Below, one piece after another: positions 1-64,000 of a stretch of 64,000 bases of DNA. Position 1 is the first letter of the stretch, and each line of letters begins with the position of its first letter. The notes under the pieces are model-generated. The model was not told the origin of the DNA. It saw only the letters and a program-made list of their open reading frames with translations, and did no database searches. A program made the position numbers and the translations under genes. Where the stretch lies: assembly GCA_011523785.1 (NCBI GenBank), contig WTFW01000060.1, forward strand, positions 2,116-66,115, in the 5' to 3' direction. Source of the stretch: Chloroflexota bacterium. Lineage in GTDB: Bacteria > Chloroflexota > UBA11872.

Positions 1-425
1 GGCGAGCTTAGGACAGGTTCTGCCTTCTCCCCTCGGAGAGGGTGAAGAGCGGCGACCTGGGCTGACGGGTGACGAGGCGGCGCGGTGCTGTGGGGTGGTT
101 GGGTGCCCGGAAGACGGGCGGGTCAGAGACGCCGCCCCTACGCAAGATTGGACGAAGAGCCCGGGGTGGCTGCTGACTGCGGGGGTGTGGTTCGACCCGG
201 TTCCTTCGGCGAGCTTAGGACAGGTTCTGCCTTCTCCCCTCGGAGAGGGTGAAGAGCGGCGATCTGGGCTGACGGGTGACGACGCGGCGCGGTGCAACGG
301 GGCGGTGGGGTGTCCGGAAGACGGGCGGGTCAGAGACGCCGCCCCCGTTCGACAGGCTCAGGGCAGGCTCTACGCAAGATTGGACGAAGAGCCCGGGGTG
401 GCTGCTGAGGTTGGGGGTGTGGTTC
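1..425. repeat. Two-copy direct tandem repeat (period ~207 bp; copy 2 starts at 208 and carries an extra ~25 bp)
   Basis: 'ggcgagcttaggacaggttctgccttctcccctcggagagggtgaagagcggcga' at 1 recurs at 208, followed by matching 'gacgggcgggtcagagacgccgcccc...tacgcaagattggacgaagagcccggggtggctgctga...ggggtgtggttcgac'. Confidence 0.9.
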
Positions 426-455
426 GACACGGCCCGCCGAGGACTTTGGGCCGGC

Positions 456-1283
456 TCACCACGAACGGTTGGTGGCCGACGGCTTGATGTTGACGACCAG
501 CAGCGCTTCCTCGTTGCCAGCGTTGGCTGCCAGCATCTGGCCGCCGGGGGCGAAGGCGGCGGAGCGGCCGGTGACGCGGTGGGGCCAGTGGGGGCGTTCG
601 TTGAAATTGGCGCGGGGGTCCTTGGCGTCGACGTAGAGGGCGAAGACGTCCAGGCGTTGGGCAAGGTTTTGGGCGCGGTGCTTGAGGGTGTCGCGGCGGT
701 TGAAGTGGAGGATCTGGTCCCATGTCTGGCCGGCGTTCTGGAAGTCCTTGATGCAGTCGAAGTGGGGCTGAAGGATGACTTGGGCGCCGAGGCCGACCAG
801 CCGGTCGTGGATGGCGGGGGATTCGTTGTCGGCGCAGATGGTGACGCCGATGGAGGTCTCACCAAGCTGAAACGGAGCCATGTGGTCGCCGCCGCCGCGG
901 TAGAAGTCCATCTCGCTGGTGGTGGGTTGGAGCTTGCGCTGGACGTGTCGGACGCCGTTGGCATCGACGATGACGTAGGCGTTGAAGGGCTTGGGGGCGA
1001 GGCCGCGTTCGGCGATGCCGGCGCCGATGGCGAGGCCGTGGGTTGCGGCGACTTGGGTAAGGCGCCGGGTTGAGGGGCCGGGGATGGTTTCGGCCTGGCG
1101 TTGGAGGTCGGCGGGGCGGGCGTTGGGGTCGTAGGTGACCCAGGGGCCGTGGACGGAGAACTCGGGGAAGAGGACGAGGTCGCAGCCGGCGGCGGACGCT
1201 TGCTGCGTGAAGGCTTCGATCTTTTGGAGGTTGGCGTCGATCTGGCCGCGCAGGGAGCAGAGGGTGACGAGGCCGATGCGCAT
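456..1283 (-). CDS. Carbon-nitrogen hydrolase (nitrilase superfamily)
   Basis: MRIGLVTLCSLRGQIDANLQKIEAF...LVLFPEFSVHGPW...VQRKLQPT...GVTICADNESP: Glu/Lys/Cys catalytic motifs of the nitrilase family. Confidence 0.85.
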   Translation of the reverse strand: MRIGLVTLCSLRGQIDANLQKIEAFTQQASAAGCDLVLFPEFSVHGPWVTYDPNARPADLQRQAETIPGPSTRRLTQVAATHGLAIGAGIAERGLAPKPFNAYVIVDANGVRHVQRKLQPTTSEMDFYRGGGDHMAPFQLGETSIGVTICADNESPAIHDRLVGLGAQVILQPHFDCIKDFQNAGQTWDQILHFNRRDTLKHRAQNLAQRLDVFALYVDAKDPRANFNERPHWPHRVTGRSAAFAPGGQMLAANAGNEEALLVVNIKPSATNRSW

Positions 1284-1550
1284 TGGAGGGTTTGGTGAAG
1301 GGTTTTGGGCAGGCGGCAGGTTAATGGATGGCGGGAGCGGCGTGCTCCTACATGGCGAAGAGAATGAGGCAGTTGAATTGGCGTTGGTTGCGGCTGGCTC
1401 GACGTGGGGTGCTGGGGGTGGCAGCCACCCTCACCCTAGCCCTCTTCCATGGGGAGAGCGGAGAAGAGCAGCCCGCGACAGCCTGGGTTGCTGCTGACTT
1501 CGCGTGGAAGCTCGGGCTAGCAGCCACCCTCACCCTGCCCTCTCCCTCAA

Positions 1551-1608
1551 TGGTGTCCAGACCGGAGACATGGTGGACAGGTGTTCGGAGACATGGTTTA
1601 CACATCCA
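1551..1608. repeat. Direct repeat CGGAGACATGGT x2, 23 bp apart; possible remnant of an IS end
   Basis: cggagacatggt at 1563-1574 and 1586-1597 inside 'gtgtccagaccggagacatggtggacaggtgttcggagacatggtttacac'; no transposase ORF nearby. Confidence 0.35.
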
Positions 1609-1696
1609 GCGCTGAGGTCAAGGATTGGCGGGGCGGTTGGTGCGGGCGTCGCAGCGCCTAGTGTCTGGCTAGAGTCGTGTTAGCTGGACTGCGTGG

Positions 1697-1816
1697 ATGG
1701 CGAGCATGGAAACGTCGTTAGACGAGGTTGTGGAGCTGGGGCTGGTGGTGTTTGGGGTGCTCCTTTTCACCCTGTCGCTGGCCGGCATGCTTGGTCTTGT
1801 GCCGCCGCCGCCCTGA
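1697..1816 (+). CDS. Candidate 39-aa single-TM small protein
   Basis: MASMETSLDEVVELGLVVFGVLLFTLSLAGMLGLVPPPP*; below the ORF-track length cutoff; acidic N-terminus plus one hydrophobic segment. Confidence 0.45.
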   Translation: MASMETSLDEVVELGLVVFGVLLFTLSLAGMLGLVPPPP

Positions 1817-1865
1817 GGAGCGCGGGTCCAGCGATACCCGTGGCAGCGGCGCCTGAAGTCACGGG

Positions 1866-2105
1866 GTGCGCTTGAACAGTCGGGACGTTCCGGCGAGCTG
1901 GGTGTTCATCGGTCTGTTTGGCCTCGTGATCACTGGCATCGGACGCATGGCCTAGCTTGCCGACGTTCCCGCCCATAGCTTCACCCCGGCGCAAGACAGT
2001 CTTCTGACCGTTGCCGACTGGATGGTAAAGGCGTCGGTGGGCGCGATTCTGGGGTTTGCGGGGGCGCGAGCCGGTTCACGGGATACCGATACGCCAGCCA
2101 GCTAG
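1866..2105 (+). pseudogene. Small two-TM ORF interrupted by an in-frame TAG at 1953-1955
   Basis: VRLNSRDVPASWVFIGLFGLVITGIGRMA*LADVPAHSFTPAQDSLLTVADWMVKASVGAILGFAGARAGSRDTDTPAS*; both halves read protein-like in one frame. Confidence 0.35.
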
Positions 2106-2129
2106 CAATCGGCCGCGCTCGTGGCGAGC

Positions 2130-2250
2130 GCCGGGACAAGCTAAGGGCAGGCTCTCCAGGAGACTCCGGCCCGGCTCGCCACGGACGGCGAGTGGGCTCC
2201 TCTGGCAAGCTCAGGACAGGTTCAGGCGAGTCCGTACAGGACGGCGAGGA
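2130..2250. repeat. Dispersed intergenic repeat units (AGCTCAGGACAGGTTC / CCGGCTCGCCACGGACGGCGAG type)
   Basis: 'acaagctaagggcaggctctcc', 'ccggctcgccacggacggcgagtgg' and 'gcaagctcaggacaggttc' resemble units at 2-19, 208-226, 346-370 and 448-470. Confidence 0.7.
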
Positions 2251-2259
2251 CGACTGGCG

Positions 2260-2685
2260 ATGACTCAGGAATCGCGGAGAGCGATGGTTGTTCCAAGCTT
2301 GCGGTATCGGGATGCACCGGCGGCTATCGAGTTTTTGTGTGAGGCGTTCGGGTTTACCAGGCGCCTGGTGGTGCCGGGCTATGACGGGACGATCCGGCAC
2401 GCGCAGCTGACGCTGGGCGACGGGATGATCATGTTGGGTTCGGCGCAGAACCGTGACTTTGGTCCGCACGTCAGGACGCCCGAGGAGTTGGGCGGCAACA
2501 CGCAGAGCGCGTACGTGATCGTGGCGGAGATTGACGACCACTACCAGCACGCCAAGGCCGCCGGCGCCGAGATCGTGATGGAGATCGAGAACATGGACTA
2601 CGGCGGGCGGCTGTATTCCGCGCTGGATCCCGAGGGGAATCTGTGGCACTTCGGGTCGTACGACCCGTGGGCGGAGTCCGGCTAG
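2260..2685 (+). CDS. VOC family (glyoxalase/bleomycin-resistance-like) protein
   Basis: MTQESRRAMVVPSLRYRDAPAAIEFLCEAFGFTRR...DPEGNLWHFGSYDPW; start moved to ATG 2260 because the upstream sequence is repeat-derived. Confidence 0.85.
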   Translation: MTQESRRAMVVPSLRYRDAPAAIEFLCEAFGFTRRLVVPGYDGTIRHAQLTLGDGMIMLGSAQNRDFGPHVRTPEELGGNTQSAYVIVAEIDDHYQHAKAAGAEIVMEIENMDYGGRLYSALDPEGNLWHFGSYDPWAESG

Positions 2686-3956
2686 GCCGAGATTTCGCTG
2701 ATGGTGTCGCGGTAGAAGGGCGACGGTACGGGTCCTTCGAGCAGCGGATCGCCTGTGTCGCGCATCCAGTTGATGACCCTGGCGCCCAATTCGGCCTGGA
2801 CTGCGGCGGTTTCGGGGCGGCTGGCGAGGTTGGTTTGTTCGTTGGGGTCGGCCTGGAGGTCGTAGAGCTCGACTTCGACGTGGTGGGAGGGTTGCATGCG
2901 GCCCGCCACATCGCGGTAGGCGCCGCTGCCGGCGATGTCGCTGGGGATCTCGACGCCGAGTCCAGTTTCGAAGTTGCGGATGTATTTCCAGCGATCGGTG
3001 CGGATGCCGCGCATCGGGTCGTAGTAGCTGTGGTAGGTCTTTTCGATGAAGATTTCGTCGTAGCCGCGGGAGGCGCCAGCGGCCACGGGAAGCAGTGACG
3101 TTCCGTGCAGGTCGGGCGGCATGTCGGCGCCGGTCAGTTCGATCAGCGTGGGCACGACATCCATGGTGCTGACCATGCCGGGGGGCGCCGCGCCCCCGCT
3201 GAGCGGGGTGCCGGGCAGGCGGGCGATGAGGGAGATTTCGATGCCGGGGTCGTACAGGGTGCACTTGGCGCGCGGGAAGGCGATGCCGTGGTCGCCGACG
3301 TAGAGCACGAGGGTCTGGTCGAGCAGGTTGCGGTCTTCCAGGATTCCAATCAAACGCCCGATGTAGTCGTCGGCGCGGTTGACGCAGCCCTGGAAGTCGG
3401 CCAGGTCGGCGCGGGTGTCGGGGGCGTCGACCAGGTAGGGCGGGACGGTGATGCCCTTCTGGTCGTAGGGCTGGCCGCCGAAGCCGTGGCCGCCGACGCG
3501 GTGGGTTTCGCCGAAGCCGACCTGGACGACGAAGGGGCGACCGCGGTCGGCATCTATGAACCGCGACACGCCGGCCGTAATGGCGTCGATGTCGCGGGTC
3601 TCGTCGAAGACGTCGTTGCCGATGCGCCGCGGGTCGCGGGCGGCGTGCTCAACGCCCCAGTGGCCGCTGCGGTAGCCGACGGTGCGCAGGATTTGGGGGA
3701 TGGTGCGTTCGCCGGGATGCAGGTCCCAGCGGAAATCGCGGTGCGTGAGGCCCATGGTGCCGTTGCAGTGGGGATAGCGGCCGGTGGTGAGACTGGCGCG
3801 GCTGGGCGAGCACTGGGGGGCGGTGGTATAGGCGTTGAAGCGGGCGCCCTGGGCCGCCAGGCGGTTGAGGTTGGGCGTGTCGACCGTCGTGACGCCGTAG
3901 GGCTCGATGAAGCGGCCGGTGTCGTGGGTGGTGACGATGAGGACGTTCGGCGGCAT
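2682..3956 (-). CDS. Sulfatase (Cys-type formylglycine sulfatase family)
   Basis: MPPNVLIVTTHDTGRFIEPYG...APQCSPSRASLTTGRYPHCNG (C-x-P-S-R), VLYVGDHGIAFPRAK. Confidence 0.92.
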   Translation of the reverse strand: MPPNVLIVTTHDTGRFIEPYGVTTVDTPNLNRLAAQGARFNAYTTAPQCSPSRASLTTGRYPHCNGTMGLTHRDFRWDLHPGERTIPQILRTVGYRSGHWGVEHAARDPRRIGNDVFDETRDIDAITAGVSRFIDADRGRPFVVQVGFGETHRVGGHGFGGQPYDQKGITVPPYLVDAPDTRADLADFQGCVNRADDYIGRLIGILEDRNLLDQTLVLYVGDHGIAFPRAKCTLYDPGIEISLIARLPGTPLSGGAAPPGMVSTMDVVPTLIELTGADMPPDLHGTSLLPVAAGASRGYDEIFIEKTYHSYYDPMRGIRTDRWKYIRNFETGLGVEIPSDIAGSGAYRDVAGRMQPSHHVEVELYDLQADPNEQTNLASRPETAAVQAELGARVINWMRDTGDPLLEGPVPSPFYRDTISEISA

Positions 3957-4056
3957 AGGGTGTTGCCTGCGAGCGGCGGGCCGGGAAGTCTAGCCAGCTT
4001 CCATTGGAGCCGATGCCATAATCGCCGCGCAAACCGATAGCCCCCGAGGGAATCCG

Positions 4057-4359
4057 ATGCCTCACTACATCAGCATGGTCAGCATGTCGGGCAACGAGCC
4101 GGCGGAGCCTGGATCCGTGGCGGATGCCATTGGCGAAGGCGCGCCGGTGACGCGCCAGCTGGTTGAGGATCACGGCGGGACCCTGCACGAGATTTACCTG
4201 ACCATGGGCGCCTTTGACGTGCTGATGGTGATGGAGTTCGACAGCACGCAGGCCTGCGCGCAGGCCATGCTGGCCATGCGCGAACGCCTGGGCGGCGTCA
4301 CCCAGACCATCGAGGTCTTCCCCGAGAGCCAGTGGGCGGACGTTGCAAAGGGCGTCTGA
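4057..4359 (+). CDS. GYD-domain-like small protein
   Basis: 100 aa; YISMVSMSGNEP...LVEDHGGTLHEIYLTMGAFDVLMVMEF. Confidence 0.7.
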   Translation: MPHYISMVSMSGNEPAEPGSVADAIGEGAPVTRQLVEDHGGTLHEIYLTMGAFDVLMVMEFDSTQACAQAMLAMRERLGGVTQTIEVFPESQWADVAKGV

Positions 4360-4380
4360 GTCGCAACCCTGGGGCCTGAC

Positions 4381-5427
4381 GTGACGGTGGTCGACTCGCT
4401 GCCGGACACGATTCCGGACGAGGCGACGCTGGACGAGGTGATGTCGCGTCCCAGCCCCGGGTTGATCGAGTCCATCGCCCGTGGGACCGGCGACCTGCTG
4501 GTGCTGGGGGCCGGGGGCAAGATGGGACCGACCGTGGCGAGGATGGCGCGGCGGGCGTTCGAGGCTGCGGGACGCGAGGGCCAGGTGATCGCCGTCTCTC
4601 GATTCAGCGATCCCGCCGCCCGCGCCGGGCTTGAAGCCGCCGGCGTGGCCACGATTGCGGGCGACTTGCTGGAGCCCACATTCCTGCGCGGGTTGCCGGA
4701 CGCACCCGAGGTGGTGTTCATGGCGGGGCGCAAGTTCGGATCCACGGGGGCCGAGCACCTGACCTGGGCCATGAACGCGCACCTGCCGGGGCTGGTGGCG
4801 CGGCGGTTCCGAGAGGCGCGCTGCGTGGTGTTCTCAACGGCGGCCGTGTACCCGTTCGTGCCGACCGACAGTGCGGGGGCGGACGAAGACCTGGAGCCGG
4901 AACCGATCGGCGAGTATGCGCAGTCGTGCCTGGCGCGGGAGCGGATGTTCGAGCATGCGGCGCACACGTGGGGGACGCGCTCGGCGCTGATCCGGCTGTC
5001 GTACGCGCTGGACCTGCGGTACGGGGTGCTGCACGACGTTGGGGCCAGCCTGCGCGAGGGCCGGCCGGTGGACGTGGGGATGAGCACGGCCAGCGTGATC
5101 TGGCAGGGGGACGCGTGCGACCTGATCCTGCGGACGCTGGAGCACACCGCGGCGCCGCCGCTGACCCTAAACGTGTCGGGGCTGGCGCCGATTCGGATTC
5201 GCGACGTGGCTGTGGCCATGGGCGAGGTGCTGGAGGTTGAGCCGGCGTTTGAGGGCGTCGAATCGGAGAGCGCGCTGTTTGTGGATTGCAGCCGCATGGC
5301 CGAACTGGTGGGTGAGCCGATGACGCCGCTGGAGACGGTGCTGGGCTGGACGGCCGATTGGCTGCGGGCCGGCGGGCGGACGCTGGACAAACCGACGCAC
5401 TTTGAAGTGCGGGACGGGAAGTACTAG
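4381..5427 (+). CDS. NAD-dependent epimerase/dehydratase family protein
   Basis: GTG start; GDLLVLGAGGKMGPTVARMARRAFEAAG Rossmann motif; SDR-extended layout. Confidence 0.85.
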   Translation: MTVVDSLPDTIPDEATLDEVMSRPSPGLIESIARGTGDLLVLGAGGKMGPTVARMARRAFEAAGREGQVIAVSRFSDPAARAGLEAAGVATIAGDLLEPTFLRGLPDAPEVVFMAGRKFGSTGAEHLTWAMNAHLPGLVARRFREARCVVFSTAAVYPFVPTDSAGADEDLEPEPIGEYAQSCLARERMFEHAAHTWGTRSALIRLSYALDLRYGVLHDVGASLREGRPVDVGMSTASVIWQGDACDLILRTLEHTAAPPLTLNVSGLAPIRIRDVAVAMGEVLEVEPAFEGVESESALFVDCSRMAELVGEPMTPLETVLGWTADWLRAGGRTLDKPTHFEVRDGKY

Positions 5428-6890
5428 GCGTCGCGAAACTGGCCGGGAGCGGGGGTGCCGCCGGCTATTGGGCCGCGCCGGGTGATGACATCCAGACCGC
5501 CGCCGGCCTGGATGCGTTGAGCCTGGTCGGCCTTGGCGGCTCGATCCAGGGCTTCGGGGTCGACGATGGCGCGCAGGTTTCGCTCGAATCGAGCTAATGG
5601 CGGGGCCGACGTTGGATTGGCGGCCAGATCGCGGGTCTCGTCCGGGTCGGCGGAAAGGTCGAAAAGCTGGGGCGGATCGCCGACGTGGTGGACGTACTTG
5701 TGGGTGGAGTCACGCAGCATGTACATGGCTTCGCGGCAGCCCGAGGCGTGGTACTCGCCGAAGATCGTGCGCTCGGGCAACGGGTCGCCCTGAGCGGCGG
5801 GCCACAAGGACATGCCGGGGAGGTCGGCGTCCGCGTCGGACAGTGGAGCGCCCGCGCCTTCGACGATGGTCGGAAACAGGTCGACCAGCGAAACGGGCTG
5901 GGGCACAGCCCGGCCCCGGGCAATGTCGGGTCCGGCCATCAGGAAGGGCACGGCTGAGGCGCCCTCGTACATGAGGTTCTTGCCCCACATGCCGTGGTCG
6001 CCGAGCATCTCGCCGTGGTCGCTGGTGTAGATGACGCGAGTCGAAGAATCCAGCCCCTGCTCGGTCAGCGCCGCGAGCACCGCGCCGATCTGGCGATCCA
6101 GATACGTGCACATGGCGAGGTAGGTGGCGATTGTGCGCCGGACCAGCGTCTCGTCGAGTTCCTCGTCGGGCGACTGGATGCGCTGTTCGCGGATGTAGTT
6201 GATGTGCGGGTGGTGCGGCCAGTCGGGTGAGCGGAAGCTGATTGGCAGCTGGATGTCTTCCAGCGGATAGCGGGCGATGTCCTCCGCCGAGGCGACGAAC
6301 GGCGAGTGAGGCAGGGTGTAGGAGACCCAGAGGCACCAGGGCGAGGTGTGCTGCTGGGCATCGGTTGCCAGCCAGTCAACGGCCTGGCTGGTGGTGGCGG
6401 CGTCGTAGCGCATGTATTCGGACTCGCCCGTGCGCGGGTTGGCGGCGGTGTTGAGGTAGTTGCGCTGGCGCGGGACGTCGGGTCGCAGCGAGCCGTAGAG
6501 GTCGCCGACGCCCTCCTTGACGTGCATGGGAATGCGCTGGTCGGGGAACCCGGTGTCGTCGCCGGGCCGGCGGAAGTGGAGCTTGCCGATTGTCGTGACC
6601 GGGCGGTCGTACTCGGTTAGACGGTGGCCCCAGCTGGGTCGCTGGCCGATGTAGGGGGCGGCGTTGTCCCAGACGCCCAGTTCGTGGGCGTAACGGCCGG
6701 TGGCCAGGCTGGCGCGCGACGGCACGCAGATGGGGAAGTTGCAGTAGGCGGCGTCGAACCGGACGCCTCGTTCGGCGAGCGCGTCCACGTTGGGGGTGTA
6801 GGCAAGGGGATGGCCGTAGCAGCCAGCGGCGGTGCGCCGGTGCTGGTCGGATGTTATGAGCAGGAGGTTCAGGGGATCGACGGTCGGCAT
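5424..6890 (-). CDS. Sulfatase (Cys-type, arylsulfatase/choline-sulfatase-like)
   Basis: MPTVDPLNLLLITSDQHRRTAAGCYG...NFPICVPSRASLATGRYAHELG...YTSDHGEMLGDHGMWGKN; start trimmed from the ORF track. Confidence 0.92.
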   Translation of the reverse strand: MPTVDPLNLLLITSDQHRRTAAGCYGHPLAYTPNVDALAERGVRFDAAYCNFPICVPSRASLATGRYAHELGVWDNAAPYIGQRPSWGHRLTEYDRPVTTIGKLHFRRPGDDTGFPDQRIPMHVKEGVGDLYGSLRPDVPRQRNYLNTAANPRTGESEYMRYDAATTSQAVDWLATDAQQHTSPWCLWVSYTLPHSPFVASAEDIARYPLEDIQLPISFRSPDWPHHPHINYIREQRIQSPDEELDETLVRRTIATYLAMCTYLDRQIGAVLAALTEQGLDSSTRVIYTSDHGEMLGDHGMWGKNLMYEGASAVPFLMAGPDIARGRAVPQPVSLVDLFPTIVEGAGAPLSDADADLPGMSLWPAAQGDPLPERTIFGEYHASGCREAMYMLRDSTHKYVHHVGDPPQLFDLSADPDETRDLAANPTSAPPLARFERNLRAIVDPEALDRAAKADQAQRIQAGGGLDVITRRGPIAGGTPAPGQFRDA

Positions 6891-6936
6891 TTGGATGTCC
6901 TCGCAGCGCGCGGGCCCTCGTGTGGTGCGGCCAATG

Positions 6937-7347
6937 CTAGTCCCGTCGGATTCGTCGGACGGCGAGGAGGAGGAGGGTGCGCCAGGCGAGGAGCATGGCG
7001 GCGAGGAGGGTGATGGAGGCGAGGGTGAAGGCCCAGGAGAAGGTGCGGTCGGTGAGCCAGACGCGCAGCAGGACGGCCACGATGCCGCAGCCGAGCCAGA
7101 TGAGGGGGATGCGCCAGACGACCAGGCGCCAGCGGGTGAGGGTTGAGATTCGGAAGGCGCCGAGCCAGGGCGACGCGAGCAGCCAGACGCCGGCGAAGGG
7201 CAGACCGGTGCGCCAGAAGGCCGCGATCTCGACGCTGCCGTGCTCGATGGGGGTGAGCGCAATGAACAGCACAAAGACCAGTGCGTCGCCGAGGACGGCG
7301 AGGGCAATGAGAACGCGATTTCGGTCGGTCATCGGGTGGGTACGCAA
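6937..7347 (-). CDS. DUF3054-like membrane protein
   Basis: 136 aa multi-TM: RVLIALAVLGDALVFVLFIALTPIEHGS...LPFAGVWLLASPWLGAF. Confidence 0.7.
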   Translation of the reverse strand: MRTHPMTDRNRVLIALAVLGDALVFVLFIALTPIEHGSVEIAAFWRTGLPFAGVWLLASPWLGAFRISTLTRWRLVVWRIPLIWLGCGIVAVLLRVWLTDRTFSWAFTLASITLLAAMLLAWRTLLLLAVRRIRRD

Positions 7348-7452
7348 GGATCCGGCGCGGGCTGAGCCCCGGGTCCGGGTGGCTTACCTCGCCGCGCGCA
7401 GATCAAGCCGGTGCGGCCTGGCGGAGCGCAGGTCGGTGCGGTGTCTGGCTCC

Positions 7453-7536
7453 TGGTACCGGGGATGGGATTCGAACCCATACGACCGAAGTCCCGGGATT
7501 TTAAGTCCCGTGCGTCTACCGTTCCGCCACCCCGGC
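7453..7536 (-). tRNA. tRNA-Leu (anticodon UAA), CCA encoded
   Basis: Reverse complement GCCGGGGTGGCGGAACGGTAGACGCACGGGACTTAAAATCCCGGGACTTCGGTCGTATGGGTTCGAATCCCATCCCCGGTACCA; loop CTTAAAA, T-loop GTTCGAAT. Confidence 0.95.
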
Positions 7537-7750
7537 GCCGCGTTGCCATCCCACCAGGGACGGCTCGGCTGTGGCCGTCAATGCTAGCCCGATACGTCCG
7601 GCAGTCCCGGGTGGAGCTGAACGGCAAGGTCGTGACGCAACGAGGTCATATTCGTCGGCATCTGTTCGCAGATGGGCCGGAGGAGGCGTAAGGCAAGGCC
7701 GTACGCAGCGTCCCCAGCTCGCTGGCTCTGGCTACGCCAGTGACCTGGAC

Positions 7751-8482
7751 CTAACTGGCGGCCCCCTCCTCGGCTAGACCGGGCTGGCCTTTGTACATGC
7801 CGATGCCCAGGGTGAGGAGGCAGATGGAACCGAGGAACAGGAAGACGTTGTTGACGAGGAGGAGTCCATTCGGGTCTTCCACGCCTGCGAACATGATTAT
7901 GATGAAAATCAAGAGTCCGCCAAGTCCAAACAGGGCCAGTCCGTAGGATGCGATCTTATTTGCATTGAGGTCCTGAAACCGGCCGATCAGACCGGCACCG
8001 AGGAAGAACGAGGCAAAGGGGAAGAGCGTAAGGAACACCACGAGAACCGCGGACATGCTTGTGTGAACCATGAGGGCGGTTTGCTGCAAGGACGCCTGTA
8101 GCTCGGATCCGGCCGGCGCAGCGGCGGCTTGCTGCGCGAGGTAGACGACGTAGTGCCGCATTCCCAAGCCGACGACAATGCTGGACCATTCAACGAGCGA
8201 GACAAGAATGCCGAAATTAAGGAAGGTTCCGCTAAGCCCTCCTTGACTGGTGGCAAGCGGGAAGAGAGCCAAGACACCGAAGCTTGTGAGCATCATCCCG
8301 AGGATATTCAGGATGGTCATCAGATGCGCGAGGGCGGGTGCGTCGCCCATTGCGCCAACGGCGGCCGAAAAATCGGTTTGGTCCACGGGATTGATTAGGG
8401 CGATTCCCGGGTGGAGCAACGAGGAGACGATGGTGAGAATCACACCGACGATCAAGAACATCCCCGAGTACCTGGTTACCAT
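7751..8482 (-). CDS. Hypothetical multi-TM membrane protein
   Basis: MVTRYSGMFLIVGVILTIVSSLLHPGIALINPVDQTDF...; several hydrophobic segments. Confidence 0.7.
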   Translation of the reverse strand: MVTRYSGMFLIVGVILTIVSSLLHPGIALINPVDQTDFSAAVGAMGDAPALAHLMTILNILGMMLTSFGVLALFPLATSQGGLSGTFLNFGILVSLVEWSSIVVGLGMRHYVVYLAQQAAAAPAGSELQASLQQTALMVHTSMSAVLVVFLTLFPFASFFLGAGLIGRFQDLNANKIASYGLALFGLGGLLIFIIIMFAGVEDPNGLLLVNNVFLFLGSICLLTLGIGMYKGQPGLAEEGAAS

Positions 8483-8739
8483 TGTGCAGCCACCCTTCAG
8501 CTTCAGCCCAGCGTCTCTACACCCACTCGACGCTTGCCGGCGAGCGTAGCACCCGCGCCTGACGGCAACAACCGCCGGCAGCGCACCCACGCCATTTGTT
8601 TCTTAGTCAACTAGATTTCCAGATAGGGAGATCGGATAAAGCCACCGAACTACGCCAACGGTCCGGGTCGTGTCGTACTAGCGTCGCCAGTAGGCGTAAA
8701 CTCGTGGCGAGGCGCGCTAGCGCGGGGGTGGTGGCAACG

Positions 8740-9876
8740 ATGGCTGAGCCAAGAATCGCGGTGGTGGGGTGCGGCGGTATGGGGCATAACCACACGCGGG
8801 CGGCGGTGCAGGAGCTGGGCGCGCGGGTGGTGGGCGGGTGCGATATCAGTCCGGAGGCCCGTGAGCGCTACCGGCGGGCCTGGGGCACGGACGCTGTCTA
8901 CGAATCCTGGGACGAGCTGTACGACAAGACGCGCCCGGACGTGGTGTTCGTGACGACACATGGGTCGTTTCACGCGCCGGCCACGATCGCGGCGGCGGAG
9001 GCGGGCTGCCACGTGTTCTGCGAGAAGCCGATGGCGCTGTCGCTGGCCGACTGCGACGCCATGATCGAGGCCTGCGACCGCAACGGGGTGAAGCTGGCGA
9101 TCAATCACATCAAGCGGGCCAGCGGCTACAACGGGCTGGTGCGGCACCTGATCGCGTCGGGCGACATCGGCGAGGTGTTCGCGATCCAGGCCTACAACAA
9201 GGGGGCGCGTCCGTCGGCCACCGAGATGACGGAGATGGGCACGCACATCGCCGACTGGGCGCGGGTGTTCGCGCCGGACGTGCAATGGGCGCACGGGCAC
9301 GTGACGGTGGGCGGGCGCGAAGCCACGGCGGCGGACATCAGGCCCAGCACTGAGATTCATGGCCGGCACGTCGACAGCGGCACGGTGATGGGCGAGCGGA
9401 TGTTCGCCACCTACGGGGCGGCGGGCGGCATCAACATCAGCATCAACTTCTGGATGGAGGCGGATAACGACGACCGGTCGTACGGGCTGGATATCTTCGG
9501 CACGCGGGGGCGCTATGCGCTGAGGCAGAGCGTGGATACGAACCTGTACCGGCACTACGGCTCGCACATGTCGCCGGTGTACAACCACCAGTGGGAACAC
9601 GTGCCGATGCCGTCGGAAGACGCGCCGAACGGCGCGCCGCTGACCAAGGCGGAGGCGCGGGACCGGTTGCAAGGGATCATGTTCCGGGAGCTGTGGGAGG
9701 CGATCCAGGAGGATCGGGATCCGGAGTCGAGCGGGCGTGAAGGCCGGACGGCGATGGAGATGATGCACGCGGCCTGGGAGTCGCACCGGCGACGGGCGCG
9801 GGTGGATCTGCCGATGACGGTGCGGGAGAACCCGCTGGACGTGTGGGCGGCGGACGCGGCGCGGGGAGAGGCGTAG
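8740..9876 (+). CDS. Gfo/Idh/MocA family oxidoreductase
   Basis: RIAVVGCGGMGHNHTRAAVQELG...CHVFCEKPMALSLADCDAM. Confidence 0.93.
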   Translation: MAEPRIAVVGCGGMGHNHTRAAVQELGARVVGGCDISPEARERYRRAWGTDAVYESWDELYDKTRPDVVFVTTHGSFHAPATIAAAEAGCHVFCEKPMALSLADCDAMIEACDRNGVKLAINHIKRASGYNGLVRHLIASGDIGEVFAIQAYNKGARPSATEMTEMGTHIADWARVFAPDVQWAHGHVTVGGREATAADIRPSTEIHGRHVDSGTVMGERMFATYGAAGGINISINFWMEADNDDRSYGLDIFGTRGRYALRQSVDTNLYRHYGSHMSPVYNHQWEHVPMPSEDAPNGAPLTKAEARDRLQGIMFRELWEAIQEDRDPESSGREGRTAMEMMHAAWESHRRRARVDLPMTVRENPLDVWAADAARGEA

Positions 9877-9885
9877 GAGCTACCG

Positions 9886-10671
9886 ATGATGACGCCGGGG
9901 GTTGACCTGGACTTTCGCCCGACGGTGCCGGCGTTTGATGCGAATGCGGCGCTGGGGCGGCGGCATGACCGGCGGGTGGCGGTGGACGACGCGGCCGGGC
10001 TGCTGGCGGAGATGGACCGGGCGGGCGTGGAGCGCGCACTGGTGTACGCGCCGCACGCGGCGGCCTTCGACTCGGCGGAGGGCAACGCAGGGCTGCTGGA
10101 GGCGATTGGCGACGAGTCGCGGCTGGTCCCGCAGTTCGTCTGCAACCCGCCCTTCGACAACCTGGACGAGACCGCGGCGCGGATCGAGGCGGCCGACGTG
10201 CGGGCGGTGCGGATGGTGCCGACGTTGCACCACTACCCGTTCAGGTCGTGGGTGGTGGGGGAGTGGCTGGAATGGCTGTCGGCGCGGGGCATCCCGCTGT
10301 GGCTGCCGGCCAGCTATGAGACGAACTGGCACGACGGCGCCGACCTGGATGCGCACGCGGTTCACGAGACGGTGCGCCAGTTCCCTGACCTGACCGTGGT
10401 GCTATGCGAGGTGCACTATGTGCAGGCCTCGTGGGCGCCGCCGCTGCTACGGAGCCTGCCCAACCTCTCGATCGAGGTGTCGCGGTACGTGATCGCGGAC
10501 GGGATCGCGCAGTTGCTGGGGATTGTGGGGCCGGGACGGGTGATGTTCGGGTCACGATTTCCGGAGCAGGCCATTGCGCCGCAGCTGTATCACCTGCACC
10601 GCCTGGGACTGAACGAGACCGACCTGCGGGCCGTGTGCGGGGGCAACCTGGCGCGGCTGTTGAGGATGTAG
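9886..10671 (+). CDS. Amidohydrolase-superfamily (TIM-barrel) protein
   Basis: DFRPTVPAFDANAALGR...RALVYAPHAAAFDSAEGNAGLLEAI...VMFGSRFPEQ; paired with the next gene. Confidence 0.75.
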   Translation: MMTPGVDLDFRPTVPAFDANAALGRRHDRRVAVDDAAGLLAEMDRAGVERALVYAPHAAAFDSAEGNAGLLEAIGDESRLVPQFVCNPPFDNLDETAARIEAADVRAVRMVPTLHHYPFRSWVVGEWLEWLSARGIPLWLPASYETNWHDGADLDAHAVHETVRQFPDLTVVLCEVHYVQASWAPPLLRSLPNLSIEVSRYVIADGIAQLLGIVGPGRVMFGSRFPEQAIAPQLYHLHRLGLNETDLRAVCGGNLARLLRM

Positions 10672-10675
10672 CGCG

Positions 10676-11437
10676 ATGGACACACCGGTCATTGACTTTC
10701 ACAGTCATGCGGGTAGCTGGGGCAGGTACGGCGTGGATGCCGACTGCGACCTGTACCTGAAAGTGATGGACGCGGCAGGGGTGGACCGGACCTGCATCAA
10801 CTGCATCTGGTTCGGGGACGCCCGGCGCGGCAACGACCTGGTGATGGAGTACGTGAAGCGGGCGCCGGACAGGTTTATCGGGGTGGCGTTCGCGACGCCG
10901 CACTATCCCGAGGAGGCGGTGAAGGAGCTGGAACGTGCCGTGCACGGGTTGGGCATGGCGTACGTGAAGATCTACCCCGATTACTTCGGGCGGCCGAACG
11001 ACGATCCGGCCTACTTCCCGATCTACGAGTGGGTGGACGAGCATGAGATGGCGGTGATGTGTCACGCGACCTACCCGTTCGATCCGCCGGGGACGACCAT
11101 CCAGGGCCGGTTCACGGCGCTGAGCGATCGATTTCCGAACGTGCGCTGGGTGATGGCGCATACGGCGGGCACGCTGGACGCGGACGCCGCGGAAACCGCG
11201 CGGGTGCTGCCGAATGTCTACATGGAAACCTGCAGTTCGCGCACATCGCTTGGGGCGACCGAGTTCAACGTGGAGCGCGCGGGCGAGGACAAGGTGCTGT
11301 ACGGCTCGGACATGGCGCTGATGGACGCGCGACAGCAGATCGCCAAGGTCGTGACGGCCGACATCCCGCGGCGGGCCAAGGAGAAGATCCTGGGATTGAA
11401 TGCCATGCGGCTCTTGCGTTTGGACGGTCGACCATAG
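10676..11437 (+). CDS. Amidohydrolase family protein
   Basis: MDTPVIDFHSHAGSWGRYG (HxH-like), VMCHATYPFD, VMAHTAGTL, KVLYGSDMALMD. Confidence 0.88.
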   Translation: MDTPVIDFHSHAGSWGRYGVDADCDLYLKVMDAAGVDRTCINCIWFGDARRGNDLVMEYVKRAPDRFIGVAFATPHYPEEAVKELERAVHGLGMAYVKIYPDYFGRPNDDPAYFPIYEWVDEHEMAVMCHATYPFDPPGTTIQGRFTALSDRFPNVRWVMAHTAGTLDADAAETARVLPNVYMETCSSRTSLGATEFNVERAGEDKVLYGSDMALMDARQQIAKVVTADIPRRAKEKILGLNAMRLLRLDGRP

Positions 11438-11479
11438 GCTTGCGTGACCCGCGGCTGGTTGCGCGGAAGACCCCTCACC

Positions 11480-11526
11480 GGTTTCGGCCGAAGACGGCCG
11501 AACCTGCCTCTCCCCCTGGAGAGGGT
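11480..11526. other. Two tandem hairpins (intergenic, REP-like/terminator-like)
   Basis: GGTT(t)CGGCCG-aaga-CGGCCGAACC, then CCTCTCC-ccct-GGAGAGG; the second resembles the 28-50 and 236-258 repeat segments. Confidence 0.65.
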
Positions 11527-11589
11527 GAAGAGCCGCCGCGCGATCGAGGGCCAGGGGCGTCGGGAAGAGGTCTCTAAAGGGGGAGCGGT

Positions 11590-12840
11590 ATGAACGAGCG
11601 GCTGGCGGCGCAGACGGGCGATCGGGCGGCGATGCTGGACCTGGGGGCGACCCACGACTTCGGCGACGACGACATTGCGGCGGTGGCCGAAGTGCTGCGG
11701 TCAGGCCACGTGGGGCTGGGGCCGAAAGTGGTGGAGTTCGAAGAGGCGTTTGCCGCGAAGCACGGTGCGAAGCACGCGGTGACGGCCAGCTCGGGCACGG
11801 CGGCGATGCACGTGTGCATCGGGGCGCTGAATCCGGAGCCGGGCAGCGAGATCATCGTGTCGCCGTGGACGGCGGGCGGGTCGATCATCGGCGCGATCCT
11901 GCATAACTGCGTGCCGGTGTTCGCGGACGTGGACGACACGTACACGCTGGATCCGGCGGACGTGGAGGCCAAGATCACGCCGCGCACCCGGGCCATCATG
12001 GCCGTGCACCTGTTCGGCAACCCGTGCGACATGAACGCGCTGCAGGCGATTGCCGACCGGCACGGCCTGGCGCTGATCGAGGACTGTTGCCAGGCGCACT
12101 TCGCGGAGTCGCAGGGTCGGGTCGTGGGGACGGTGGGCGACATCGGCGGGTTCAGCTTTGGCGGCAAGCACCTGTCGGCGGGCACGGGCGGGGCGGTGCT
12201 GACGAATGACGAGGCCCTTTGGGAACGCGCCATCCTGTTCCGCGACGCGGCGCTGCCGCGCGACAACGGGCCGCTGCAGGGGCAGCCGTACGCCAACTAC
12301 TTCCTGGCGCCCAACTACAAGATGGGCGACCTGATGGCTGCGGTGCTGCGCACGCAGCTGGAGAAGGTGGACGGATACATCGAGCGGAAGATCCAGACGG
12401 CCGAGGCGATCATCGACGGGCTGTCGGACATGGACGAGATCACGCCGCAGCGGGTGCGGCCCGGCGACCGTCACACCTACTGGGTGCTGGGCTTCACGCT
12501 GGATACGGACACGCTGGGGTGCTCGGCCTGGGAGTTCGCGGAGGAGGTCAGCCGGGCGGGGGTGCCGCTGGGCGGGCCGTACATCGGGTCGGGCCGCCAC
12601 GGGCCGCTGTACCGCAACCCGTTCCTGTCGGGGCCGGATGGATACGGCCAGAGCCGGTTTCCTTTCGACTTCCAGCGCGAGACGCCGATGGACTACACGC
12701 AGGTGGAGTGCGCGCGCGGCGAGGACATCATGGGCCGCGGAGTGTCGCTGCAGATGACGCCGAACATCAGCGCGGACGCGGTGGAGACCATCGTCTCGAC
12801 GATTCGCGAGACAGCGGCGGGGCACCTGGCGCGTCGCTAA
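11590..12840 (+). CDS. DegT/DnrJ/EryC1/StrS family PLP aminotransferase
   Basis: LGPKVVEFEEAFAAKHGAKHAVTASSGTAAMHV...SPWTAGGSIIGAIL...DCCQAH...GFSFGGKHLSAGTGGAVLTND. Confidence 0.92.
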   Translation: MNERLAAQTGDRAAMLDLGATHDFGDDDIAAVAEVLRSGHVGLGPKVVEFEEAFAAKHGAKHAVTASSGTAAMHVCIGALNPEPGSEIIVSPWTAGGSIIGAILHNCVPVFADVDDTYTLDPADVEAKITPRTRAIMAVHLFGNPCDMNALQAIADRHGLALIEDCCQAHFAESQGRVVGTVGDIGGFSFGGKHLSAGTGGAVLTNDEALWERAILFRDAALPRDNGPLQGQPYANYFLAPNYKMGDLMAAVLRTQLEKVDGYIERKIQTAEAIIDGLSDMDEITPQRVRPGDRHTYWVLGFTLDTDTLGCSAWEFAEEVSRAGVPLGGPYIGSGRHGPLYRNPFLSGPDGYGQSRFPFDFQRETPMDYTQVECARGEDIMGRGVSLQMTPNISADAVETIVSTIRETAAGHLARR

Positions 12841-12891
12841 GTTGGTGGTGTGGGCCGTTTCGGCCCGCGCCGTCGGCCTGGAGGGTTCGGC

Positions 12892-13350
12892 GTGAAGACG
12901 TTTGTGTACGAGTCGAGCCTGTGGCTGCCGCGGGCGCTGGATGAGGTGTTCGCGTTCTTTTCGGATGCCTCGAATCTTGAGGTGATCACGCCGCCGTGGC
13001 TGAAGTTCAGCGTGGAGACGCCGAGGCCGATCGAGATGCGGCCGGGGACGTTGATCGATTACCGCTTGCGGTTTCGCGGGTTTCGGTTGCGGTGGCGGAG
13101 CGAGATCACGGCGTGGGACCCGCCGCACCGGTTCGCGGACGCGCAGGTGAAGGGGCCGTACCGGCAGTGGATTCATGAGCACACGTTCGTCGAACGGGAC
13201 GGCGGGACGCTGGCGGGAGACCGGGTGGAATACGCTGTGTGGGGTGGCGCGCTGGCGAACGCGCTGGTGGTGCGCCGCGACGTGGAACGCATCTTCGACT
13301 TCCGCAGGCAGACGCTGACGGCGATGTTCGGCAGCGGGGACGATTCATAG
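12892..13350 (+). CDS. SRPBCC family (polyketide cyclase/lipid-transport-like) protein
   Basis: FVYESSLWLPRALDEVFAFFSDASNLEVITPPWLKFSV; GTG start. Confidence 0.85.
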   Translation: MKTFVYESSLWLPRALDEVFAFFSDASNLEVITPPWLKFSVETPRPIEMRPGTLIDYRLRFRGFRLRWRSEITAWDPPHRFADAQVKGPYRQWIHEHTFVERDGGTLAGDRVEYAVWGGALANALVVRRDVERIFDFRRQTLTAMFGSGDDS

Positions 13351-13378
13351 GCCTTCAGACGCAAAGGAGCCGCTGAGC

Positions 13379-14392
13379 GTGCGACTGGCAATCATCGGGG
13401 CGCAGCACGGGCACGTACTGGGGATTACGCGGCAGCTTATTGCCGAGGACGGCGTGGAACTGGTGGCGGTGGCTGAGGCGGAAGCCGCGGTGCGTGAGGA
13501 GACGGCGGCGGCCTTTGGGGTGCCGGGCATCGCGGACTACCGCGAGCTGCTGGACGGGTCCATCGACGCCGCGGCGCTGGCGCCGATCAACAACGAAAAG
13601 GGCGACGTGTCGGTGGCCTGCCTGGAGGCTGGCGTGAGCGTGCTGCTGGACAAGCCGGCGGTGACGACGCTGGACGACCTGGACCGGCTGGAAGCCGCGG
13701 CGGGCGGGTCGGCGGCGCTGAGTTGCGCGCTGACGCTGCGATTCAATGGACCGTACGTGGCGGCCAAGCGGGCGATCGAGGCGGGTGAAATCGGGCAGGT
13801 GGTGTCGTCGATGGCGCAGCGGCCGCACAAGTGCGGGCCGGCGCGGCGACCGGCCTGGTTCTTCGACCGCGAACTCAACGGCGGGGCCCTGCTGGACCTG
13901 TGCATCCACGACATTGACGGCGTGCGCTGGCTGCACGGCTGCGAGCCGGTGGCCGTGGCGGCTCAGCACGGGGCGGTGCGGTTCACCGAGTACCCCACGT
14001 TCGCCGACCACGCCGAGGCCTGGTTGCGGCTGGAGGACGGCGGATCGGCGTTCGTACGGGCCTCCTGGCTGACACCGGACAGCGCGCCGTATCACGGCGA
14101 TTGCCGGATGTTCATCGAGGGAACGGAAGGGTCGATCGAGATCCGGACGACGGCGGAGACTTCCTGCACGATCGACAAGGGCGGGAAGCAACGAAAGCTG
14201 ACGGAGTTTTCGGGTCCGACCCTGGATACGCCCACGGCGGATGCGCCGAATGCACTGGCGCGGGACTTTATCGCCGCCGCGCGGGGTGAGACTGATCTTG
14301 TGATTTCGGCTGAAGACGTGATTGCGTCGCACCGATGGACGTTGCTGGCGCGGGACGCCGCCGACAACGGGACGCTGGTTACCGGTCGGTAG
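13379..14392 (+). CDS. Gfo/Idh/MocA family oxidoreductase
   Basis: MRLAIIGAQHGHVLGITRQLI...GVSVLLDKPAVTTLDDLDRLE; GTG start. Confidence 0.9.
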   Translation: MRLAIIGAQHGHVLGITRQLIAEDGVELVAVAEAEAAVREETAAAFGVPGIADYRELLDGSIDAAALAPINNEKGDVSVACLEAGVSVLLDKPAVTTLDDLDRLEAAAGGSAALSCALTLRFNGPYVAAKRAIEAGEIGQVVSSMAQRPHKCGPARRPAWFFDRELNGGALLDLCIHDIDGVRWLHGCEPVAVAAQHGAVRFTEYPTFADHAEAWLRLEDGGSAFVRASWLTPDSAPYHGDCRMFIEGTEGSIEIRTTAETSCTIDKGGKQRKLTEFSGPTLDTPTADAPNALARDFIAAARGETDLVISAEDVIASHRWTLLARDAADNGTLVTGR

Positions 14393-14449
14393 GGTTCGGC
14401 GGCTAAGGTTCAACCAATCACATTTGGCTGGTAGATCACAGGGGAGCGC

Positions 14450-15358
14450 GTGATGGCCTGGGAATTCGAGCAGATCGACGGTCCGTACGGCAACGTCACC
14501 GAGGGTCCGGCCTGGGACGGGGAGGCGTTGCTGTTCACGAGCATTCAGCAGAGCCGGATCATGCGCTACGACCCGACGACGGGTGAGTCGACGGTACACC
14601 GCGAGGGCACCAACTACTGCAACGGGCTGATGTTCGACCCGAACGGCGTGCTGTACGGCTGCGAGGGCGGCGCGCGGCGGGTGGTTCGATACAACGACGA
14701 CGGGACGACGACCGCGCTGACGGACGGGTTCGAGGGGCAGCGGCTGAACATTCCGAACGACCTGGCGATCGACAACGAGGGACGCATCTGGTTTACGGAT
14801 CCCTACTACGAAGGGGCCGCGGGGGACTGGACCGAGGATCGCGGGAACAAGGACCTGGACCACGATTCGGTGTACCGGTTGGATCCGCAGGATGACGGGT
14901 CGTGGGCGATCAGCCGGGTCACGTTCGACACGACGCGGCCCAACGGGCTGCTGTTTTCGCTGGACCACTCGGTGCTGTTCGTGGCGCAGAGCGGGCGGCG
15001 TGAGGACGAGTTGCGGCAACTGCGGTCGTACCCGGTCAACGACGACGGCTCGCTGGGTGAGATGACGGTGCTGCACGACTTTGGGGCGCATCGCGGGATC
15101 GACGGGATGGTCCTGGACACGGAGGGGTACATCATCGCGACGGCGGGTTGGGACCAGGGCGGGCCGGGTTCGTCGGTGTACGTGTTTGCGCCGGATGGCG
15201 AGGTGATCGAGCGGCACCCGGTGCCGGTGGCGAATCCGACCAACTGCACGTTTGGCGGGGATGACCTGTCGACCCTGTACGTGACCAGCATTGGCGGGTA
15301 CCTGCTGCGGGTGGAGACGGAGCGGCAGGGGCGGTTGCACTATCCGCCGGTGGGGTAG
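14450..15358 (+). CDS. SMP-30/gluconolactonase/LRE family protein
   Basis: FEQIDGPYGNVTEGPAWDGEALLFTSIQQSRIMRYDP...NIPNDLAIDNEGRIWFTDPYY. Confidence 0.92.
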   Translation: MMAWEFEQIDGPYGNVTEGPAWDGEALLFTSIQQSRIMRYDPTTGESTVHREGTNYCNGLMFDPNGVLYGCEGGARRVVRYNDDGTTTALTDGFEGQRLNIPNDLAIDNEGRIWFTDPYYEGAAGDWTEDRGNKDLDHDSVYRLDPQDDGSWAISRVTFDTTRPNGLLFSLDHSVLFVAQSGRREDELRQLRSYPVNDDGSLGEMTVLHDFGAHRGIDGMVLDTEGYIIATAGWDQGGPGSSVYVFAPDGEVIERHPVPVANPTNCTFGGDDLSTLYVTSIGGYLLRVETERQGRLHYPPVG

Positions 15359-15413
15359 CGGACATAGGCGCCGAGGGACGTGACTTAGGTGCGGATTCGG
15401 GGTTAGGGCCGAG

Positions 15414-16040
15414 TTGGTGAGCGGCGGAGGCTTGCGGCGGTTCGTGCTGGCGGTCGCCGCCGGCGCGGTGGCGCTGAGTGCTTGCGGCGAAGGGGGCGCA
15501 CAGACGATCGCGACGCCGACGCCAGTCGTAGTCGAGGAGTCGACACCCGCGCCCGAGCCGACGCCCGTCGAAGCACCGCCAGCTACCCCGGACGCGACGC
15601 CGGGTCCGGCGCTGCCGCCGCTGCCGGGCGCGGGGGCCGATGGGCAGCCGGTGAAGATCGAGGCGTTCGCGCTCGCGGACTACGCGACCGAGGTGGGCAA
15701 GGACGGCAGCCGTACGCGGCGTGGGCAGGGCTCGGAGAGTTCGATCGTCTCGTTGCCGGCGGGCGAGAGCTTCTACGTGACGTTCAGCGTGACGCTCAAC
15801 TTCGGGATTGTGCAGATTGCCTGGAGCTCGGTTGGCGGCGGCTCGGGAGACACGACGCCTGCGGCCGGCCGGACGCCGTCCGGTGAGCCGGAGTCCGTTG
15901 CAAGCGGGACCGCGCAGATCGCGTTGGACGACGGGACCGCGCTGATTGGTCCGGTCAGGACCGCAATTGCGCTGCAGATCCAGTCGAGTGACAGCGGGTC
16001 GCGGTGGACGCTGAGGTTTGCCCGCGTCGAGCGTCAGTAG
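15414..16040 (+). CDS. Putative lipoprotein with Pro/Thr-rich linker
   Basis: RRFVLAVAAGAVALSACGEGGAQ (lipobox LSAC) then TPTPVVVEESTPAPEPTPVEAPPATPDATPG. Confidence 0.75.
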   Translation: MVSGGGLRRFVLAVAAGAVALSACGEGGAQTIATPTPVVVEESTPAPEPTPVEAPPATPDATPGPALPPLPGAGADGQPVKIEAFALADYATEVGKDGSRTRRGQGSESSIVSLPAGESFYVTFSVTLNFGIVQIAWSSVGGGSGDTTPAAGRTPSGEPESVASGTAQIALDDGTALIGPVRTAIALQIQSSDSGSRWTLRFARVERQ

Positions 16041-16072
16041 CGCTGCCTAGAAGAAGGTGGCCAGAAGGTTCA

Positions 16073-16924
16073 TCAACCGTCTTCGCCGTGGAGCCAGCGA
16101 AGGCCGCCGGGCCAGCCCGCGGATGACTGATTCAGGATGGACAGGTAATAGGCGTTCACCCTGGATTCGTTGAAGTCGCAGGTGGACGCCATCATGGGGT
16201 TGTAGTTGACGAGGAAGACTGCCCGAAACAATCCGATCAGTTTTCGTGACGCAGCGTGTCGTTGGCGTATGACGTCGAGGGTTGATGCCGGGCTGCCATT
16301 GCTTTTCTCGTATACGAAGCCGTTGACGGGATCCGCGCACACCCAGGATCCGTCGATGTAGGCCTCGATGACCTGGTGACCGGAAAAGGCTCGCACGGTG
16401 TCGAAGAGACACACGATCCGGGCGGCGGCGCCGGCGACGTGCAGCATGACGCAGGCGGCTCGGGCGAGGTCGGTACACCAGTCGGTCGGGCGGGCGAGGA
16501 TTCGCTCCTCCGTTCCGCCGAAGATCAGATCAACCAAAGGAACGGCAGCGGCGCTCGATGCGATGGTTGCCAGGTAGGTCGTGATTTGGCGCAGCGAATC
16601 GAGGCTCGCGACGTGGGATTCCAGACTGGGGATCTTCAGAGCGCAGCGAACGGCCGACTCCAGTTGGGGACGTGAGCCTGGTTCATAGCGAGCCTGTGTC
16701 GGCGTGTAGTCGCGATAGAGATAGTCGGCGCTGGCTTCCGTCAAGCGGATCATCTGGCTGATCAGCACACGGTCGACCGAATTCGGTGCGTGGACGTCGC
16801 GTTGGAGCATGCGCTGGTAGGCGGTGGGCAAGCTTGCCGGTCCCTGTAGAAGCGCCGGTGTTGAAGATTGACTCACGGACTCATCCACGTTCAGGCCGTC
16901 GTCTGCTTCTTGCTCGCCGGCCAT
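16073..16924 (-). CDS. Transglutaminase-like superfamily protein
   Basis: TDWCTDLARAACVMLHVAGAAARIVCLFDTVRAFSGHQVIEAYIDGSWVCADPVNGF: Cys/His/Asp triad layout; start MAGEQEADDG. Confidence 0.7.
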   Translation of the reverse strand: MAGEQEADDGLNVDESVSQSSTPALLQGPASLPTAYQRMLQRDVHAPNSVDRVLISQMIRLTEASADYLYRDYTPTQARYEPGSRPQLESAVRCALKIPSLESHVASLDSLRQITTYLATIASSAAAVPLVDLIFGGTEERILARPTDWCTDLARAACVMLHVAGAAARIVCLFDTVRAFSGHQVIEAYIDGSWVCADPVNGFVYEKSNGSPASTLDVIRQRHAASRKLIGLFRAVFLVNYNPMMASTCDFNESRVNAYYLSILNQSSAGWPGGLRWLHGEDG

Positions 16925-16944
16925 AACTGTCGGTTTAGCTAGCC

Positions 16945-17406
16945 TCAGACCGGCTCGAGCGTAACCGTCCAGTCGCCAGTGGCCACGATGTCCAGATAGA
17001 AGTGCTGTCGATCTCGGACCGTCGCTGTCTTCTGCCAACTCCCAGATGCGGTAACGGTTTCCACCAGGAGTGACGGGTGTCCGAGGGCCGCGGTGAAGAG
17101 CGTGACAATGAAGCTCCTGGCGGTTCCAGACTGGTCATCGTTGTCGCTGACGTTGATCGTGGCGCGGTACTTTCCGGGTTCCAGCAGGAAGTTATCCGAG
17201 ACGAATTCGCCGCGGCCTTCCACGGTAAACGGCATCTCTGGCGGTGCGGACCCGGTGGATCCGGTTGATGAGTCGCCTGACGAAGTCCCGCAGGCACCAA
17301 GTGTGACGAAGGCAACAACGAGTACGACGGCAATGTATGTAAGCGAAGGGCAGGTTCGCGGTTTCGCTGCGCGGGGAAATCGGGCTATACCGCAGGTAGA
17401 ACGCAC
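16945..17406 (-). CDS. Putative lipoprotein
   Basis: YIAVVLVVAFVTLGACGTSSGDSSTGSTG (lipobox LGAC); GTG start inferred inside a longer spurious ORF. Confidence 0.65.
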   Translation of the reverse strand: MRSTCGIARFPRAAKPRTCPSLTYIAVVLVVAFVTLGACGTSSGDSSTGSTGSAPPEMPFTVEGRGEFVSDNFLLEPGKYRATINVSDNDDQSGTARSFIVTLFTAALGHPSLLVETVTASGSWQKTATVRDRQHFYLDIVATGDWTVTLEPV

Positions 17407-17459
17407 GGGATCCCGCTTATGTGCGCCTGGCCTGGTGAGGGGCTTTCGAGCGGCGTTCG

Positions 17460-18719
17460 TCACGCCTGCCCGTGGGGACGTCTGGCACTTCGGGGATGGA
17501 TGTCCTGATGAGCCTTGCGGCGACGTGGCCGAAGTCGCCCCAGGACGGCTCCCGCCAGCTTGAGAGGCGCCGGGTCGTATTTGGGCACTGGGGCCTTTCG
17601 AAGCGGCCGGACGGGCGGGAGGTCGGTCATGCGCCTGAGATTTCGTGCCGCCGCGCGGCCAACGTAGGTGGTCAGGCGCACGGGATCGACGGCCGTGGGG
17701 ACGAAGCGGCCGAGCCGCCGTTGTCGCAGGAGGGAGTGCCCTCCGACGAGCCAGCGCTTGAGCCACAGCATCCAGAGCGTAATGACAAAGCCAACCAGCG
17801 CGAGCACCCAGACAATGTGATATCCCCACTGAAACTCGGTGCCGGGCATGCTCTGGAAGTTCATGCCGAAGATGCCGGCGATCAGGCCGAGGGGCATGAA
17901 GATGGTGGCGACGATGGACAGCACCTTCATGATCTCGTTCTGTCGATTGGAGATGGCGGAGAGATAGGTGGCGAGGGCGGTGTCCGCGCGCTCGCGGATC
18001 CCATCGTTGGTGGACTGGACGCGAACGAGGTCTTCGAAGAGATCGCGAAAATAAAGGTCGGCGCCGTCGCCGATGAGCTCAAACTCTCGCCGGCCAAGGC
18101 GGCTGAGCACGTCGCGCTGCGGTATCAGGGCGCGATTCAGCGCCAGGCTGGAGCGCTTGAGGGCCAGCAGGGTGGCCAGGGCCGATTCGTCGGGACTGGC
18201 CAGAATCTGTTCCTCGATTGCATCGGCACGCTCGCTCATGCGCTCGAGCGTGGGAAGAATCGCTTGGATCAGGGCATCGAAGTGGGCGTGGGCGAGAAAG
18301 GCGGATCCCTTCATCAGGGGGCGACCGTCGATTTCGACTAGACTGCGAATAGCCTCAACGCTGGGCATTGTGATGTTGTGGATGGTAACGACGTAGTTTC
18401 GGCCGATGAACATGCTCAAACTGGCCATCTGGAGTACTTGACTATCGAGCGTATAGTCGATGCTGCGAGCGTTAACGAACACGTAGCTTCCGAAATTTTC
18501 GACACGGGCCGCCGTGTTTTGTGCGTCCAAGCTGATGTCGACGACCAGGGGATGAAAGTTGAATATGTCGAGCAGGAGCGATTGCGCGTTATCGTCGGGA
18601 TTGTCGATGTCTATCCAGAGCACGCCCTTGCTTGACTCAATGAGTGACGTAATTTCATCGAGATTAAGCTCGCTACGGAGTTCGTTCTTGGAATCAAGAG
18701 AGTAGGATGTGTACGGCAT
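17460..18719 (-). CDS. corA: CorA-type divalent cation transporter
   Basis: C-terminal FGMNFQSMPGTEFQWGYHIVWVLALVGFVITLWMLWLKRW with the GMN motif. Confidence 0.9.
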   Translation of the reverse strand: MPYTSYSLDSKNELRSELNLDEITSLIESSKGVLWIDIDNPDDNAQSLLLDIFNFHPLVVDISLDAQNTAARVENFGSYVFVNARSIDYTLDSQVLQMASLSMFIGRNYVVTIHNITMPSVEAIRSLVEIDGRPLMKGSAFLAHAHFDALIQAILPTLERMSERADAIEEQILASPDESALATLLALKRSSLALNRALIPQRDVLSRLGRREFELIGDGADLYFRDLFEDLVRVQSTNDGIRERADTALATYLSAISNRQNEIMKVLSIVATIFMPLGLIAGIFGMNFQSMPGTEFQWGYHIVWVLALVGFVITLWMLWLKRWLVGGHSLLRQRRLGRFVPTAVDPVRLTTYVGRAAARNLRRMTDLPPVRPLRKAPVPKYDPAPLKLAGAVLGRLRPRRRKAHQDIHPRSARRPHGQA

Positions 18720-18933
18720 ATTAGGTTGTCAATAAACTCGGCAGAATATAGTGACTGTCGGTCGGATACGATGCATGCTCGAGAATGTGCCCGCCAAGCT
18801 GTGGAACCAGGATGGCATTGACTTATGACGCTACCATATTCGAGACGATGCGCGGTGGGCTTAGCACCTTCAGTTGCCTTGCGCCGGCCGCGGCGCCGGT
18901 GAGTCCGGGGGGCGCATGGGCCTGTGTGGGCGG

Positions 18934-21015
18934 CTACTCGTCATGGGCGATGAGGAAGATGGCTTCGAGCGCTGCGTGCCTGATGCGGGTTTGGGCGTCC
19001 TGCGGGAGTTCGCTGGACGCCTCAACAGCAACTTCGGCGGCATAGGCGACGGCATCGCGTTCGGATAGCCCCAGCTGGGGCGCGGCCGCGCGGGTGGCTT
19101 CGATGGCGTGGGCGGCGACGGCATCGGTTGGAAGGCCGGTCTCGTTGGCGCTGTGAATGGCGCCCTGGATCGCGCCCTGGACAACCGCGCGTGGGTCGTC
19201 GACGGACTCGGCGGTTGCATCCACGAGGCTGGACATCGAGTCCCGGACCGTGCGCCTGGCGCCGATCCCGGAATCGGCGGCGGCTTGCACGGCGCCCTGC
19301 ATGGCGCCAAATGCAAGCGCGGCGCTTTGCTGGCGTAGGTTGTCACTTTCGCGCAGCGCGCGAGCAATGGTCCGGTTGACCCGCTTCCGCAACTGCCTGG
19401 CCGTTGCGCCGCCGCGAGCGGCGGTTGTGGCCACGGAGCGGATCGAGGCGGCCAGCTGGTAGGCCGTAACGCCGGCGGCCACGTCCAGCCCGGCCACCGC
19501 GGGCACGAATCGCCGCGTGCCAAGCGGAAGGCTGGCGGCGATATTCAGCCCCGGAACCGAGTTCAGGACCCGCAGGTTCTCACGCGTCTGCGTCGCCAGC
19601 TCGCTCATCACGGCTTCGCGGTCGGACTCGCCGTCTTCCCGGACGCGCCCGAGGACGCTGAGCGTGACGAGTCCGAAGAGGAAGGCCAGGGCGAAGAGGA
19701 AGTCATAGCCCGTCAGAAAGACCGCGGGGAACTCGACGGTTCGCGCGGGATCGACCCACTCGATCGAGATTTCGAACCGGCGCACGCTGAAGAAGTCAAC
19801 GAATACGCCGCCGAGGATGGGGCCGATGCCCGCACCCAGGCTGGCGGCAAGCGAAGCCCCCGTCAGATACGAGGTGGACTGCGCCTGGGGCGCCATCTTC
19901 ATGCGGATCGTGGTCGAGGCGAGGTTGATTCCCGCGCTGGCTATGCCGATGAGAAAGTGCAGGGCGACCAGCAGCGGTACGGTGAGAAGGTGTTGATCGG
20001 GCGTGGTGGTGAAGGTCCATCCCAAAATAACGAGCAGAAATAGCGATGAGCTTGTCGACAGCACCACCTTGCTTCCGAAGCGATCGACATAGCCTCCCCA
20101 GACATTGACGAACAGCACACTGGTCACCTGGCTGAGCACGCCGAGTCCGACGACGGCCGACAGTGGCATCTCCAGTTTGACCAGCATGTACACGGAGAAG
20201 AACGGCACGGCCAGCTGCGTGGCGAGGTACCAAACCATCAGGAATGCCATCAACTGCCGATAGTTGCGGTCTCGCAGCGGCGCCGCGAGCAGCCCGGCGA
20301 TTGTCGGTGGCCGACCTTCCGGCGTAACCATGCGTGGCTCCGGCATGCGGGCCATGAAACCAACGGAGCCAAACCCCAGCAGAATGCTCCCGAACAACAT
20401 GGCGTATGAGTAGCCGTAGATCTGCTCGGGCTCGGGCACGCGTCCGGCCCACCAATCGATATAGAAGGCTCCGACGAGTCCGGCAACGGCGGCGGCAATC
20501 GTGGCAATGCGCATGCGCTGGGAGAAGAAGCTCCCCATCACGTCCTGCGGAACGATGTCGCGGATCCAGCCGATCCAACTTGGATTGAGAAACGCCTGGG
20601 CCACCCCGCGCAGTGCCACGAAAATGAGCAGCAACGTCACGGCGCCGGCGTTCGGAACGTCCAGGGCAAATGGAATGAGGGCGACCGGAATCCAGGCCGC
20701 GTACGCGATGAAGTAGCTCATCACCGCGAACGGCTTGCGCACACGCAGTCGCTCGACAAGAACCACGGCGACGAGTTGCACGGGCTGCAAGATCGGCGGA
20801 AGAGCGGTGAGGATGCCGATGTGGACGTTGGACGCGCCGAGTAGCAAGGCAAAGGCGGCCAGGAAGCCGCCGGACACCAGGCCGTCCGACGCCGATGCCG
20901 CGACGGCCTGGTAATTCATGGCCCGCAGGCCGGAATCTCGCTCCTGGTCCGAGAGCGTGTCCCGAGGCTGGAACACGCCCAGAACGGCCGCGCGTAGCCG
21001 CGAGGTCAATTCCAT
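18934..21015 (-). CDS. MFS transporter with ~200-aa Ala-rich C-terminal extension
   Basis: ~12-TM MFS core, then QGAVQAAADSGIG...VQGAIQGAIHSANETG...AVAYAAEVAVEASSELPQDAQTRIRHAALEAIFLIAHDE. Confidence 0.85.
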   Translation of the reverse strand: MELTSRLRAAVLGVFQPRDTLSDQERDSGLRAMNYQAVAASASDGLVSGGFLAAFALLLGASNVHIGILTALPPILQPVQLVAVVLVERLRVRKPFAVMSYFIAYAAWIPVALIPFALDVPNAGAVTLLLIFVALRGVAQAFLNPSWIGWIRDIVPQDVMGSFFSQRMRIATIAAAVAGLVGAFYIDWWAGRVPEPEQIYGYSYAMLFGSILLGFGSVGFMARMPEPRMVTPEGRPPTIAGLLAAPLRDRNYRQLMAFLMVWYLATQLAVPFFSVYMLVKLEMPLSAVVGLGVLSQVTSVLFVNVWGGYVDRFGSKVVLSTSSSLFLLVILGWTFTTTPDQHLLTVPLLVALHFLIGIASAGINLASTTIRMKMAPQAQSTSYLTGASLAASLGAGIGPILGGVFVDFFSVRRFEISIEWVDPARTVEFPAVFLTGYDFLFALAFLFGLVTLSVLGRVREDGESDREAVMSELATQTRENLRVLNSVPGLNIAASLPLGTRRFVPAVAGLDVAAGVTAYQLAASIRSVATTAARGGATARQLRKRVNRTIARALRESDNLRQQSAALAFGAMQGAVQAAADSGIGARRTVRDSMSSLVDATAESVDDPRAVVQGAIQGAIHSANETGLPTDAVAAHAIEATRAAAPQLGLSERDAVAYAAEVAVEASSELPQDAQTRIRHAALEAIFLIAHDE

Positions 21016-21141
21016 CGGTCCGGGAGGGTGGCTAGATCGAACATATCACCGAAATCGCACGTGGCTGGCGCGAACGAAGGTTCCAAACGGTGAATGCAAT
21101 CCGCGCCGTTGAATCGGCCTGCCTACGCTCCGGCGTGAGGC

Positions 21142-21963
21142 TCAGGACTTTCGGGTGACGTGGACCTGGCCGTGGGGTGGGCCGTTCCAGCGGGGGGAGT
21201 GGCGGAGGTGGTCGAGGATTTGGGCGAGTTCATCGATGGAGGATTCGATGAGGCGTTCGCCGGCTTCGCGGGTGCCCTTGCGGGCGTCGCCCTTGGCGCC
21301 GGAGGGGGCGTGGGCGTTGAAGGCGTTGGGCCAGACGAGTTCGAGTTCCTGGAGCGGCTCAAACATGGCCTTGAAGGCTTCGTCGAAGGTGCCGGGGGCC
21401 AGGGCGTCCTCGCGGATGAGGTCGGGCGCCAGGTAGTAGGAGTGGGAGCTTTCCATCTCGCAGGCGTGGCCGCCGGGGATCTCGCCGGCGATGTCCTTGA
21501 GAACCGAATCGTCGCCGAGGGTGTAGTGGCCGACGCAGCCCAGGAAGTCGATGTCCAGCCGGAAGCCGATGTCCTGCACGGCGACCGACATGAGCCACTG
21601 GTTGCCGCCGTGGCCGTTCACGATCAGGAAGCGGCGGAAGCCGTGGTGGCGCATGGAGACGATGATGTCCTCGAGCAGGTCCAGGAACGTCTCGGGACGC
21701 AGGGTCATGGTGCCGGGGAAGTTCATGTGGTGGTCGGAGATGCCCCAGGGGATGGCGGGCAGGGCCAGCAGGCGCGGGGCCAGGCGTTCGGCGGCGCGTT
21801 CGCAGTAGGCGTGGGCGATCAGGTGGTCCTGGCCCAGGCCCAGGTGCGGGCCGTGTTGTTCGGTGGAGCCGATAGGGATGAGGACCAGTTCCACAGTCTC
21901 GGCGGCCTGGGCCACCTCGGGCCAGGACATCTTGTGGAGGGCGTAGGTGGGCAGATTGCTCAT
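21142..21963 (-). CDS. Creatininase family protein
   Basis: ELVLIPIGSTEQHGPHLGLGQDHLIAHAYCERAAERL...FRRFLIVNGHGGNQ. Confidence 0.9.
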   Translation of the reverse strand: MSNLPTYALHKMSWPEVAQAAETVELVLIPIGSTEQHGPHLGLGQDHLIAHAYCERAAERLAPRLLALPAIPWGISDHHMNFPGTMTLRPETFLDLLEDIIVSMRHHGFRRFLIVNGHGGNQWLMSVAVQDIGFRLDIDFLGCVGHYTLGDDSVLKDIAGEIPGGHACEMESSHSYYLAPDLIREDALAPGTFDEAFKAMFEPLQELELVWPNAFNAHAPSGAKGDARKGTREAGERLIESSIDELAQILDHLRHSPRWNGPPHGQVHVTRKS

Positions 21964-22793
21964 GGGGTGTGCAGGGCGTGGCGCCAGCCGGGCATGCGGC
22001 CGCGGGCGAGGAGGTCGTCGGGCGAGTCGAGCAGGGTGGTGATGAGCTGGTCGGCGCGCTCCTCGATGACGTGGATCATGCGCCAGCCGTCCTCGGCGGT
22101 GGCCAGCCTGGCGTCGCCGACGGCGCCGTTGGCGGAGAAGTCGGAGAAGTCGTGGTTGCGGCGGATGGAACGTCGCCAGAAGCGCTGGCGCAGGCGGCTG
22201 CCGCGCGGGCTGAGGTCGCCGGGGGCGAGGCTGTCGTGCTTGACGCGGTCCGGACGCAGGGCCATGAGCTCGGCGGTTTCAAGCTCGCAGGCGTGGCCGG
22301 AGGTGGGGGACTTGACGATCTCGTCCTCCAGGTCGTCGTCTTCCAGGTCGTAGAGCGAAATGGACGCCAGGAAGTCCAGGGGCAGGCGGGTGGGGAGGGT
22401 TTGCAGGGCGACGGTCATGACGGAGGTGTTGCCGCTGTGCCAGTTGGTGAGCAGGAAGCGCTTGAAGCCGTGGTGCAGCAGGGAGGCCAGGCAGTCTTCC
22501 AGCACGTGCAGGAAGGTCTGGGGGCGCAGCGTGATCGAGCCGGGGAAGCCCATGTGATAGGTGGACATCCCGTAGGGCATGGTGGGGGCGACCAGCAGGC
22601 GGGGGTGAAAGCGCTCGGCCAGGCGCAGGGTGAGGTCCTCGCAGATCACCAGGTCGGTGTCGAGCGAGGTGTTGGGTCCGTGTTGCTCGATGGAGCCGAT
22701 GGGGATCATGACCAGTTCCACGCCGTCGCGAGCGCGGGCGACCTCGGGCGAGGTCATGTGGGTAAGGCGGAGCGGCGACGGCAGGTCGGCCAA
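21960..22793 (-). CDS. Creatininase family protein (divergent paralog)
   Basis: LADLPSPLRLTHMTSPEVARARDGVELVMIPIGSIEQHGPNTSLDTDLVICEDL...FLLTNWHSGNTS; TTG start chosen by alignment with paralog MSNLPTYALHKMSWPEVA; 4-bp overlap with 21142..21963. Confidence 0.85.
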   Translation of the reverse strand: MADLPSPLRLTHMTSPEVARARDGVELVMIPIGSIEQHGPNTSLDTDLVICEDLTLRLAERFHPRLLVAPTMPYGMSTYHMGFPGSITLRPQTFLHVLEDCLASLLHHGFKRFLLTNWHSGNTSVMTVALQTLPTRLPLDFLASISLYDLEDDDLEDEIVKSPTSGHACELETAELMALRPDRVKHDSLAPGDLSPRGSRLRQRFWRRSIRRNHDFSDFSANGAVGDARLATAEDGWRMIHVIEERADQLITTLLDSPDDLLARGRMPGWRHALHTP

Positions 22794-22857
22794 GGGGTGC
22801 GTATCCAGGGTGGAGTCGGCGATATGATAAGCGGCGACGGCTGGGCGAGCAGTATCC

Positions 22858-23622
22858 ATGGTTCTGGTCGTCGATGTCGGTAATACCGACACCAAATTCG
22901 GCGTATTCAGCGGCGAGGAGTTGGGCGCGCGCTGGGCGGTGCACAGCGACCTGAACCGCAGCGCCGCGGAGCACGAAGCGCTGTTGCGCGCCATGCTGGC
23001 GCATCACCAGGTGACGGGGATCGAGGGCGCCGTTATCGGTTCGGTGGTGCCCGCCCTGACCGAGCGCATGGCCGCGGCGGTGAGGTCCGCGGCGGGGTGC
23101 GAGCCGCTGATCGCGCGCTCGCAGGACGTGCGGGTGATTGACCTGGCGGTGGATCGGCCCGCGCAGGTGGGGATCGACCGGGTGGCCAACGCGCTGGCGG
23201 CGCGCGAGTTTTACCAGGCACCGGCGATCGTGGTGGACCTGGGCAGTGTCACCACGTTCGACATCGTCAACGCGGCGGGCAGCCTGGCGGGGGTGATTAT
23301 TACGCTGGGGATGCAGAACACGGCGCGGGCTCTGACGGCGGCGGGCGCGCAGTTGCCGTCAATCGACCTGGCGCGGCCGGCGCGGCTGGTGGGAACGGAG
23401 ACCACGGGGTCGATGCAATCCGGGGTGTACTGGGGGTATGTGCAGATGGTCCGCGGGTTGCTTGAGCAGTTGCAGTCCGAGCTGGGCGCCGACTACCGGG
23501 CCATCGCCACGGGCGGGCAGGCGCCGGTTGTGGTGGAGGATGTGGGGCTGTTCGAGATCGTGGACCTGGATCTGACGCTGCGCGGGCTGTGGCTGATCCA
23601 GCAGGCGGAGGCGGCGGCGTGA
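22858..23622 (+). CDS. coaX: Type III pantothenate kinase
   Basis: MVLVVDVGNTDTKFGVFSG...DRPAQVGIDRVANALAA...IVVDLGSVTTFDIVNAAG; next to coaBC. Confidence 0.9.
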   Translation: MVLVVDVGNTDTKFGVFSGEELGARWAVHSDLNRSAAEHEALLRAMLAHHQVTGIEGAVIGSVVPALTERMAAAVRSAAGCEPLIARSQDVRVIDLAVDRPAQVGIDRVANALAAREFYQAPAIVVDLGSVTTFDIVNAAGSLAGVIITLGMQNTARALTAAGAQLPSIDLARPARLVGTETTGSMQSGVYWGYVQMVRGLLEQLQSELGADYRAIATGGQAPVVVEDVGLFEIVDLDLTLRGLWLIQQAEAAA

Positions 23623-24815
23623 GCGTGCTGCAGGGCGCGCGGGTGGTGCTGTACGTCACCGGCGGCATCGCGGCGTACAAGGCCTCGGACCTGGCCAGCA
23701 AGCTGACGCAGGCGGGCACGGAAGTGGACGTGGTGCTGTCGCGGGCGGCCGAGGACTTCGTGGGCCCGCTGACGTTCCAGGCGCTGACGCAGCGCACCGT
23801 TTTCAGGGCCAGCGACGCCATGACGGCCGAGAACGAGATCGCGCACGTGCGGCTGGCCGCGGACGCGGACGTGCTGCTGGTTGCGCCGGCGACGGCCAGC
23901 GCGATTGCGCGGCTGGCGCACGGGCAGGCGGACGACCTGGGGTCAGCCGTCGCGCTGTCGACGCAGGCGCCCATCGTGGTGGCGCCGGCCATGGAGCCCG
24001 GGATGTACGCCAACCCGGCCACACAGGAGAACCTGGCGACGCTGCGGCGGCGCGGCGTGCGAGTGATCGAGCCGGAGAGCGGCCGGCTGGCCTCGGGCGC
24101 GGAGGGCAAGGGACGGCTGCCGGAGACGCCGGTGCTGCTGGATGTGCTCCGTGCCACGCTTGGGCGTGAAGGGCCGCTGAGGGACCGTGTGGTCGTCGTG
24201 TCGGCCGGCGGCACGCGCGAGTACATGGATCCGGTGCGGTTTATTGGGAACCCGGCCAGCGGTCGCCAGGGGGTTGAACTGGCGCGGGCGGCCATCGAGC
24301 GCGGAGCCACGACGCGGTTGGTGCTGGGGTCAGGGACGGTGGAGCCGCCGGCGGGCGTGGACACCGTGCGCGTCGAGTCCGCCGAGGAGATGCTGGATGC
24401 GCTGCGCGAGGCGGTGAGCGGCTGCGACGCGCTGATCATGAATGCCGCCGTCGGCGATTACCGACCGGCCAGCACCTCCGACGTGAAGCTGAAGCGCGGC
24501 GGCGAACCGGCGGGTATCGACCTGGTCGAGAACCCGGACCTGCTGCAGGCCTTGCAGGGGGACTTTCTGCGAATCGGGTTCGCGGCGGAGACCAACGACC
24601 ACCTCGAGAATGCCAGGAGCAAGCTGCTCGGCAAGGAGCTGGACGCCCTGGTCGTCAACGACGTGGCCGGGTCGAACACGGGATTTGCCGCGGAGACCAA
24701 CGCCGTCACGATCCTGCGGCCGGAGCACCCGGACCTTGAGGTCCCGCTGACCAGCAAGTCGGGCGTGGCCTCGGCGGTGCTGGACGTGGTGGTTGAAATG
24801 ATCGGCGGTCGCTGA
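23619..24815 (+). CDS. coaBC: Bifunctional phosphopantothenoylcysteine decarboxylase/phosphopantothenate-cysteine ligase
   Basis: GARVVLYVTGGIAAYKASDLASKLTQAG...PAMEPGMYANPATQENL...VVVSAGGTREYMDPVRFIGNPASGRQG...LIMNAAVGDYRP; GTG start overlapping coaX stop. Confidence 0.95.
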   Translation: MSVLQGARVVLYVTGGIAAYKASDLASKLTQAGTEVDVVLSRAAEDFVGPLTFQALTQRTVFRASDAMTAENEIAHVRLAADADVLLVAPATASAIARLAHGQADDLGSAVALSTQAPIVVAPAMEPGMYANPATQENLATLRRRGVRVIEPESGRLASGAEGKGRLPETPVLLDVLRATLGREGPLRDRVVVVSAGGTREYMDPVRFIGNPASGRQGVELARAAIERGATTRLVLGSGTVEPPAGVDTVRVESAEEMLDALREAVSGCDALIMNAAVGDYRPASTSDVKLKRGGEPAGIDLVENPDLLQALQGDFLRIGFAAETNDHLENARSKLLGKELDALVVNDVAGSNTGFAAETNAVTILRPEHPDLEVPLTSKSGVASAVLDVVVEMIGGR

Positions 24816-24871
24816 CGGCGTCGGCGGGGCCGCGGCTGAAGGGCTGGCCGGCGGACCGGACGGCGGGTTCC

Positions 24872-25900
24872 ATGGCCTTCCACGCGCTGCAGGCGGCGCT
24901 GGCGGCGATGGGGATCGAGCGGTCGCTGGAGTCGCTGGTGACGCGCTCGGGCGAGGCGTTCTGGGTGCCGTGGAGCGAGACGGCCGACGCCGAGACGATG
25001 CGGTACACCCGAATGATGTCCACGCTGTTTCGCGCCACCGACCTGGCTCGCGTACGGGTAGTCATCGGGGCCGAGGACGAGCCGGGCAGCGCCCTCGCCG
25101 AGGTGCGCGACGAGACGGCCGCCGGGCGGCTGGTGCTCGCGCCGGTTTTCTACGACGCCAGGTTTGGCGTGATCCAGTCCGTCGATTCCGAAGGCATAGC
25201 CAGGGCGGTTGGCCCGGATCAATTGGAACCGGGTGAGATTGACCTGAGGGGCGGCTGGAGCGGCGCGTTTCCAGCTCTTCGTGTTCACAAGGGCATTTAT
25301 GGAGTTGTCCGACGCGACCGGCCAATGAAGGAGAATCGGATTCCGGTGCCCGACCTGGCGGGGATCCTCTTCGTGCCGCTTGGGGGTGGGAGCGGCCCGT
25401 ACGACGTCGTGTTCGGCATCGACGCCGTACGCGGGGCCACAGAGGCCGTCCGAGCCGGGGCGCCGTTGCGTGACACGGAGGCGCTGGAGCGCCTGCTGGT
25501 TAGCTTCGAGCAGGCGGAGTTTGGCTTCGGGTGCGCCGAGCGCTGGCTGGCGTCGAAGGAGGCCGACCACTTGTGGGACGCGCCCGACCTGGCGCGACTG
25601 GCGCGGAGCATGCGGGCGGCGTCGGGGGAGCTGGCGGAGCGGCTGTGGGATTCCACGGGTACGGCTTCGGCGCTGGCGCTGGGACGGGCCGTGAAGGGGA
25701 GAAAGTCCGCGGTGTTCGAACTCCCCGTCGGCCTGGATCGGGAGCCGCCTGGTCGCGTGGTGGAGCTGTCGCGGGGCCGGGCCGTGATCGTGGACACGCG
25801 CAGCCGCCGCGCGGCGCTTTCCCGGCTGGCCGACGTGGTGGAGCGTGCGGCGATGGCGTTTGCGAAAGAGGTTGACAGCGTGGGGGCGCTCTCCCGATAG
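24872..25900 (+). CDS. Hypothetical protein (BtrH-like/DUF4872-like suspected)
   Basis: 342 aa ORF in coding context; MAFHALQAALAAMGIERSLESLVTRSGEAFWVPWSE...; family assignment uncertain. Confidence 0.6.
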   Translation: MAFHALQAALAAMGIERSLESLVTRSGEAFWVPWSETADAETMRYTRMMSTLFRATDLARVRVVIGAEDEPGSALAEVRDETAAGRLVLAPVFYDARFGVIQSVDSEGIARAVGPDQLEPGEIDLRGGWSGAFPALRVHKGIYGVVRRDRPMKENRIPVPDLAGILFVPLGGGSGPYDVVFGIDAVRGATEAVRAGAPLRDTEALERLLVSFEQAEFGFGCAERWLASKEADHLWDAPDLARLARSMRAASGELAERLWDSTGTASALALGRAVKGRKSAVFELPVGLDREPPGRVVELSRGRAVIVDTRSRRAALSRLADVVERAAMAFAKEVDSVGALSR

Positions 25901-25944
25901 GCCGCGGCCGGCGGATGTTGGCTCGGACGACTCGAGGGCCTGAC

Positions 25945-27162
25945 CTAGGGGCCGGGTGTGCCGACGGGCGGCGACAGCGGCTCGGGCTCTGGCTGTTCGG
26001 GCCGAGAGCGTACGAGCGGCAGCCCAATCAGGGTGGAGACGACGAACGAAGCGGCCACGGCGATGCCCACGACGCCGAAGCCCTGGACGTCCAACAGCAG
26101 GGTGATCAGCGGGGCCACCGCCAGCGCGGCCAGATCAACGCTGAGGTGCATGATCCCGATACTGCGGCCAACGGTGGTGCGCGGCATGCGCTCAGCGATC
26201 ATCACGGCCGGCAGGGGCGTTACGAGTCCGCTGGGCGCGAAGAGCACCGCCACCAGGATGTACCAGGCCAGTCCGGCGGGGAACACCAGGAGCAAGGCCG
26301 CCGCCATACTGAGACCGCCCGTCGCAATCAGGGCGCGCCGATGGCCTAGGCGATCCATCACCGGTCCGGTCTTGTAGGTCACGAATGTGCGCAACGCGTT
26401 GGCCAAGGTGAGCACGAGGCCGACGCGGGCCGGGTCGAAGTCGAGACCCACGCTGCCATAGAGGGGCAACACGACCTGCTTGAGGGCGAACGTACCGGCC
26501 CCAAGCATGAGAACGGAGAAGCCAATCACGGGTAGCAGGGAGGGGCTGAGCCCGAGCCGAGCGAGCCTGGGAATCGGCGCGGCTCCTGACTCCGGCGCCG
26601 GCTGGGGCGCTCGCACGAACAGCAACGGCAGAAGCGCGGCGATGCCGCCAACCAGAGCGCCCAGGGCAAAGGCGGCCCGCCAGCCAAACGCGCTGGCAGC
26701 CACGCCGGAGAGCATGGGCGCGAGGAGGGCACCCATCTGAACAGCGGCCAAGATCCGACCGGCGGTGTGGCTACGGTCGCTTCCCTCACTTGAACGCACG
26801 GTATGGGCGAGTCCGGTGGTGTAGACGAGGGCCGTGCCCAGCCCGGTTACCAGCACACCCGCCAGCAGCACGCGATAGTCCAGGGCGAGCGCGCTGATTG
26901 CACAGCCGACGGCGGTGCAGAGCGTGCCGGCGGTCAGTGGCGTGTGCGGCGGCAGCCGGTCGGCCAGGAAGCCGGCGGGCACGATGGCCACGGCGCGAGC
27001 CACGGCTTGCATGGACAGCAGCAAGCCCAGCACCGGCAGCGATACGTCGAACTCAGCTTGCAGTTCGCCCAGGATCGGTCCAATCAAGTTGACGTTGAAC
27101 GCCATGACGGTGAGAAGGACAAAAATTGCGCCAAGGCTGGACGATGCAGGCTGGCGAATCAT
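25945..27162 (-). CDS. MFS transporter
   Basis: MIRQPASSSLGAIFVLLTVMAFNVNLIGPILGELQAEFDVSLPVLGLLLSMQAVARAVAIVPAGFLADRLP. Confidence 0.88.
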   Translation of the reverse strand: MIRQPASSSLGAIFVLLTVMAFNVNLIGPILGELQAEFDVSLPVLGLLLSMQAVARAVAIVPAGFLADRLPPHTPLTAGTLCTAVGCAISALALDYRVLLAGVLVTGLGTALVYTTGLAHTVRSSEGSDRSHTAGRILAAVQMGALLAPMLSGVAASAFGWRAAFALGALVGGIAALLPLLFVRAPQPAPESGAAPIPRLARLGLSPSLLPVIGFSVLMLGAGTFALKQVVLPLYGSVGLDFDPARVGLVLTLANALRTFVTYKTGPVMDRLGHRRALIATGGLSMAAALLLVFPAGLAWYILVAVLFAPSGLVTPLPAVMIAERMPRTTVGRSIGIMHLSVDLAALAVAPLITLLLDVQGFGVVGIAVAASFVVSTLIGLPLVRSRPEQPEPEPLSPPVGTPGP

Positions 27163-27326
27163 GGAGCCAGTTGGGAAAGCTAGCCGTCTACGTATTCGGG
27201 TCGGATGGTAGCCTCGCTCATGCCTGTCGCGGGCCGCTGGCTGAACGCCCGACACATTGGGGCAGACCCTGGCCGCGGGTCATTTGCGCCCGCGCCTGGC
27301 GCCCAGCCGGCGGGAGTCCAACTGCC

Positions 27327-27527
27327 GTGAGTCGCCAGAAGCCGGTCATCGAGCAGATTTCACCGAATCCGGAAACACTGCGACGGCAGGAGGGCCCGCG
27401 AGCGCCGCAATCGTCCGCCCCCGGCGGCAGCGGCATGTGGCTGCTGGTGGCCATCGTTATTGGGATTGCCGTCGGCGCCGCCATCGGGGCGGGCGCCGGC
27501 CTGTACGTGTTCGGCTGGGTGGGCTAG
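27327..27527 (+). CDS. Small single-TM protein
   Basis: VSRQKPVIEQISPNPETLRRQEGPRAPQSSAPGGSGMWLLVAIVIGIAVGAAIGAGAGLYVFGWVG*; GTG start. Confidence 0.5.
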   Translation: MSRQKPVIEQISPNPETLRRQEGPRAPQSSAPGGSGMWLLVAIVIGIAVGAAIGAGAGLYVFGWVG

Positions 27528-28396
27528 AGCGCGGGCATCTCGCTCAGGGGCACGCGGCGGGAGTCCGAGGTCGCCGAACGTTCGGCCGCCGCCACCACGC
27601 GAATCACGTCCACCATTTCTTGGTTGCTAATCGGCGGCTCGCCGGTGTTCAGCATGGCGAGGAACTGCCTGATGACCTCCAGGTACATGCGCGGGAAGCC
27701 GTCGATCGTGTCGGCCAAGTGCATGTCCGCGTGGGTCCAGCCCGTCTCGCCGAGGGCCACGCAGATCATGCCAGTCCAGGCCTCGCGGGCCTGGTTGGCG
27801 ATGCCCACCCGGCCGTCGGGCCAGCGGATGGTGACCACGTCGGCCAACTCGCCGCGGATCGACGTGACGTCCTCGGCGCCGACGCCGAATATCGCGTGCA
27901 TCACGTCCACGGCGTGGACGCCGTAGAGCTGCCAGATCTGGGGCAGGGTGAACATGATCGAGCGCGTGCGGCCCAGGTTGGGCAGGCGCTCGATCAGCCG
28001 GCGCACGGCGCGGTCGTAGCGCACGGCTGAGGCGGACAGCAGCGGCACGCCGGCGGCGGAAGCCGCGCGGACGAGTGTGATGGCCTCCTGCGGGTCGTCG
28101 CATAGCGGTTTGTCCACGAACAGGGGCAGGCCGCGATCGACCGCCTGCATGGCGGGCGCGAAGTGGTCGGGGCCCCAGCGGTTGAGGACCAGCACGGCGT
28201 CCACGTCTTGCATGGCCTGCTCGGGTGCGTCGACGACCTGGTCGATGCCGCTTTCCAGGGCCTTGGCGCGGGCCTGCTCCGGGTCGGCGCCCCAGAGCCG
28301 GGTGACGCGCAGGCCGGGGCCAGCCAGCCCACGGTTGATGATGCCGGCGAAGTTCTCGGTATGCGTGCTATCGGCGCCGATAATCGCGAGGTTCAT
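27524..28396 (-). CDS. Gfo/Idh/MocA family oxidoreductase
   Basis: MNLAIIGADSTHTENFAGIINRG...GLPLFVDKPLCDDPQEAI. Confidence 0.88.
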   Translation of the reverse strand: MNLAIIGADSTHTENFAGIINRGLAGPGLRVTRLWGADPEQARAKALESGIDQVVDAPEQAMQDVDAVLVLNRWGPDHFAPAMQAVDRGLPLFVDKPLCDDPQEAITLVRAASAAGVPLLSASAVRYDRAVRRLIERLPNLGRTRSIMFTLPQIWQLYGVHAVDVMHAIFGVGAEDVTSIRGELADVVTIRWPDGRVGIANQAREAWTGMICVALGETGWTHADMHLADTIDGFPRMYLEVIRQFLAMLNTGEPPISNQEMVDVIRVVAAAERSATSDSRRVPLSEMPAL

Positions 28397-28470
28397 GTAG
28401 CCGCTCCCAGCGCTGGCCAGTCCGCAGCAGGGTATCGCGCCGCACGCCGGCGACTGGTTACGCTGGCGGC

Positions 28471-30180
28471 GTGGCTGACACGCGCGACGATCCCAGGTGC
28501 AGTCTCACGGGGGCGGTGTGGGACATCGCGCCGCGCGCGCCCGCCGCGCTGTTCGCCGCGGTGGACGAGCTTCCGCCGCTGGCGGTCCAGGTGCTGCACA
28601 ACCGCGGGCACGACACGGCCGAAAAGCTGCACGAGTTCATGCTTGGCCCGCTGCCGCCGCACGACCCGTACCTGCTGGACGAGATGGACGCGGCGGTGGC
28701 GCGCATCGGGCAGGCGATGCAGAAGCGCGAGCGGGTGTGTATCTATGGCGACTACGACGTGGACGGCGTCAGCGCCACGGCGATGTTGCTGGAGACCTGT
28801 GCGACGTTGGGGCTGGACGCCTTTCCGTACATTCCGGAGCGGCTGACCGAGGGCTACGGGCTCAACGCCGGCGCGATCGACGCCGTGGCCAGTGAACGCG
28901 CGACGCTCATCATTACGGCCGACTGCGGGGCCACGGCGCACGGGGAAATCGACCGAGCGGCCGCGGCCGGCCTGGACGTGATCGTGACCGACCACCATCC
29001 GACGGAAGCCCGCCCGGCAAAGGCGGCCGCGCTGCTCAACCCCAATGCGCCGGGATCCGGGTACCCGTTCGGCGGTCTGTCCGGGGTGGGCGTGGCCTAC
29101 AAGCTGGTGCAGGCACTGGCCGACGAGTTTCCGGAGCAGTTGCCGGATCCTGAGCGCTTCCTGGACCTGGTGGCGCTGGGCACGGTGGCCGATGTTGCGC
29201 CACTGACGGACGAGAACCGGGCGTATGTGACGGAAGGGCTGGAGTGGATGCGGGCGTCGCCGCGACCGGGCTTGCGGGCGCTGGCCGAGGCGGCGCGGCG
29301 TACGCCGGAGGCGATCCGGTCGGACGACATTGCCTTTGCGCTGGCGCCGCGTCTCAACGCCGCCGGGCGGATTGCCAGCGCGCAATTGGCGCTGGAATTG
29401 CTGCAGGCCAGGCATCCGGTGCGGGCCGCGGAACTGGCGGATGAACTGAACGAACTGAACGCCGAGCGGCGCCGGTTGACCCAGGACGTGGTGGACGCCG
29501 CGCGGGCGATGGTCAACGGCAGCCCGGTGGTCCTGGCCGCCGATGCGGGATTCGCGCCTGGCGTGGTTGGGCTGGCCGCCTCGCGCCTGAGCGAGGAGTT
29601 TGGCGCGCCCGCGTTCATCGGGGCGGAGATCGACGGGCTGGTGCATGGCTCGGCGCGCGCGCCCGACGGATTTAACCTCCGCGATCTGCTGAAGCGGCAG
29701 GCCGATTGGCTGGAAGGCTGGGGTGGGCACGCGGGCGCGGCGGGCTTTTCCGTGCTGCCGCACAACCTCGAAGCGCTGCGTGACGGCCTGGCGCAGGCGC
29801 TCGCCAACCTTGAGCTGCCTGAATTCACCGGGCCGCGCCTGCGCGCGGACGGCCGTGTTTTTCCGCGCACGATCTCGTGGGAGACCTACCAGGCGCTGGA
29901 TTCGCTGGGGCCCTGGGGACAGGAACATGAAGAGCCGCGCCTGGTCGTAGAGAATGTACGAATCCAAAACACCCGGCTGGTGGGCAAGGATCACGTGGCG
30001 CTGCGATTCGAGGAGCTGGCGCGCAATGTCGAGGCCATTTGGTTCCGACACGGCGAACAGCAGGTCGCGTTGGGGCGCGGACGGTCCGTGGATGTGGCGT
30101 TCAGGTTGAGCCTGCGCAGCTTCCGAGGCGAGACCCGGTTGCAGATGCTCGTGGACGACATCCGGCTGCGGCCGGGTTAG
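28471..30180 (+). CDS. recJ: Single-stranded-DNA-specific exonuclease RecJ
   Basis: RVCIYGDYDVDGVSATAMLLE...LIITADCGAT...IVTDHHPTE...APRLNAAGRI; DHH/DHHA1 motifs. Confidence 0.95.
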   Translation: MADTRDDPRCSLTGAVWDIAPRAPAALFAAVDELPPLAVQVLHNRGHDTAEKLHEFMLGPLPPHDPYLLDEMDAAVARIGQAMQKRERVCIYGDYDVDGVSATAMLLETCATLGLDAFPYIPERLTEGYGLNAGAIDAVASERATLIITADCGATAHGEIDRAAAAGLDVIVTDHHPTEARPAKAAALLNPNAPGSGYPFGGLSGVGVAYKLVQALADEFPEQLPDPERFLDLVALGTVADVAPLTDENRAYVTEGLEWMRASPRPGLRALAEAARRTPEAIRSDDIAFALAPRLNAAGRIASAQLALELLQARHPVRAAELADELNELNAERRRLTQDVVDAARAMVNGSPVVLAADAGFAPGVVGLAASRLSEEFGAPAFIGAEIDGLVHGSARAPDGFNLRDLLKRQADWLEGWGGHAGAAGFSVLPHNLEALRDGLAQALANLELPEFTGPRLRADGRVFPRTISWETYQALDSLGPWGQEHEEPRLVVENVRIQNTRLVGKDHVALRFEELARNVEAIWFRHGEQQVALGRGRSVDVAFRLSLRSFRGETRLQMLVDDIRLRPG

Positions 30181-30200
30181 CGGCGGAACGAGGAGATACG

Positions 30201-32639
30201 GTGCCCTCATCGGTGACGGCCACGTTGGCGCCCATGGTTGGCGCGGGCCGGACGGAGACCACGCTCGACGACGTGCTGGACGAGGTGCGTTCCTACACGA
30301 CAGCCGACGATGTCCGGGCTGCCGAGCGCCTGATCCGCCGCGCGGCCGAATTGGCCGAGCGGGCCCATGAGGGCCAGCGGCGTCTCACCGGGGAGCCCTT
30401 CGTCCAGCACCCCATCAGCGTGGCCCTGATGCTGGCAAACCTGCACCTGGATCCCGACACCGTGGCCGCCGCCCTGCTGCACGATTGTGTGGAAGACACC
30501 AACGTGGATATCGGGACGATTCGTTCCAGGTTCGGCGCCGGCGTAGCCGAATTGGTCGATGGCGTGACCAAGCTGGACGACATCACGGTGGTGAGCCTGG
30601 ACGATCGCCAAGCCCAGAATCTGCGCAAGGTCTTTTTGGCCATGGCGCGGGACATTCGCGTGGTGCTAATCAAGCTGGCCGACCGTCTGCACAACCTGCA
30701 AACGGCGCACGTTTACCGACCCGAGAAGCGCGAGCGGTACGCCAGCGACACGCTGGAGATCTTTGCGCCGTTGGCGGGTCGCCTGGGCATCGAGGAGTGG
30801 CGCTGGCGACTGGAAGACCACGCATTCAAGCTGCTGCAGCCCGAGCGCTACCGCGAGATCGCCAGCTGGCTGCTGGCGGAGCGGGCGGCCCGGGAGGATG
30901 TCGTGCAAGCAGTGACGGACGGGCTGCGCGAGGCGCTGGACGCCGGTGGCACGGATGCCCTGATCCAGAGCCGGATCAAGCATGTCTACAGCATTGAGCA
31001 GAAGACGCAGCGCAAGAATGTTCCGCTGGAGGAGGTTTACGACATCCTGGCGGTGCGGGTGATTGTGGACGACGTGCACGACTGCTATAGCGCGCTGGGC
31101 GTGGTGCATGGCGCCTGGCGGCACATTCCGGCCGAGTTCGACGACTACATCTCGGCGCCCAAGGAGAACGGCTATCGCTCCCTGCATACGGCCGTGCTCG
31201 GTCCGGACGCGCGACCGATCGAGATTCAGATCCGAACCCACGAGATGCACGCGGCGGCCGAATACGGCGTGGCGGCGCACTGGCGCTACAAGGCGGTCGA
31301 TCACGATGGCGAGGAGGACTTCTCGGAGAAGCTGGCCTGGGTGCGCCAGATCCTGACGTGGCAGGCCGACGAGGAGACTGCCGGTTCGTTCGTGGACGCG
31401 GTGAAGACCGACTTCTTCAGCGACACAGTCTTCGTGTTCACGCCGCGCGGGGAGATCAAGGACTTCCCGGCCGGCAGCACGCCGCTGGATTTCGCCTACC
31501 GGATCCACACCGACATCGGCCACACGTGCATCGGCGCCAAGGTAAATGGTCGCCTGGTGCCGCTGGAGTACCAGCTGCAGAACGGTGACGTGCTGGAAAT
31601 CCTGACCAGCAGCAACAGCCAGGGGCCCAGCCGCAACTGGGTGTCGCTGGTGCATACGGCGCACGCACGGGACAAGATTCGGCAGTGGTTCAAGCGGCGT
31701 CAGCGTGCCGAGAACATCGAGTCGGGCAAGGAGCTACTGGAGCGAGAACTGCGGCGCCTGGGCCAGGGACGCATCTCGCAACTGCCGGGTGATGGGTTAG
31801 AGCCAGTGGCCGCGGACCTGGGTTATCGCGACGTGGACAGCCTGCTGGCAGGTGTGGGCTATGGCGCCACGACAGTCCCGCAGGTCATCAACCGGCTGAA
31901 GCTGACCGAGGAAGTCGAAGAGCCGGACGTCGAGCCGTTGCCGTCGGACGAATCGGCGGTACGCGAGGTGCAGCCCCTGGTTCGCGTTCTGGGCGTTGGC
32001 AATCTGCTCACCCGCGTGGCCTCGTGCTGCAATCCGCTTCCGGGCGACGAGATCGTTGGGTTCATTACGCGCGGCCACGGGATCAGCGTGCACCGCATGA
32101 ACTGCGCCAACGTCAAGAACGTGCGCGAGCCCGAGCGCCTGGTGGAGGTGGAGTGGGGCGGCCAGTTGGTCGGCGCGGACCTGGATCTGCCGATCCGGCT
32201 GGGCGCGTGCTGCAAGCCCAGGCCTGGGATGAAGATCAACGGCATCGCCGCGGACCAAAGCATTGAAGTGCACCGAACTCGCTGCCGAGCGGGGACGCGG
32301 CTGCCAGGCGCCCGGGTCCGGGTGTGGTGGATCGATGAGACCAGTCAGCTTCTGCCGGTACAGATCCTGGTCCAGGCCGATGACCGCGAGGGCCTGGCCC
32401 ACGATGTGACCGGGGTGATCCGCGATGAAGGGTTGAATATCACGTCGGCCAACGTGCACACCAACCGGCAGCGCCAGGCCACCATGCGCATCACGGTGGG
32501 CATGGGCAGCGTGGCCCAGATGGCGCGGTTGATGCGGCGCCTGGAGACGATTCCCAGCGTCTACTCGGTCGCCCGCGACACGGCCGGTGTGCGACGCAAT
32601 CGATCGCGCGAGGCGGCGGCGAGCCGGAACGGCCAATGA
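30201..32639 (+). CDS. relA/spoT: RelA/SpoT family (p)ppGpp synthetase/hydrolase
   Basis: HD motif LLHDCVEDT; synthetase YISAPKENGYRSLHTAVLG; TGS; two CC..HR..C modules; C-terminal ACT-like. Confidence 0.96.
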   Translation: MPSSVTATLAPMVGAGRTETTLDDVLDEVRSYTTADDVRAAERLIRRAAELAERAHEGQRRLTGEPFVQHPISVALMLANLHLDPDTVAAALLHDCVEDTNVDIGTIRSRFGAGVAELVDGVTKLDDITVVSLDDRQAQNLRKVFLAMARDIRVVLIKLADRLHNLQTAHVYRPEKRERYASDTLEIFAPLAGRLGIEEWRWRLEDHAFKLLQPERYREIASWLLAERAAREDVVQAVTDGLREALDAGGTDALIQSRIKHVYSIEQKTQRKNVPLEEVYDILAVRVIVDDVHDCYSALGVVHGAWRHIPAEFDDYISAPKENGYRSLHTAVLGPDARPIEIQIRTHEMHAAAEYGVAAHWRYKAVDHDGEEDFSEKLAWVRQILTWQADEETAGSFVDAVKTDFFSDTVFVFTPRGEIKDFPAGSTPLDFAYRIHTDIGHTCIGAKVNGRLVPLEYQLQNGDVLEILTSSNSQGPSRNWVSLVHTAHARDKIRQWFKRRQRAENIESGKELLERELRRLGQGRISQLPGDGLEPVAADLGYRDVDSLLAGVGYGATTVPQVINRLKLTEEVEEPDVEPLPSDESAVREVQPLVRVLGVGNLLTRVASCCNPLPGDEIVGFITRGHGISVHRMNCANVKNVREPERLVEVEWGGQLVGADLDLPIRLGACCKPRPGMKINGIAADQSIEVHRTRCRAGTRLPGARVRVWWIDETSQLLPVQILVQADDREGLAHDVTGVIRDEGLNITSANVHTNRQRQATMRITVGMGSVAQMARLMRRLETIPSVYSVARDTAGVRRNRSREAAASRNGQ

Positions 32640-33253
32640 CGACCCTGCTTGTCCTGCTGCTTGCGTACTCCATCGGGTCGGTGCCGTTTGCGTACCTGGC
32701 GGGCCGGCTGGCCGGTCGCGACTTGCTGGCGGAGGGTTCGGGCGGCGTGAGCGGGACCGCGGCCATCGAGCGGCTCGGCAAGGTGCCCGGGGCGATCGCC
32801 GGACTGGCCGATGCGCTGAAGCCGGCGCTAGCCATCTTCATCGCACAGCGGCTGGCTACCTACGAAGTGTCGGCGGTGGCGGGTGTAATGGCCGTGGCCG
32901 GGCACGTGTGGCCGTTCACGCTGCGTTTTCGCGGCGGGCGGGGCATCGGACCGGCCGGCGGCGCGCTGGCCGCGCTGGGGTCGTGGCACATGGCGCTGGC
33001 GTTCGCCGGAATGGTGCTGGGCAAGGCGATCATCAAGGACTCGGCGCCTGGCGCGCTGATTGGCTTTTTCGCCACGGCCATCGTCCTGAGCCTGACGGGC
33101 GCGGCTCTTACGCTGAGCCTGGCGGGCTGGACCCTGCTTGGTCTCCTTATCACCGCCCGCCTGGTCGGCTACCGCAAGGCGGACTCGCCGGACGACGTGT
33201 CTACGGCCACGCTGCTCTGGCGGAGGTTCCTGCTTGACCGCGACCGGCCGTGA
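32636..33253 (+). CDS. plsY: Glycerol-3-phosphate acyltransferase PlsY-like
   Basis: YSIGSVPFAYLAGRLAGRDLLAEGSGGVSGTAAIERLGK...GHVWPFTLRFRGGRGIGPAGG. Confidence 0.82.
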   Translation: MTTLLVLLLAYSIGSVPFAYLAGRLAGRDLLAEGSGGVSGTAAIERLGKVPGAIAGLADALKPALAIFIAQRLATYEVSAVAGVMAVAGHVWPFTLRFRGGRGIGPAGGALAALGSWHMALAFAGMVLGKAIIKDSAPGALIGFFATAIVLSLTGAALTLSLAGWTLLGLLITARLVGYRKADSPDDVSTATLLWRRFLLDRDRP

Positions 33254-34112
33254 CCGGGCCCGGCGCGTCCGGCTGATCACCGACTCCAGCGCCTGCCTTC
33301 CACCGCAGGAAATTGAAGCGCACGGCATTGCCATCGTGCCCGCGGTGTTGATCTGGAACGGCGAGGAGCTACGGGACGGAGTTGACATAACGAATGAGGC
33401 GTTCTGGAAGCGCCTGGCCACGGACCCCAACCTGCCAACGACCAGCGCGACCTCGCCAACGGCCTATGCCGCCGAGTTCGCGAAGGCGCGCGACGCCGGG
33501 ATGGATGTGTTGTGCGCCACGATTCCCCGTCGAATATCCGCCATGACCGAGGTGGCGGAGATGGCGGCGCGTGACTTCGCCGGCCCGCCCTACGTGCGGG
33601 TTATGCAGACCGGCGCGGCCACCATGGCGCACGGGTTTCCGGTGTTGCTGGGCGCGCGCGCAGCCAGCGCCGGGGCGGATCTGGACACGGTAGAGCGGAC
33701 GGTGCGCGAGGCCGCGGACGATAGCGGCGTGGTGGCCGTGCTGGGATCGCTGGAATACCTGGCGCGCGGGGGGCGGGTGCCCTGGGTGGTGGCGCGGGTG
33801 GCCGATGCCTTGCCGTCTACCCCTATCTTTGGCATGCGGCATGGCCGCATTCGATTCCGTGCGTCCTTCGGCTCGCGATCACGCGCGCTGCGTGCGCTCA
33901 CGAAGCACGTCAAGCGGGCAGCGCGCGACGCGAGCTACCTGGGTGTTGCCGTGCACCACGCGGCGGCGGTAGAGGAGGCGCACCAGCTGGCTGAGCAGAT
34001 TCGGCGGGACATGGCGCCGGACGATCTGTACGTGACCAGCTTCACGCCAGTCATGGGCGCGCACGTCGGTCCCGATCTCGTTGGCCTGGCCTATTGCGCA
34101 CGATCGAACTAA
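33234..34112 (+). CDS. DegV family protein
   Basis: VRLITDSSACLPPQEIEAHGIAIVPAVLIWNGEELRDGVDI...PTTSATSPTAY; TTG start inferred. Confidence 0.88.
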   Translation: MTATGRDRARRVRLITDSSACLPPQEIEAHGIAIVPAVLIWNGEELRDGVDITNEAFWKRLATDPNLPTTSATSPTAYAAEFAKARDAGMDVLCATIPRRISAMTEVAEMAARDFAGPPYVRVMQTGAATMAHGFPVLLGARAASAGADLDTVERTVREAADDSGVVAVLGSLEYLARGGRVPWVVARVADALPSTPIFGMRHGRIRFRASFGSRSRALRALTKHVKRAARDASYLGVAVHHAAAVEEAHQLAEQIRRDMAPDDLYVTSFTPVMGAHVGPDLVGLAYCARSN

Positions 34113-34161
34113 CGCGCTGCCTACACTGGATGCAACATTGACCGGGACGGAGCCGTCGCTC

Positions 34162-35490
34162 GTGCGGGATGACGCTATGCGCGCCACGATCATGGCGATC
34201 GGGCGGGCGGCTATCGCCGCCGTGGACCCCGCGACGGCGGTGCGCGAGACCGTTGCAGTCCACGACAGCGGCATACAGATCGGAAGTCTGCGGGTCCCTG
34301 ACGCTGACGCGCGGCGCGTGATTGTGCTGGGCGCCGGCAAGGCCAGCCCGCGCATGGCGGCGGCGCTGGTGGAGATCCTGGGCGATCGCGTTGCTGGCGG
34401 GCTGGTCATCACCAAGGATGGTTATGCCTCGCCGGCCGGGCAGGTCGAGATCGTGGAAGCCGGCCACCCCGTGCCCGACGCGCGTGGGCAGGCGGCGACC
34501 CGACGCCTGTTGGAGATGGCGGGCGACGCGCAGGCCGGGAACCTGGTGCTGTGCGTGATTTCCGGCGGCGGATCGGCGCTGACGCCCAGCCCGCCGGACG
34601 GAATCACGTTGACGGAGCTCCAGAATGTCACCGACCAGTTGCTGCGCTCGGGCGCCACGATCAACCAGATGAACGCCATTCGGAAGCACCTGTCCCTGTT
34701 CCACGGCGGCCTGCTGGCGGCGACTGCCGCGCCGGCGCGCGTGGTCGGGCTGCTCGTCAGCGACGTGGTGGGCAATCCGGTCGACGTGATTGCTTCCGGT
34801 CCCGCGTCGCCCGACCCGACGACCTACGCCGATGCGCTGGCGGCGCTGGATGCGTTTGACCTGCGAGGCGCGGCGCCGGCCGCGATCCGCGAGCGGCTTG
34901 AGCTGGGCGCCCGTGGTGGTCTGCCGGAGACGCCGAAGCCGGACGACCCATTATTTGACCGCGTTTCCAACCTGGTGATTGCCGATAACGCCCGTGCGGG
35001 GCTGGCTGCCGTGGCCGCGGCCAGGGAGGCCGGATTGCACGCCCAATTCCTGACCTCGCGGGTGCAGGGCGAAGCGCGGGAGATCGCCAAGCTGGTGGCG
35101 GGCGCGGCGATCGACATTGCACGCAGCGACCGGCCAGTCAGCCGGCCGGGGTGCGCAGTTTTTGGTGGGGAAACCACTGTGACCGTCCGTGGTACCGGGC
35201 GCGGCGGCCGCAGCCAGGAACTGGCCGTGGCGGCCGCCCAGGAGCTGGCGGGCGAGCCGAATACGGCCGTCTTTGCGCTGGCCACGGACGGTACCGACGG
35301 GCCCACCGACGCCTGCGGCGGGTTGATCGACTGGACGACGATCGAGCGGGCGCGGTCCGCCGGCGGCGATTGTGCCAGCGCCCTGGATGACAACGATTCG
35401 TACAGCTACCTCCAATGCTGCGGCGACCTGGTGCAGCTGGGGCCGACGGGCACCAACGTGAATGATCTCTACATGGCGTTCGGATGGTGA
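34162..35490 (+). CDS. Glycerate 2-kinase (DUF4147/MOFRL family)
   Basis: RVIVLGAGKASPRMAAALVEIL...CVISGGGSALTPSPPDGITL...SDVVGNPVDVIASGPASPDPTTY...GETTVTVRGTGRGGRSQELA. Confidence 0.9.
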   Translation: MRDDAMRATIMAIGRAAIAAVDPATAVRETVAVHDSGIQIGSLRVPDADARRVIVLGAGKASPRMAAALVEILGDRVAGGLVITKDGYASPAGQVEIVEAGHPVPDARGQAATRRLLEMAGDAQAGNLVLCVISGGGSALTPSPPDGITLTELQNVTDQLLRSGATINQMNAIRKHLSLFHGGLLAATAAPARVVGLLVSDVVGNPVDVIASGPASPDPTTYADALAALDAFDLRGAAPAAIRERLELGARGGLPETPKPDDPLFDRVSNLVIADNARAGLAAVAAAREAGLHAQFLTSRVQGEAREIAKLVAGAAIDIARSDRPVSRPGCAVFGGETTVTVRGTGRGGRSQELAVAAAQELAGEPNTAVFALATDGTDGPTDACGGLIDWTTIERARSAGGDCASALDDNDSYSYLQCCGDLVQLGPTGTNVNDLYMAFGW

Positions 35491-36182
35491 GCGACGGCGA
35501 GTCGGGCCCTCCGGTTCAGCCGGAGCTCCGGTGGGTCAAGGTCACAGGGCCGGACGCCCTGCGGCCGCTGGACCGGCACTGGGTTCGCTACGTGCGCCTG
35601 GCCTTGCTGCTTGCCGCCGTCCTGATCGCCTGGCGGATCCTGGCCTGGCAGGAAGATGGGTACCGGGCCGCCGCATCCGCGGCTGGAGACGCCGCGTTGC
35701 GGGGGGCGTTGGTGGGGGTTGAATTAACGTCGACGACTGCGCCCTCCACACCCCAGGCCGCGCAGTCCGGCGTCGAGATCGTGGTGCTGTCGCCCACGCC
35801 CACGGCCACTCCCACGCCGGTTCCCACGCCCACGCCAACCCCGGAGCCCACACCGGCGACGCATGTGGTGCGACCCGGCGAAACGCTTTCACGGATTTCC
35901 GAGCTTTATGCGGTGCCGTTGAGCGTGATCGTGGAATTGAACAACATCGCGGATCCCAACAACGTGGAGGTCGGCCAGCGGTTGCGGCTGCCCGAGGGCA
36001 CGGAGGTTCCCGAGCAGGAGGACGCCCCTGGTCCATATACGGTCCAGCCCGGCGACACCCTCAGCGCCATCGCCGTCACGTTTGGCGTGAGCATCAACGA
36101 TCTGATGGCGGCCAACGGCCTCAGTGACGCCAACACGATTTTCCCCGGCCAAGAACTGCGGATTCCGGGCAGGCCCGGTTAG
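35484..36182 (+). CDS. Membrane-anchored protein with Pro/Thr linker and two LysM domains
   Basis: TM RLALLLAAVLIAWRILAW; TPTATPTPVPTPTPTPEPTP; HVVRPGETLSRISELYAVP... and YTVQPGDTLSAIAVTFGVS... Confidence 0.9.
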   Translation: MVSDGESGPPVQPELRWVKVTGPDALRPLDRHWVRYVRLALLLAAVLIAWRILAWQEDGYRAAASAAGDAALRGALVGVELTSTTAPSTPQAAQSGVEIVVLSPTPTATPTPVPTPTPTPEPTPATHVVRPGETLSRISELYAVPLSVIVELNNIADPNNVEVGQRLRLPEGTEVPEQEDAPGPYTVQPGDTLSAIAVTFGVSINDLMAANGLSDANTIFPGQELRIPGRPG

Positions 36183-36360
36183 CCTCGACGTGGTTGTTGC
36201 AGGCCGTTCCCACTGCGTACACTGCGGATAGCCCCGATGGTCGCGCAATGCCCCATCGCGGGCCTTATGCTGTAGGCGCCCTTTCGACAACTACTTGAGA
36301 CGCCGGGGCGCCGGCGGCTCTCTCCATTCTGTCGATCCGCGAGTCCGGAGGCTCTAACGC

Positions 36361-38364
36361 ATGGTTGAAGTCGAAACCATCGACCCGGCCGTCAACCGCT
36401 GGCAGCGCGTCGGCGGCCAAGAGGGCGGCACGGTGACATCAATCGCGATGGCCTCGCATTCCGAGGGCCGTCGCATTTTCATTGGCACCATGTCCGGTGT
36501 CTTTCTGTCCGACGACGACGGCCAGACCTGGCGTATTTCCAACGCCCAGCTCACCAGCCCGTACATCCAGGCCGTCGCGGTGTCGCCGGACTACAACCGC
36601 GACAGCAACGCGTTTGCCGGCGCAGTACAGGGCGGCGTGTTCAAGTCGTTCGACGGCGGCGAGACCTGGAACCGCCTGTCCTTCTGGGGCGCGATTCCCA
36701 ACGTGGTGGCCCTGGCGCTATCTCCCTCGTACGCGACCGACCGCATCGCCCTACTGGGGACGGACGGCGACGGCGTGTACCGCACGACGAACGGTGGCCG
36801 CAGCTGGAACCCGTCGAACGTGGGCTTGTCAGGGCTCTCCGTGCAGACCCTGGTGGTTTCCTCTGGATTCCGAAACGACCAGATGGTCTTCGCCGGCCTT
36901 GTCAACGGCGGCGTGTGCCGATCGAGCGACGGGGGACGCACCTGGGAGCAGCTTGGCGGCGACGACTTCGGCACGGCCACGGTGCAAGCGTTGGCCCTGG
37001 CCCCGGACTTTACCGCCGACCGAACTATGCTCGCGGCGACCGAAGAACGCGGCTTGTGGGTGTCCAAGGACGCCGGACGAACCTGGGCGCAGGTTGCCGA
37101 GGTCGGTGACGAAGCCGTCAACGCCGTGTGCATCTCCCCGGCGTTCGCTGAGGACCAAACAATCGTGGCCGGCACGGGCGGCCAGGGTGTCGTCGTGAGC
37201 ACCGACGGCGGCGAGACCTGGGAAACGCGGACGCTGGAGGAAAGCTACGGGTCGATTTTGACCCTTGCGCTATTGCCAACCGAAGACACCACGCTCTTGT
37301 GGGCGGGCACCTTCTTGACCGGGCTGCTGTGTTCCAGTGACCTGGGCGTCACCTGGGAGCCTCGAAACACGGGCATTACCAGCCAGAACTGGGTGACGCT
37401 GGCCATTTCTCCTGACTTCGGGGTCGACCGGACGATGTTCGCGGGCGGTTCCGGGAGCGGGGTGCATGTGTCGACCGACGGCGGCGCGACCTGGGAAGCG
37501 CGCGGCGAGGACCTGGCCGAGTTGGATATCGCCGGGATCGCTGCATCGCCCGAGTATTCGGCCGACGGCGTTGTCCTCGTGGCTACGCAGGCGGGGCTCT
37601 TCCGCAGCGCCGACCATGGACACACCTGGGACGAAGCCGTTGAGGGCTTTGACCTGGACGACGTGCGGGCGGTGGCGTTTTCTTCGGACTTCGGAAGCGA
37701 TCGAACCGCGTTTGCCGGAGGAGCGCTGGGTTTGACGTACCGCAGCGTCGACGGTGGCGAGACCTGGGAACGGCTGGCGCACGACTTCGATGGCGAGACC
37801 GTGGTGGCGCTGGCTACCGGCCCCAATTTCGCGGTGGACCGCGCGGTGTTTGCGGGAACCATCGGCCAGGGCGCCGCCGCGGTGCATGTGAGCTACGACG
37901 GCGGCGATTCGTTCGAACGTTTTGTGGAGCATGAGACCAACACGCCGTGGGTGTCGCTGGCCATTCCGGCGGTCTACACCGACAGAGAGCGGACGTGGCT
38001 TTTTGGCACGGCCAGCCAGGTGTTCCGTCCCGCCGCCCGCTTTGAAGACGTGTGGTCGGGGAGCTACCCGGCTGACGCCGAGACGGCCGTGCTCTGGATC
38101 GATGCCACACCCACGTTCGCCGACGACACCACGGTGTATGCGGCGACCAGCCGAGGCGTCTTCAAATCGGCCAACGGTGGCGCTGGCTGGTCGGAGTTCA
38201 ACCCCAACCTGCGAAACCGCGCGGTGCTGCGGGTGGCCGCCTCGCCCAACTACGCCGAGGACTCCACGGTCTTTGCGATGGCGCTGGGCGGCGAGATCTG
38301 GCGGCTGGTTGACGACCCGGCGTCCCTGCGCGGCGAGGCAATTCGACCTACCGACATCATTTAG
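36361..38364 (+). CDS. BNR/Asp-box beta-propeller protein (sialidase/Ycf48-like fold)
   Basis: Many S.DGG.TW repeats (FLSDDDGQTWR, FKSFDGGETWN, YRTTNGGRSWN, VSKDAGRTWA, VSTDGGETWE, RSVDGGETWE). Confidence 0.9.
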   Translation: MVEVETIDPAVNRWQRVGGQEGGTVTSIAMASHSEGRRIFIGTMSGVFLSDDDGQTWRISNAQLTSPYIQAVAVSPDYNRDSNAFAGAVQGGVFKSFDGGETWNRLSFWGAIPNVVALALSPSYATDRIALLGTDGDGVYRTTNGGRSWNPSNVGLSGLSVQTLVVSSGFRNDQMVFAGLVNGGVCRSSDGGRTWEQLGGDDFGTATVQALALAPDFTADRTMLAATEERGLWVSKDAGRTWAQVAEVGDEAVNAVCISPAFAEDQTIVAGTGGQGVVVSTDGGETWETRTLEESYGSILTLALLPTEDTTLLWAGTFLTGLLCSSDLGVTWEPRNTGITSQNWVTLAISPDFGVDRTMFAGGSGSGVHVSTDGGATWEARGEDLAELDIAGIAASPEYSADGVVLVATQAGLFRSADHGHTWDEAVEGFDLDDVRAVAFSSDFGSDRTAFAGGALGLTYRSVDGGETWERLAHDFDGETVVALATGPNFAVDRAVFAGTIGQGAAAVHVSYDGGDSFERFVEHETNTPWVSLAIPAVYTDRERTWLFGTASQVFRPAARFEDVWSGSYPADAETAVLWIDATPTFADDTTVYAATSRGVFKSANGGAGWSEFNPNLRNRAVLRVAASPNYAEDSTVFAMALGGEIWRLVDDPASLRGEAIRPTDII

Positions 38365-38421
38365 CGGTCGGCTGTTCCTCGTCCGACGCACGCGCCTCGG
38401 AGTTCGATTCCGCGGCGTTGG

Positions 38422-38535
38422 CTAGGGGACGACCGAATACAGCCAGGTCCCCAGCACCAGCGACGCGCTGGCCAGCGTGAGGACGACAATCAGCGTGCGG
38501 ACCGTGACGCGGGCTCGGCTTGGGCGTCGCAGCAT
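38422..38535 (-). CDS. Candidate 37-aa single-TM small protein
   Basis: MLRRPSRARVTVRTLIVVLTLASASLVLGTWLYSVVP*; basic N-terminus plus TM; absent from ORF track because of size. Confidence 0.55.
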   Translation of the reverse strand: MLRRPSRARVTVRTLIVVLTLASASLVLGTWLYSVVP

Positions 38536-38725
38536 GGGGCGATGGCGTAACCAGGCGCGGACCCGACGGTCCGTCGCAGGACTAGCCTAGAGCCGCCAGC
38601 CACCCCTCCGCAACACCTCACATGGCGTTGTGACGGGTTGCGCTGGACTGGTGTGGGGCCTCTGCTAGACTTCCGACGGCGAGTACGTGAACGTTTTCAC
38701 AAAGTCGTGAGGGCTGCGTGTCCTT

Positions 38726-38935
38726 GTGGGTGCGCTTCGGTCTGCGGCGCTTGCACTTGAGTTTGGATTCATCGTGGGCACGTTCATGGTCGCCGGCATC
38801 CTGGGAGGACGCTGGATTGATGACCGGTTGGGTACCGCGCCCTTCGTGTTACTCGGAGGAATTCTTCTTGCCCTGGCGTCCAGCGTTTACGTGATGTACC
38901 TGATCTTCAGCTGGCAGCGCGTGGGGAATCGCTAG
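38726..38935 (+). CDS. atpZ: AtpZ/AtpI family protein
   Basis: ALEFGFIVGTFMVAGILGGRWIDDRLGTAPFVLLGGILLALASSVYVMYLI; immediately upstream of atpB; GTG start. Confidence 0.8.
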   Translation: MGALRSAALALEFGFIVGTFMVAGILGGRWIDDRLGTAPFVLLGGILLALASSVYVMYLIFSWQRVGNR

Positions 38936-38937
38936 GC

Positions 38938-39756
38938 ATGGCCGCACCTGGACAGGATCTTGCGCCTCACGTCAGCGCGGCGGCGGAGCCGTTGGCCGGA
39001 CCGTGGGAGACGCCCCTCGGGCCGTTTACCGTAACCAACTCCATGTTCACGATGTGGCTCACGATGGGCGGCATCCTGGCGCTCGCCTGGTTCGCCACCC
39101 GACACATTCGCCGCGACCCCGACGCCGCCCTGGTGCCCCGAGGTCTCCAGAACGTCGCCGAAACGGTGACCGAGTTCCTTATGGAACTGGTGGAATCCAC
39201 CGTTGGCCGGCGCTACGCGGGCCGGGTCTTTGCCTTCGGCGCCACGTTCTTCGTATTCATCACCATTTCGAACTGGAGCAGCTTGCTGCCGGGTATTGGC
39301 ACGATCTGGAAGCCCTCGGAGATCTATCACGACGGCCACCTGGAGACGATCGCCGCGCCGATTTTTCGTCCGGCCACCGCCGACATCAACATGACCATTG
39401 CGCTGGCCCTGACGGCCTTCGTGGTCATCCACGCGTCCGGCATCGCCTCGCACGGTCCGCTGGGCCATCTGAAGGAGATGACGCAGGTGGCGTTCCTGGC
39501 GCCGGTGTTCATCATCATTGAGCTCTTCGTCATCATTTCGCTGTCGTTCCGACTCTTTGGCAACCTGTTCGCGGGCGAGGTGCTGCTCAATGGTCCCATC
39601 CTGGGCGCCTTCGCTCTCGGGCATCTACCGTTGATCGGGGCGGTGTTCCTGGTTCTGGAGATTCTTTTTGGACTCGTTCAAGCCGTGATCTTCTTCATGC
39701 TCAGCATGGTGTTCACGGGCCAGTCGGTTGGGCCGGATACGGCCGAAGCGCACTAG
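38938..39756 (+). CDS. atpB: F0F1 ATP synthase subunit a
   Basis: LFVIISLSFRLFGNLFAGEVLL; first of the atp structural genes. Confidence 0.95.
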   Translation: MAAPGQDLAPHVSAAAEPLAGPWETPLGPFTVTNSMFTMWLTMGGILALAWFATRHIRRDPDAALVPRGLQNVAETVTEFLMELVESTVGRRYAGRVFAFGATFFVFITISNWSSLLPGIGTIWKPSEIYHDGHLETIAAPIFRPATADINMTIALALTAFVVIHASGIASHGPLGHLKEMTQVAFLAPVFIIIELFVIISLSFRLFGNLFAGEVLLNGPILGAFALGHLPLIGAVFLVLEILFGLVQAVIFFMLSMVFTGQSVGPDTAEAH

Positions 39757-40011
<255 letters not shown>

Positions 40012-40045
40012 GCCCGACGCGTATGACGGCTACGGAGATGTGGCT

Positions 40046-40552
40046 ATGAGTGAGCCTGCGCCACTCGGGATCAGTTTCCCGAACATCCTGTTTCAGGTCG
40101 GCAACTTCCTGCTGTTCCTGTGGGTGCTACATCGTCTGCTCTTCAAGCCGCTCGTCGCCATGCTGGAGCGTCGGCGACAGCGGATTGCGGAGAGCCTGGA
40201 CGAGGCGGAGAACCTGCGGAAGCAAGTTGAATCCGAGCGTGCGGAGTTCCAGGCGGAACTTGCCAACGCACGGTCCGAGGCGCAGCGCATCCGAGAGGAG
40301 GCCAGCCGCGCCGCGGAGACGCTGCGTGCGCGCGAGCTTGAACAAGCCCGCGCGGAAGCGGAACGCATGCGCACCGAGGCGGCCGCCGAGGTGGACCGCA
40401 ATCGCGCCCGCGTTGCCGCCGAGCTTCGTTCGCAGACGGCCGACCTTGTCGTCGGCGCTACCGCGCGCGTTCTGGGTCGTTCCATCGACGATCCTGAACA
40501 CCGTCGGCTGGTCCAGGAGGCGATTACCGAAGTCTCCGGAGGCTCAAGCTAA
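40046..40552 (+). CDS. atpF: F0F1 ATP synthase subunit b
   Basis: NILFQVGNFLLFLWVLHRLLFKPLVAMLERRRQRIAESLDEAENLRKQ...; position in operon. Confidence 0.94.
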   Translation: MSEPAPLGISFPNILFQVGNFLLFLWVLHRLLFKPLVAMLERRRQRIAESLDEAENLRKQVESERAEFQAELANARSEAQRIREEASRAAETLRARELEQARAEAERMRTEAAAEVDRNRARVAAELRSQTADLVVGATARVLGRSIDDPEHRRLVQEAITEVSGGSS

Positions 40553-40554
40553 CG

Positions 40555-41088
40555 ATGCGCGGCAGCCGGCGTCGTCGCGCCGCGCGCTACGTTGAGGCCG
40601 TGGTCGCCGACGCCCGGGCCGGGCAAGCCTGGGACGTTTGGGAGGCCGACCTGGAAGTCCTCAGCGCAGTCGCTGACGACGATCAGGCGCGGCGCTTTCT
40701 CCAAAGCACTTCGATCGAGTTGGACGAGCGACTGCAGGCCGTGCAGCGCGCGGCCGGCGAGGCTTTGTCCGTCCGTGGGCTCGGTCTGCTGCGCCTGCTC
40801 GCCGAGCAACGGGAGGTTGACCTTGCGCAGGAGATCGCGCGCCGCTTTCGCGATGCCGCCGACGAGGCGCAGAGCGTCGATCGCGTGCATGTCACCACCG
40901 CCTCCGCCCTGGGGGAGGCCGAGTTACGCGACTTGCGCAATAGCCTGACCGCCCCTGGTCGAACCCTTCGCCTTACCACCGATATCGATCCCGCCCTGCT
41001 GGGCGGCTTTGTCGTCCGGCGCGGCGACGATGTACTTGACCTGAGCGTCCACGCCAGGCTGCAGGCCTTGGCGTCCACCTTGCGCTAG
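40555..41088 (+). CDS. atpH: F0F1 ATP synthase subunit delta
   Basis: Position between atpF and atpA; C-terminal DPALLGGFVVRRGDDVLDLSVHARLQAL. Confidence 0.93.
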   Translation: MRGSRRRRAARYVEAVVADARAGQAWDVWEADLEVLSAVADDDQARRFLQSTSIELDERLQAVQRAAGEALSVRGLGLLRLLAEQREVDLAQEIARRFRDAADEAQSVDRVHVTTASALGEAELRDLRNSLTAPGRTLRLTTDIDPALLGGFVVRRGDDVLDLSVHARLQALASTLR

Positions 41089-41100
41089 CGGGAGCCCCGA

Positions 41101-42630
41101 ATGGCTATCAGCCCACAAGAGATCGCAGACGCGCTTCGGCAACAGATCGAAGGCTTTCAGGCCCAGGCCGAGCAGGCCAACATCGGCCACGTCCTCGAAG
41201 TCAGCGACGGTGTGGCGCGCCTGTCCGGACTGTCGCAGGCCATGGCCGGCGAACTCCTGGCCTTTCCTCACGACGTCACGGGCATGGCCCTGAACCTCGA
41301 AGAGGACACCGTTGGCGCGGTGATCCTGGGTGACTACCTGCGAATCGAGGAAGGGGACGAGGCCCGCACGACCGGCCGCGTGGCCCAGGTACCGGTTGGA
41401 CCGGAGCTGCTCGGACGCGTCGTCAACGCCATCGGCGAGCCAGTCGACGGCAAGGGACCCATCAACGCCGCCCGGTCTGACGTGATTGAGAAAGTGGCGC
41501 CCGGCGTCGCGCAGCGCCAGAACGTCGACACGCCGGTCCAGACCGGCCTGAAGGCCATCGACTCCATGACGCCGATTGGCCGCGGTCAGCGCGAGCTGAT
41601 CATTGGCGATCGCCAGATCGGCAAGACGGCGATTGCGCTGGACACGATCATCAACCAGCGCGGCGGCGATCTCGTCTGTATCTACTGCGCCATTGGACAG
41701 AAGGAAAGCGCGGTTGCGCAGGTGGTGGCCACCTTGCAGGAAGCCGGCGCCATGGAGCACACCATCGTGGTCCTGGCATCCGCCAGCGAGCCCGCCGCGC
41801 TGCAGTACATGGCGCCGTTCGCCGCCTGCACCATCGGCGAGTACTTCCGCGACAACGGCCAGCACGCCGTGGTCATCTACGACGACCTCACCAAGCACGC
41901 CTGGGCCTACCGCCAGGTCTCGCTGGTCCTGCGACGCCCGCCCGGGCGGGAGGCGTACCCCGGCGACGTGTTCTACCTGCACTCGCGCCTGCTCGAACGC
42001 GCGGCTCGCATGTCGGACGACCACGGAGGCGGCAGCCTGACGGCGCTCCCCATCATCGAGACGCAGGAAGGCGACGTCACCACCTATATCCCGACCAACG
42101 TCATCTCGATCACCGACGGCCAGATCTACCTGGAGGCCGACCTCTTCAACGCCGGCATCCGTCCCGCCATCAACCCCGGCATTTCGGTCTCGCGGGTTGG
42201 TGGAGACGCCCAGATTCGCGCCATGAAGTCGGTGTCCGGCGGTCTGCGGCTGGACCTGTCCCAGTACCGCGACGTGGCCGCCTTCGCCCAGTTCGCCTCA
42301 GACCTCGACCAGGCCACGCGCAATCAGCTGGAACGCGGACAGCGCGTGACCGAACTGCTCAAGCAGGGCCAGTACGCCCCAATGGAAGTCACCAATCAGG
42401 TCTGCGTGATTTTTGCCGGCACGGTCGGCCTGCTGGACGACATTCCGCTGCCGGACGTCGCCAGGTTCGAACAGGAGATGCTGGATTACTTGCGCGACAG
42501 CCACCCGGACCTTGTGGATGGCATTCGCTCCAGCGCTGACCTGGACGATGATGCGGAAGCGGCGCTACGCGCAGCCATTGAGGACTTCAAGACCAACGTG
42601 TTCGCTGCCAGCACGGTCGCGGCCAACTAA
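41101..42630 (+). CDS. atpA: F0F1 ATP synthase subunit alpha
   Basis: [27 protein letters not shown]...[17 protein letters not shown]. Confidence 0.98.
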
Positions 42631-42633
42631 GGC

Positions 42634-43500
42634 ATGGCCAGCCCGCTCGAGCTTCGACGCCGTATCCGCAGCGTCGACAACACCCGCCAGATCACCCGGG
42701 CCATGCAGCTTGTGGCGGCGTCGCGCATGCGTCGCGCCCAGGAAGCTGTGCAGGCGGCGCGGCCCTATGCCACGCACATCTCGGGAATGATCGAGCGGCT
42801 GGTACTGGCCACAGGCAACGACCGGCTGCCGCCGATCCTTCAGCCGCGGCCCATCGAGCGCACCGCGTTCCTGGTGCTCACCACCAATCGCGGTCTGGCC
42901 GGTCCCCTGAACACCAACATCATCCGGAAGACCGTGAGCGAAATCGACGCGACCAGCGACGAGATTGAAGTCAGCGTCGTCGTCGTGGGGAAAAAAGGCC
43001 AGGTGGCGTTGCGCGGCCTCTACACGCTGACGGCTGTGTTCACCGACATCAACGACCAGCCCAGCGTCCTTGACATTGCACCAGTGACCCAGCTGCTCGT
43101 CGACGGGTACGAGCGGGGCGACTTTGACGAAGTCCGGATGATCTACCCGGAGTTTGTCAACATCCTCACCCAGCAGCCACAGGTCGTTCGCCTATTCCCG
43201 GTCGTGCTGCCGGAGGTGCAGCAGGACGCGCGCGAAGCGGACATCATCTTCGAGCCGGACCCGGCTTCGGTGCTTGAAGCGCTGATCCCGCGCTTCGTTG
43301 AAATGACGGTATACCGGGCCATGCTGGAACTTGCGGCCAGCGAGCAGAGTGCCCGCATGGTCGCCATGCGGGCGGCCACCGAAAACGCGACCGAACTGAT
43401 CGAGGGATTGCGCCTGGCCTACAACAAGCTGCGACAGTCCCGAATCACCAGCGAGATCATCGACATTGCCTCCGGCGCCAATGCGCTGGCGGACGCCTAG
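42634..43500 (+). CDS. atpG: F0F1 ATP synthase subunit gamma
   Basis: ELRRRIRSVDNTRQITRAMQLVAASRMRRAQEAV...NKLRQSRITSEIIDIASGANAL. Confidence 0.97.
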   Translation: MASPLELRRRIRSVDNTRQITRAMQLVAASRMRRAQEAVQAARPYATHISGMIERLVLATGNDRLPPILQPRPIERTAFLVLTTNRGLAGPLNTNIIRKTVSEIDATSDEIEVSVVVVGKKGQVALRGLYTLTAVFTDINDQPSVLDIAPVTQLLVDGYERGDFDEVRMIYPEFVNILTQQPQVVRLFPVVLPEVQQDAREADIIFEPDPASVLEALIPRFVEMTVYRAMLELAASEQSARMVAMRAATENATELIEGLRLAYNKLRQSRITSEIIDIASGANALADA

Positions 43501-43516
43501 GGCGTAGGGGAGTTAA

Positions 43517-44920
<1,404 letters not shown>

Positions 44921-44974
44921 GCTGGTCGGCAAGGCTTTCAGACACCCTTTGATAGACTCGATTCGGAGGTCGTG

Positions 44975-45397
44975 ATGGCTGGTTTGACCCTCACGGTCGT
45001 TTCCCCTGAGCGCGAAGTGCTGCGCGAAGAGGACGTGACGTTGGTGCTGGCGCCGTCGGTGGAAGGGCAGCTGGGAATCCTGCCGCGCCACGCGCCGCTT
45101 ATTACCCAGTTGGAGCCCGGCACGCTGGAGCTACGTCGCGGCGCTGAGACTCAACACTTCTCAATCACCGGCGGCTTCCTGGAAGTCATGGACAACACGG
45201 TCACCGTGCTGGCGGACGCGTCGGAGAACGCCTCGGAGATCAGCCGGGAGCGCGCCGAAGCCGCGCGTGAGGCCGCTGTGCGCGATCTGGAAGAGGCCCG
45301 ACGGACTCACGACGACATGATGACCACACAGGCCCGGCTGGCGTTGCTGCGGGCGCTGGCACGCCTCCGAACCGTCGAGCGGTCCCGCCGAGGCTGA
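44975..45397 (+). CDS. atpC: F0F1 ATP synthase subunit epsilon
   Basis: LTLTVVSPEREVLREEDVTLVLAPSVEGQLGILPRHAPLITQLEPGTLELR. Confidence 0.96.
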   Translation: MAGLTLTVVSPEREVLREEDVTLVLAPSVEGQLGILPRHAPLITQLEPGTLELRRGAETQHFSITGGFLEVMDNTVTVLADASENASEISRERAEAAREAAVRDLEEARRTHDDMMTTQARLALLRALARLRTVERSRRG

Positions 45398-45404
45398 GTC
45401 CCCC

Positions 45405-46739
45405 GTGGATCCCGACGCCGGACGGGGCGCCCACGACGAGCATCCAATACGCGCGACCATCGTAGGCGGCCATCCGCTGCGCGGCAGCTATCGGACGCCC
45501 GGGGCCAAGAACGTCGTGCTGCCAATGATGGCGGCCTGCTTGCTCACCGATGAAACCTGCGTGATCCAGAACGTCCCGATCATTTCCGATGTTCTGGTCA
45601 TGTCGGATCTGTTGCGACAGCTTGGCGCCGAGGTCGTGCTCAATGCCGAGGAGCACACCGCAACGATCACCGCCGCCGCCGTGCGCTCCAGTTCGCCCAA
45701 TCCCGACCTGGTGCAGCGCATGCGGGCCTCCTTTCAGGTCACCGGCCCGCTGCTGGCCCGCTTCGGCCGATTCGACTGCGCGGCCCCAGGGGGGTGCCAG
45801 TTGGGCGCCCGGCCCGTGAGCGTGGATATCACCGGCTTTCAGGGCATGGGCGCGACGGTAGCGCTGGCCCAGGGCGTGTTCCACGCCGAGGCCGACGCCC
45901 TCTACGGCCGGCGTCTCTACCTGGACTACCCCAGCCACACCGGCACACAGAACCTGCTGATGGCCGCGACCCTTGCCAACGGCTATACGACGATCGTGCA
46001 TGCCTCGCGCGAGCCCGAGGTTGTGGCGCTGGTGCAGTTCCTGCGCAGCATGGGCGCCGAAATCCACGGCGAGGGCACCAGCCTGATCGGCGTGCAAGGG
46101 CGCAGTCACCTCTACGGCACGGTGGCGCGGGCCATCCCCGACCGCATGGTGGGGGGAACCATGGCGGTCGCTGCCGCCCTCACCGGCGGCGATGTTGAGC
46201 TGCTCAACGTGCGTCCCGACCACCTGGAGCCGGTCACGGTGCAGCTTCGGGAAATGGGCGTTGACGTGATCGAAACCAATCGCTCCGTACGCGTCGTCGC
46301 CCCGGACACGCTTGGCGCAACCGACGTGCAGGTGATGCCGTTTCCCGGATTCCCTACCGACGTGCAGGCGCCCATGGGTGTGCTGATGACGCAGGCGTAT
46401 GGCGTCAGCACGATTGTCGAGCGGGTATTCGACGGCAGCATGGGATACATGGATAGCCTGGCGGCGATGGGCGCCGATGTCAGCGTGCAGGGCACCCGCG
46501 CCGTGGTTCGCGGACCTCGCCAGTTGCACGGCCGCCGCATCGATCTGGAACACAGCATCCGCGGCATGACGGCCCTGACGCTGGCCGGTCTGGTAGCCGA
46601 AGGCGAAACCGTGCTGGATGGGTTCGAATTCGTGCGGCGCGGCTATGAGGACCTGGCCGGCGACTTGCGCGGGCTCGGCGCCGCGATTACCACCGAGCCA
46701 CAGGCCGCTCCGGTGCGTCGCGCGGCTGCGGCGGTCTAA
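45405..46739 (+). CDS. murA: UDP-N-acetylglucosamine 1-carboxyvinyltransferase
   Basis: YRTPGAKNVVLPMMAACLL...MRASFQVTGPLLARFGRFDCAAPGGCQLGARPVSVDITG; catalytic Cys retained. Confidence 0.93.
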   Translation: MDPDAGRGAHDEHPIRATIVGGHPLRGSYRTPGAKNVVLPMMAACLLTDETCVIQNVPIISDVLVMSDLLRQLGAEVVLNAEEHTATITAAAVRSSSPNPDLVQRMRASFQVTGPLLARFGRFDCAAPGGCQLGARPVSVDITGFQGMGATVALAQGVFHAEADALYGRRLYLDYPSHTGTQNLLMAATLANGYTTIVHASREPEVVALVQFLRSMGAEIHGEGTSLIGVQGRSHLYGTVARAIPDRMVGGTMAVAAALTGGDVELLNVRPDHLEPVTVQLREMGVDVIETNRSVRVVAPDTLGATDVQVMPFPGFPTDVQAPMGVLMTQAYGVSTIVERVFDGSMGYMDSLAAMGADVSVQGTRAVVRGPRQLHGRRIDLEHSIRGMTALTLAGLVAEGETVLDGFEFVRRGYEDLAGDLRGLGAAITTEPQAAPVRRAAAAV

Positions 46740-47762
46740 GTGCCCTTCGGCTTCAGCGCGCCTCGGTTGGGTATCGACCTCGGCACCGTCAACGTCGTCG
46801 TCAACCGAATTGGCCAGGGCATAACTATCAACGAGCCTTCCGTGGTTGCTGTCAGCATGGATCGAAGAATCCAGGCTATCGGTCACGCCGCCCACGCCAT
46901 GGTTGGCCGCACCCCCGGCAGTCTGCGGATCATTCGCCCGATGCAGGACGGCGTGATCGCCGACTACCTGGTGACCGAGGCGATGCTGCGCTACTTCATC
47001 GACCGGTCATGCGGCCGGATTCGCCTGGTCCGTCCTGAAATCATGGTCGCCGTGCCGTCCGGCGTCACCACGGTCGAGCGGCGCGCGGTGCTGGACGCCG
47101 GCCTGGCGGCCGGCGCCCGCCGGGTCCATCTCATTCCGGAGTCGCTGGCGGCGGCCATCGGTGCGCAGGTGCCGGTGTCCGAGCCATCCGGGAGCATGAT
47201 CGTTAACGTGGGCGGCGGGACCACGGAGATATCCGTGATCTCGCTCAATGACGTAGTTGCCGACTGCTCGACATCCTCGCGCGTGGGCGGCAACCGGATC
47301 GATGACGCGATTGCCGCCTACATCAGGCGAAAGTACAACCTGATGGTCGGCGACCACACGGCCGAACAGATCAAGGTCGGCATCGGTAGCGCCATCGTGC
47401 TGAGCCCGGCCGAGACCATGGAGGTTCGCGGTCGCGACCAGGTGCAGGGCCTGCCGCGCACCGTGACCGTGACCTCGGACGAGGTTACGGAGGCCATCAC
47501 CGAGCCGCTGAGCCAGATCGTTCGCGGCGTGCGCATGGTGCTGGAGAGCACACCTCCCGAGCTCTCGGCGGATATCATCGACAAGGGCATCGTCATGAGC
47601 GGTGGCACGTCGCTCCTGCGTAACCTCGATCAGTTGCTTTCGCAGGAGATCGGCATTGCGGTACACGTGGCCGATCAGCCGCTGATGTGCGTGGCGCTCG
47701 GTTGCGGCATCGCCATCGAGCACACCGATGTCCTGCAGAAAGCCCTGACGTCGAGCCCGTAA
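46740..47762 (+). CDS. mreB: Rod shape-determining protein MreB
   Basis: LGIDLGTVNVVVNRIGQGITINEPSVVAV...IVNVGGGTTEISVISLN...GIVMSGGTSLLRNLDQLL; GTG start. Confidence 0.94.
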   Translation: MPFGFSAPRLGIDLGTVNVVVNRIGQGITINEPSVVAVSMDRRIQAIGHAAHAMVGRTPGSLRIIRPMQDGVIADYLVTEAMLRYFIDRSCGRIRLVRPEIMVAVPSGVTTVERRAVLDAGLAAGARRVHLIPESLAAAIGAQVPVSEPSGSMIVNVGGGTTEISVISLNDVVADCSTSSRVGGNRIDDAIAAYIRRKYNLMVGDHTAEQIKVGIGSAIVLSPAETMEVRGRDQVQGLPRTVTVTSDEVTEAITEPLSQIVRGVRMVLESTPPELSADIIDKGIVMSGGTSLLRNLDQLLSQEIGIAVHVADQPLMCVALGCGIAIEHTDVLQKALTSSP

Positions 47763-47775
47763 CCGAAGGCCCCTG

Positions 47776-48756
47776 GTGGTTCCCATGGACAGAGTGCTTC
47801 AGACCTTTCCGATTCCCGAGGCCGTGGAGCAGAAGCTCCGCGCGCACTGCGACGTTCGCCAGGCGTTCTTCGTTGAAGGCGACGAGCTTGTCGAGGCGGC
47901 GCAAGGCTGTCGCGGCGTTGTGGCGGGGACGGAGCTGTGGCCGCGGGAGGCGCTGGCGGCGGTGCGCGGCGATCTGCAAGCCATTTCGCGGGTCGGAACC
48001 GGGGTAGACAGCGTGGATATCGCCGCGGCGACCGAGTTCGGAATAGCCGTGCTCAATGCGCCCGGAGAAAACGCCCAGACAATTGCCGAGTTGAGCGTGG
48101 GCCTGATGTGGTCCCTGGCCCGCCGCATGGTCCTGGCCGACCAGGCCGTCCGTACGACCGGCTTCAAGATGCGCACCGAACTCGATGGAATCGAACTGAC
48201 CGGCAAGACCGTCGGCATCATCGGCTTCGGCGAGATTGGCCGCCGCGTCGCCGCCATCTGCCGGCATGGCTTTCGCATGCGCGTGCTCATCACCACGGCC
48301 CATCCCGATCCCGCGCGGCTGACGGCGGCCGGAATTGAGGCGCAGTTCGTCGAGTTGGACGAGTTGCTGGCCAAGTCGGACTTCGTGGCGCTGCACGCGG
48401 CGGTTACGCCTGAGACCGAACGCATGATCGGCACCGCGCAACTCCAGACCATGAAGGCCGGCGCCTACGTGGTCAACACCGCGCGCGGGCAGTTGGTGGA
48501 CGAGGACGCATTGGTCGCCGCGCTCAAGTCGGGGGAAATCGCGGGCTACGGCACGGACGTGTACGAGGTTGAGCCGCCGCCACCCGATCACCCGCTGTTT
48601 GCTTTGCCCAACACCGTGCTTGGTCCCCATTTCGGCAGTGGGACCTTTGAGGCGATGACCCGCATGGGAGACCGGGCCGTCGACAACCTCATCGAGTTTT
48701 TGGCCGGCGGGCAGCCCGTGCGGACCGTCAACCCCGAAGTCTATTCCAGACCGTGA
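47776..48756 (+). CDS. D-isomer-specific 2-hydroxyacid dehydrogenase (phosphoglycerate dehydrogenase-like)
   Basis: GKTVGIIGFGEIGRRVAAICRHGF...ALHAAVTPETERMIG...GAYVVNTARGQLVDEDALVAAL. Confidence 0.92.
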   Translation: MVPMDRVLQTFPIPEAVEQKLRAHCDVRQAFFVEGDELVEAAQGCRGVVAGTELWPREALAAVRGDLQAISRVGTGVDSVDIAAATEFGIAVLNAPGENAQTIAELSVGLMWSLARRMVLADQAVRTTGFKMRTELDGIELTGKTVGIIGFGEIGRRVAAICRHGFRMRVLITTAHPDPARLTAAGIEAQFVELDELLAKSDFVALHAAVTPETERMIGTAQLQTMKAGAYVVNTARGQLVDEDALVAALKSGEIAGYGTDVYEVEPPPPDHPLFALPNTVLGPHFGSGTFEAMTRMGDRAVDNLIEFLAGGQPVRTVNPEVYSRP

Positions 48757-48762
48757 TGTAGC

Positions 48763-48792
48763 AAGGCCCGCGCCGAATCCGGCGCGGGCCTT
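48763..48792 (+). terminator. Strong hairpin terminator downstream of the dehydrogenase
   Basis: aaggcccgcgccg-aatc-cggcgcgggcctt: 13-bp perfect stem, 4-nt loop, just after the stop. Confidence 0.85.
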
Positions 48793-48920
48793 ACAGCGAT
48801 TCGATCAAGAGATCGCTCGGCCGTCACGTCTCTGCTACTCAGGCCCAACCGTCTGACGCCTGGCAGCCGTCAGGGTGGCGCAGGGCCAATCAAGAGTGTT
48901 GCTAATCCGCGCGGCCTGCT

Positions 48921-48948
48921 GCCCCGTCGGCCGATTAGGCCGCGGGGC
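48921..48948. other. Intergenic GC-rich hairpin
   Basis: GCCCCG(t)CGGCC-gatta-GGCCGCGGGGC: 11-bp stem with one bulge. Confidence 0.6.
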
Positions 48949-49123
48949 GCGACCTGTCGACTTGCCAGCGCCCAATGAGCACGCGAATGTTCAGTCGGCG
49001 CGCTCCACTCTGCCGACGCCGACGGTGAGCACGCGCTACGTCGCGCATCAAACTACCTCCGCCGTCGTACTCCAAGCAACGCTGCCTGAAGCTGGTACAT
49101 CCTATATGATCCAGCCGCCAGAG

Positions 49124-49858
49124 TCAATGCCGATCCGACGCTTGGCTTTGTAACGCCAGCGTTGCGCTGCGGGCGATGCCAGCCTGGCGCAAATGCTCGC
49201 GGATCAGCGACTCCGCCGACGTTGCGTCGCCGCGTTTGACCGCTTCCACGATCGCTCGATGCTCGCGTTGCGACGCTCGGCCTCTGGCGCGAGCCGGATT
49301 GGCTGTGCGCACTCGCTCCTTGGTCGCCCAGAGTTGCTCAACCAACATCAGCAGATGGGCCGAAGGGCAGCGAGCATAGAGTGTGCGGTGCAGTTGCTGG
49401 TCCAGGCGAGCCAGCTCTTCGACGTCGCTGGTTGCGACGACGGCATCCAACTCTGTCAACGTCGCATCCAGTTGCCGATGGTCGCTCTTGGACATGTTCG
49501 GAATGGCCAGCGCGGCTGCTGCCCCTTCAACGATGGCGCTGGCGAGGTACACGTCCTGCACCTCGAGCGGATCCAGACCGGCCACCGTCGCGCCGACGTG
49601 CGGTTCGTTGTCGATCAGCCCCTCGGCCTCAAGTTGGAACAGCGCCTCGCGCACCGGCACATCGCTGACGCCAAGCTCTGAGCCGATGTGGCTGATCACC
49701 AGACGGTCGCCGGCCCGCAGGCGACCGGCCTGAATCGCATCGCGCAGCGCGTCGTACACGAGCTCGCGCTTGGTGTGGTAAGCCGCCGAGGGCCGCAGAC
49801 TTCCGGGGGCCGGTCGCGTCCGCCTGGATCGTGATCTGGCGTCCGGGTCCGGGGTCAT
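49124..49858 (-). CDS. GntR family transcriptional regulator (FadR/FCD type)
   Basis: KRELVYDALRDAIQAGRLRAGDRLVISHIGSELGVSDVPVREALFQLEAEGLI. Confidence 0.92.
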   Translation of the reverse strand: MTPDPDARSRSRRTRPAPGSLRPSAAYHTKRELVYDALRDAIQAGRLRAGDRLVISHIGSELGVSDVPVREALFQLEAEGLIDNEPHVGATVAGLDPLEVQDVYLASAIVEGAAAALAIPNMSKSDHRQLDATLTELDAVVATSDVEELARLDQQLHRTLYARCPSAHLLMLVEQLWATKERVRTANPARARGRASQREHRAIVEAVKRGDATSAESLIREHLRQAGIARSATLALQSQASDRH

Positions 49859-49868
49859 TTGGTTTGTG

Positions 49869-50519
49869 CTAGGTGCGCTGAACCGCGTCGAAGAACTCGG
49901 CGCGCGTGGCCGGGTTGTCGCGGAACGCGCCGCGTGTAACCGAGGTGACCATTTGGCTGCCGGGCTTCTTGACGCCGCGCATGGTCATGCAGGTGTGTTC
50001 TGCCTTGATCGTCACGGCCACGCCCACCGGTTCGAGCACCTGCTCGATCCGGTCGGCGATCTGGCACGACAGGCGCTCCTGGACTTGGGGTCGGCGCGCC
50101 AGGTGCTCCACCACGCGCGCCAGTTTACTCAGCCCCACGATCCGCTCATTCGGGATGTAGCCCACCGCCGCATGCCCAAAGAACGGCAGCAGATGGTGTT
50201 CGCAGAGCGAGTAGAACGGGATGTCCCGCACCACGATCATCTCGTCGTGCGCGTGCTCGAAGGTTGTTGCCAGGTAGTCGTCCGGCTCGCCCGCCAACCC
50301 TGCAAACAGCTCTTCGTACATGCGGGCCACGCGTGCCGGCGTCTTGACCAGCCCGTCGCGGTCGGGGTCTTCACCCACCGCGATCAGGATCTCTCGGACC
50401 GCGGCCGCGATCCGCTCGCGATCGGCGCACAGCGCGCCGTTCGGCGAGACGCGCGACGCGTCGGCGGTGTGCGGGATGGACGCGGTCGGCGTACCGTCAT
50501 GCAGGGGCGTTGAACTCAT
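49869..50519 (-). CDS. folE: GTP cyclohydrolase I
   Basis: [57 protein letters not shown]...[15 protein letters not shown]; start trimmed. Confidence 0.97.
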
Positions 50520-50554
50520 GCGTGAGACTCGTTTCGTCGGGGGGCGTGGTGGTG

Positions 50555-50992
50555 TCAGGCGGGCGAGGGTTCGAGCCGGTCCACGCAGGCCTGGTCGTCC
50601 GGGTCCTCGCCCAGCGGGGTATCGAACCAGGCCGTCAGAATCTCGTCGGCCAAGGCCGGCGTCGTGAGCCGCAAGCTCAGGGCCAGCACGTTTGCCCGGT
50701 TCCAAAGCCGGGCGCCTCGAGCGGTTTCCGCGTCGGCGCAGAGCGCTGCGCGAATTCCGGCAACTTTGTTCGCCGCGATGCTGACGCCGGTACCCGTCCA
50801 GCAAAGGACGATGCCTTCGTCCACCGCACCGTTGGCCACGGCTTGACCGACACTGCGTCCGGTTTCCGGCCACTGCTGGTCAAGGCCAGCCAGCGGACCA
50901 AACGGCGCCAGCGCATGCCCGCGTTCCTTCAGGTTCGCGATGATGTGGTCGGTCAGCGTCGTTCGTTCGTCGCTTGCGATGGCAATCCGCAT
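50555..50992 (-). CDS. rpiB: RpiB/LacA/LacB family sugar-phosphate isomerase
   Basis: [26 protein letters not shown]...[26 protein letters not shown]. Confidence 0.88.
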
Positions 50993-51162
50993 GGTTCGAG
51001 TGGCTGTGAGCGTTTCAGACGAGTATACGAACGGTGATCTGGACGAAAGAAAGCGGGCCTGCGCGGACGTAGCCATGGCCGAATACTCGGACATCCTTGG
51101 GAGCCACCTCGGCGCTACCGGCAAACGGCTCACCATCGTCGGCCATCTGGTCGGGTACGCTG

Positions 51163-51306
51163 TTGACCGTTGCCAACGACTTCGAGCGACAGCTTGTCCC
51201 GGTCGCCGGCCGGCTCGCGCGTATCGTCGCTAACGGTTCCGAGGTGCGCCGGTGCTCCTCCTTGGACTGGTTCGAGTCGCTGCCGGTGATTGGTGACAGG
51301 AAGTAG
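51163..51306 (+). CDS. Candidate 47-aa ORF directly upstream of the TMK-like pair
   Basis: LTVANDFERQLVPVAGRLARIVANGSEVRRCSSLDWFESLPVIGDRK*; high GC at third codon positions; stop 2 bp before next ATG. Confidence 0.35.
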   Translation: MTVANDFERQLVPVAGRLARIVANGSEVRRCSSLDWFESLPVIGDRK

Positions 51307-51308
51307 GC

Positions 51309-52070
51309 ATGGGCAAAGCCGACGGATCAACCGCTCCGCAAGACCTGCCCGGACGTCTCTTCATCGTCGAGGGAATCGACGGGTCGGGGAAGAGCACGCA
51401 ACTCGACTTGCTCCATAAGTGGCTGGTGAGCCAGGGGTACCTGGTGATCTTCACCGAGTGGAACTCGTCGCGAATCGTGCGTCGCACCACGCGGCGCGGA
51501 AAGCGCCGCCGCATCCTGACGCCTCTCACCTTCAGCCTCATCCATGCGGCCGACTTCTCCAGCCGCGTGCATGAGCAGATCATTCCGGCGTTGCAAGCCG
51601 GCGCCATTGTTCTGGCCGATCGTTACGTCTATACGGCCTATGCCCGCGACGCGGCTCGCGGCGTCAGCGCCCGCTGGTTACGACGGCTCTACTCGTTTGC
51701 CCCCGACCCAACGCTGGCCTTCTATTTCGATGTTCCACTTGACGAAGCCATCCGTCGGATTGAGCTCGGCCGCGACGAACTCAGTCACTACGAAGCCGGC
51801 TTGGACTTGGGTCTGAGTGGGGATCCCGCCGAATCGTTCCGACTATTCCAGGGGATCATTCGCGACCAATACGGGCGGCTCGTTGACGAGTTCGGCCTGG
51901 AGCGCATCGACGCCACGGCCACGCTGGTGAATCAGCAGGAAAAGATGCGCGCGCTGGTGCAGCCGCATCTGGCTGGCGCAATGCAAGCCGAAGACTCAGG
52001 ACTGCAGGAAGCTCTGGCGGCCACCGGCCTCAGCGGTCGGTATCTGGCTGACATGTGGCGGGCGCTGTGA
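51309..52070 (+). CDS. Thymidylate kinase-like protein (copy 1)
   Basis: GRLFIVEGIDGSGKSTQLDLLHKWL...AIVLADRYVYTAYARDAARG; no TREPGG motif. Confidence 0.88.
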   Translation: MGKADGSTAPQDLPGRLFIVEGIDGSGKSTQLDLLHKWLVSQGYLVIFTEWNSSRIVRRTTRRGKRRRILTPLTFSLIHAADFSSRVHEQIIPALQAGAIVLADRYVYTAYARDAARGVSARWLRRLYSFAPDPTLAFYFDVPLDEAIRRIELGRDELSHYEAGLDLGLSGDPAESFRLFQGIIRDQYGRLVDEFGLERIDATATLVNQQEKMRALVQPHLAGAMQAEDSGLQEALAATGLSGRYLADMWRAL

Positions 52071-52783
52071 GCGCTCCGGTCAACCGACCGTTGCGTTTCT
52101 ACGGCGAGCCGCCGCCGGGGATCGACTTGAGCCCGTTGCCCGGCCGCCTGATCGTGGTTGAAGGCCAGGACGGTTCGGGGCGCTCCACGCAGGTCCGGCT
52201 GATGAAAGAGTGGCTGGAAGATCATGGATTCGGGGTCGTCGATACCGGCCTGACGCGGTCCGAACTGGCTGGCCCCGGGATTCGGCGCGCGAAGTCGGGC
52301 CATGATCTGGACCCAATCACCCTGAACCTGTTCTACGCCACCGATTTCTATGACCGCGTGGAACGGCTGATCATTCCGTCCCTCCGGGCCGGCATGGTGG
52401 TCCTGGCCGATCGCTACATCTTTTCCATGATCGCTCGTGCCGCCACGCGCGGGATCGATCCCGCCTGGACCGCCGACATCTACGACTTTGCGCCGGTTCC
52501 CGATGCTGTCGTTTACCTGGATGTAGACATTGAGCACCTGCTACCCAGGATACTGATCAACGGTGGATTCGATTTCTGGGAATCGGGGCTGGACGTTATG
52601 CGGGGACAGGACGTCTTCGAGAGTTTCCTGAGCTACCAGGCACGCATCAGCGCGCACTTTCATGAACTTGCGATACAGCACAACTTTGCGGTTATTGATG
52701 CACGCGGACCAATCAAGCAGACCTTTGAAACCATCCTTAAGCAACTTCAGCGCGTAGTGGATGACATGCGCTCAACGTCGTAG
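52067..52783 (+). CDS. Thymidylate kinase-like protein (copy 2, Walker A Lys replaced by Arg)
   Basis: GRLIVVEGQDGSGRSTQVRLMKEWL...MVVLADRYIFSMIARAATRG; GTG overlaps copy 1 TGA (gtga). Confidence 0.88.
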   Translation: MSAPVNRPLRFYGEPPPGIDLSPLPGRLIVVEGQDGSGRSTQVRLMKEWLEDHGFGVVDTGLTRSELAGPGIRRAKSGHDLDPITLNLFYATDFYDRVERLIIPSLRAGMVVLADRYIFSMIARAATRGIDPAWTADIYDFAPVPDAVVYLDVDIEHLLPRILINGGFDFWESGLDVMRGQDVFESFLSYQARISAHFHELAIQHNFAVIDARGPIKQTFETILKQLQRVVDDMRSTS

Positions 52784-52885
52784 CTTCTGCCCTCAATGCG
52801 ATTCTTAAGTATATGTATGCCCAATTAGTTATCACGGTATCACAGTGTCTGTTGCGCCCGACCTGCCTGGTGGCGCGAGCTGTGG

Positions 52886-53476
52886 CTACCGCAGCAAACG
52901 GTCGATGAGCTCCTCGTCCAACTCCATTCGCTCGTCGGCGGTCTTGAAGAGCTCAAACGAGTATGTCGGATACCCGTGGTTGCCCTGGGGCGGACCGTGA
53001 ACGAGCCAGACGATGATTCCCTCGTTCTTTAGCACCCGAACCGCAGGAACAAAGTCGCCGTCGCCGGCAACCAGCGCGATGTGTTGAACCTGGTTCTTGC
53101 CCGCCAGCAGCGCCATATCCAGACCCAGCAGCAGATCCACCTGCTTCTGCTCGAAAATCGGGACGCCCGATTCATCCACGCCGGACATCCGAAGGTGTCC
53201 CAGGCGCACCTCGAAGCGTGGCAAGTAGCGCAGTGCGTCCTCAAAGCGACGTGAGTTTGAGTACCGATCCATCTCTTCAGGCGTTGGCGGATCGCTGCGA
53301 TATGGCCGACAGTGGTAATAGTACGCTCGTAGCAGTTCGACCTTGTCCGCGCTAGACTCCTCGACGTGATCCTGGATCTCGTCAACGAGTTTCTTGACGT
53401 CGAGCCGAACGTCGAATTCGTGCTTCTGTAAAGCTTCGAGATAGCCACCGTCGATAAAGACCGCCAGGTTTCCCAT
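52886..53476 (-). CDS. NYN domain (LabA-like/PIN-like RNase) protein
   Basis: MGNLAVFIDGGYLEAL...KQVDLLLGLDMALLAGKNQVQHIALVAGDGDFVPAVRVLKNEGIIVWLV. Confidence 0.92.
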   Translation of the reverse strand: MGNLAVFIDGGYLEALQKHEFDVRLDVKKLVDEIQDHVEESSADKVELLRAYYYHCRPYRSDPPTPEEMDRYSNSRRFEDALRYLPRFEVRLGHLRMSGVDESGVPIFEQKQVDLLLGLDMALLAGKNQVQHIALVAGDGDFVPAVRVLKNEGIIVWLVHGPPQGNHGYPTYSFELFKTADERMELDEELIDRLLR

Positions 53477-53668
53477 ATCACTACCTTTCGAAGAGGAGAA
53501 GAGGAAACAAACTTGGCGCGACCTTGCCGCTCGTTAAACAGAGACTCTGCTGTGCGCCGATGGCACGGACGCGCTATTGGAGACTTGCTAAACCGCCCGT
53601 AGTGGCCATATTGAGACTCTTCCTAGTCTCCGTCAAGCAGGAATCGTAAGATTCCTTACGAAACTGAC

Positions 53669-53690
53669 GCGGCGGCCTTTCGACCGCCGC
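53669..53690 (-). terminator. Putative terminator hairpin at the folB 3' end
   Basis: GCGGCGG-cctttcga-CCGCCGC overlapping the folB stop codon; followed on the minus strand by gtcagtttc. Confidence 0.6.
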
Positions 53691-54073
53691 TAGCCGTGCT
53701 TGTCGGTGCGCTCCCGGTCGATCGTCACTGCCGCTTCCCGGAGTATCGATCCGGAGATTGCGACGCCGGGCTTGGCGATTCGGACCCGGCTTCGCTGGAC
53801 CAGCGAAAATCGTTCGAACATCGCCCTGGCGATTCGCTCCGCCAGAGTTTCAAGCAGGTTGACCGGCTCGCCCTCGATGATCTCGGCGACGAGCTCGTAC
53901 GCCTCGCTGTAATTCACCGTGGCGTCGAGGGTGTCAGTCTCGCCTGCCCGGCGCAGGTCGGACTCAAGCTCCAGGTCCACAACAAACCGCTGTCCCAGCG
54001 CGCGCTCTTCCGGCCGCACGCCGTGATAGCCGTACAAGGTGATTCCAACCAGGCTGATCGTGTCAGGTGGCAT
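53690..54073 (-). CDS. folB: Dihydroneopterin aldolase
   Basis: DTISLVGITLYGYHGVRPEERALGQRFVVDLELESDL...VNYSEAYELV...NLLETLAERIA. Confidence 0.95.
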   Translation of the reverse strand: MPPDTISLVGITLYGYHGVRPEERALGQRFVVDLELESDLRRAGETDTLDATVNYSEAYELVAEIIEGEPVNLLETLAERIARAMFERFSLVQRSRVRIAKPGVAISGSILREAAVTIDRERTDKHG

Positions 54074-54920
54074 TGGGATCGGCCTCCTGCCGCGAGCGCA
54101 CCGCGTGGTACAGCACCAGTGCGCCGGCGACGGACACGTTCAACGAACCCACGCCACCGTACATCGGGATTCGCAAGGCCGCGTCACAGGCCTTGCGCAC
54201 CCCAGGACGGACCCCGCGCGATTCGCCGCCCACGACCACGCAGGTCGGGCGGCTGAAGTCCGCGTCGGTGAAGTCCGTATCGCCGTCCTGGTCCAGCGCG
54301 TAAACCCAGGCCCCCGCCTCCCGCAACTGGTCAAGCGCTCGCGAGACGTTGGCAACCTGGACCAGCGGTGTGCGCAGGCTGGCCCCGGCTGATGCCCGGG
54401 CCAGCCCGCCGGTAAGGGCGGCCGAGCGTCGGCCCGGCACGATGGCTCCGGCGCCATCCACCGCCTCCAGCGTCCGCAGCAACGCACCCAGGTTGCCCAC
54501 GTCTTGCACCTGGTCCGCCGCCAGGATCAACGGCGGCCCGCCGGCGCTCTCGCCCTCAAGCAAGTCCTCTATCGTCGCTGGCGGCGGGGGACGCACGGCC
54601 GCGACAACTCCCTGGTGTTGCCCGCCGTGACTGAGTTTATCGAGCTCCGATACGTCGGTGAAGGTGACCGCAACGGCTGCGGTCGCGGCCAGGGAACGAA
54701 TGTCGGCCATCGCTTCGGCCTGTGGTCGGGCGATAAAGACCCGCTCGACGGAAGCGCCGCGGCGCAATGCCTCCGTGACGGCGTGACGTCCCCAGACGCT
54801 GGCTGCGGCCGGAAGTTGCGGTCGGCCTACCCGCGACGCCAGACCGTGCCGTCGGGCGTGTCCTCGAGTACCACGTCGAGGGCGCCCAGATCGTCGCGGA
54901 TTTCGTCGGCGAGCTCCCAT
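54063..54920 (-). CDS. rlmB: SpoU/TrmH family rRNA 2'-O-methyltransferase (RlmB-like)
   Basis: SVWGRHAVTEALRRGASVERVFIA...LILAADQVQDVGNLGALLRTLEA...VVVGGESRGVRPGVRKACDAALRIPMYGGVGSLNVSVAGALVLYHA; start uncertain. Confidence 0.92.
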   Translation of the reverse strand: MGARRRNPRRSGRPRRGTRGHARRHGLASRVGRPQLPAAASVWGRHAVTEALRRGASVERVFIARPQAEAMADIRSLAATAAVAVTFTDVSELDKLSHGGQHQGVVAAVRPPPPATIEDLLEGESAGGPPLILAADQVQDVGNLGALLRTLEAVDGAGAIVPGRRSAALTGGLARASAGASLRTPLVQVANVSRALDQLREAGAWVYALDQDGDTDFTDADFSRPTCVVVGGESRGVRPGVRKACDAALRIPMYGGVGSLNVSVAGALVLYHAVRSRQEADPNAT

Positions 54921-56221
54921 TGCCTGGCCTCTCGCAGTTGCTGGCGCAAGTGCACCAGCAGATCGATAAATGGCGTCGCATCGTCGGACGCCGCGTCCGG
55001 TTCATGCAGTTCGATACCCAGCACGCCCAGCAGGCTGGTAAGCACACCCTGCGCTCGTTCCACGTCGTCCGCTCTGGACGTCGGCGCCAGGCGGTTGATG
55101 GCGCGTCCGAACTCGAACAGGGACCCTATCGCCCGCGGCGCGTTGAAGTCGTCGTCCATGGCGGCTTCGAACGCCTGCCGAGCAATGGCGGTTTCCGAGT
55201 CCAAATCCGCGCCGGATGTCTCGCGTGAGACATCGGCGCCGCCCTGGGCTCGGGAGACAGCCAGCAGCCGCTGGTATCCCGTACGCGTCTGCTCGGTCGC
55301 CGCCAGCGAGAACTGCAACGGCGAGCGATAGTGCACGCCCAGCAGGTAGAGCCGCAGCACGTCCGGCGGCACATCGGCCAGCACGTCCGCGGTGGTGGTG
55401 AAGTTCCCAACCGAATGCGCCATCTTCTCGCCGTCGGTCAGCACCAGGCCCGTGTGCGTCCAGTAGGACACGAACGGCGGACACCCGGTAGCAGCCTCGG
55501 ACTGGGCCAGTTCGTTTTCGTGGTGAGGAAAAATCAGGTCGGCGCCGCCGCCGTGGATGTCGATCCGCTCGCCCAGCGTGTGCCGGATCATCGTCGAGCA
55601 CTCGATATGCCAACCGGGCCGACCGCGCCCCCAGGGGCTCTCCCAGGTCACCGAGCTCTCGTCGTCACGCTTCCATAATGCCCAGTCGCGCGGGTCACGC
55701 TTCTCTTCGTCAACCGCAATTCGGGCGCCAGCCGCGCCGTCTTCCTCGGTTCGGCCGCTGAGTGCGCCGTAGTCCTCGAAGGTGCCCGCGTCGAAATAGA
55801 CGCCGGTCGAAGTCGGATAGGCGTGTCCACCGTCGATGAGCTCCTGCACGTGGTCGATGATCCCGGGAATGCTATCGGTCACGCGCGGATACTCGTCGGC
55901 GCGCCGGATCCGTAGCCGGTCCATCACCTCGAAGTACGCGTTGGTGTACTCACGCGCCCAGTCCAGCGGGTCGCGGCCGGCCACTCGCGCCCGGTCGATG
56001 ATCTTGTCGTCAATGTCCGTGAAGTTCTGGACGTACCGAACGGCGTAGCCGCGGTACTCCAGATAGCGCCGGATTACGTCCATATGCACAAACATGAACG
56101 CGTGTCCCACGTGCGGCCGGTCCTTGGGCGTCATGCCGCAGACGTACATCGTGACCGGATCGCCCAGCGGCTTGAACGGCTCTTTTTTCCCGGTGAGGGT
56201 GTTGGTGATCGCGAGCGTCAA
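54827..56221 (-). CDS. cysS: Cysteinyl-tRNA synthetase
   Basis: MYVCGMTPKDRPHVGHAFMFVHMDVIRRYL...NFTDIDDKIIDRA...WHIECSTMIRHTLG..IDIHGGGADLIFPHHENELAQSEA. Confidence 0.96.
   Translation of the reverse strand: MTLAITNTLTGKKEPFKPLGDPVTMYVCGMTPKDRPHVGHAFMFVHMDVIRRYLEYRGYAVRYVQNFTDIDDKIIDRARVAGRDPLDWAREYTNAYFEVMDRLRIRRADEYPRVTDSIPGIIDHVQELIDGGHAYPTSTGVYFDAGTFEDYGALSGRTEEDGAAGARIAVDEEKRDPRDWALWKRDDESSVTWESPWGRGRPGWHIECSTMIRHTLGERIDIHGGGADLIFPHHENELAQSEAATGCPPFVSYWTHTGLVLTDGEKMAHSVGNFTTTADVLADVPPDVLRLYLLGVHYRSPLQFSLAATEQTRTGYQRLLAVSRAQGGADVSRETSGADLDSETAIARQAFEAAMDDDFNAPRAIGSLFEFGRAINRLAPTSRADDVERAQGVLTSLLGVLGIELHEPDAASDDATPFIDLLVHLRQQLREARQWELADEIRDDLGALDVVLEDTPDGTVWRRG
55215..55234. promoter_or_regulatory. 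parS-like palindrome inside cysS
   Basis: GATGTCTC-gcgt-GAGACATC (8-bp arms); core TGTCTCGCGTGAGACA matches parS TGTTTCACGTGAAACA at 13/16; encodes DVSRETS. Confidence 0.4.
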
Positions 56222-56269
56222 ACGACGAAGCCCAGGCTGGTGTGCGTTGCGGGCATTTTACGCAGGGGC

Positions 56270-56806
56270 CTAAGCGACGCCGCGCGCTACAAGCACGACC
56301 GCGTGACAGGCCACCGCCTCTCCGGCGCCCACCGCGTCGACGCCTTCGTTGGTCTTGGCCTTGAGGCTGATGCGCTCGGCGTCGGTTCCCAGCGCCGCCG
56401 CCAAGCGCTCGCGCATTATGTCCGCGAACGGCGACACTTTCGGCCGTTCAAGCACGATGGTGAGGTCGGCATTCACCAACTCCCACCCCTGGTCACGTAG
56501 GTCCGAGATGGTCTCGGCCACGAATCGCGAACTGTCGGCGTCGCGGTTGGCCGGGTCGGTGTTGGGGTAGCGGCGGCCGATGTCGCCGCCGCCTGTTGCC
56601 CCCAGCAATGCGTCCACCAGCGCGTGCATTGCCACGTCGGCGTCGGAATGTCCAATCGCGCCGCCTTTCGGCGCGATGTCGACCCCGGCGATTCGCACCG
56701 GCCGTTCGGCTCCCAGCCGGTGGAGGTCATAGCCGGTACCGACCCGGTACTCCGGGACCGTCGGCTCGGCCGGACCGGGCCCCGGCGAATCCCGGTCGTC
56801 TACCAG
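56270..56806 (-). CDS. ispF: 2-C-methyl-D-erythritol 2,4-cyclodiphosphate synthase
   Basis: EYRVGTGYDLHRLGAERPVRIAGVDIAPKGGAIGHSDADVAMHALVDALLGATGGGDIGRRYPNTDP...KAKTNEGVDAVGAGEAVACHAVVL; start codon unclear. Confidence 0.92.
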   Translation of the reverse strand: MVDDRDSPGPGPAEPTVPEYRVGTGYDLHRLGAERPVRIAGVDIAPKGGAIGHSDADVAMHALVDALLGATGGGDIGRRYPNTDPANRDADSSRFVAETISDLRDQGWELVNADLTIVLERPKVSPFADIMRERLAAALGTDAERISLKAKTNEGVDAVGAGEAVACHAVVLVARGVA

Positions 56807-57819
56807 TAGTCCTCGGTGATGACCTGGGATTCGCGGCCTTCGGTTTCGAATCCCTGCTCGGCCAGCACGGGTTTGGCGTCCGCAATCATCTCCGGATTTC
56901 CGCACAGATACAGCGCCGCGCCCTCCGGCGTCAGGCGCTCCTGCAGAGCTGCCAGCGGCTCGTCGGGCAACCAGGGTTCCACTCGTCCGCTCATTTCCTT
57001 GCCGCAGATCAGGCGCACGGTGTCGTTGGCGCGTCCACGGCCCATGCCCTCGCCAAAGTTGGGGTCGCTGTCCGGCCGGCTGATCGTGGGGATATAGACC
57101 AGTCCGAATCCCGGGTCGGCCGCCATCCGTTCCAGTTCGTCCTTGTAGCCCAGCTGATCGGCGTAGGAAACGCCATGCACGATAGTCAGCCGCCGCTCCA
57201 CCTGGCCGGTTTCCTGGTATTCGTGCCAGGCCGTGCGCGCCATGGAAACGAACGGCGCCAGGCCGGTTCCGGTGGCCACGCACACCGCATCGGGCTGGCT
57301 GGTGCGGGAGAGCGTGAACCGCCCGGCCGGCCGCGGCATGTAGAGAATCTCGTCGCCCGGCTTGTGCCGCCAGAGCGTGCCCGTAAACACGCCGGGAACG
57401 TTGGACCCGTCCTCCCGCGAGTCGCGCACCAGGATTACGTAGAACTCCAGGTGGTCCAGGTCCAGCGGGGTCGAGCCGATGGAAAGCTGCCGCGGCCGCG
57501 GGTCGTCGGCGGGCTGATCCCAGAACGCCAGCATGGTGTACTGGCCGGCCTCGAACGTTGCAAAGTCGCTGCCGTCCGGCCGCCGGATGGTGAAGATCGC
57601 GATGTCCTCGTCGTCCAGCAACTCCCAGTGATCCAGCACGGCCCGTTCCATCCGCTCGCGAATGTCGCGGCGCCGGCGCGTGGTACGGCGGGGCGTGGTT
57701 GCGGCGGATCGAGCTTCGGACACGCGGAACTCCAGTTTTGGCAGGTCGGGTAGATGCCGCCGCAGCCAACGCCGCGCGGCGAGGACGGCTTCATGATACG
57801 TGGCGCGGACCCCTTGCAT
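56800..57819 (-). CDS. Ferredoxin--NADP+ reductase-like FAD/NAD(P)-binding oxidoreductase
   Basis: RPRQLSIGSTPLDLDHLEFYVILVRD...CVATGTGLAPFVSMARTAW...GAALYLCGNPEMIADAKPVLAEQGF. Confidence 0.88.
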   Translation of the reverse strand: MQGVRATYHEAVLAARRWLRRHLPDLPKLEFRVSEARSAATTPRRTTRRRRDIRERMERAVLDHWELLDDEDIAIFTIRRPDGSDFATFEAGQYTMLAFWDQPADDPRPRQLSIGSTPLDLDHLEFYVILVRDSREDGSNVPGVFTGTLWRHKPGDEILYMPRPAGRFTLSRTSQPDAVCVATGTGLAPFVSMARTAWHEYQETGQVERRLTIVHGVSYADQLGYKDELERMAADPGFGLVYIPTISRPDSDPNFGEGMGRGRANDTVRLICGKEMSGRVEPWLPDEPLAALQERLTPEGAALYLCGNPEMIADAKPVLAEQGFETEGRESQVITEDYW

Positions 57820-58495
57820 CGTCCGAAGCCCTTGGACTGATCAAGATCGGCGCTAAAGAGCCGTGGCTGCCCTGTCACTCCCGGGACTTCCGAGACCGTG
57901 GGTGAAATGGGTCGTCCCGGCACCGGCGCTGCAGCCCGATGCCCACCTGCGGGCGCGCGACGTCGGGGTCCAAAACATCGCAGGCACCGGCCTGGTCTTA
58001 GTCGTTACCTTGCTGGCCGAGTTGCTCAAAGTCGATGCCCGCTCTCGTCAGCAGGTTGCCGCACTGTTTTGGGCGGCCCCTGTCACCCACGAGTGCGGCG
58101 CCGGGGTCTGGGCGGTGTCGTACATGTCGACAGTCGCCGCGATCCTGGGCATCCCCGCCTCTGCCCATATGACCAGCGCCTGGTCGGCGCCGGTGCCCAG
58201 GTCTTTTGCGGAAACGTCCGGCTACCGCCAGACGCGGTCGGACTCGTCCAGCTTCAGGTGCGGGGTGGAGGAGATGTGGCCGCCGAGTTGGATGGGCATG
58301 GCTGGCTTCGGGGAAGCGCCCCTCCGACTCTCCCCCACGCCGCGGATCGCCGTCCTTGCGTGCTGGACCTCGACGTTTCTTCTGGTGAGGAACTTGCCCG
58401 GAAACTCGCATTGAAACCGCTGCACCCAAAGTTCAAATTGAATGCCTGGCCTGCACAGCGCGCGTCGCGCCCGGTTCGCCGGTCTGGGTGAGGCG

Positions 58496-60364
58496 TCAAT
58501 TCTGCGGAGGAGATCCCAACTCGCGCTCGAGTTGCTCGAGCCAGGCGAGGACGGTGGGCTCGTCCACCCAGCGCACGGAGCGGGAGCGGCTTTCGGCCAG
58601 GGCCAAAGCCGCCTGCTCGCGGTTGCCCAGGGCGAGCTCGGCGGCCGCGAGTCCTACCCAGGGGTCTGCACTGCTGGCCACGTAGGAGGTGGCCTGATAC
58701 CTGAGGGTCTGCCGGAAGTCCTTGCGCGCGAGCTCGGCCATTCCCAGGTCCAGGAGCACCTGGCCGCGCCAGAAGTAGGCCTGCGGTTTGGGACCGTCCA
58801 GCCGCACCGCCTCGGCGAACGACTCCAGGCCCTCACCGAGCCGCCCTTCTTCCACCAGCATGATTCCCTTTGCCGCGTGAGGGGCCGCCCAGGTTGGGCG
58901 ACGTTTGATGGCGTGTTCGATGTCGGCCCACGCGGACGGTCGGTCGCCCAACCGGCGGTGGACCAGTGCCCGGAAGAACGAGGCTTCCTCGTTTATGAAG
59001 AAGCGTTCAAAGCTTGCCGTCAGAGGATCCAGCGCCTCCTTCAGACGACCGAGCTGCGCGAGTGCCATGCCCTGGGTCACCTCGGGCTCATGCGGGGACG
59101 CCGGGGCCCACTCCGCGGCACGGCGGGCTACGACCAGCGCCGCCTCGGCATAACCAAACTGCAGGAGCAGCCGGGCGGCCCGGCGGAGGGCCACGCCGTC
59201 CTCCGACGACATGTAGAGGCGCTGGATGGAAGCAATCTGGTCGTGTACGTACTGTGGGCAGCCGGCGACTCGGAAGAGGTTTGCGCGCTGAATCGGAGCC
59301 CAGAGCGTATTCGGATCAAGTTCGCTTGCCCGCCGATAGTCGGCAAGTGCCTGCTCCGGCTCTCCAAGCACCACGCGCTGCCAGCCTCGAGATACGTGCC
59401 ATTCGGCTCGCTCCTCGCGGCCCAGTAGGAATCCCGGACGGCGGAGGTGGCCCGTGATCCCCGCCACGCTGGCAGCCCGGCGCTCAATCTCCGGCGCCGT
59501 GTACCACTCGGCGACGTAGGCATCGACCTGCTCGGTTGAGCAGCCATTCGGCAGCGCGATCGGCGACAGTTCGCCGACGCGCCCAATGCCTGTGATTCCC
59601 ACGAAGAACGTCAGACCGGCCACGGCTCCAGCGCGGGTGAAACGGGCCGGGAACGAGCCGTGCCAGCGACGGTAGTCCAGCACGAGCACGGCAACGAGCA
59701 CCGTGGCAAACGACGCTCCAATGATGACGAGCAGGGGGCCGTCGCCCAGACGGGTCAGCCCGCCGATGATCACGGCCGCCGCGATGAACCCCGCGGTGAC
59801 CAGGTGGTCCACGCGCGGGTCGCGGTCCGGCAGCCGCGCCCGGGGCTTGAGGACTCCCCGCAGTGGGCCAATACGGGTTCGGTTCCGTAGCGGCGTCCGG
59901 TAGGGACGCTCACGAGCACGAAGCTCGGCATCGCGCCGCGTCTGCTCACGGACGAGGGCCGCCTGGGCTTTCTGAGCTTCCCTGGAGAGGCGCGATTCGG
60001 TCGGATTGGCAGATTCGGCAGCCTCGGCTTCTTTAGCTCGACGTCGCTGGCGCGACCGACGGACTCTGCGCTCGTCCCTGCGCCGAGCCTGGTCTTCATT
60101 GAGCTCGGGCTGCGCGCGATCTGGCCGGATCCGCGATCCCGCCGCGGCTGGTCTCCGTTTACGCGACCTGCCACCGGGAGATTGGTTCCCGCGGTAACTT
60201 CCGAGCAGACCGGTGACCCGGAGAGGCGGTGGACGCGAGGTCGACTGGCCACGCAGGGCATCACCACGCAAATGCGGAGCGCCGGACTCAGCCTGATCGC
60301 TGGCCGCACGGCCAGTGACAAAGGCGATGAGCGCGCCGAAGACACGACGGGCCAGCAGATTCAC
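58496..60364 (-). CDS. TPR-repeat membrane protein with basic disordered N-terminus (paralog A)
   Basis: NRTRIGPLRGVLKPRARLPDRDPRVDHLVTAGFIAAAVIIGGLTRL..., TM segments, then TPR-like repeats. Confidence 0.85.
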   Translation of the reverse strand: MNLLARRVFGALIAFVTGRAASDQAESGAPHLRGDALRGQSTSRPPPLRVTGLLGSYRGNQSPGGRSRKRRPAAAGSRIRPDRAQPELNEDQARRRDERRVRRSRQRRRAKEAEAAESANPTESRLSREAQKAQAALVREQTRRDAELRARERPYRTPLRNRTRIGPLRGVLKPRARLPDRDPRVDHLVTAGFIAAAVIIGGLTRLGDGPLLVIIGASFATVLVAVLVLDYRRWHGSFPARFTRAGAVAGLTFFVGITGIGRVGELSPIALPNGCSTEQVDAYVAEWYTAPEIERRAASVAGITGHLRRPGFLLGREERAEWHVSRGWQRVVLGEPEQALADYRRASELDPNTLWAPIQRANLFRVAGCPQYVHDQIASIQRLYMSSEDGVALRRAARLLLQFGYAEAALVVARRAAEWAPASPHEPEVTQGMALAQLGRLKEALDPLTASFERFFINEEASFFRALVHRRLGDRPSAWADIEHAIKRRPTWAAPHAAKGIMLVEEGRLGEGLESFAEAVRLDGPKPQAYFWRGQVLLDLGMAELARKDFRQTLRYQATSYVASSADPWVGLAAAELALGNREQAALALAESRSRSVRWVDEPTVLAWLEQLERELGSPPQN

Positions 60365-60445
60365 CGGACGACGCCCCCACCAGTACCGGATGCGCTCAAT
60401 GTAGCCGCGCAGGCCGACGAGTGACGCAGACCCGGGCGAGGCTGA

Positions 60446-62467
60446 TCAGCTGGATGATGGCTTCCCGACCTCTCGCTCGAGGTCCGTGAGCCACCGGCTG
60501 ATGGTTGGCTCGTCCGCCCAGTTCACTGGCCGAGATCGAATGGTCTCCAGCGCCTGCAGGGCCTGTTCGCGGTTACCCAGGGTTAGATCCGCGACGGCCC
60601 GACCCACGTAGGCGTCGGCAGCGTCGAAGCCGTCCTGAATCGCTCGCTGAAAATCTGCGCGCGCTGCTTCGGGCTGTCCGTTCTGCAGGAGCGCCAGGCC
60701 GCGCCACTGGTAGGCGTAGCTTTCGCCTTCGTCCAGCAGTACGGCCTCGTTGAGGGCCTCGAGGCCCTCTTCGACTTGACCGCTGCCGAATAGCGTGATG
60801 CCGAGTGCCGCGCGAGCGTCCGCCGACTTCGGTCGTCGCCGAATGGCGAGTTCAAAGTCGTCCAGCGCCGCTTGAGTGTTTCCCAACCGCCGATACACCA
60901 GTCCGCGAAACAAGAGAGCTTCGTAGTTGAGCCGATACCCCTCGACACCTTGCGTGAGAACGTCGAGCGCTTCATCGAACCGGTCAGCGCTGGCCAGGAT
61001 CTTCCCTTGCAAGACCTGCGCCTCATAAGGGGAGGGCATCAGCGAGGCCGCACGCCCCGCCACATCGACGGCGGATTGCGCATAGCCAAGCTCGTCGAAC
61101 GCCAACGCGAATTCCCTCAGTAGTTCGGCGGCATCGATAAGCGTTTGACCGTCGTCGCTGGCCGCGTAGTGGCGAACGACGGCCGCCAAGTCGTCTCGTC
61201 CAGCCTCCAGGCAACCGGCGGCCTGGAATAGGCGCGCACGCACGATGTAGCCATAAAGCTGCGTTGAATCGAGCTCAATCGAACGTTGAAGGTCTGCCAG
61301 CGACCGTTCGGAATCGCCCAGCAAGGCGCGAGCACCGCCGCGCTCACGATAGGCCCAGGCTCGATCGACGTCGCTGGCCAGCCGCCCCGGACGCCGGAGC
61401 GCGCCAGTCAGCCGGTCCACGGCGGCTGCGTACGCCACTAGGTCAGCAGGCTCGGCCTGGTCCCTGAACCATGCGCTGGCCTGCTCGGATGAGCAACCAT
61501 CGGGCAGCGGTACGGGCGCCAGCTCTCCGAGGCGACCAATGGAAGTGACGCCGATGAAGAAGACCAAGCCCGCCGCCATGCCGGTGCGCGTGACGCGCAC
61601 CCGAGCCGAGCCGGACCAGCGCCGATTGTCGAGAATGAGCAGCGCCACGAGCAACGCGGCCATGCCTGCAGCAAGTAGCCACGGCAGACCGCTGTAGTCG
61701 TAGAGATCCAGGCGCGTAAGGCCGCCGATCAGCAGGGCCGCTGCAATGAAGCCGGCCGTCACCAGCATGTCGACGCGCGGGTCACGCGTCGGCAAGTTCG
61801 CCCGGGGCTTGAGAAGCCCGCGCAGTGGGCCGATGCGGGTTCGATCTCGCAAGGGCCTGCGATATGGGCGTTCCTGCGCGCGCGCTTCGGCGTCACGCTG
61901 CAGTTGCTCACGGACCAGAGATGCCTGCGCCTCAAGCGCGTCCGAGGCCAGGCGGGACTCCGGAGGATCCGCTGTTGACGAAGTCTCCGCTTCCTCGGCC
62001 CGGCGAGCCTGGCGAAAGCGCCGGACCTCCTGTTCGTCCCGCCTTCGAGCCTGGTCGCGATTGAGCACCGGCCGAGCCCGGTCTGGACGGGCGCTCGGAT
62101 CGGGCGTACGCGGGCCCGGGTCGCGCGTCCTGTCTCCAGGTGTTCGCCCCCAGCTATAGCCTTGCCTTGGTCCCACACGCGGCCTTGCCTGCGGTTCGAC
62201 GAGTCGACGCCTGGGTGGCACCTGGCGAGGATGGGCGCGCTCGGCGGCATCGGCGCGCAATTGCCGGCGCGCAAGTTCGGCCTGAATCTCGGCGGCCCCG
62301 GGCGAGAGTCGCGATCCTCGCTGTTGGCTTGCTCGTTCCGCCGGTTCTGGCCCGTCGGCTTCGGTTGACCGACCGGGTTCCGAAGCACCGGCCCTTGAAT
62401 CGTCGAGCGGCCAACCGGTAATGAAAGAAATCAGCGGGCCCAGAACGCGGCGGGCCAGGGGCTTCAT
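60446..62467 (-). CDS. TPR-repeat membrane protein with basic disordered N-terminus (paralog B)
   Basis: DRTRIGPLRGLLKPRANLPTRDPRVDMLVTAGFIAAALLIGGLTRL...; same architecture as 58496..60364. Confidence 0.85.
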   Translation of the reverse strand: MKPLARRVLGPLISFITGWPLDDSRAGASEPGRSTEADGPEPAERASQQRGSRLSPGAAEIQAELARRQLRADAAERAHPRQVPPRRRLVEPQARPRVGPRQGYSWGRTPGDRTRDPGPRTPDPSARPDRARPVLNRDQARRRDEQEVRRFRQARRAEEAETSSTADPPESRLASDALEAQASLVREQLQRDAEARAQERPYRRPLRDRTRIGPLRGLLKPRANLPTRDPRVDMLVTAGFIAAALLIGGLTRLDLYDYSGLPWLLAAGMAALLVALLILDNRRWSGSARVRVTRTGMAAGLVFFIGVTSIGRLGELAPVPLPDGCSSEQASAWFRDQAEPADLVAYAAAVDRLTGALRRPGRLASDVDRAWAYRERGGARALLGDSERSLADLQRSIELDSTQLYGYIVRARLFQAAGCLEAGRDDLAAVVRHYAASDDGQTLIDAAELLREFALAFDELGYAQSAVDVAGRAASLMPSPYEAQVLQGKILASADRFDEALDVLTQGVEGYRLNYEALLFRGLVYRRLGNTQAALDDFELAIRRRPKSADARAALGITLFGSGQVEEGLEALNEAVLLDEGESYAYQWRGLALLQNGQPEAARADFQRAIQDGFDAADAYVGRAVADLTLGNREQALQALETIRSRPVNWADEPTISRWLTDLEREVGKPSSS

Positions 62468-62650
62468 GACTCGTGGGCCTCAGTCACGGCTCTGAACGAT
62501 TCAAGTAAGCCGAACGACGACCCGGCCACCGGACGACCTCCGCGAGAACGGCCCATCCCTGGATCTTGGAGTTTATCGCTGAGCGAAAGCTGAAGACTTC
62601 GCAGCGCTTGGCCGCGCCCTCCTCTGATTCGTCGGGAGCGAGCGATGCGG

Positions 62651-63193
62651 CTAGCTGGCGAGTTGGGAAGCCAGCCGCGCCAGCGCGGCGCGCCAGAAGG
62701 TGCGCCTGGCTTCGACCTCGTTGCGGTCGGCGAGCTTGGAGTGCTGGACCTGCACGGTGCTCTTGGCGGGGCCTTTGTCCCAGAAGCTGACGTCCAGGTT
62801 GGTCTGGTCGTCGCTCCAGGTGATACGCATGGACTTGGGGCGGGTGGCGCGGCGGATGGTGATGGGTTCGTCGCCGAGCCAGCGCTGGCGGGACGCCGCG
62901 TCCTCCCAGGCCGTAAAAAGCACGTCGACGGATACGGGCAAGGTCTTGCTCACGCCGACCTGATAGCCGCGCGAGGTCTGGTGGACTTCGCGGCGGCCAC
63001 GGGCTTGCTCGTAGGCCACGGTGACCATCTGGCTCCACCAGCCGGACAGGCCGTGCCGTTTCCGCAGGCGGATAGCAATCTCACGATGTGCCAAGGCGGC
63101 GGCCCCCTCCGAGTCCAGGAGGTTGAACCACTCATCCCAGCGTCGGCCTGTCTTGGCGTGGACGGCGGAGTCGCTGATCGTCGGTTTTGTCAT
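62651..63193 (-). CDS. DUF4287-like plus SRPBCC/AHSA1-like protein
   Basis: TGRRWDEWFNLLDSEGAAALAHREIAIRLRKRHGLSGWWSQMVTVAYEQARGRRE... then VSKTLPVSVDVLFTAWEDAASRQRWLGDE. Confidence 0.7.
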   Translation of the reverse strand: MTKPTISDSAVHAKTGRRWDEWFNLLDSEGAAALAHREIAIRLRKRHGLSGWWSQMVTVAYEQARGRREVHQTSRGYQVGVSKTLPVSVDVLFTAWEDAASRQRWLGDEPITIRRATRPKSMRITWSDDQTNLDVSFWDKGPAKSTVQVQHSKLADRNEVEARRTFWRAALARLASQLAS

Positions 63194-63295
63194 GGCCTAG
63201 TCCCCGGGGCAATCCACCGGCTGAATCCAATACCCCTCCTGTAAACCGAGATTCACTGGACGCAAGTAGCCACACTCGGTACGGTGCTAGCGAAT

Positions 63296-64000
63296 ATGCC
63301 GGGAATGAGAGCCTACTTGAGCCGCATGTTCAGCGCTTGGACGGATTCTGGACGTCGGACCTGGGCCGCCGCTGTGCTGATCGGGAGCATCACGACCGTG
63401 GCGCTGGCGGCGTGCGGCGAGGCGGAGCCCGAGGCGACGCCGACACCGGCGGCAACGCCCGTGCCGCCGATTACGGCTCCGGCCATGTCGCCAAGTCCCG
63501 CGCCCATTCCCACGGCCACGCCCGCGCCGACACCCACGGCGACGCCGGCGCCGACGCCCACGGCTCAGCCCGTGCCGCGACCCGTTACCCCGTCCGCGGC
63601 CCCGGCAACGCCTCCGCCCACGCCGACGCCTACAGGGGAGCCGGAGTCCACACCAGAAGCACCAGCGGTCACGCTAGTCGGCGTGGTCTTGCCGGAGGTG
63701 GGCCTGAATGTGCGCGACGCGCCGAGTGTTGACGAAGGTGCGATCCAATACGTGGCGTTGCAGGACGAAGAACTGGAGCTAACGGGCGAGACGACCGAGC
63801 TCGACGGCATCGTGTGGTACGGGTTGGCGGACGGCAATTGGGTGCAGGGCCAGTACCTGGAGATCAGCGAGCGAGTTTCAGAGGCCGCGCCGGAAGCCAC
63901 GCCGGAGGCTACGCCAGAGGCGGCAGCCGCAGCCATCGGCGTAGTGCTTCCCGAGATCGGCCTGAACGTGCGTGACGCACCGAGCGTGACCGACGGCGCT
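63296..64000 (+). CDS. Lipoprotein with long Pro/Thr linker and repeated SH3-like domains (partial, runs off window)
   Basis: MPGMRAYLSRMFSAWTDSGRRTWAAAVLIGSITTVALAACGEAEPEATPTPAATP...VGVVLPEVGLNVRDAPSVDEGAIQ...IGVVLPEIGLNVRDAPSVTDGA; no stop before the edge, absent from ORF track. Confidence 0.88.
   Translation, partial: MPGMRAYLSRMFSAWTDSGRRTWAAAVLIGSITTVALAACGEAEPEATPTPAATPVPPITAPAMSPSPAPIPTATPAPTPTATPAPTPTAQPVPRPVTPSAAPATPPPTPTPTGEPESTPEAPAVTLVGVVLPEVGLNVRDAPSVDEGAIQYVALQDEELELTGETTELDGIVWYGLADGNWVQGQYLEISERVSEAAPEATPEATPEAAAAAIGVVLPEIGLNVRDAPSVTDGA

Follow-up and report, generated by a model that had tools for sequence, protein, structure and literature searches.

The closest described relatives of the two genes considered here, designated A and B, are P-loop kinases built on the thymidylate kinase (TMPK) fold. 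Canonical thymidylate kinases (TIGR00041) resemble A and B in superfamily, P-loop, DRY motif and fold, but they constitute a separate clade, and their TREPGG motif, the arginine of their ADR motif and their AYQ motif are replaced in A. The polyphosphate kinases of family PPK2 (PF03976) are likewise P-loop kinases with a TMPK-like architecture, and PPK2C of P. aeruginosa couples an inactive domain to an active one (PMC8776046). By analogy, this arrangement offers a precedent for a catalytic A and a non-catalytic B, although PPK2C is a fusion of domains whereas A and B are two genes. A and B do not themselves belong to PPK2: PF03976 is not among the Pfam matches of either protein up to E = 1, and the profile similarity to PPK2 is weak (39-55% probability).

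In structure and in sequence, A and B both match ST1543 of S. tokodaii best (PDB 2PLR, 4NZY, 4RZX and 5H70), a protein that was deposited as a dTMP kinase and crystallised with ADP. It has TEWNSS, HATDF and RD in place of YQ in common with A, and differs from the A of this locus in being annotated as a dTMP kinase and, to judge from the titles of the published work, in having been studied as a single protein without a B partner. Crenarchaeota are stated to form and accumulate polyphosphate although they lack PPK1 and PPK2 (PMC6864096, PMC7831078, PMC10892726), and one of these articles (PMC10892726) draws the archaeal cluster of ppx and A-B described below with the label 'dTMP kinase', the available portion of its text offering no comment on that gene. 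According to the passages in which Hofmann et al. (2024, bioRxiv 10.1101/2024.08.28.610084; 2026, JBC 302:111283) are cited (PMC11677633, PMC13318637), the polyphosphate-synthesising enzyme of S. acidocaldarius is the 'archaeal family 3 polyphosphate kinase' (PPK3).

The A and B genes of the window (the whole 64 kb stretch of Chloroflexota DNA that was analysed) probably encode the two subunits of a heteromeric polyphosphate kinase on the TMPK fold, of which A would be catalytic and B a pseudokinase. The reaction of A would be a reversible transfer of phosphate, with ATP/ADP on one side and the terminus of a polyphosphate chain on the other. B would be an ancient paralogue of A that lost the canonical catalytic residues and became a non-catalytic partner, binding polyphosphate or a nucleotide and stabilising or regulating A. 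The two proteins would form a complex; their genes show conserved coupling and co-evolution.

The A-B pair of the window

The first-pass annotation described, at 51309-52783, two TMPK-like open reading frames that overlap at GTGA and differ in their Walker A motifs; both frames were confirmed in place (Table 1), and the overlap is likely to reflect translational coupling. A carries GIDGSGKST, EWNSSRIVRR, TPLTFSLIHAADF and ADRY, and B carries GQDGSGRST, GLTRSELAG, DPITLNLFYATDF and ADRY. The reported retention of DRY in both copies and the substitution of arginine for the Walker A lysine of B were borne out, and the pair, its gene order and this Walker A difference all recur across phyla, far beyond chance. 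TREPGG is indeed missing from both proteins, with EWNSS in its place in A and GLTRS in B; the segment that replaces it in A, however, is not peculiar to A, as ST1543 (2PLR) has TEWNSS too.

Both proteins match the Pfam family Thymidylate_kin (77 bits for A and 81 bits for B, cut-off 27). Against the NCBIfam dTMP kinase model TIGR00041 (cut-off 83.25), A scores just below the cut-off (79.9) and B just above it (86.2). The AlphaFold2 models are confident (mean pLDDT 90.4 for A and 91.3 for B), and both have the TMPK fold, with TM-scores on target against ST1543 of up to 0.93 for A and up to 0.91 for B.

Table 1. Features of the A-B pair and its flanks, in coordinates of the window
Feature	Position	Strand	Description
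Upstream neighbours of the pair	49869-51136	-	folE- and rpiB-like, by eye
Gene A	51309..52070	+	ATG start, 253 aa; putative catalytic subunit; P-loop kinase with the TMPK fold, of the same type as S. tokodaii ST1543; motifs GIDGSGKST, EWNSS, DRY..TAYARD
Walker A of A, GIDGSGKST	51372..51398	+	residues 22-30; Lys28 in 99/99 A sequences
EWNSS of A	51456..51470	+	residues 50-54, TREPGG position; WNS in 99/99 A sequences
GTGA overlap	52067..52070	+	stop codon of A (TGA) and start codon of B (GTG) in common
Gene B	52067..52783	+	GTG start, 238 aa; putative pseudokinase subunit; motifs GQDGSGRST, TGLTRS, N-terminal FYG motif
Walker A of B, GQDGSGRST	52163..52189	+	residues 33-41; Arg at Arg39 position in 90/94 B sequences
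Downstream neighbours of the pair	52886-56221	-	NYN-domain, folB-, rlmB- and cysS-like, by eye

Substrate-reading and catalytic residues

Canonical TMPKs read thymine through the arginine of ADR and the Tyr-Gln that follows DRY. When 99 A and 94 B sequences are aligned, the former, which is arginine in 7/7 canonical sequences, has become phenylalanine at A83 in 97/99 A sequences, and the latter, also kept in 7/7 canonical sequences, has become Arg-Asp at A113-114 in 99/99. Residues 55-72 of A form a basic stretch, with a mean net charge of +4.3 as against +0.1 in canonical TMPKs. Because A has different, invariant residues where canonical TMPKs read the base, a substrate other than dTMP, as the first-pass annotation proposed, is likely for A.

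A canonical tmk was found elsewhere in the genome of the window, on contig C120, with TREPGG, SAAR and DR..AYQ. Apart from the pair, 36/36 pair-bearing genomes tested, that of the window included, have another gene that scores above the TIGR00041 cut-off, and in none of the 36 would A be the sole dTMP kinase. The motifs of this separate gene were read in 24 of the 36 genomes, where TxEP and DR..AYQ occur in nearly all; that of S. tokodaii has TQEP, SADR and DR..AYQ. The Pfam and TIGR00041 matches and the deposition of ST1543 as a dTMP kinase would fit an ordinary (archaeal-type) dTMP kinase in A, with B as its auxiliary or degenerate duplicate, a reading made very unlikely by the other canonical dTMP kinase in 36/36 genomes, by the replacement of TREPGG, the thymine-contacting arginine and YQ throughout A, and by the fact that B is conserved, selected and co-inherited.

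The P-loop lysine and the arginine of DRY are each present in 99/99 A sequences. In B, the P-loop position is arginine in 90/94 and lysine in 4/94, and the four sequences that keep lysine are all Sulfolobales-like and have lost the arginine of DRY, which is glycine in 13/13 Sulfolobales-like B sequences. A has, and B lacks, the combination of a P-loop GxxGxGKS/T with DR(Y/F/H) that marks canonical dTMP kinases. B looks like a pseudokinase, in agreement with the first-pass annotation, because every B (94/94) lacks at least one of the two residues, a criterion drawn from sequence only.

The least probable of the readings considered, and a very doubtful one, is that B is an active kinase with arginine in place of the P-loop lysine, so that A and B would be two active enzymes in series or an active heterodimer like the dAK/dGK of Lactobacillus. 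Most B sequences retain DRY, the Walker-type acidic residue and the E..SG.D segment, and the arginine is strictly kept rather than random. The loss of the DRY arginine to glycine in all 13 Sulfolobales B sequences, including the four with lysine, suggests instead that catalysis by B is not needed.

Distribution and ancestry

In the class to which the window belongs (41 genomes searched), A and B are adjacent genes in families f1, f3 and f5 and in part of f2, and the pair was not found in family f4. A wider scan took one genome per species and considered the best 80 loci; both genes are present in 79 of these 80, and in the one exception (L112) the sequence ends at A. Judged by record titles, the co-occurrence of A and B extends over about 20 bacterial and archaeal phyla, among them Chloroflexota, Acidobacteriota, Nitrospirota, Planctomycetota, Verrucomicrobiota, Myxococcota, Nitrososphaerota and Euryarchaeota. 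A sample of 300 Thermoproteota genomes includes 24 with the pair. No A-B fusions occur in the long frames examined (L221, L222, L122).

A maximum-likelihood tree unites the B sequences (100/99); the A sequences hold together in 94% of bootstrap trees, and the canonical TMPKs stand apart from both. The distances among A sequences mirror those among B sequences (r = 0.88 over 94 pairs), a correlation reached in 0/999 permutations. Within the genus of the window, dN/dS ranges from 0.035 to 0.08 in A and from 0.05 to 0.11 in B. A and B are two distinct clades that are inherited together, both under strong purifying selection, and their history was probably one old duplication followed by joint inheritance. 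Local decay of B or an error of assembly is excluded by the conserved arginine, the strong purifying selection and the presence of B in most relatives.

At the base of B in the tree are two second copies from Cyanobacteria/Melainabacteria, L142 (4657-5334) and L136 (4640-5389). The second copy of L142 retains GKST and EWKTS, and may represent a state preceding the loss of lysine in B. The large genomes of family f21 have extra, diverged A- or B-like copies next to the main pair (G144:C6:14946-15587; G274:C805:4838-5984; G186:C383:14328-15490).

Association with polyphosphate genes

Neighbouring families, verified by Pfam, were counted within 4 kb of the pair in the best 80 loci. PPX/GppA occurs in 44, CHAD in 35, a SixA-like protein in 31 and PPK2 in 6, and 58 of the 80 have at least one of these four. 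Several members of the window's class likewise have polyphosphate genes around the pair. At one locus (L074), a single 883-aa frame with fused CHAD and PPX-like regions (1363-4014) lies between B and A.

In the S. tokodaii genome, recognised by the 100% identity of its gene A to 2PLR, ST1543 occupies the A position in a sixA-ppx-A-B-CHAD operon, the CHAD-like gene of which scores 21.5 bits, slightly below the Pfam cut-off. The order sixA, ppx, A, B, with A-B directly downstream of ppx, is retained in 13/13 Sulfolobales-like genomes fetched, in which PPK2 was not found. Nitrososphaeria-like genomes have the same genes, with ppx and sixA inverted in some. The A and B of the window are homologous to this pair of Sulfolobales and differ from it in being bacterial, in having a B that keeps DRY and has the Walker A arginine, and in belonging to a genus without PPX and CHAD. 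Given the position of A-B immediately after ppx in these archaeal genomes, the enzyme of Hofmann et al. is likely to be A, or A with B, an assignment that follows synteny. If so, the pair is a bacterial member of an already reported kind and not categorically new; it is probably the bacterial branch of the archaeal family 3 polyphosphate kinase.

PPX is present in 24/24 pair-bearing Thermoproteota as against 7/276 others (Fisher p = 1.5e-29; kinship is uncorrected here, as in all the counts over genomes), and PPK1 was not found in the 24. In the class of the window, PPK1 is present in 0/28 pair-bearing genomes, the window's own included, and in 9/9 genomes of family f4, all of which are without the pair.

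The genus of the window seems to have lost PPX and CHAD, which were undetected in 9/9 genomes tested, all of which keep the pair. In other members of the lineage they persist: CHAD still adjoins the pair in a genome of the same family (G003), and a genome of the same order (G020) has both CHAD and PPX. Profiles of polyphosphate genes gave no match on the 64 kb window, and inspection by eye found no polyphosphate gene among the neighbours listed in Table 1; the pair has other neighbours in relatives. Since neither PPX nor CHAD was detected in any of the nine genomes, the local context gives no support in this genus, to which a function in polyphosphate metabolism would extend by orthology. A PPK2 gene is present in the genome of the window (G000:C71:7668-8330), and thus the pair need not be its sole polyphosphate enzyme.

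That this genus keeps the pair but not PPX or CHAD would also suit a heteromeric nucleotide kinase with an unusual substrate, either another nucleoside monophosphate or an alarmone-like nucleotide, which would work alongside polyphosphate enzymes, as would the membership of A and B in the TMPK family and fold, their ADP-bound relatives, and the base-reading residues, which are altered and not simply lost. Such an enzyme is nevertheless unlikely, given the tight co-occurrence with PPX, the pattern of PPK1, the basic patch in A, and the new polyphosphate kinase reported, according to the articles that cite it, in Sulfolobales, where A-B adjoins ppx.

A two-subunit polyphosphate kinase, if that is what the pair encodes, would be a candidate polyphosphate-making enzyme for bacteria and archaea without PPK1, including the Chloroflexota class of the window. 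It would correct the annotation of a large 'dTMP kinase' family, one member of which is a solved structure, and would allow direct tests, on two small proteins, of what a conserved pseudokinase subunit contributes to polyphosphate synthesis. A broader proposition is evenly balanced between acceptance and doubt: that this polyphosphate kinase is widespread in bacteria and archaea, that its pseudokinase subunit is obligatory and its Walker A arginine selected for polyphosphate binding, that it substitutes for PPK1 in several bacterial lineages, and that many 'dTMP kinase' genes, including ST1543, are misannotated.

Among 400 Chloroflexota, the trend between PPK1 and the pair is weaker than in the class of the window: PPK1 and the pair are found together in 23/70, mainly in families f21 and f56. 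The presence of both in these two families rules out a strict replacement of PPK1 across Chloroflexota, and the association (p = 4e-4) is concentrated in particular families. In two Chloroflexota genomes, PPK1 lies a few kb from A-B on the same contig (G339:C1, about 2650573-2655577; G143:C100, about 21910-29358), so that the pair can coexist with PPK1 as well as take its place.
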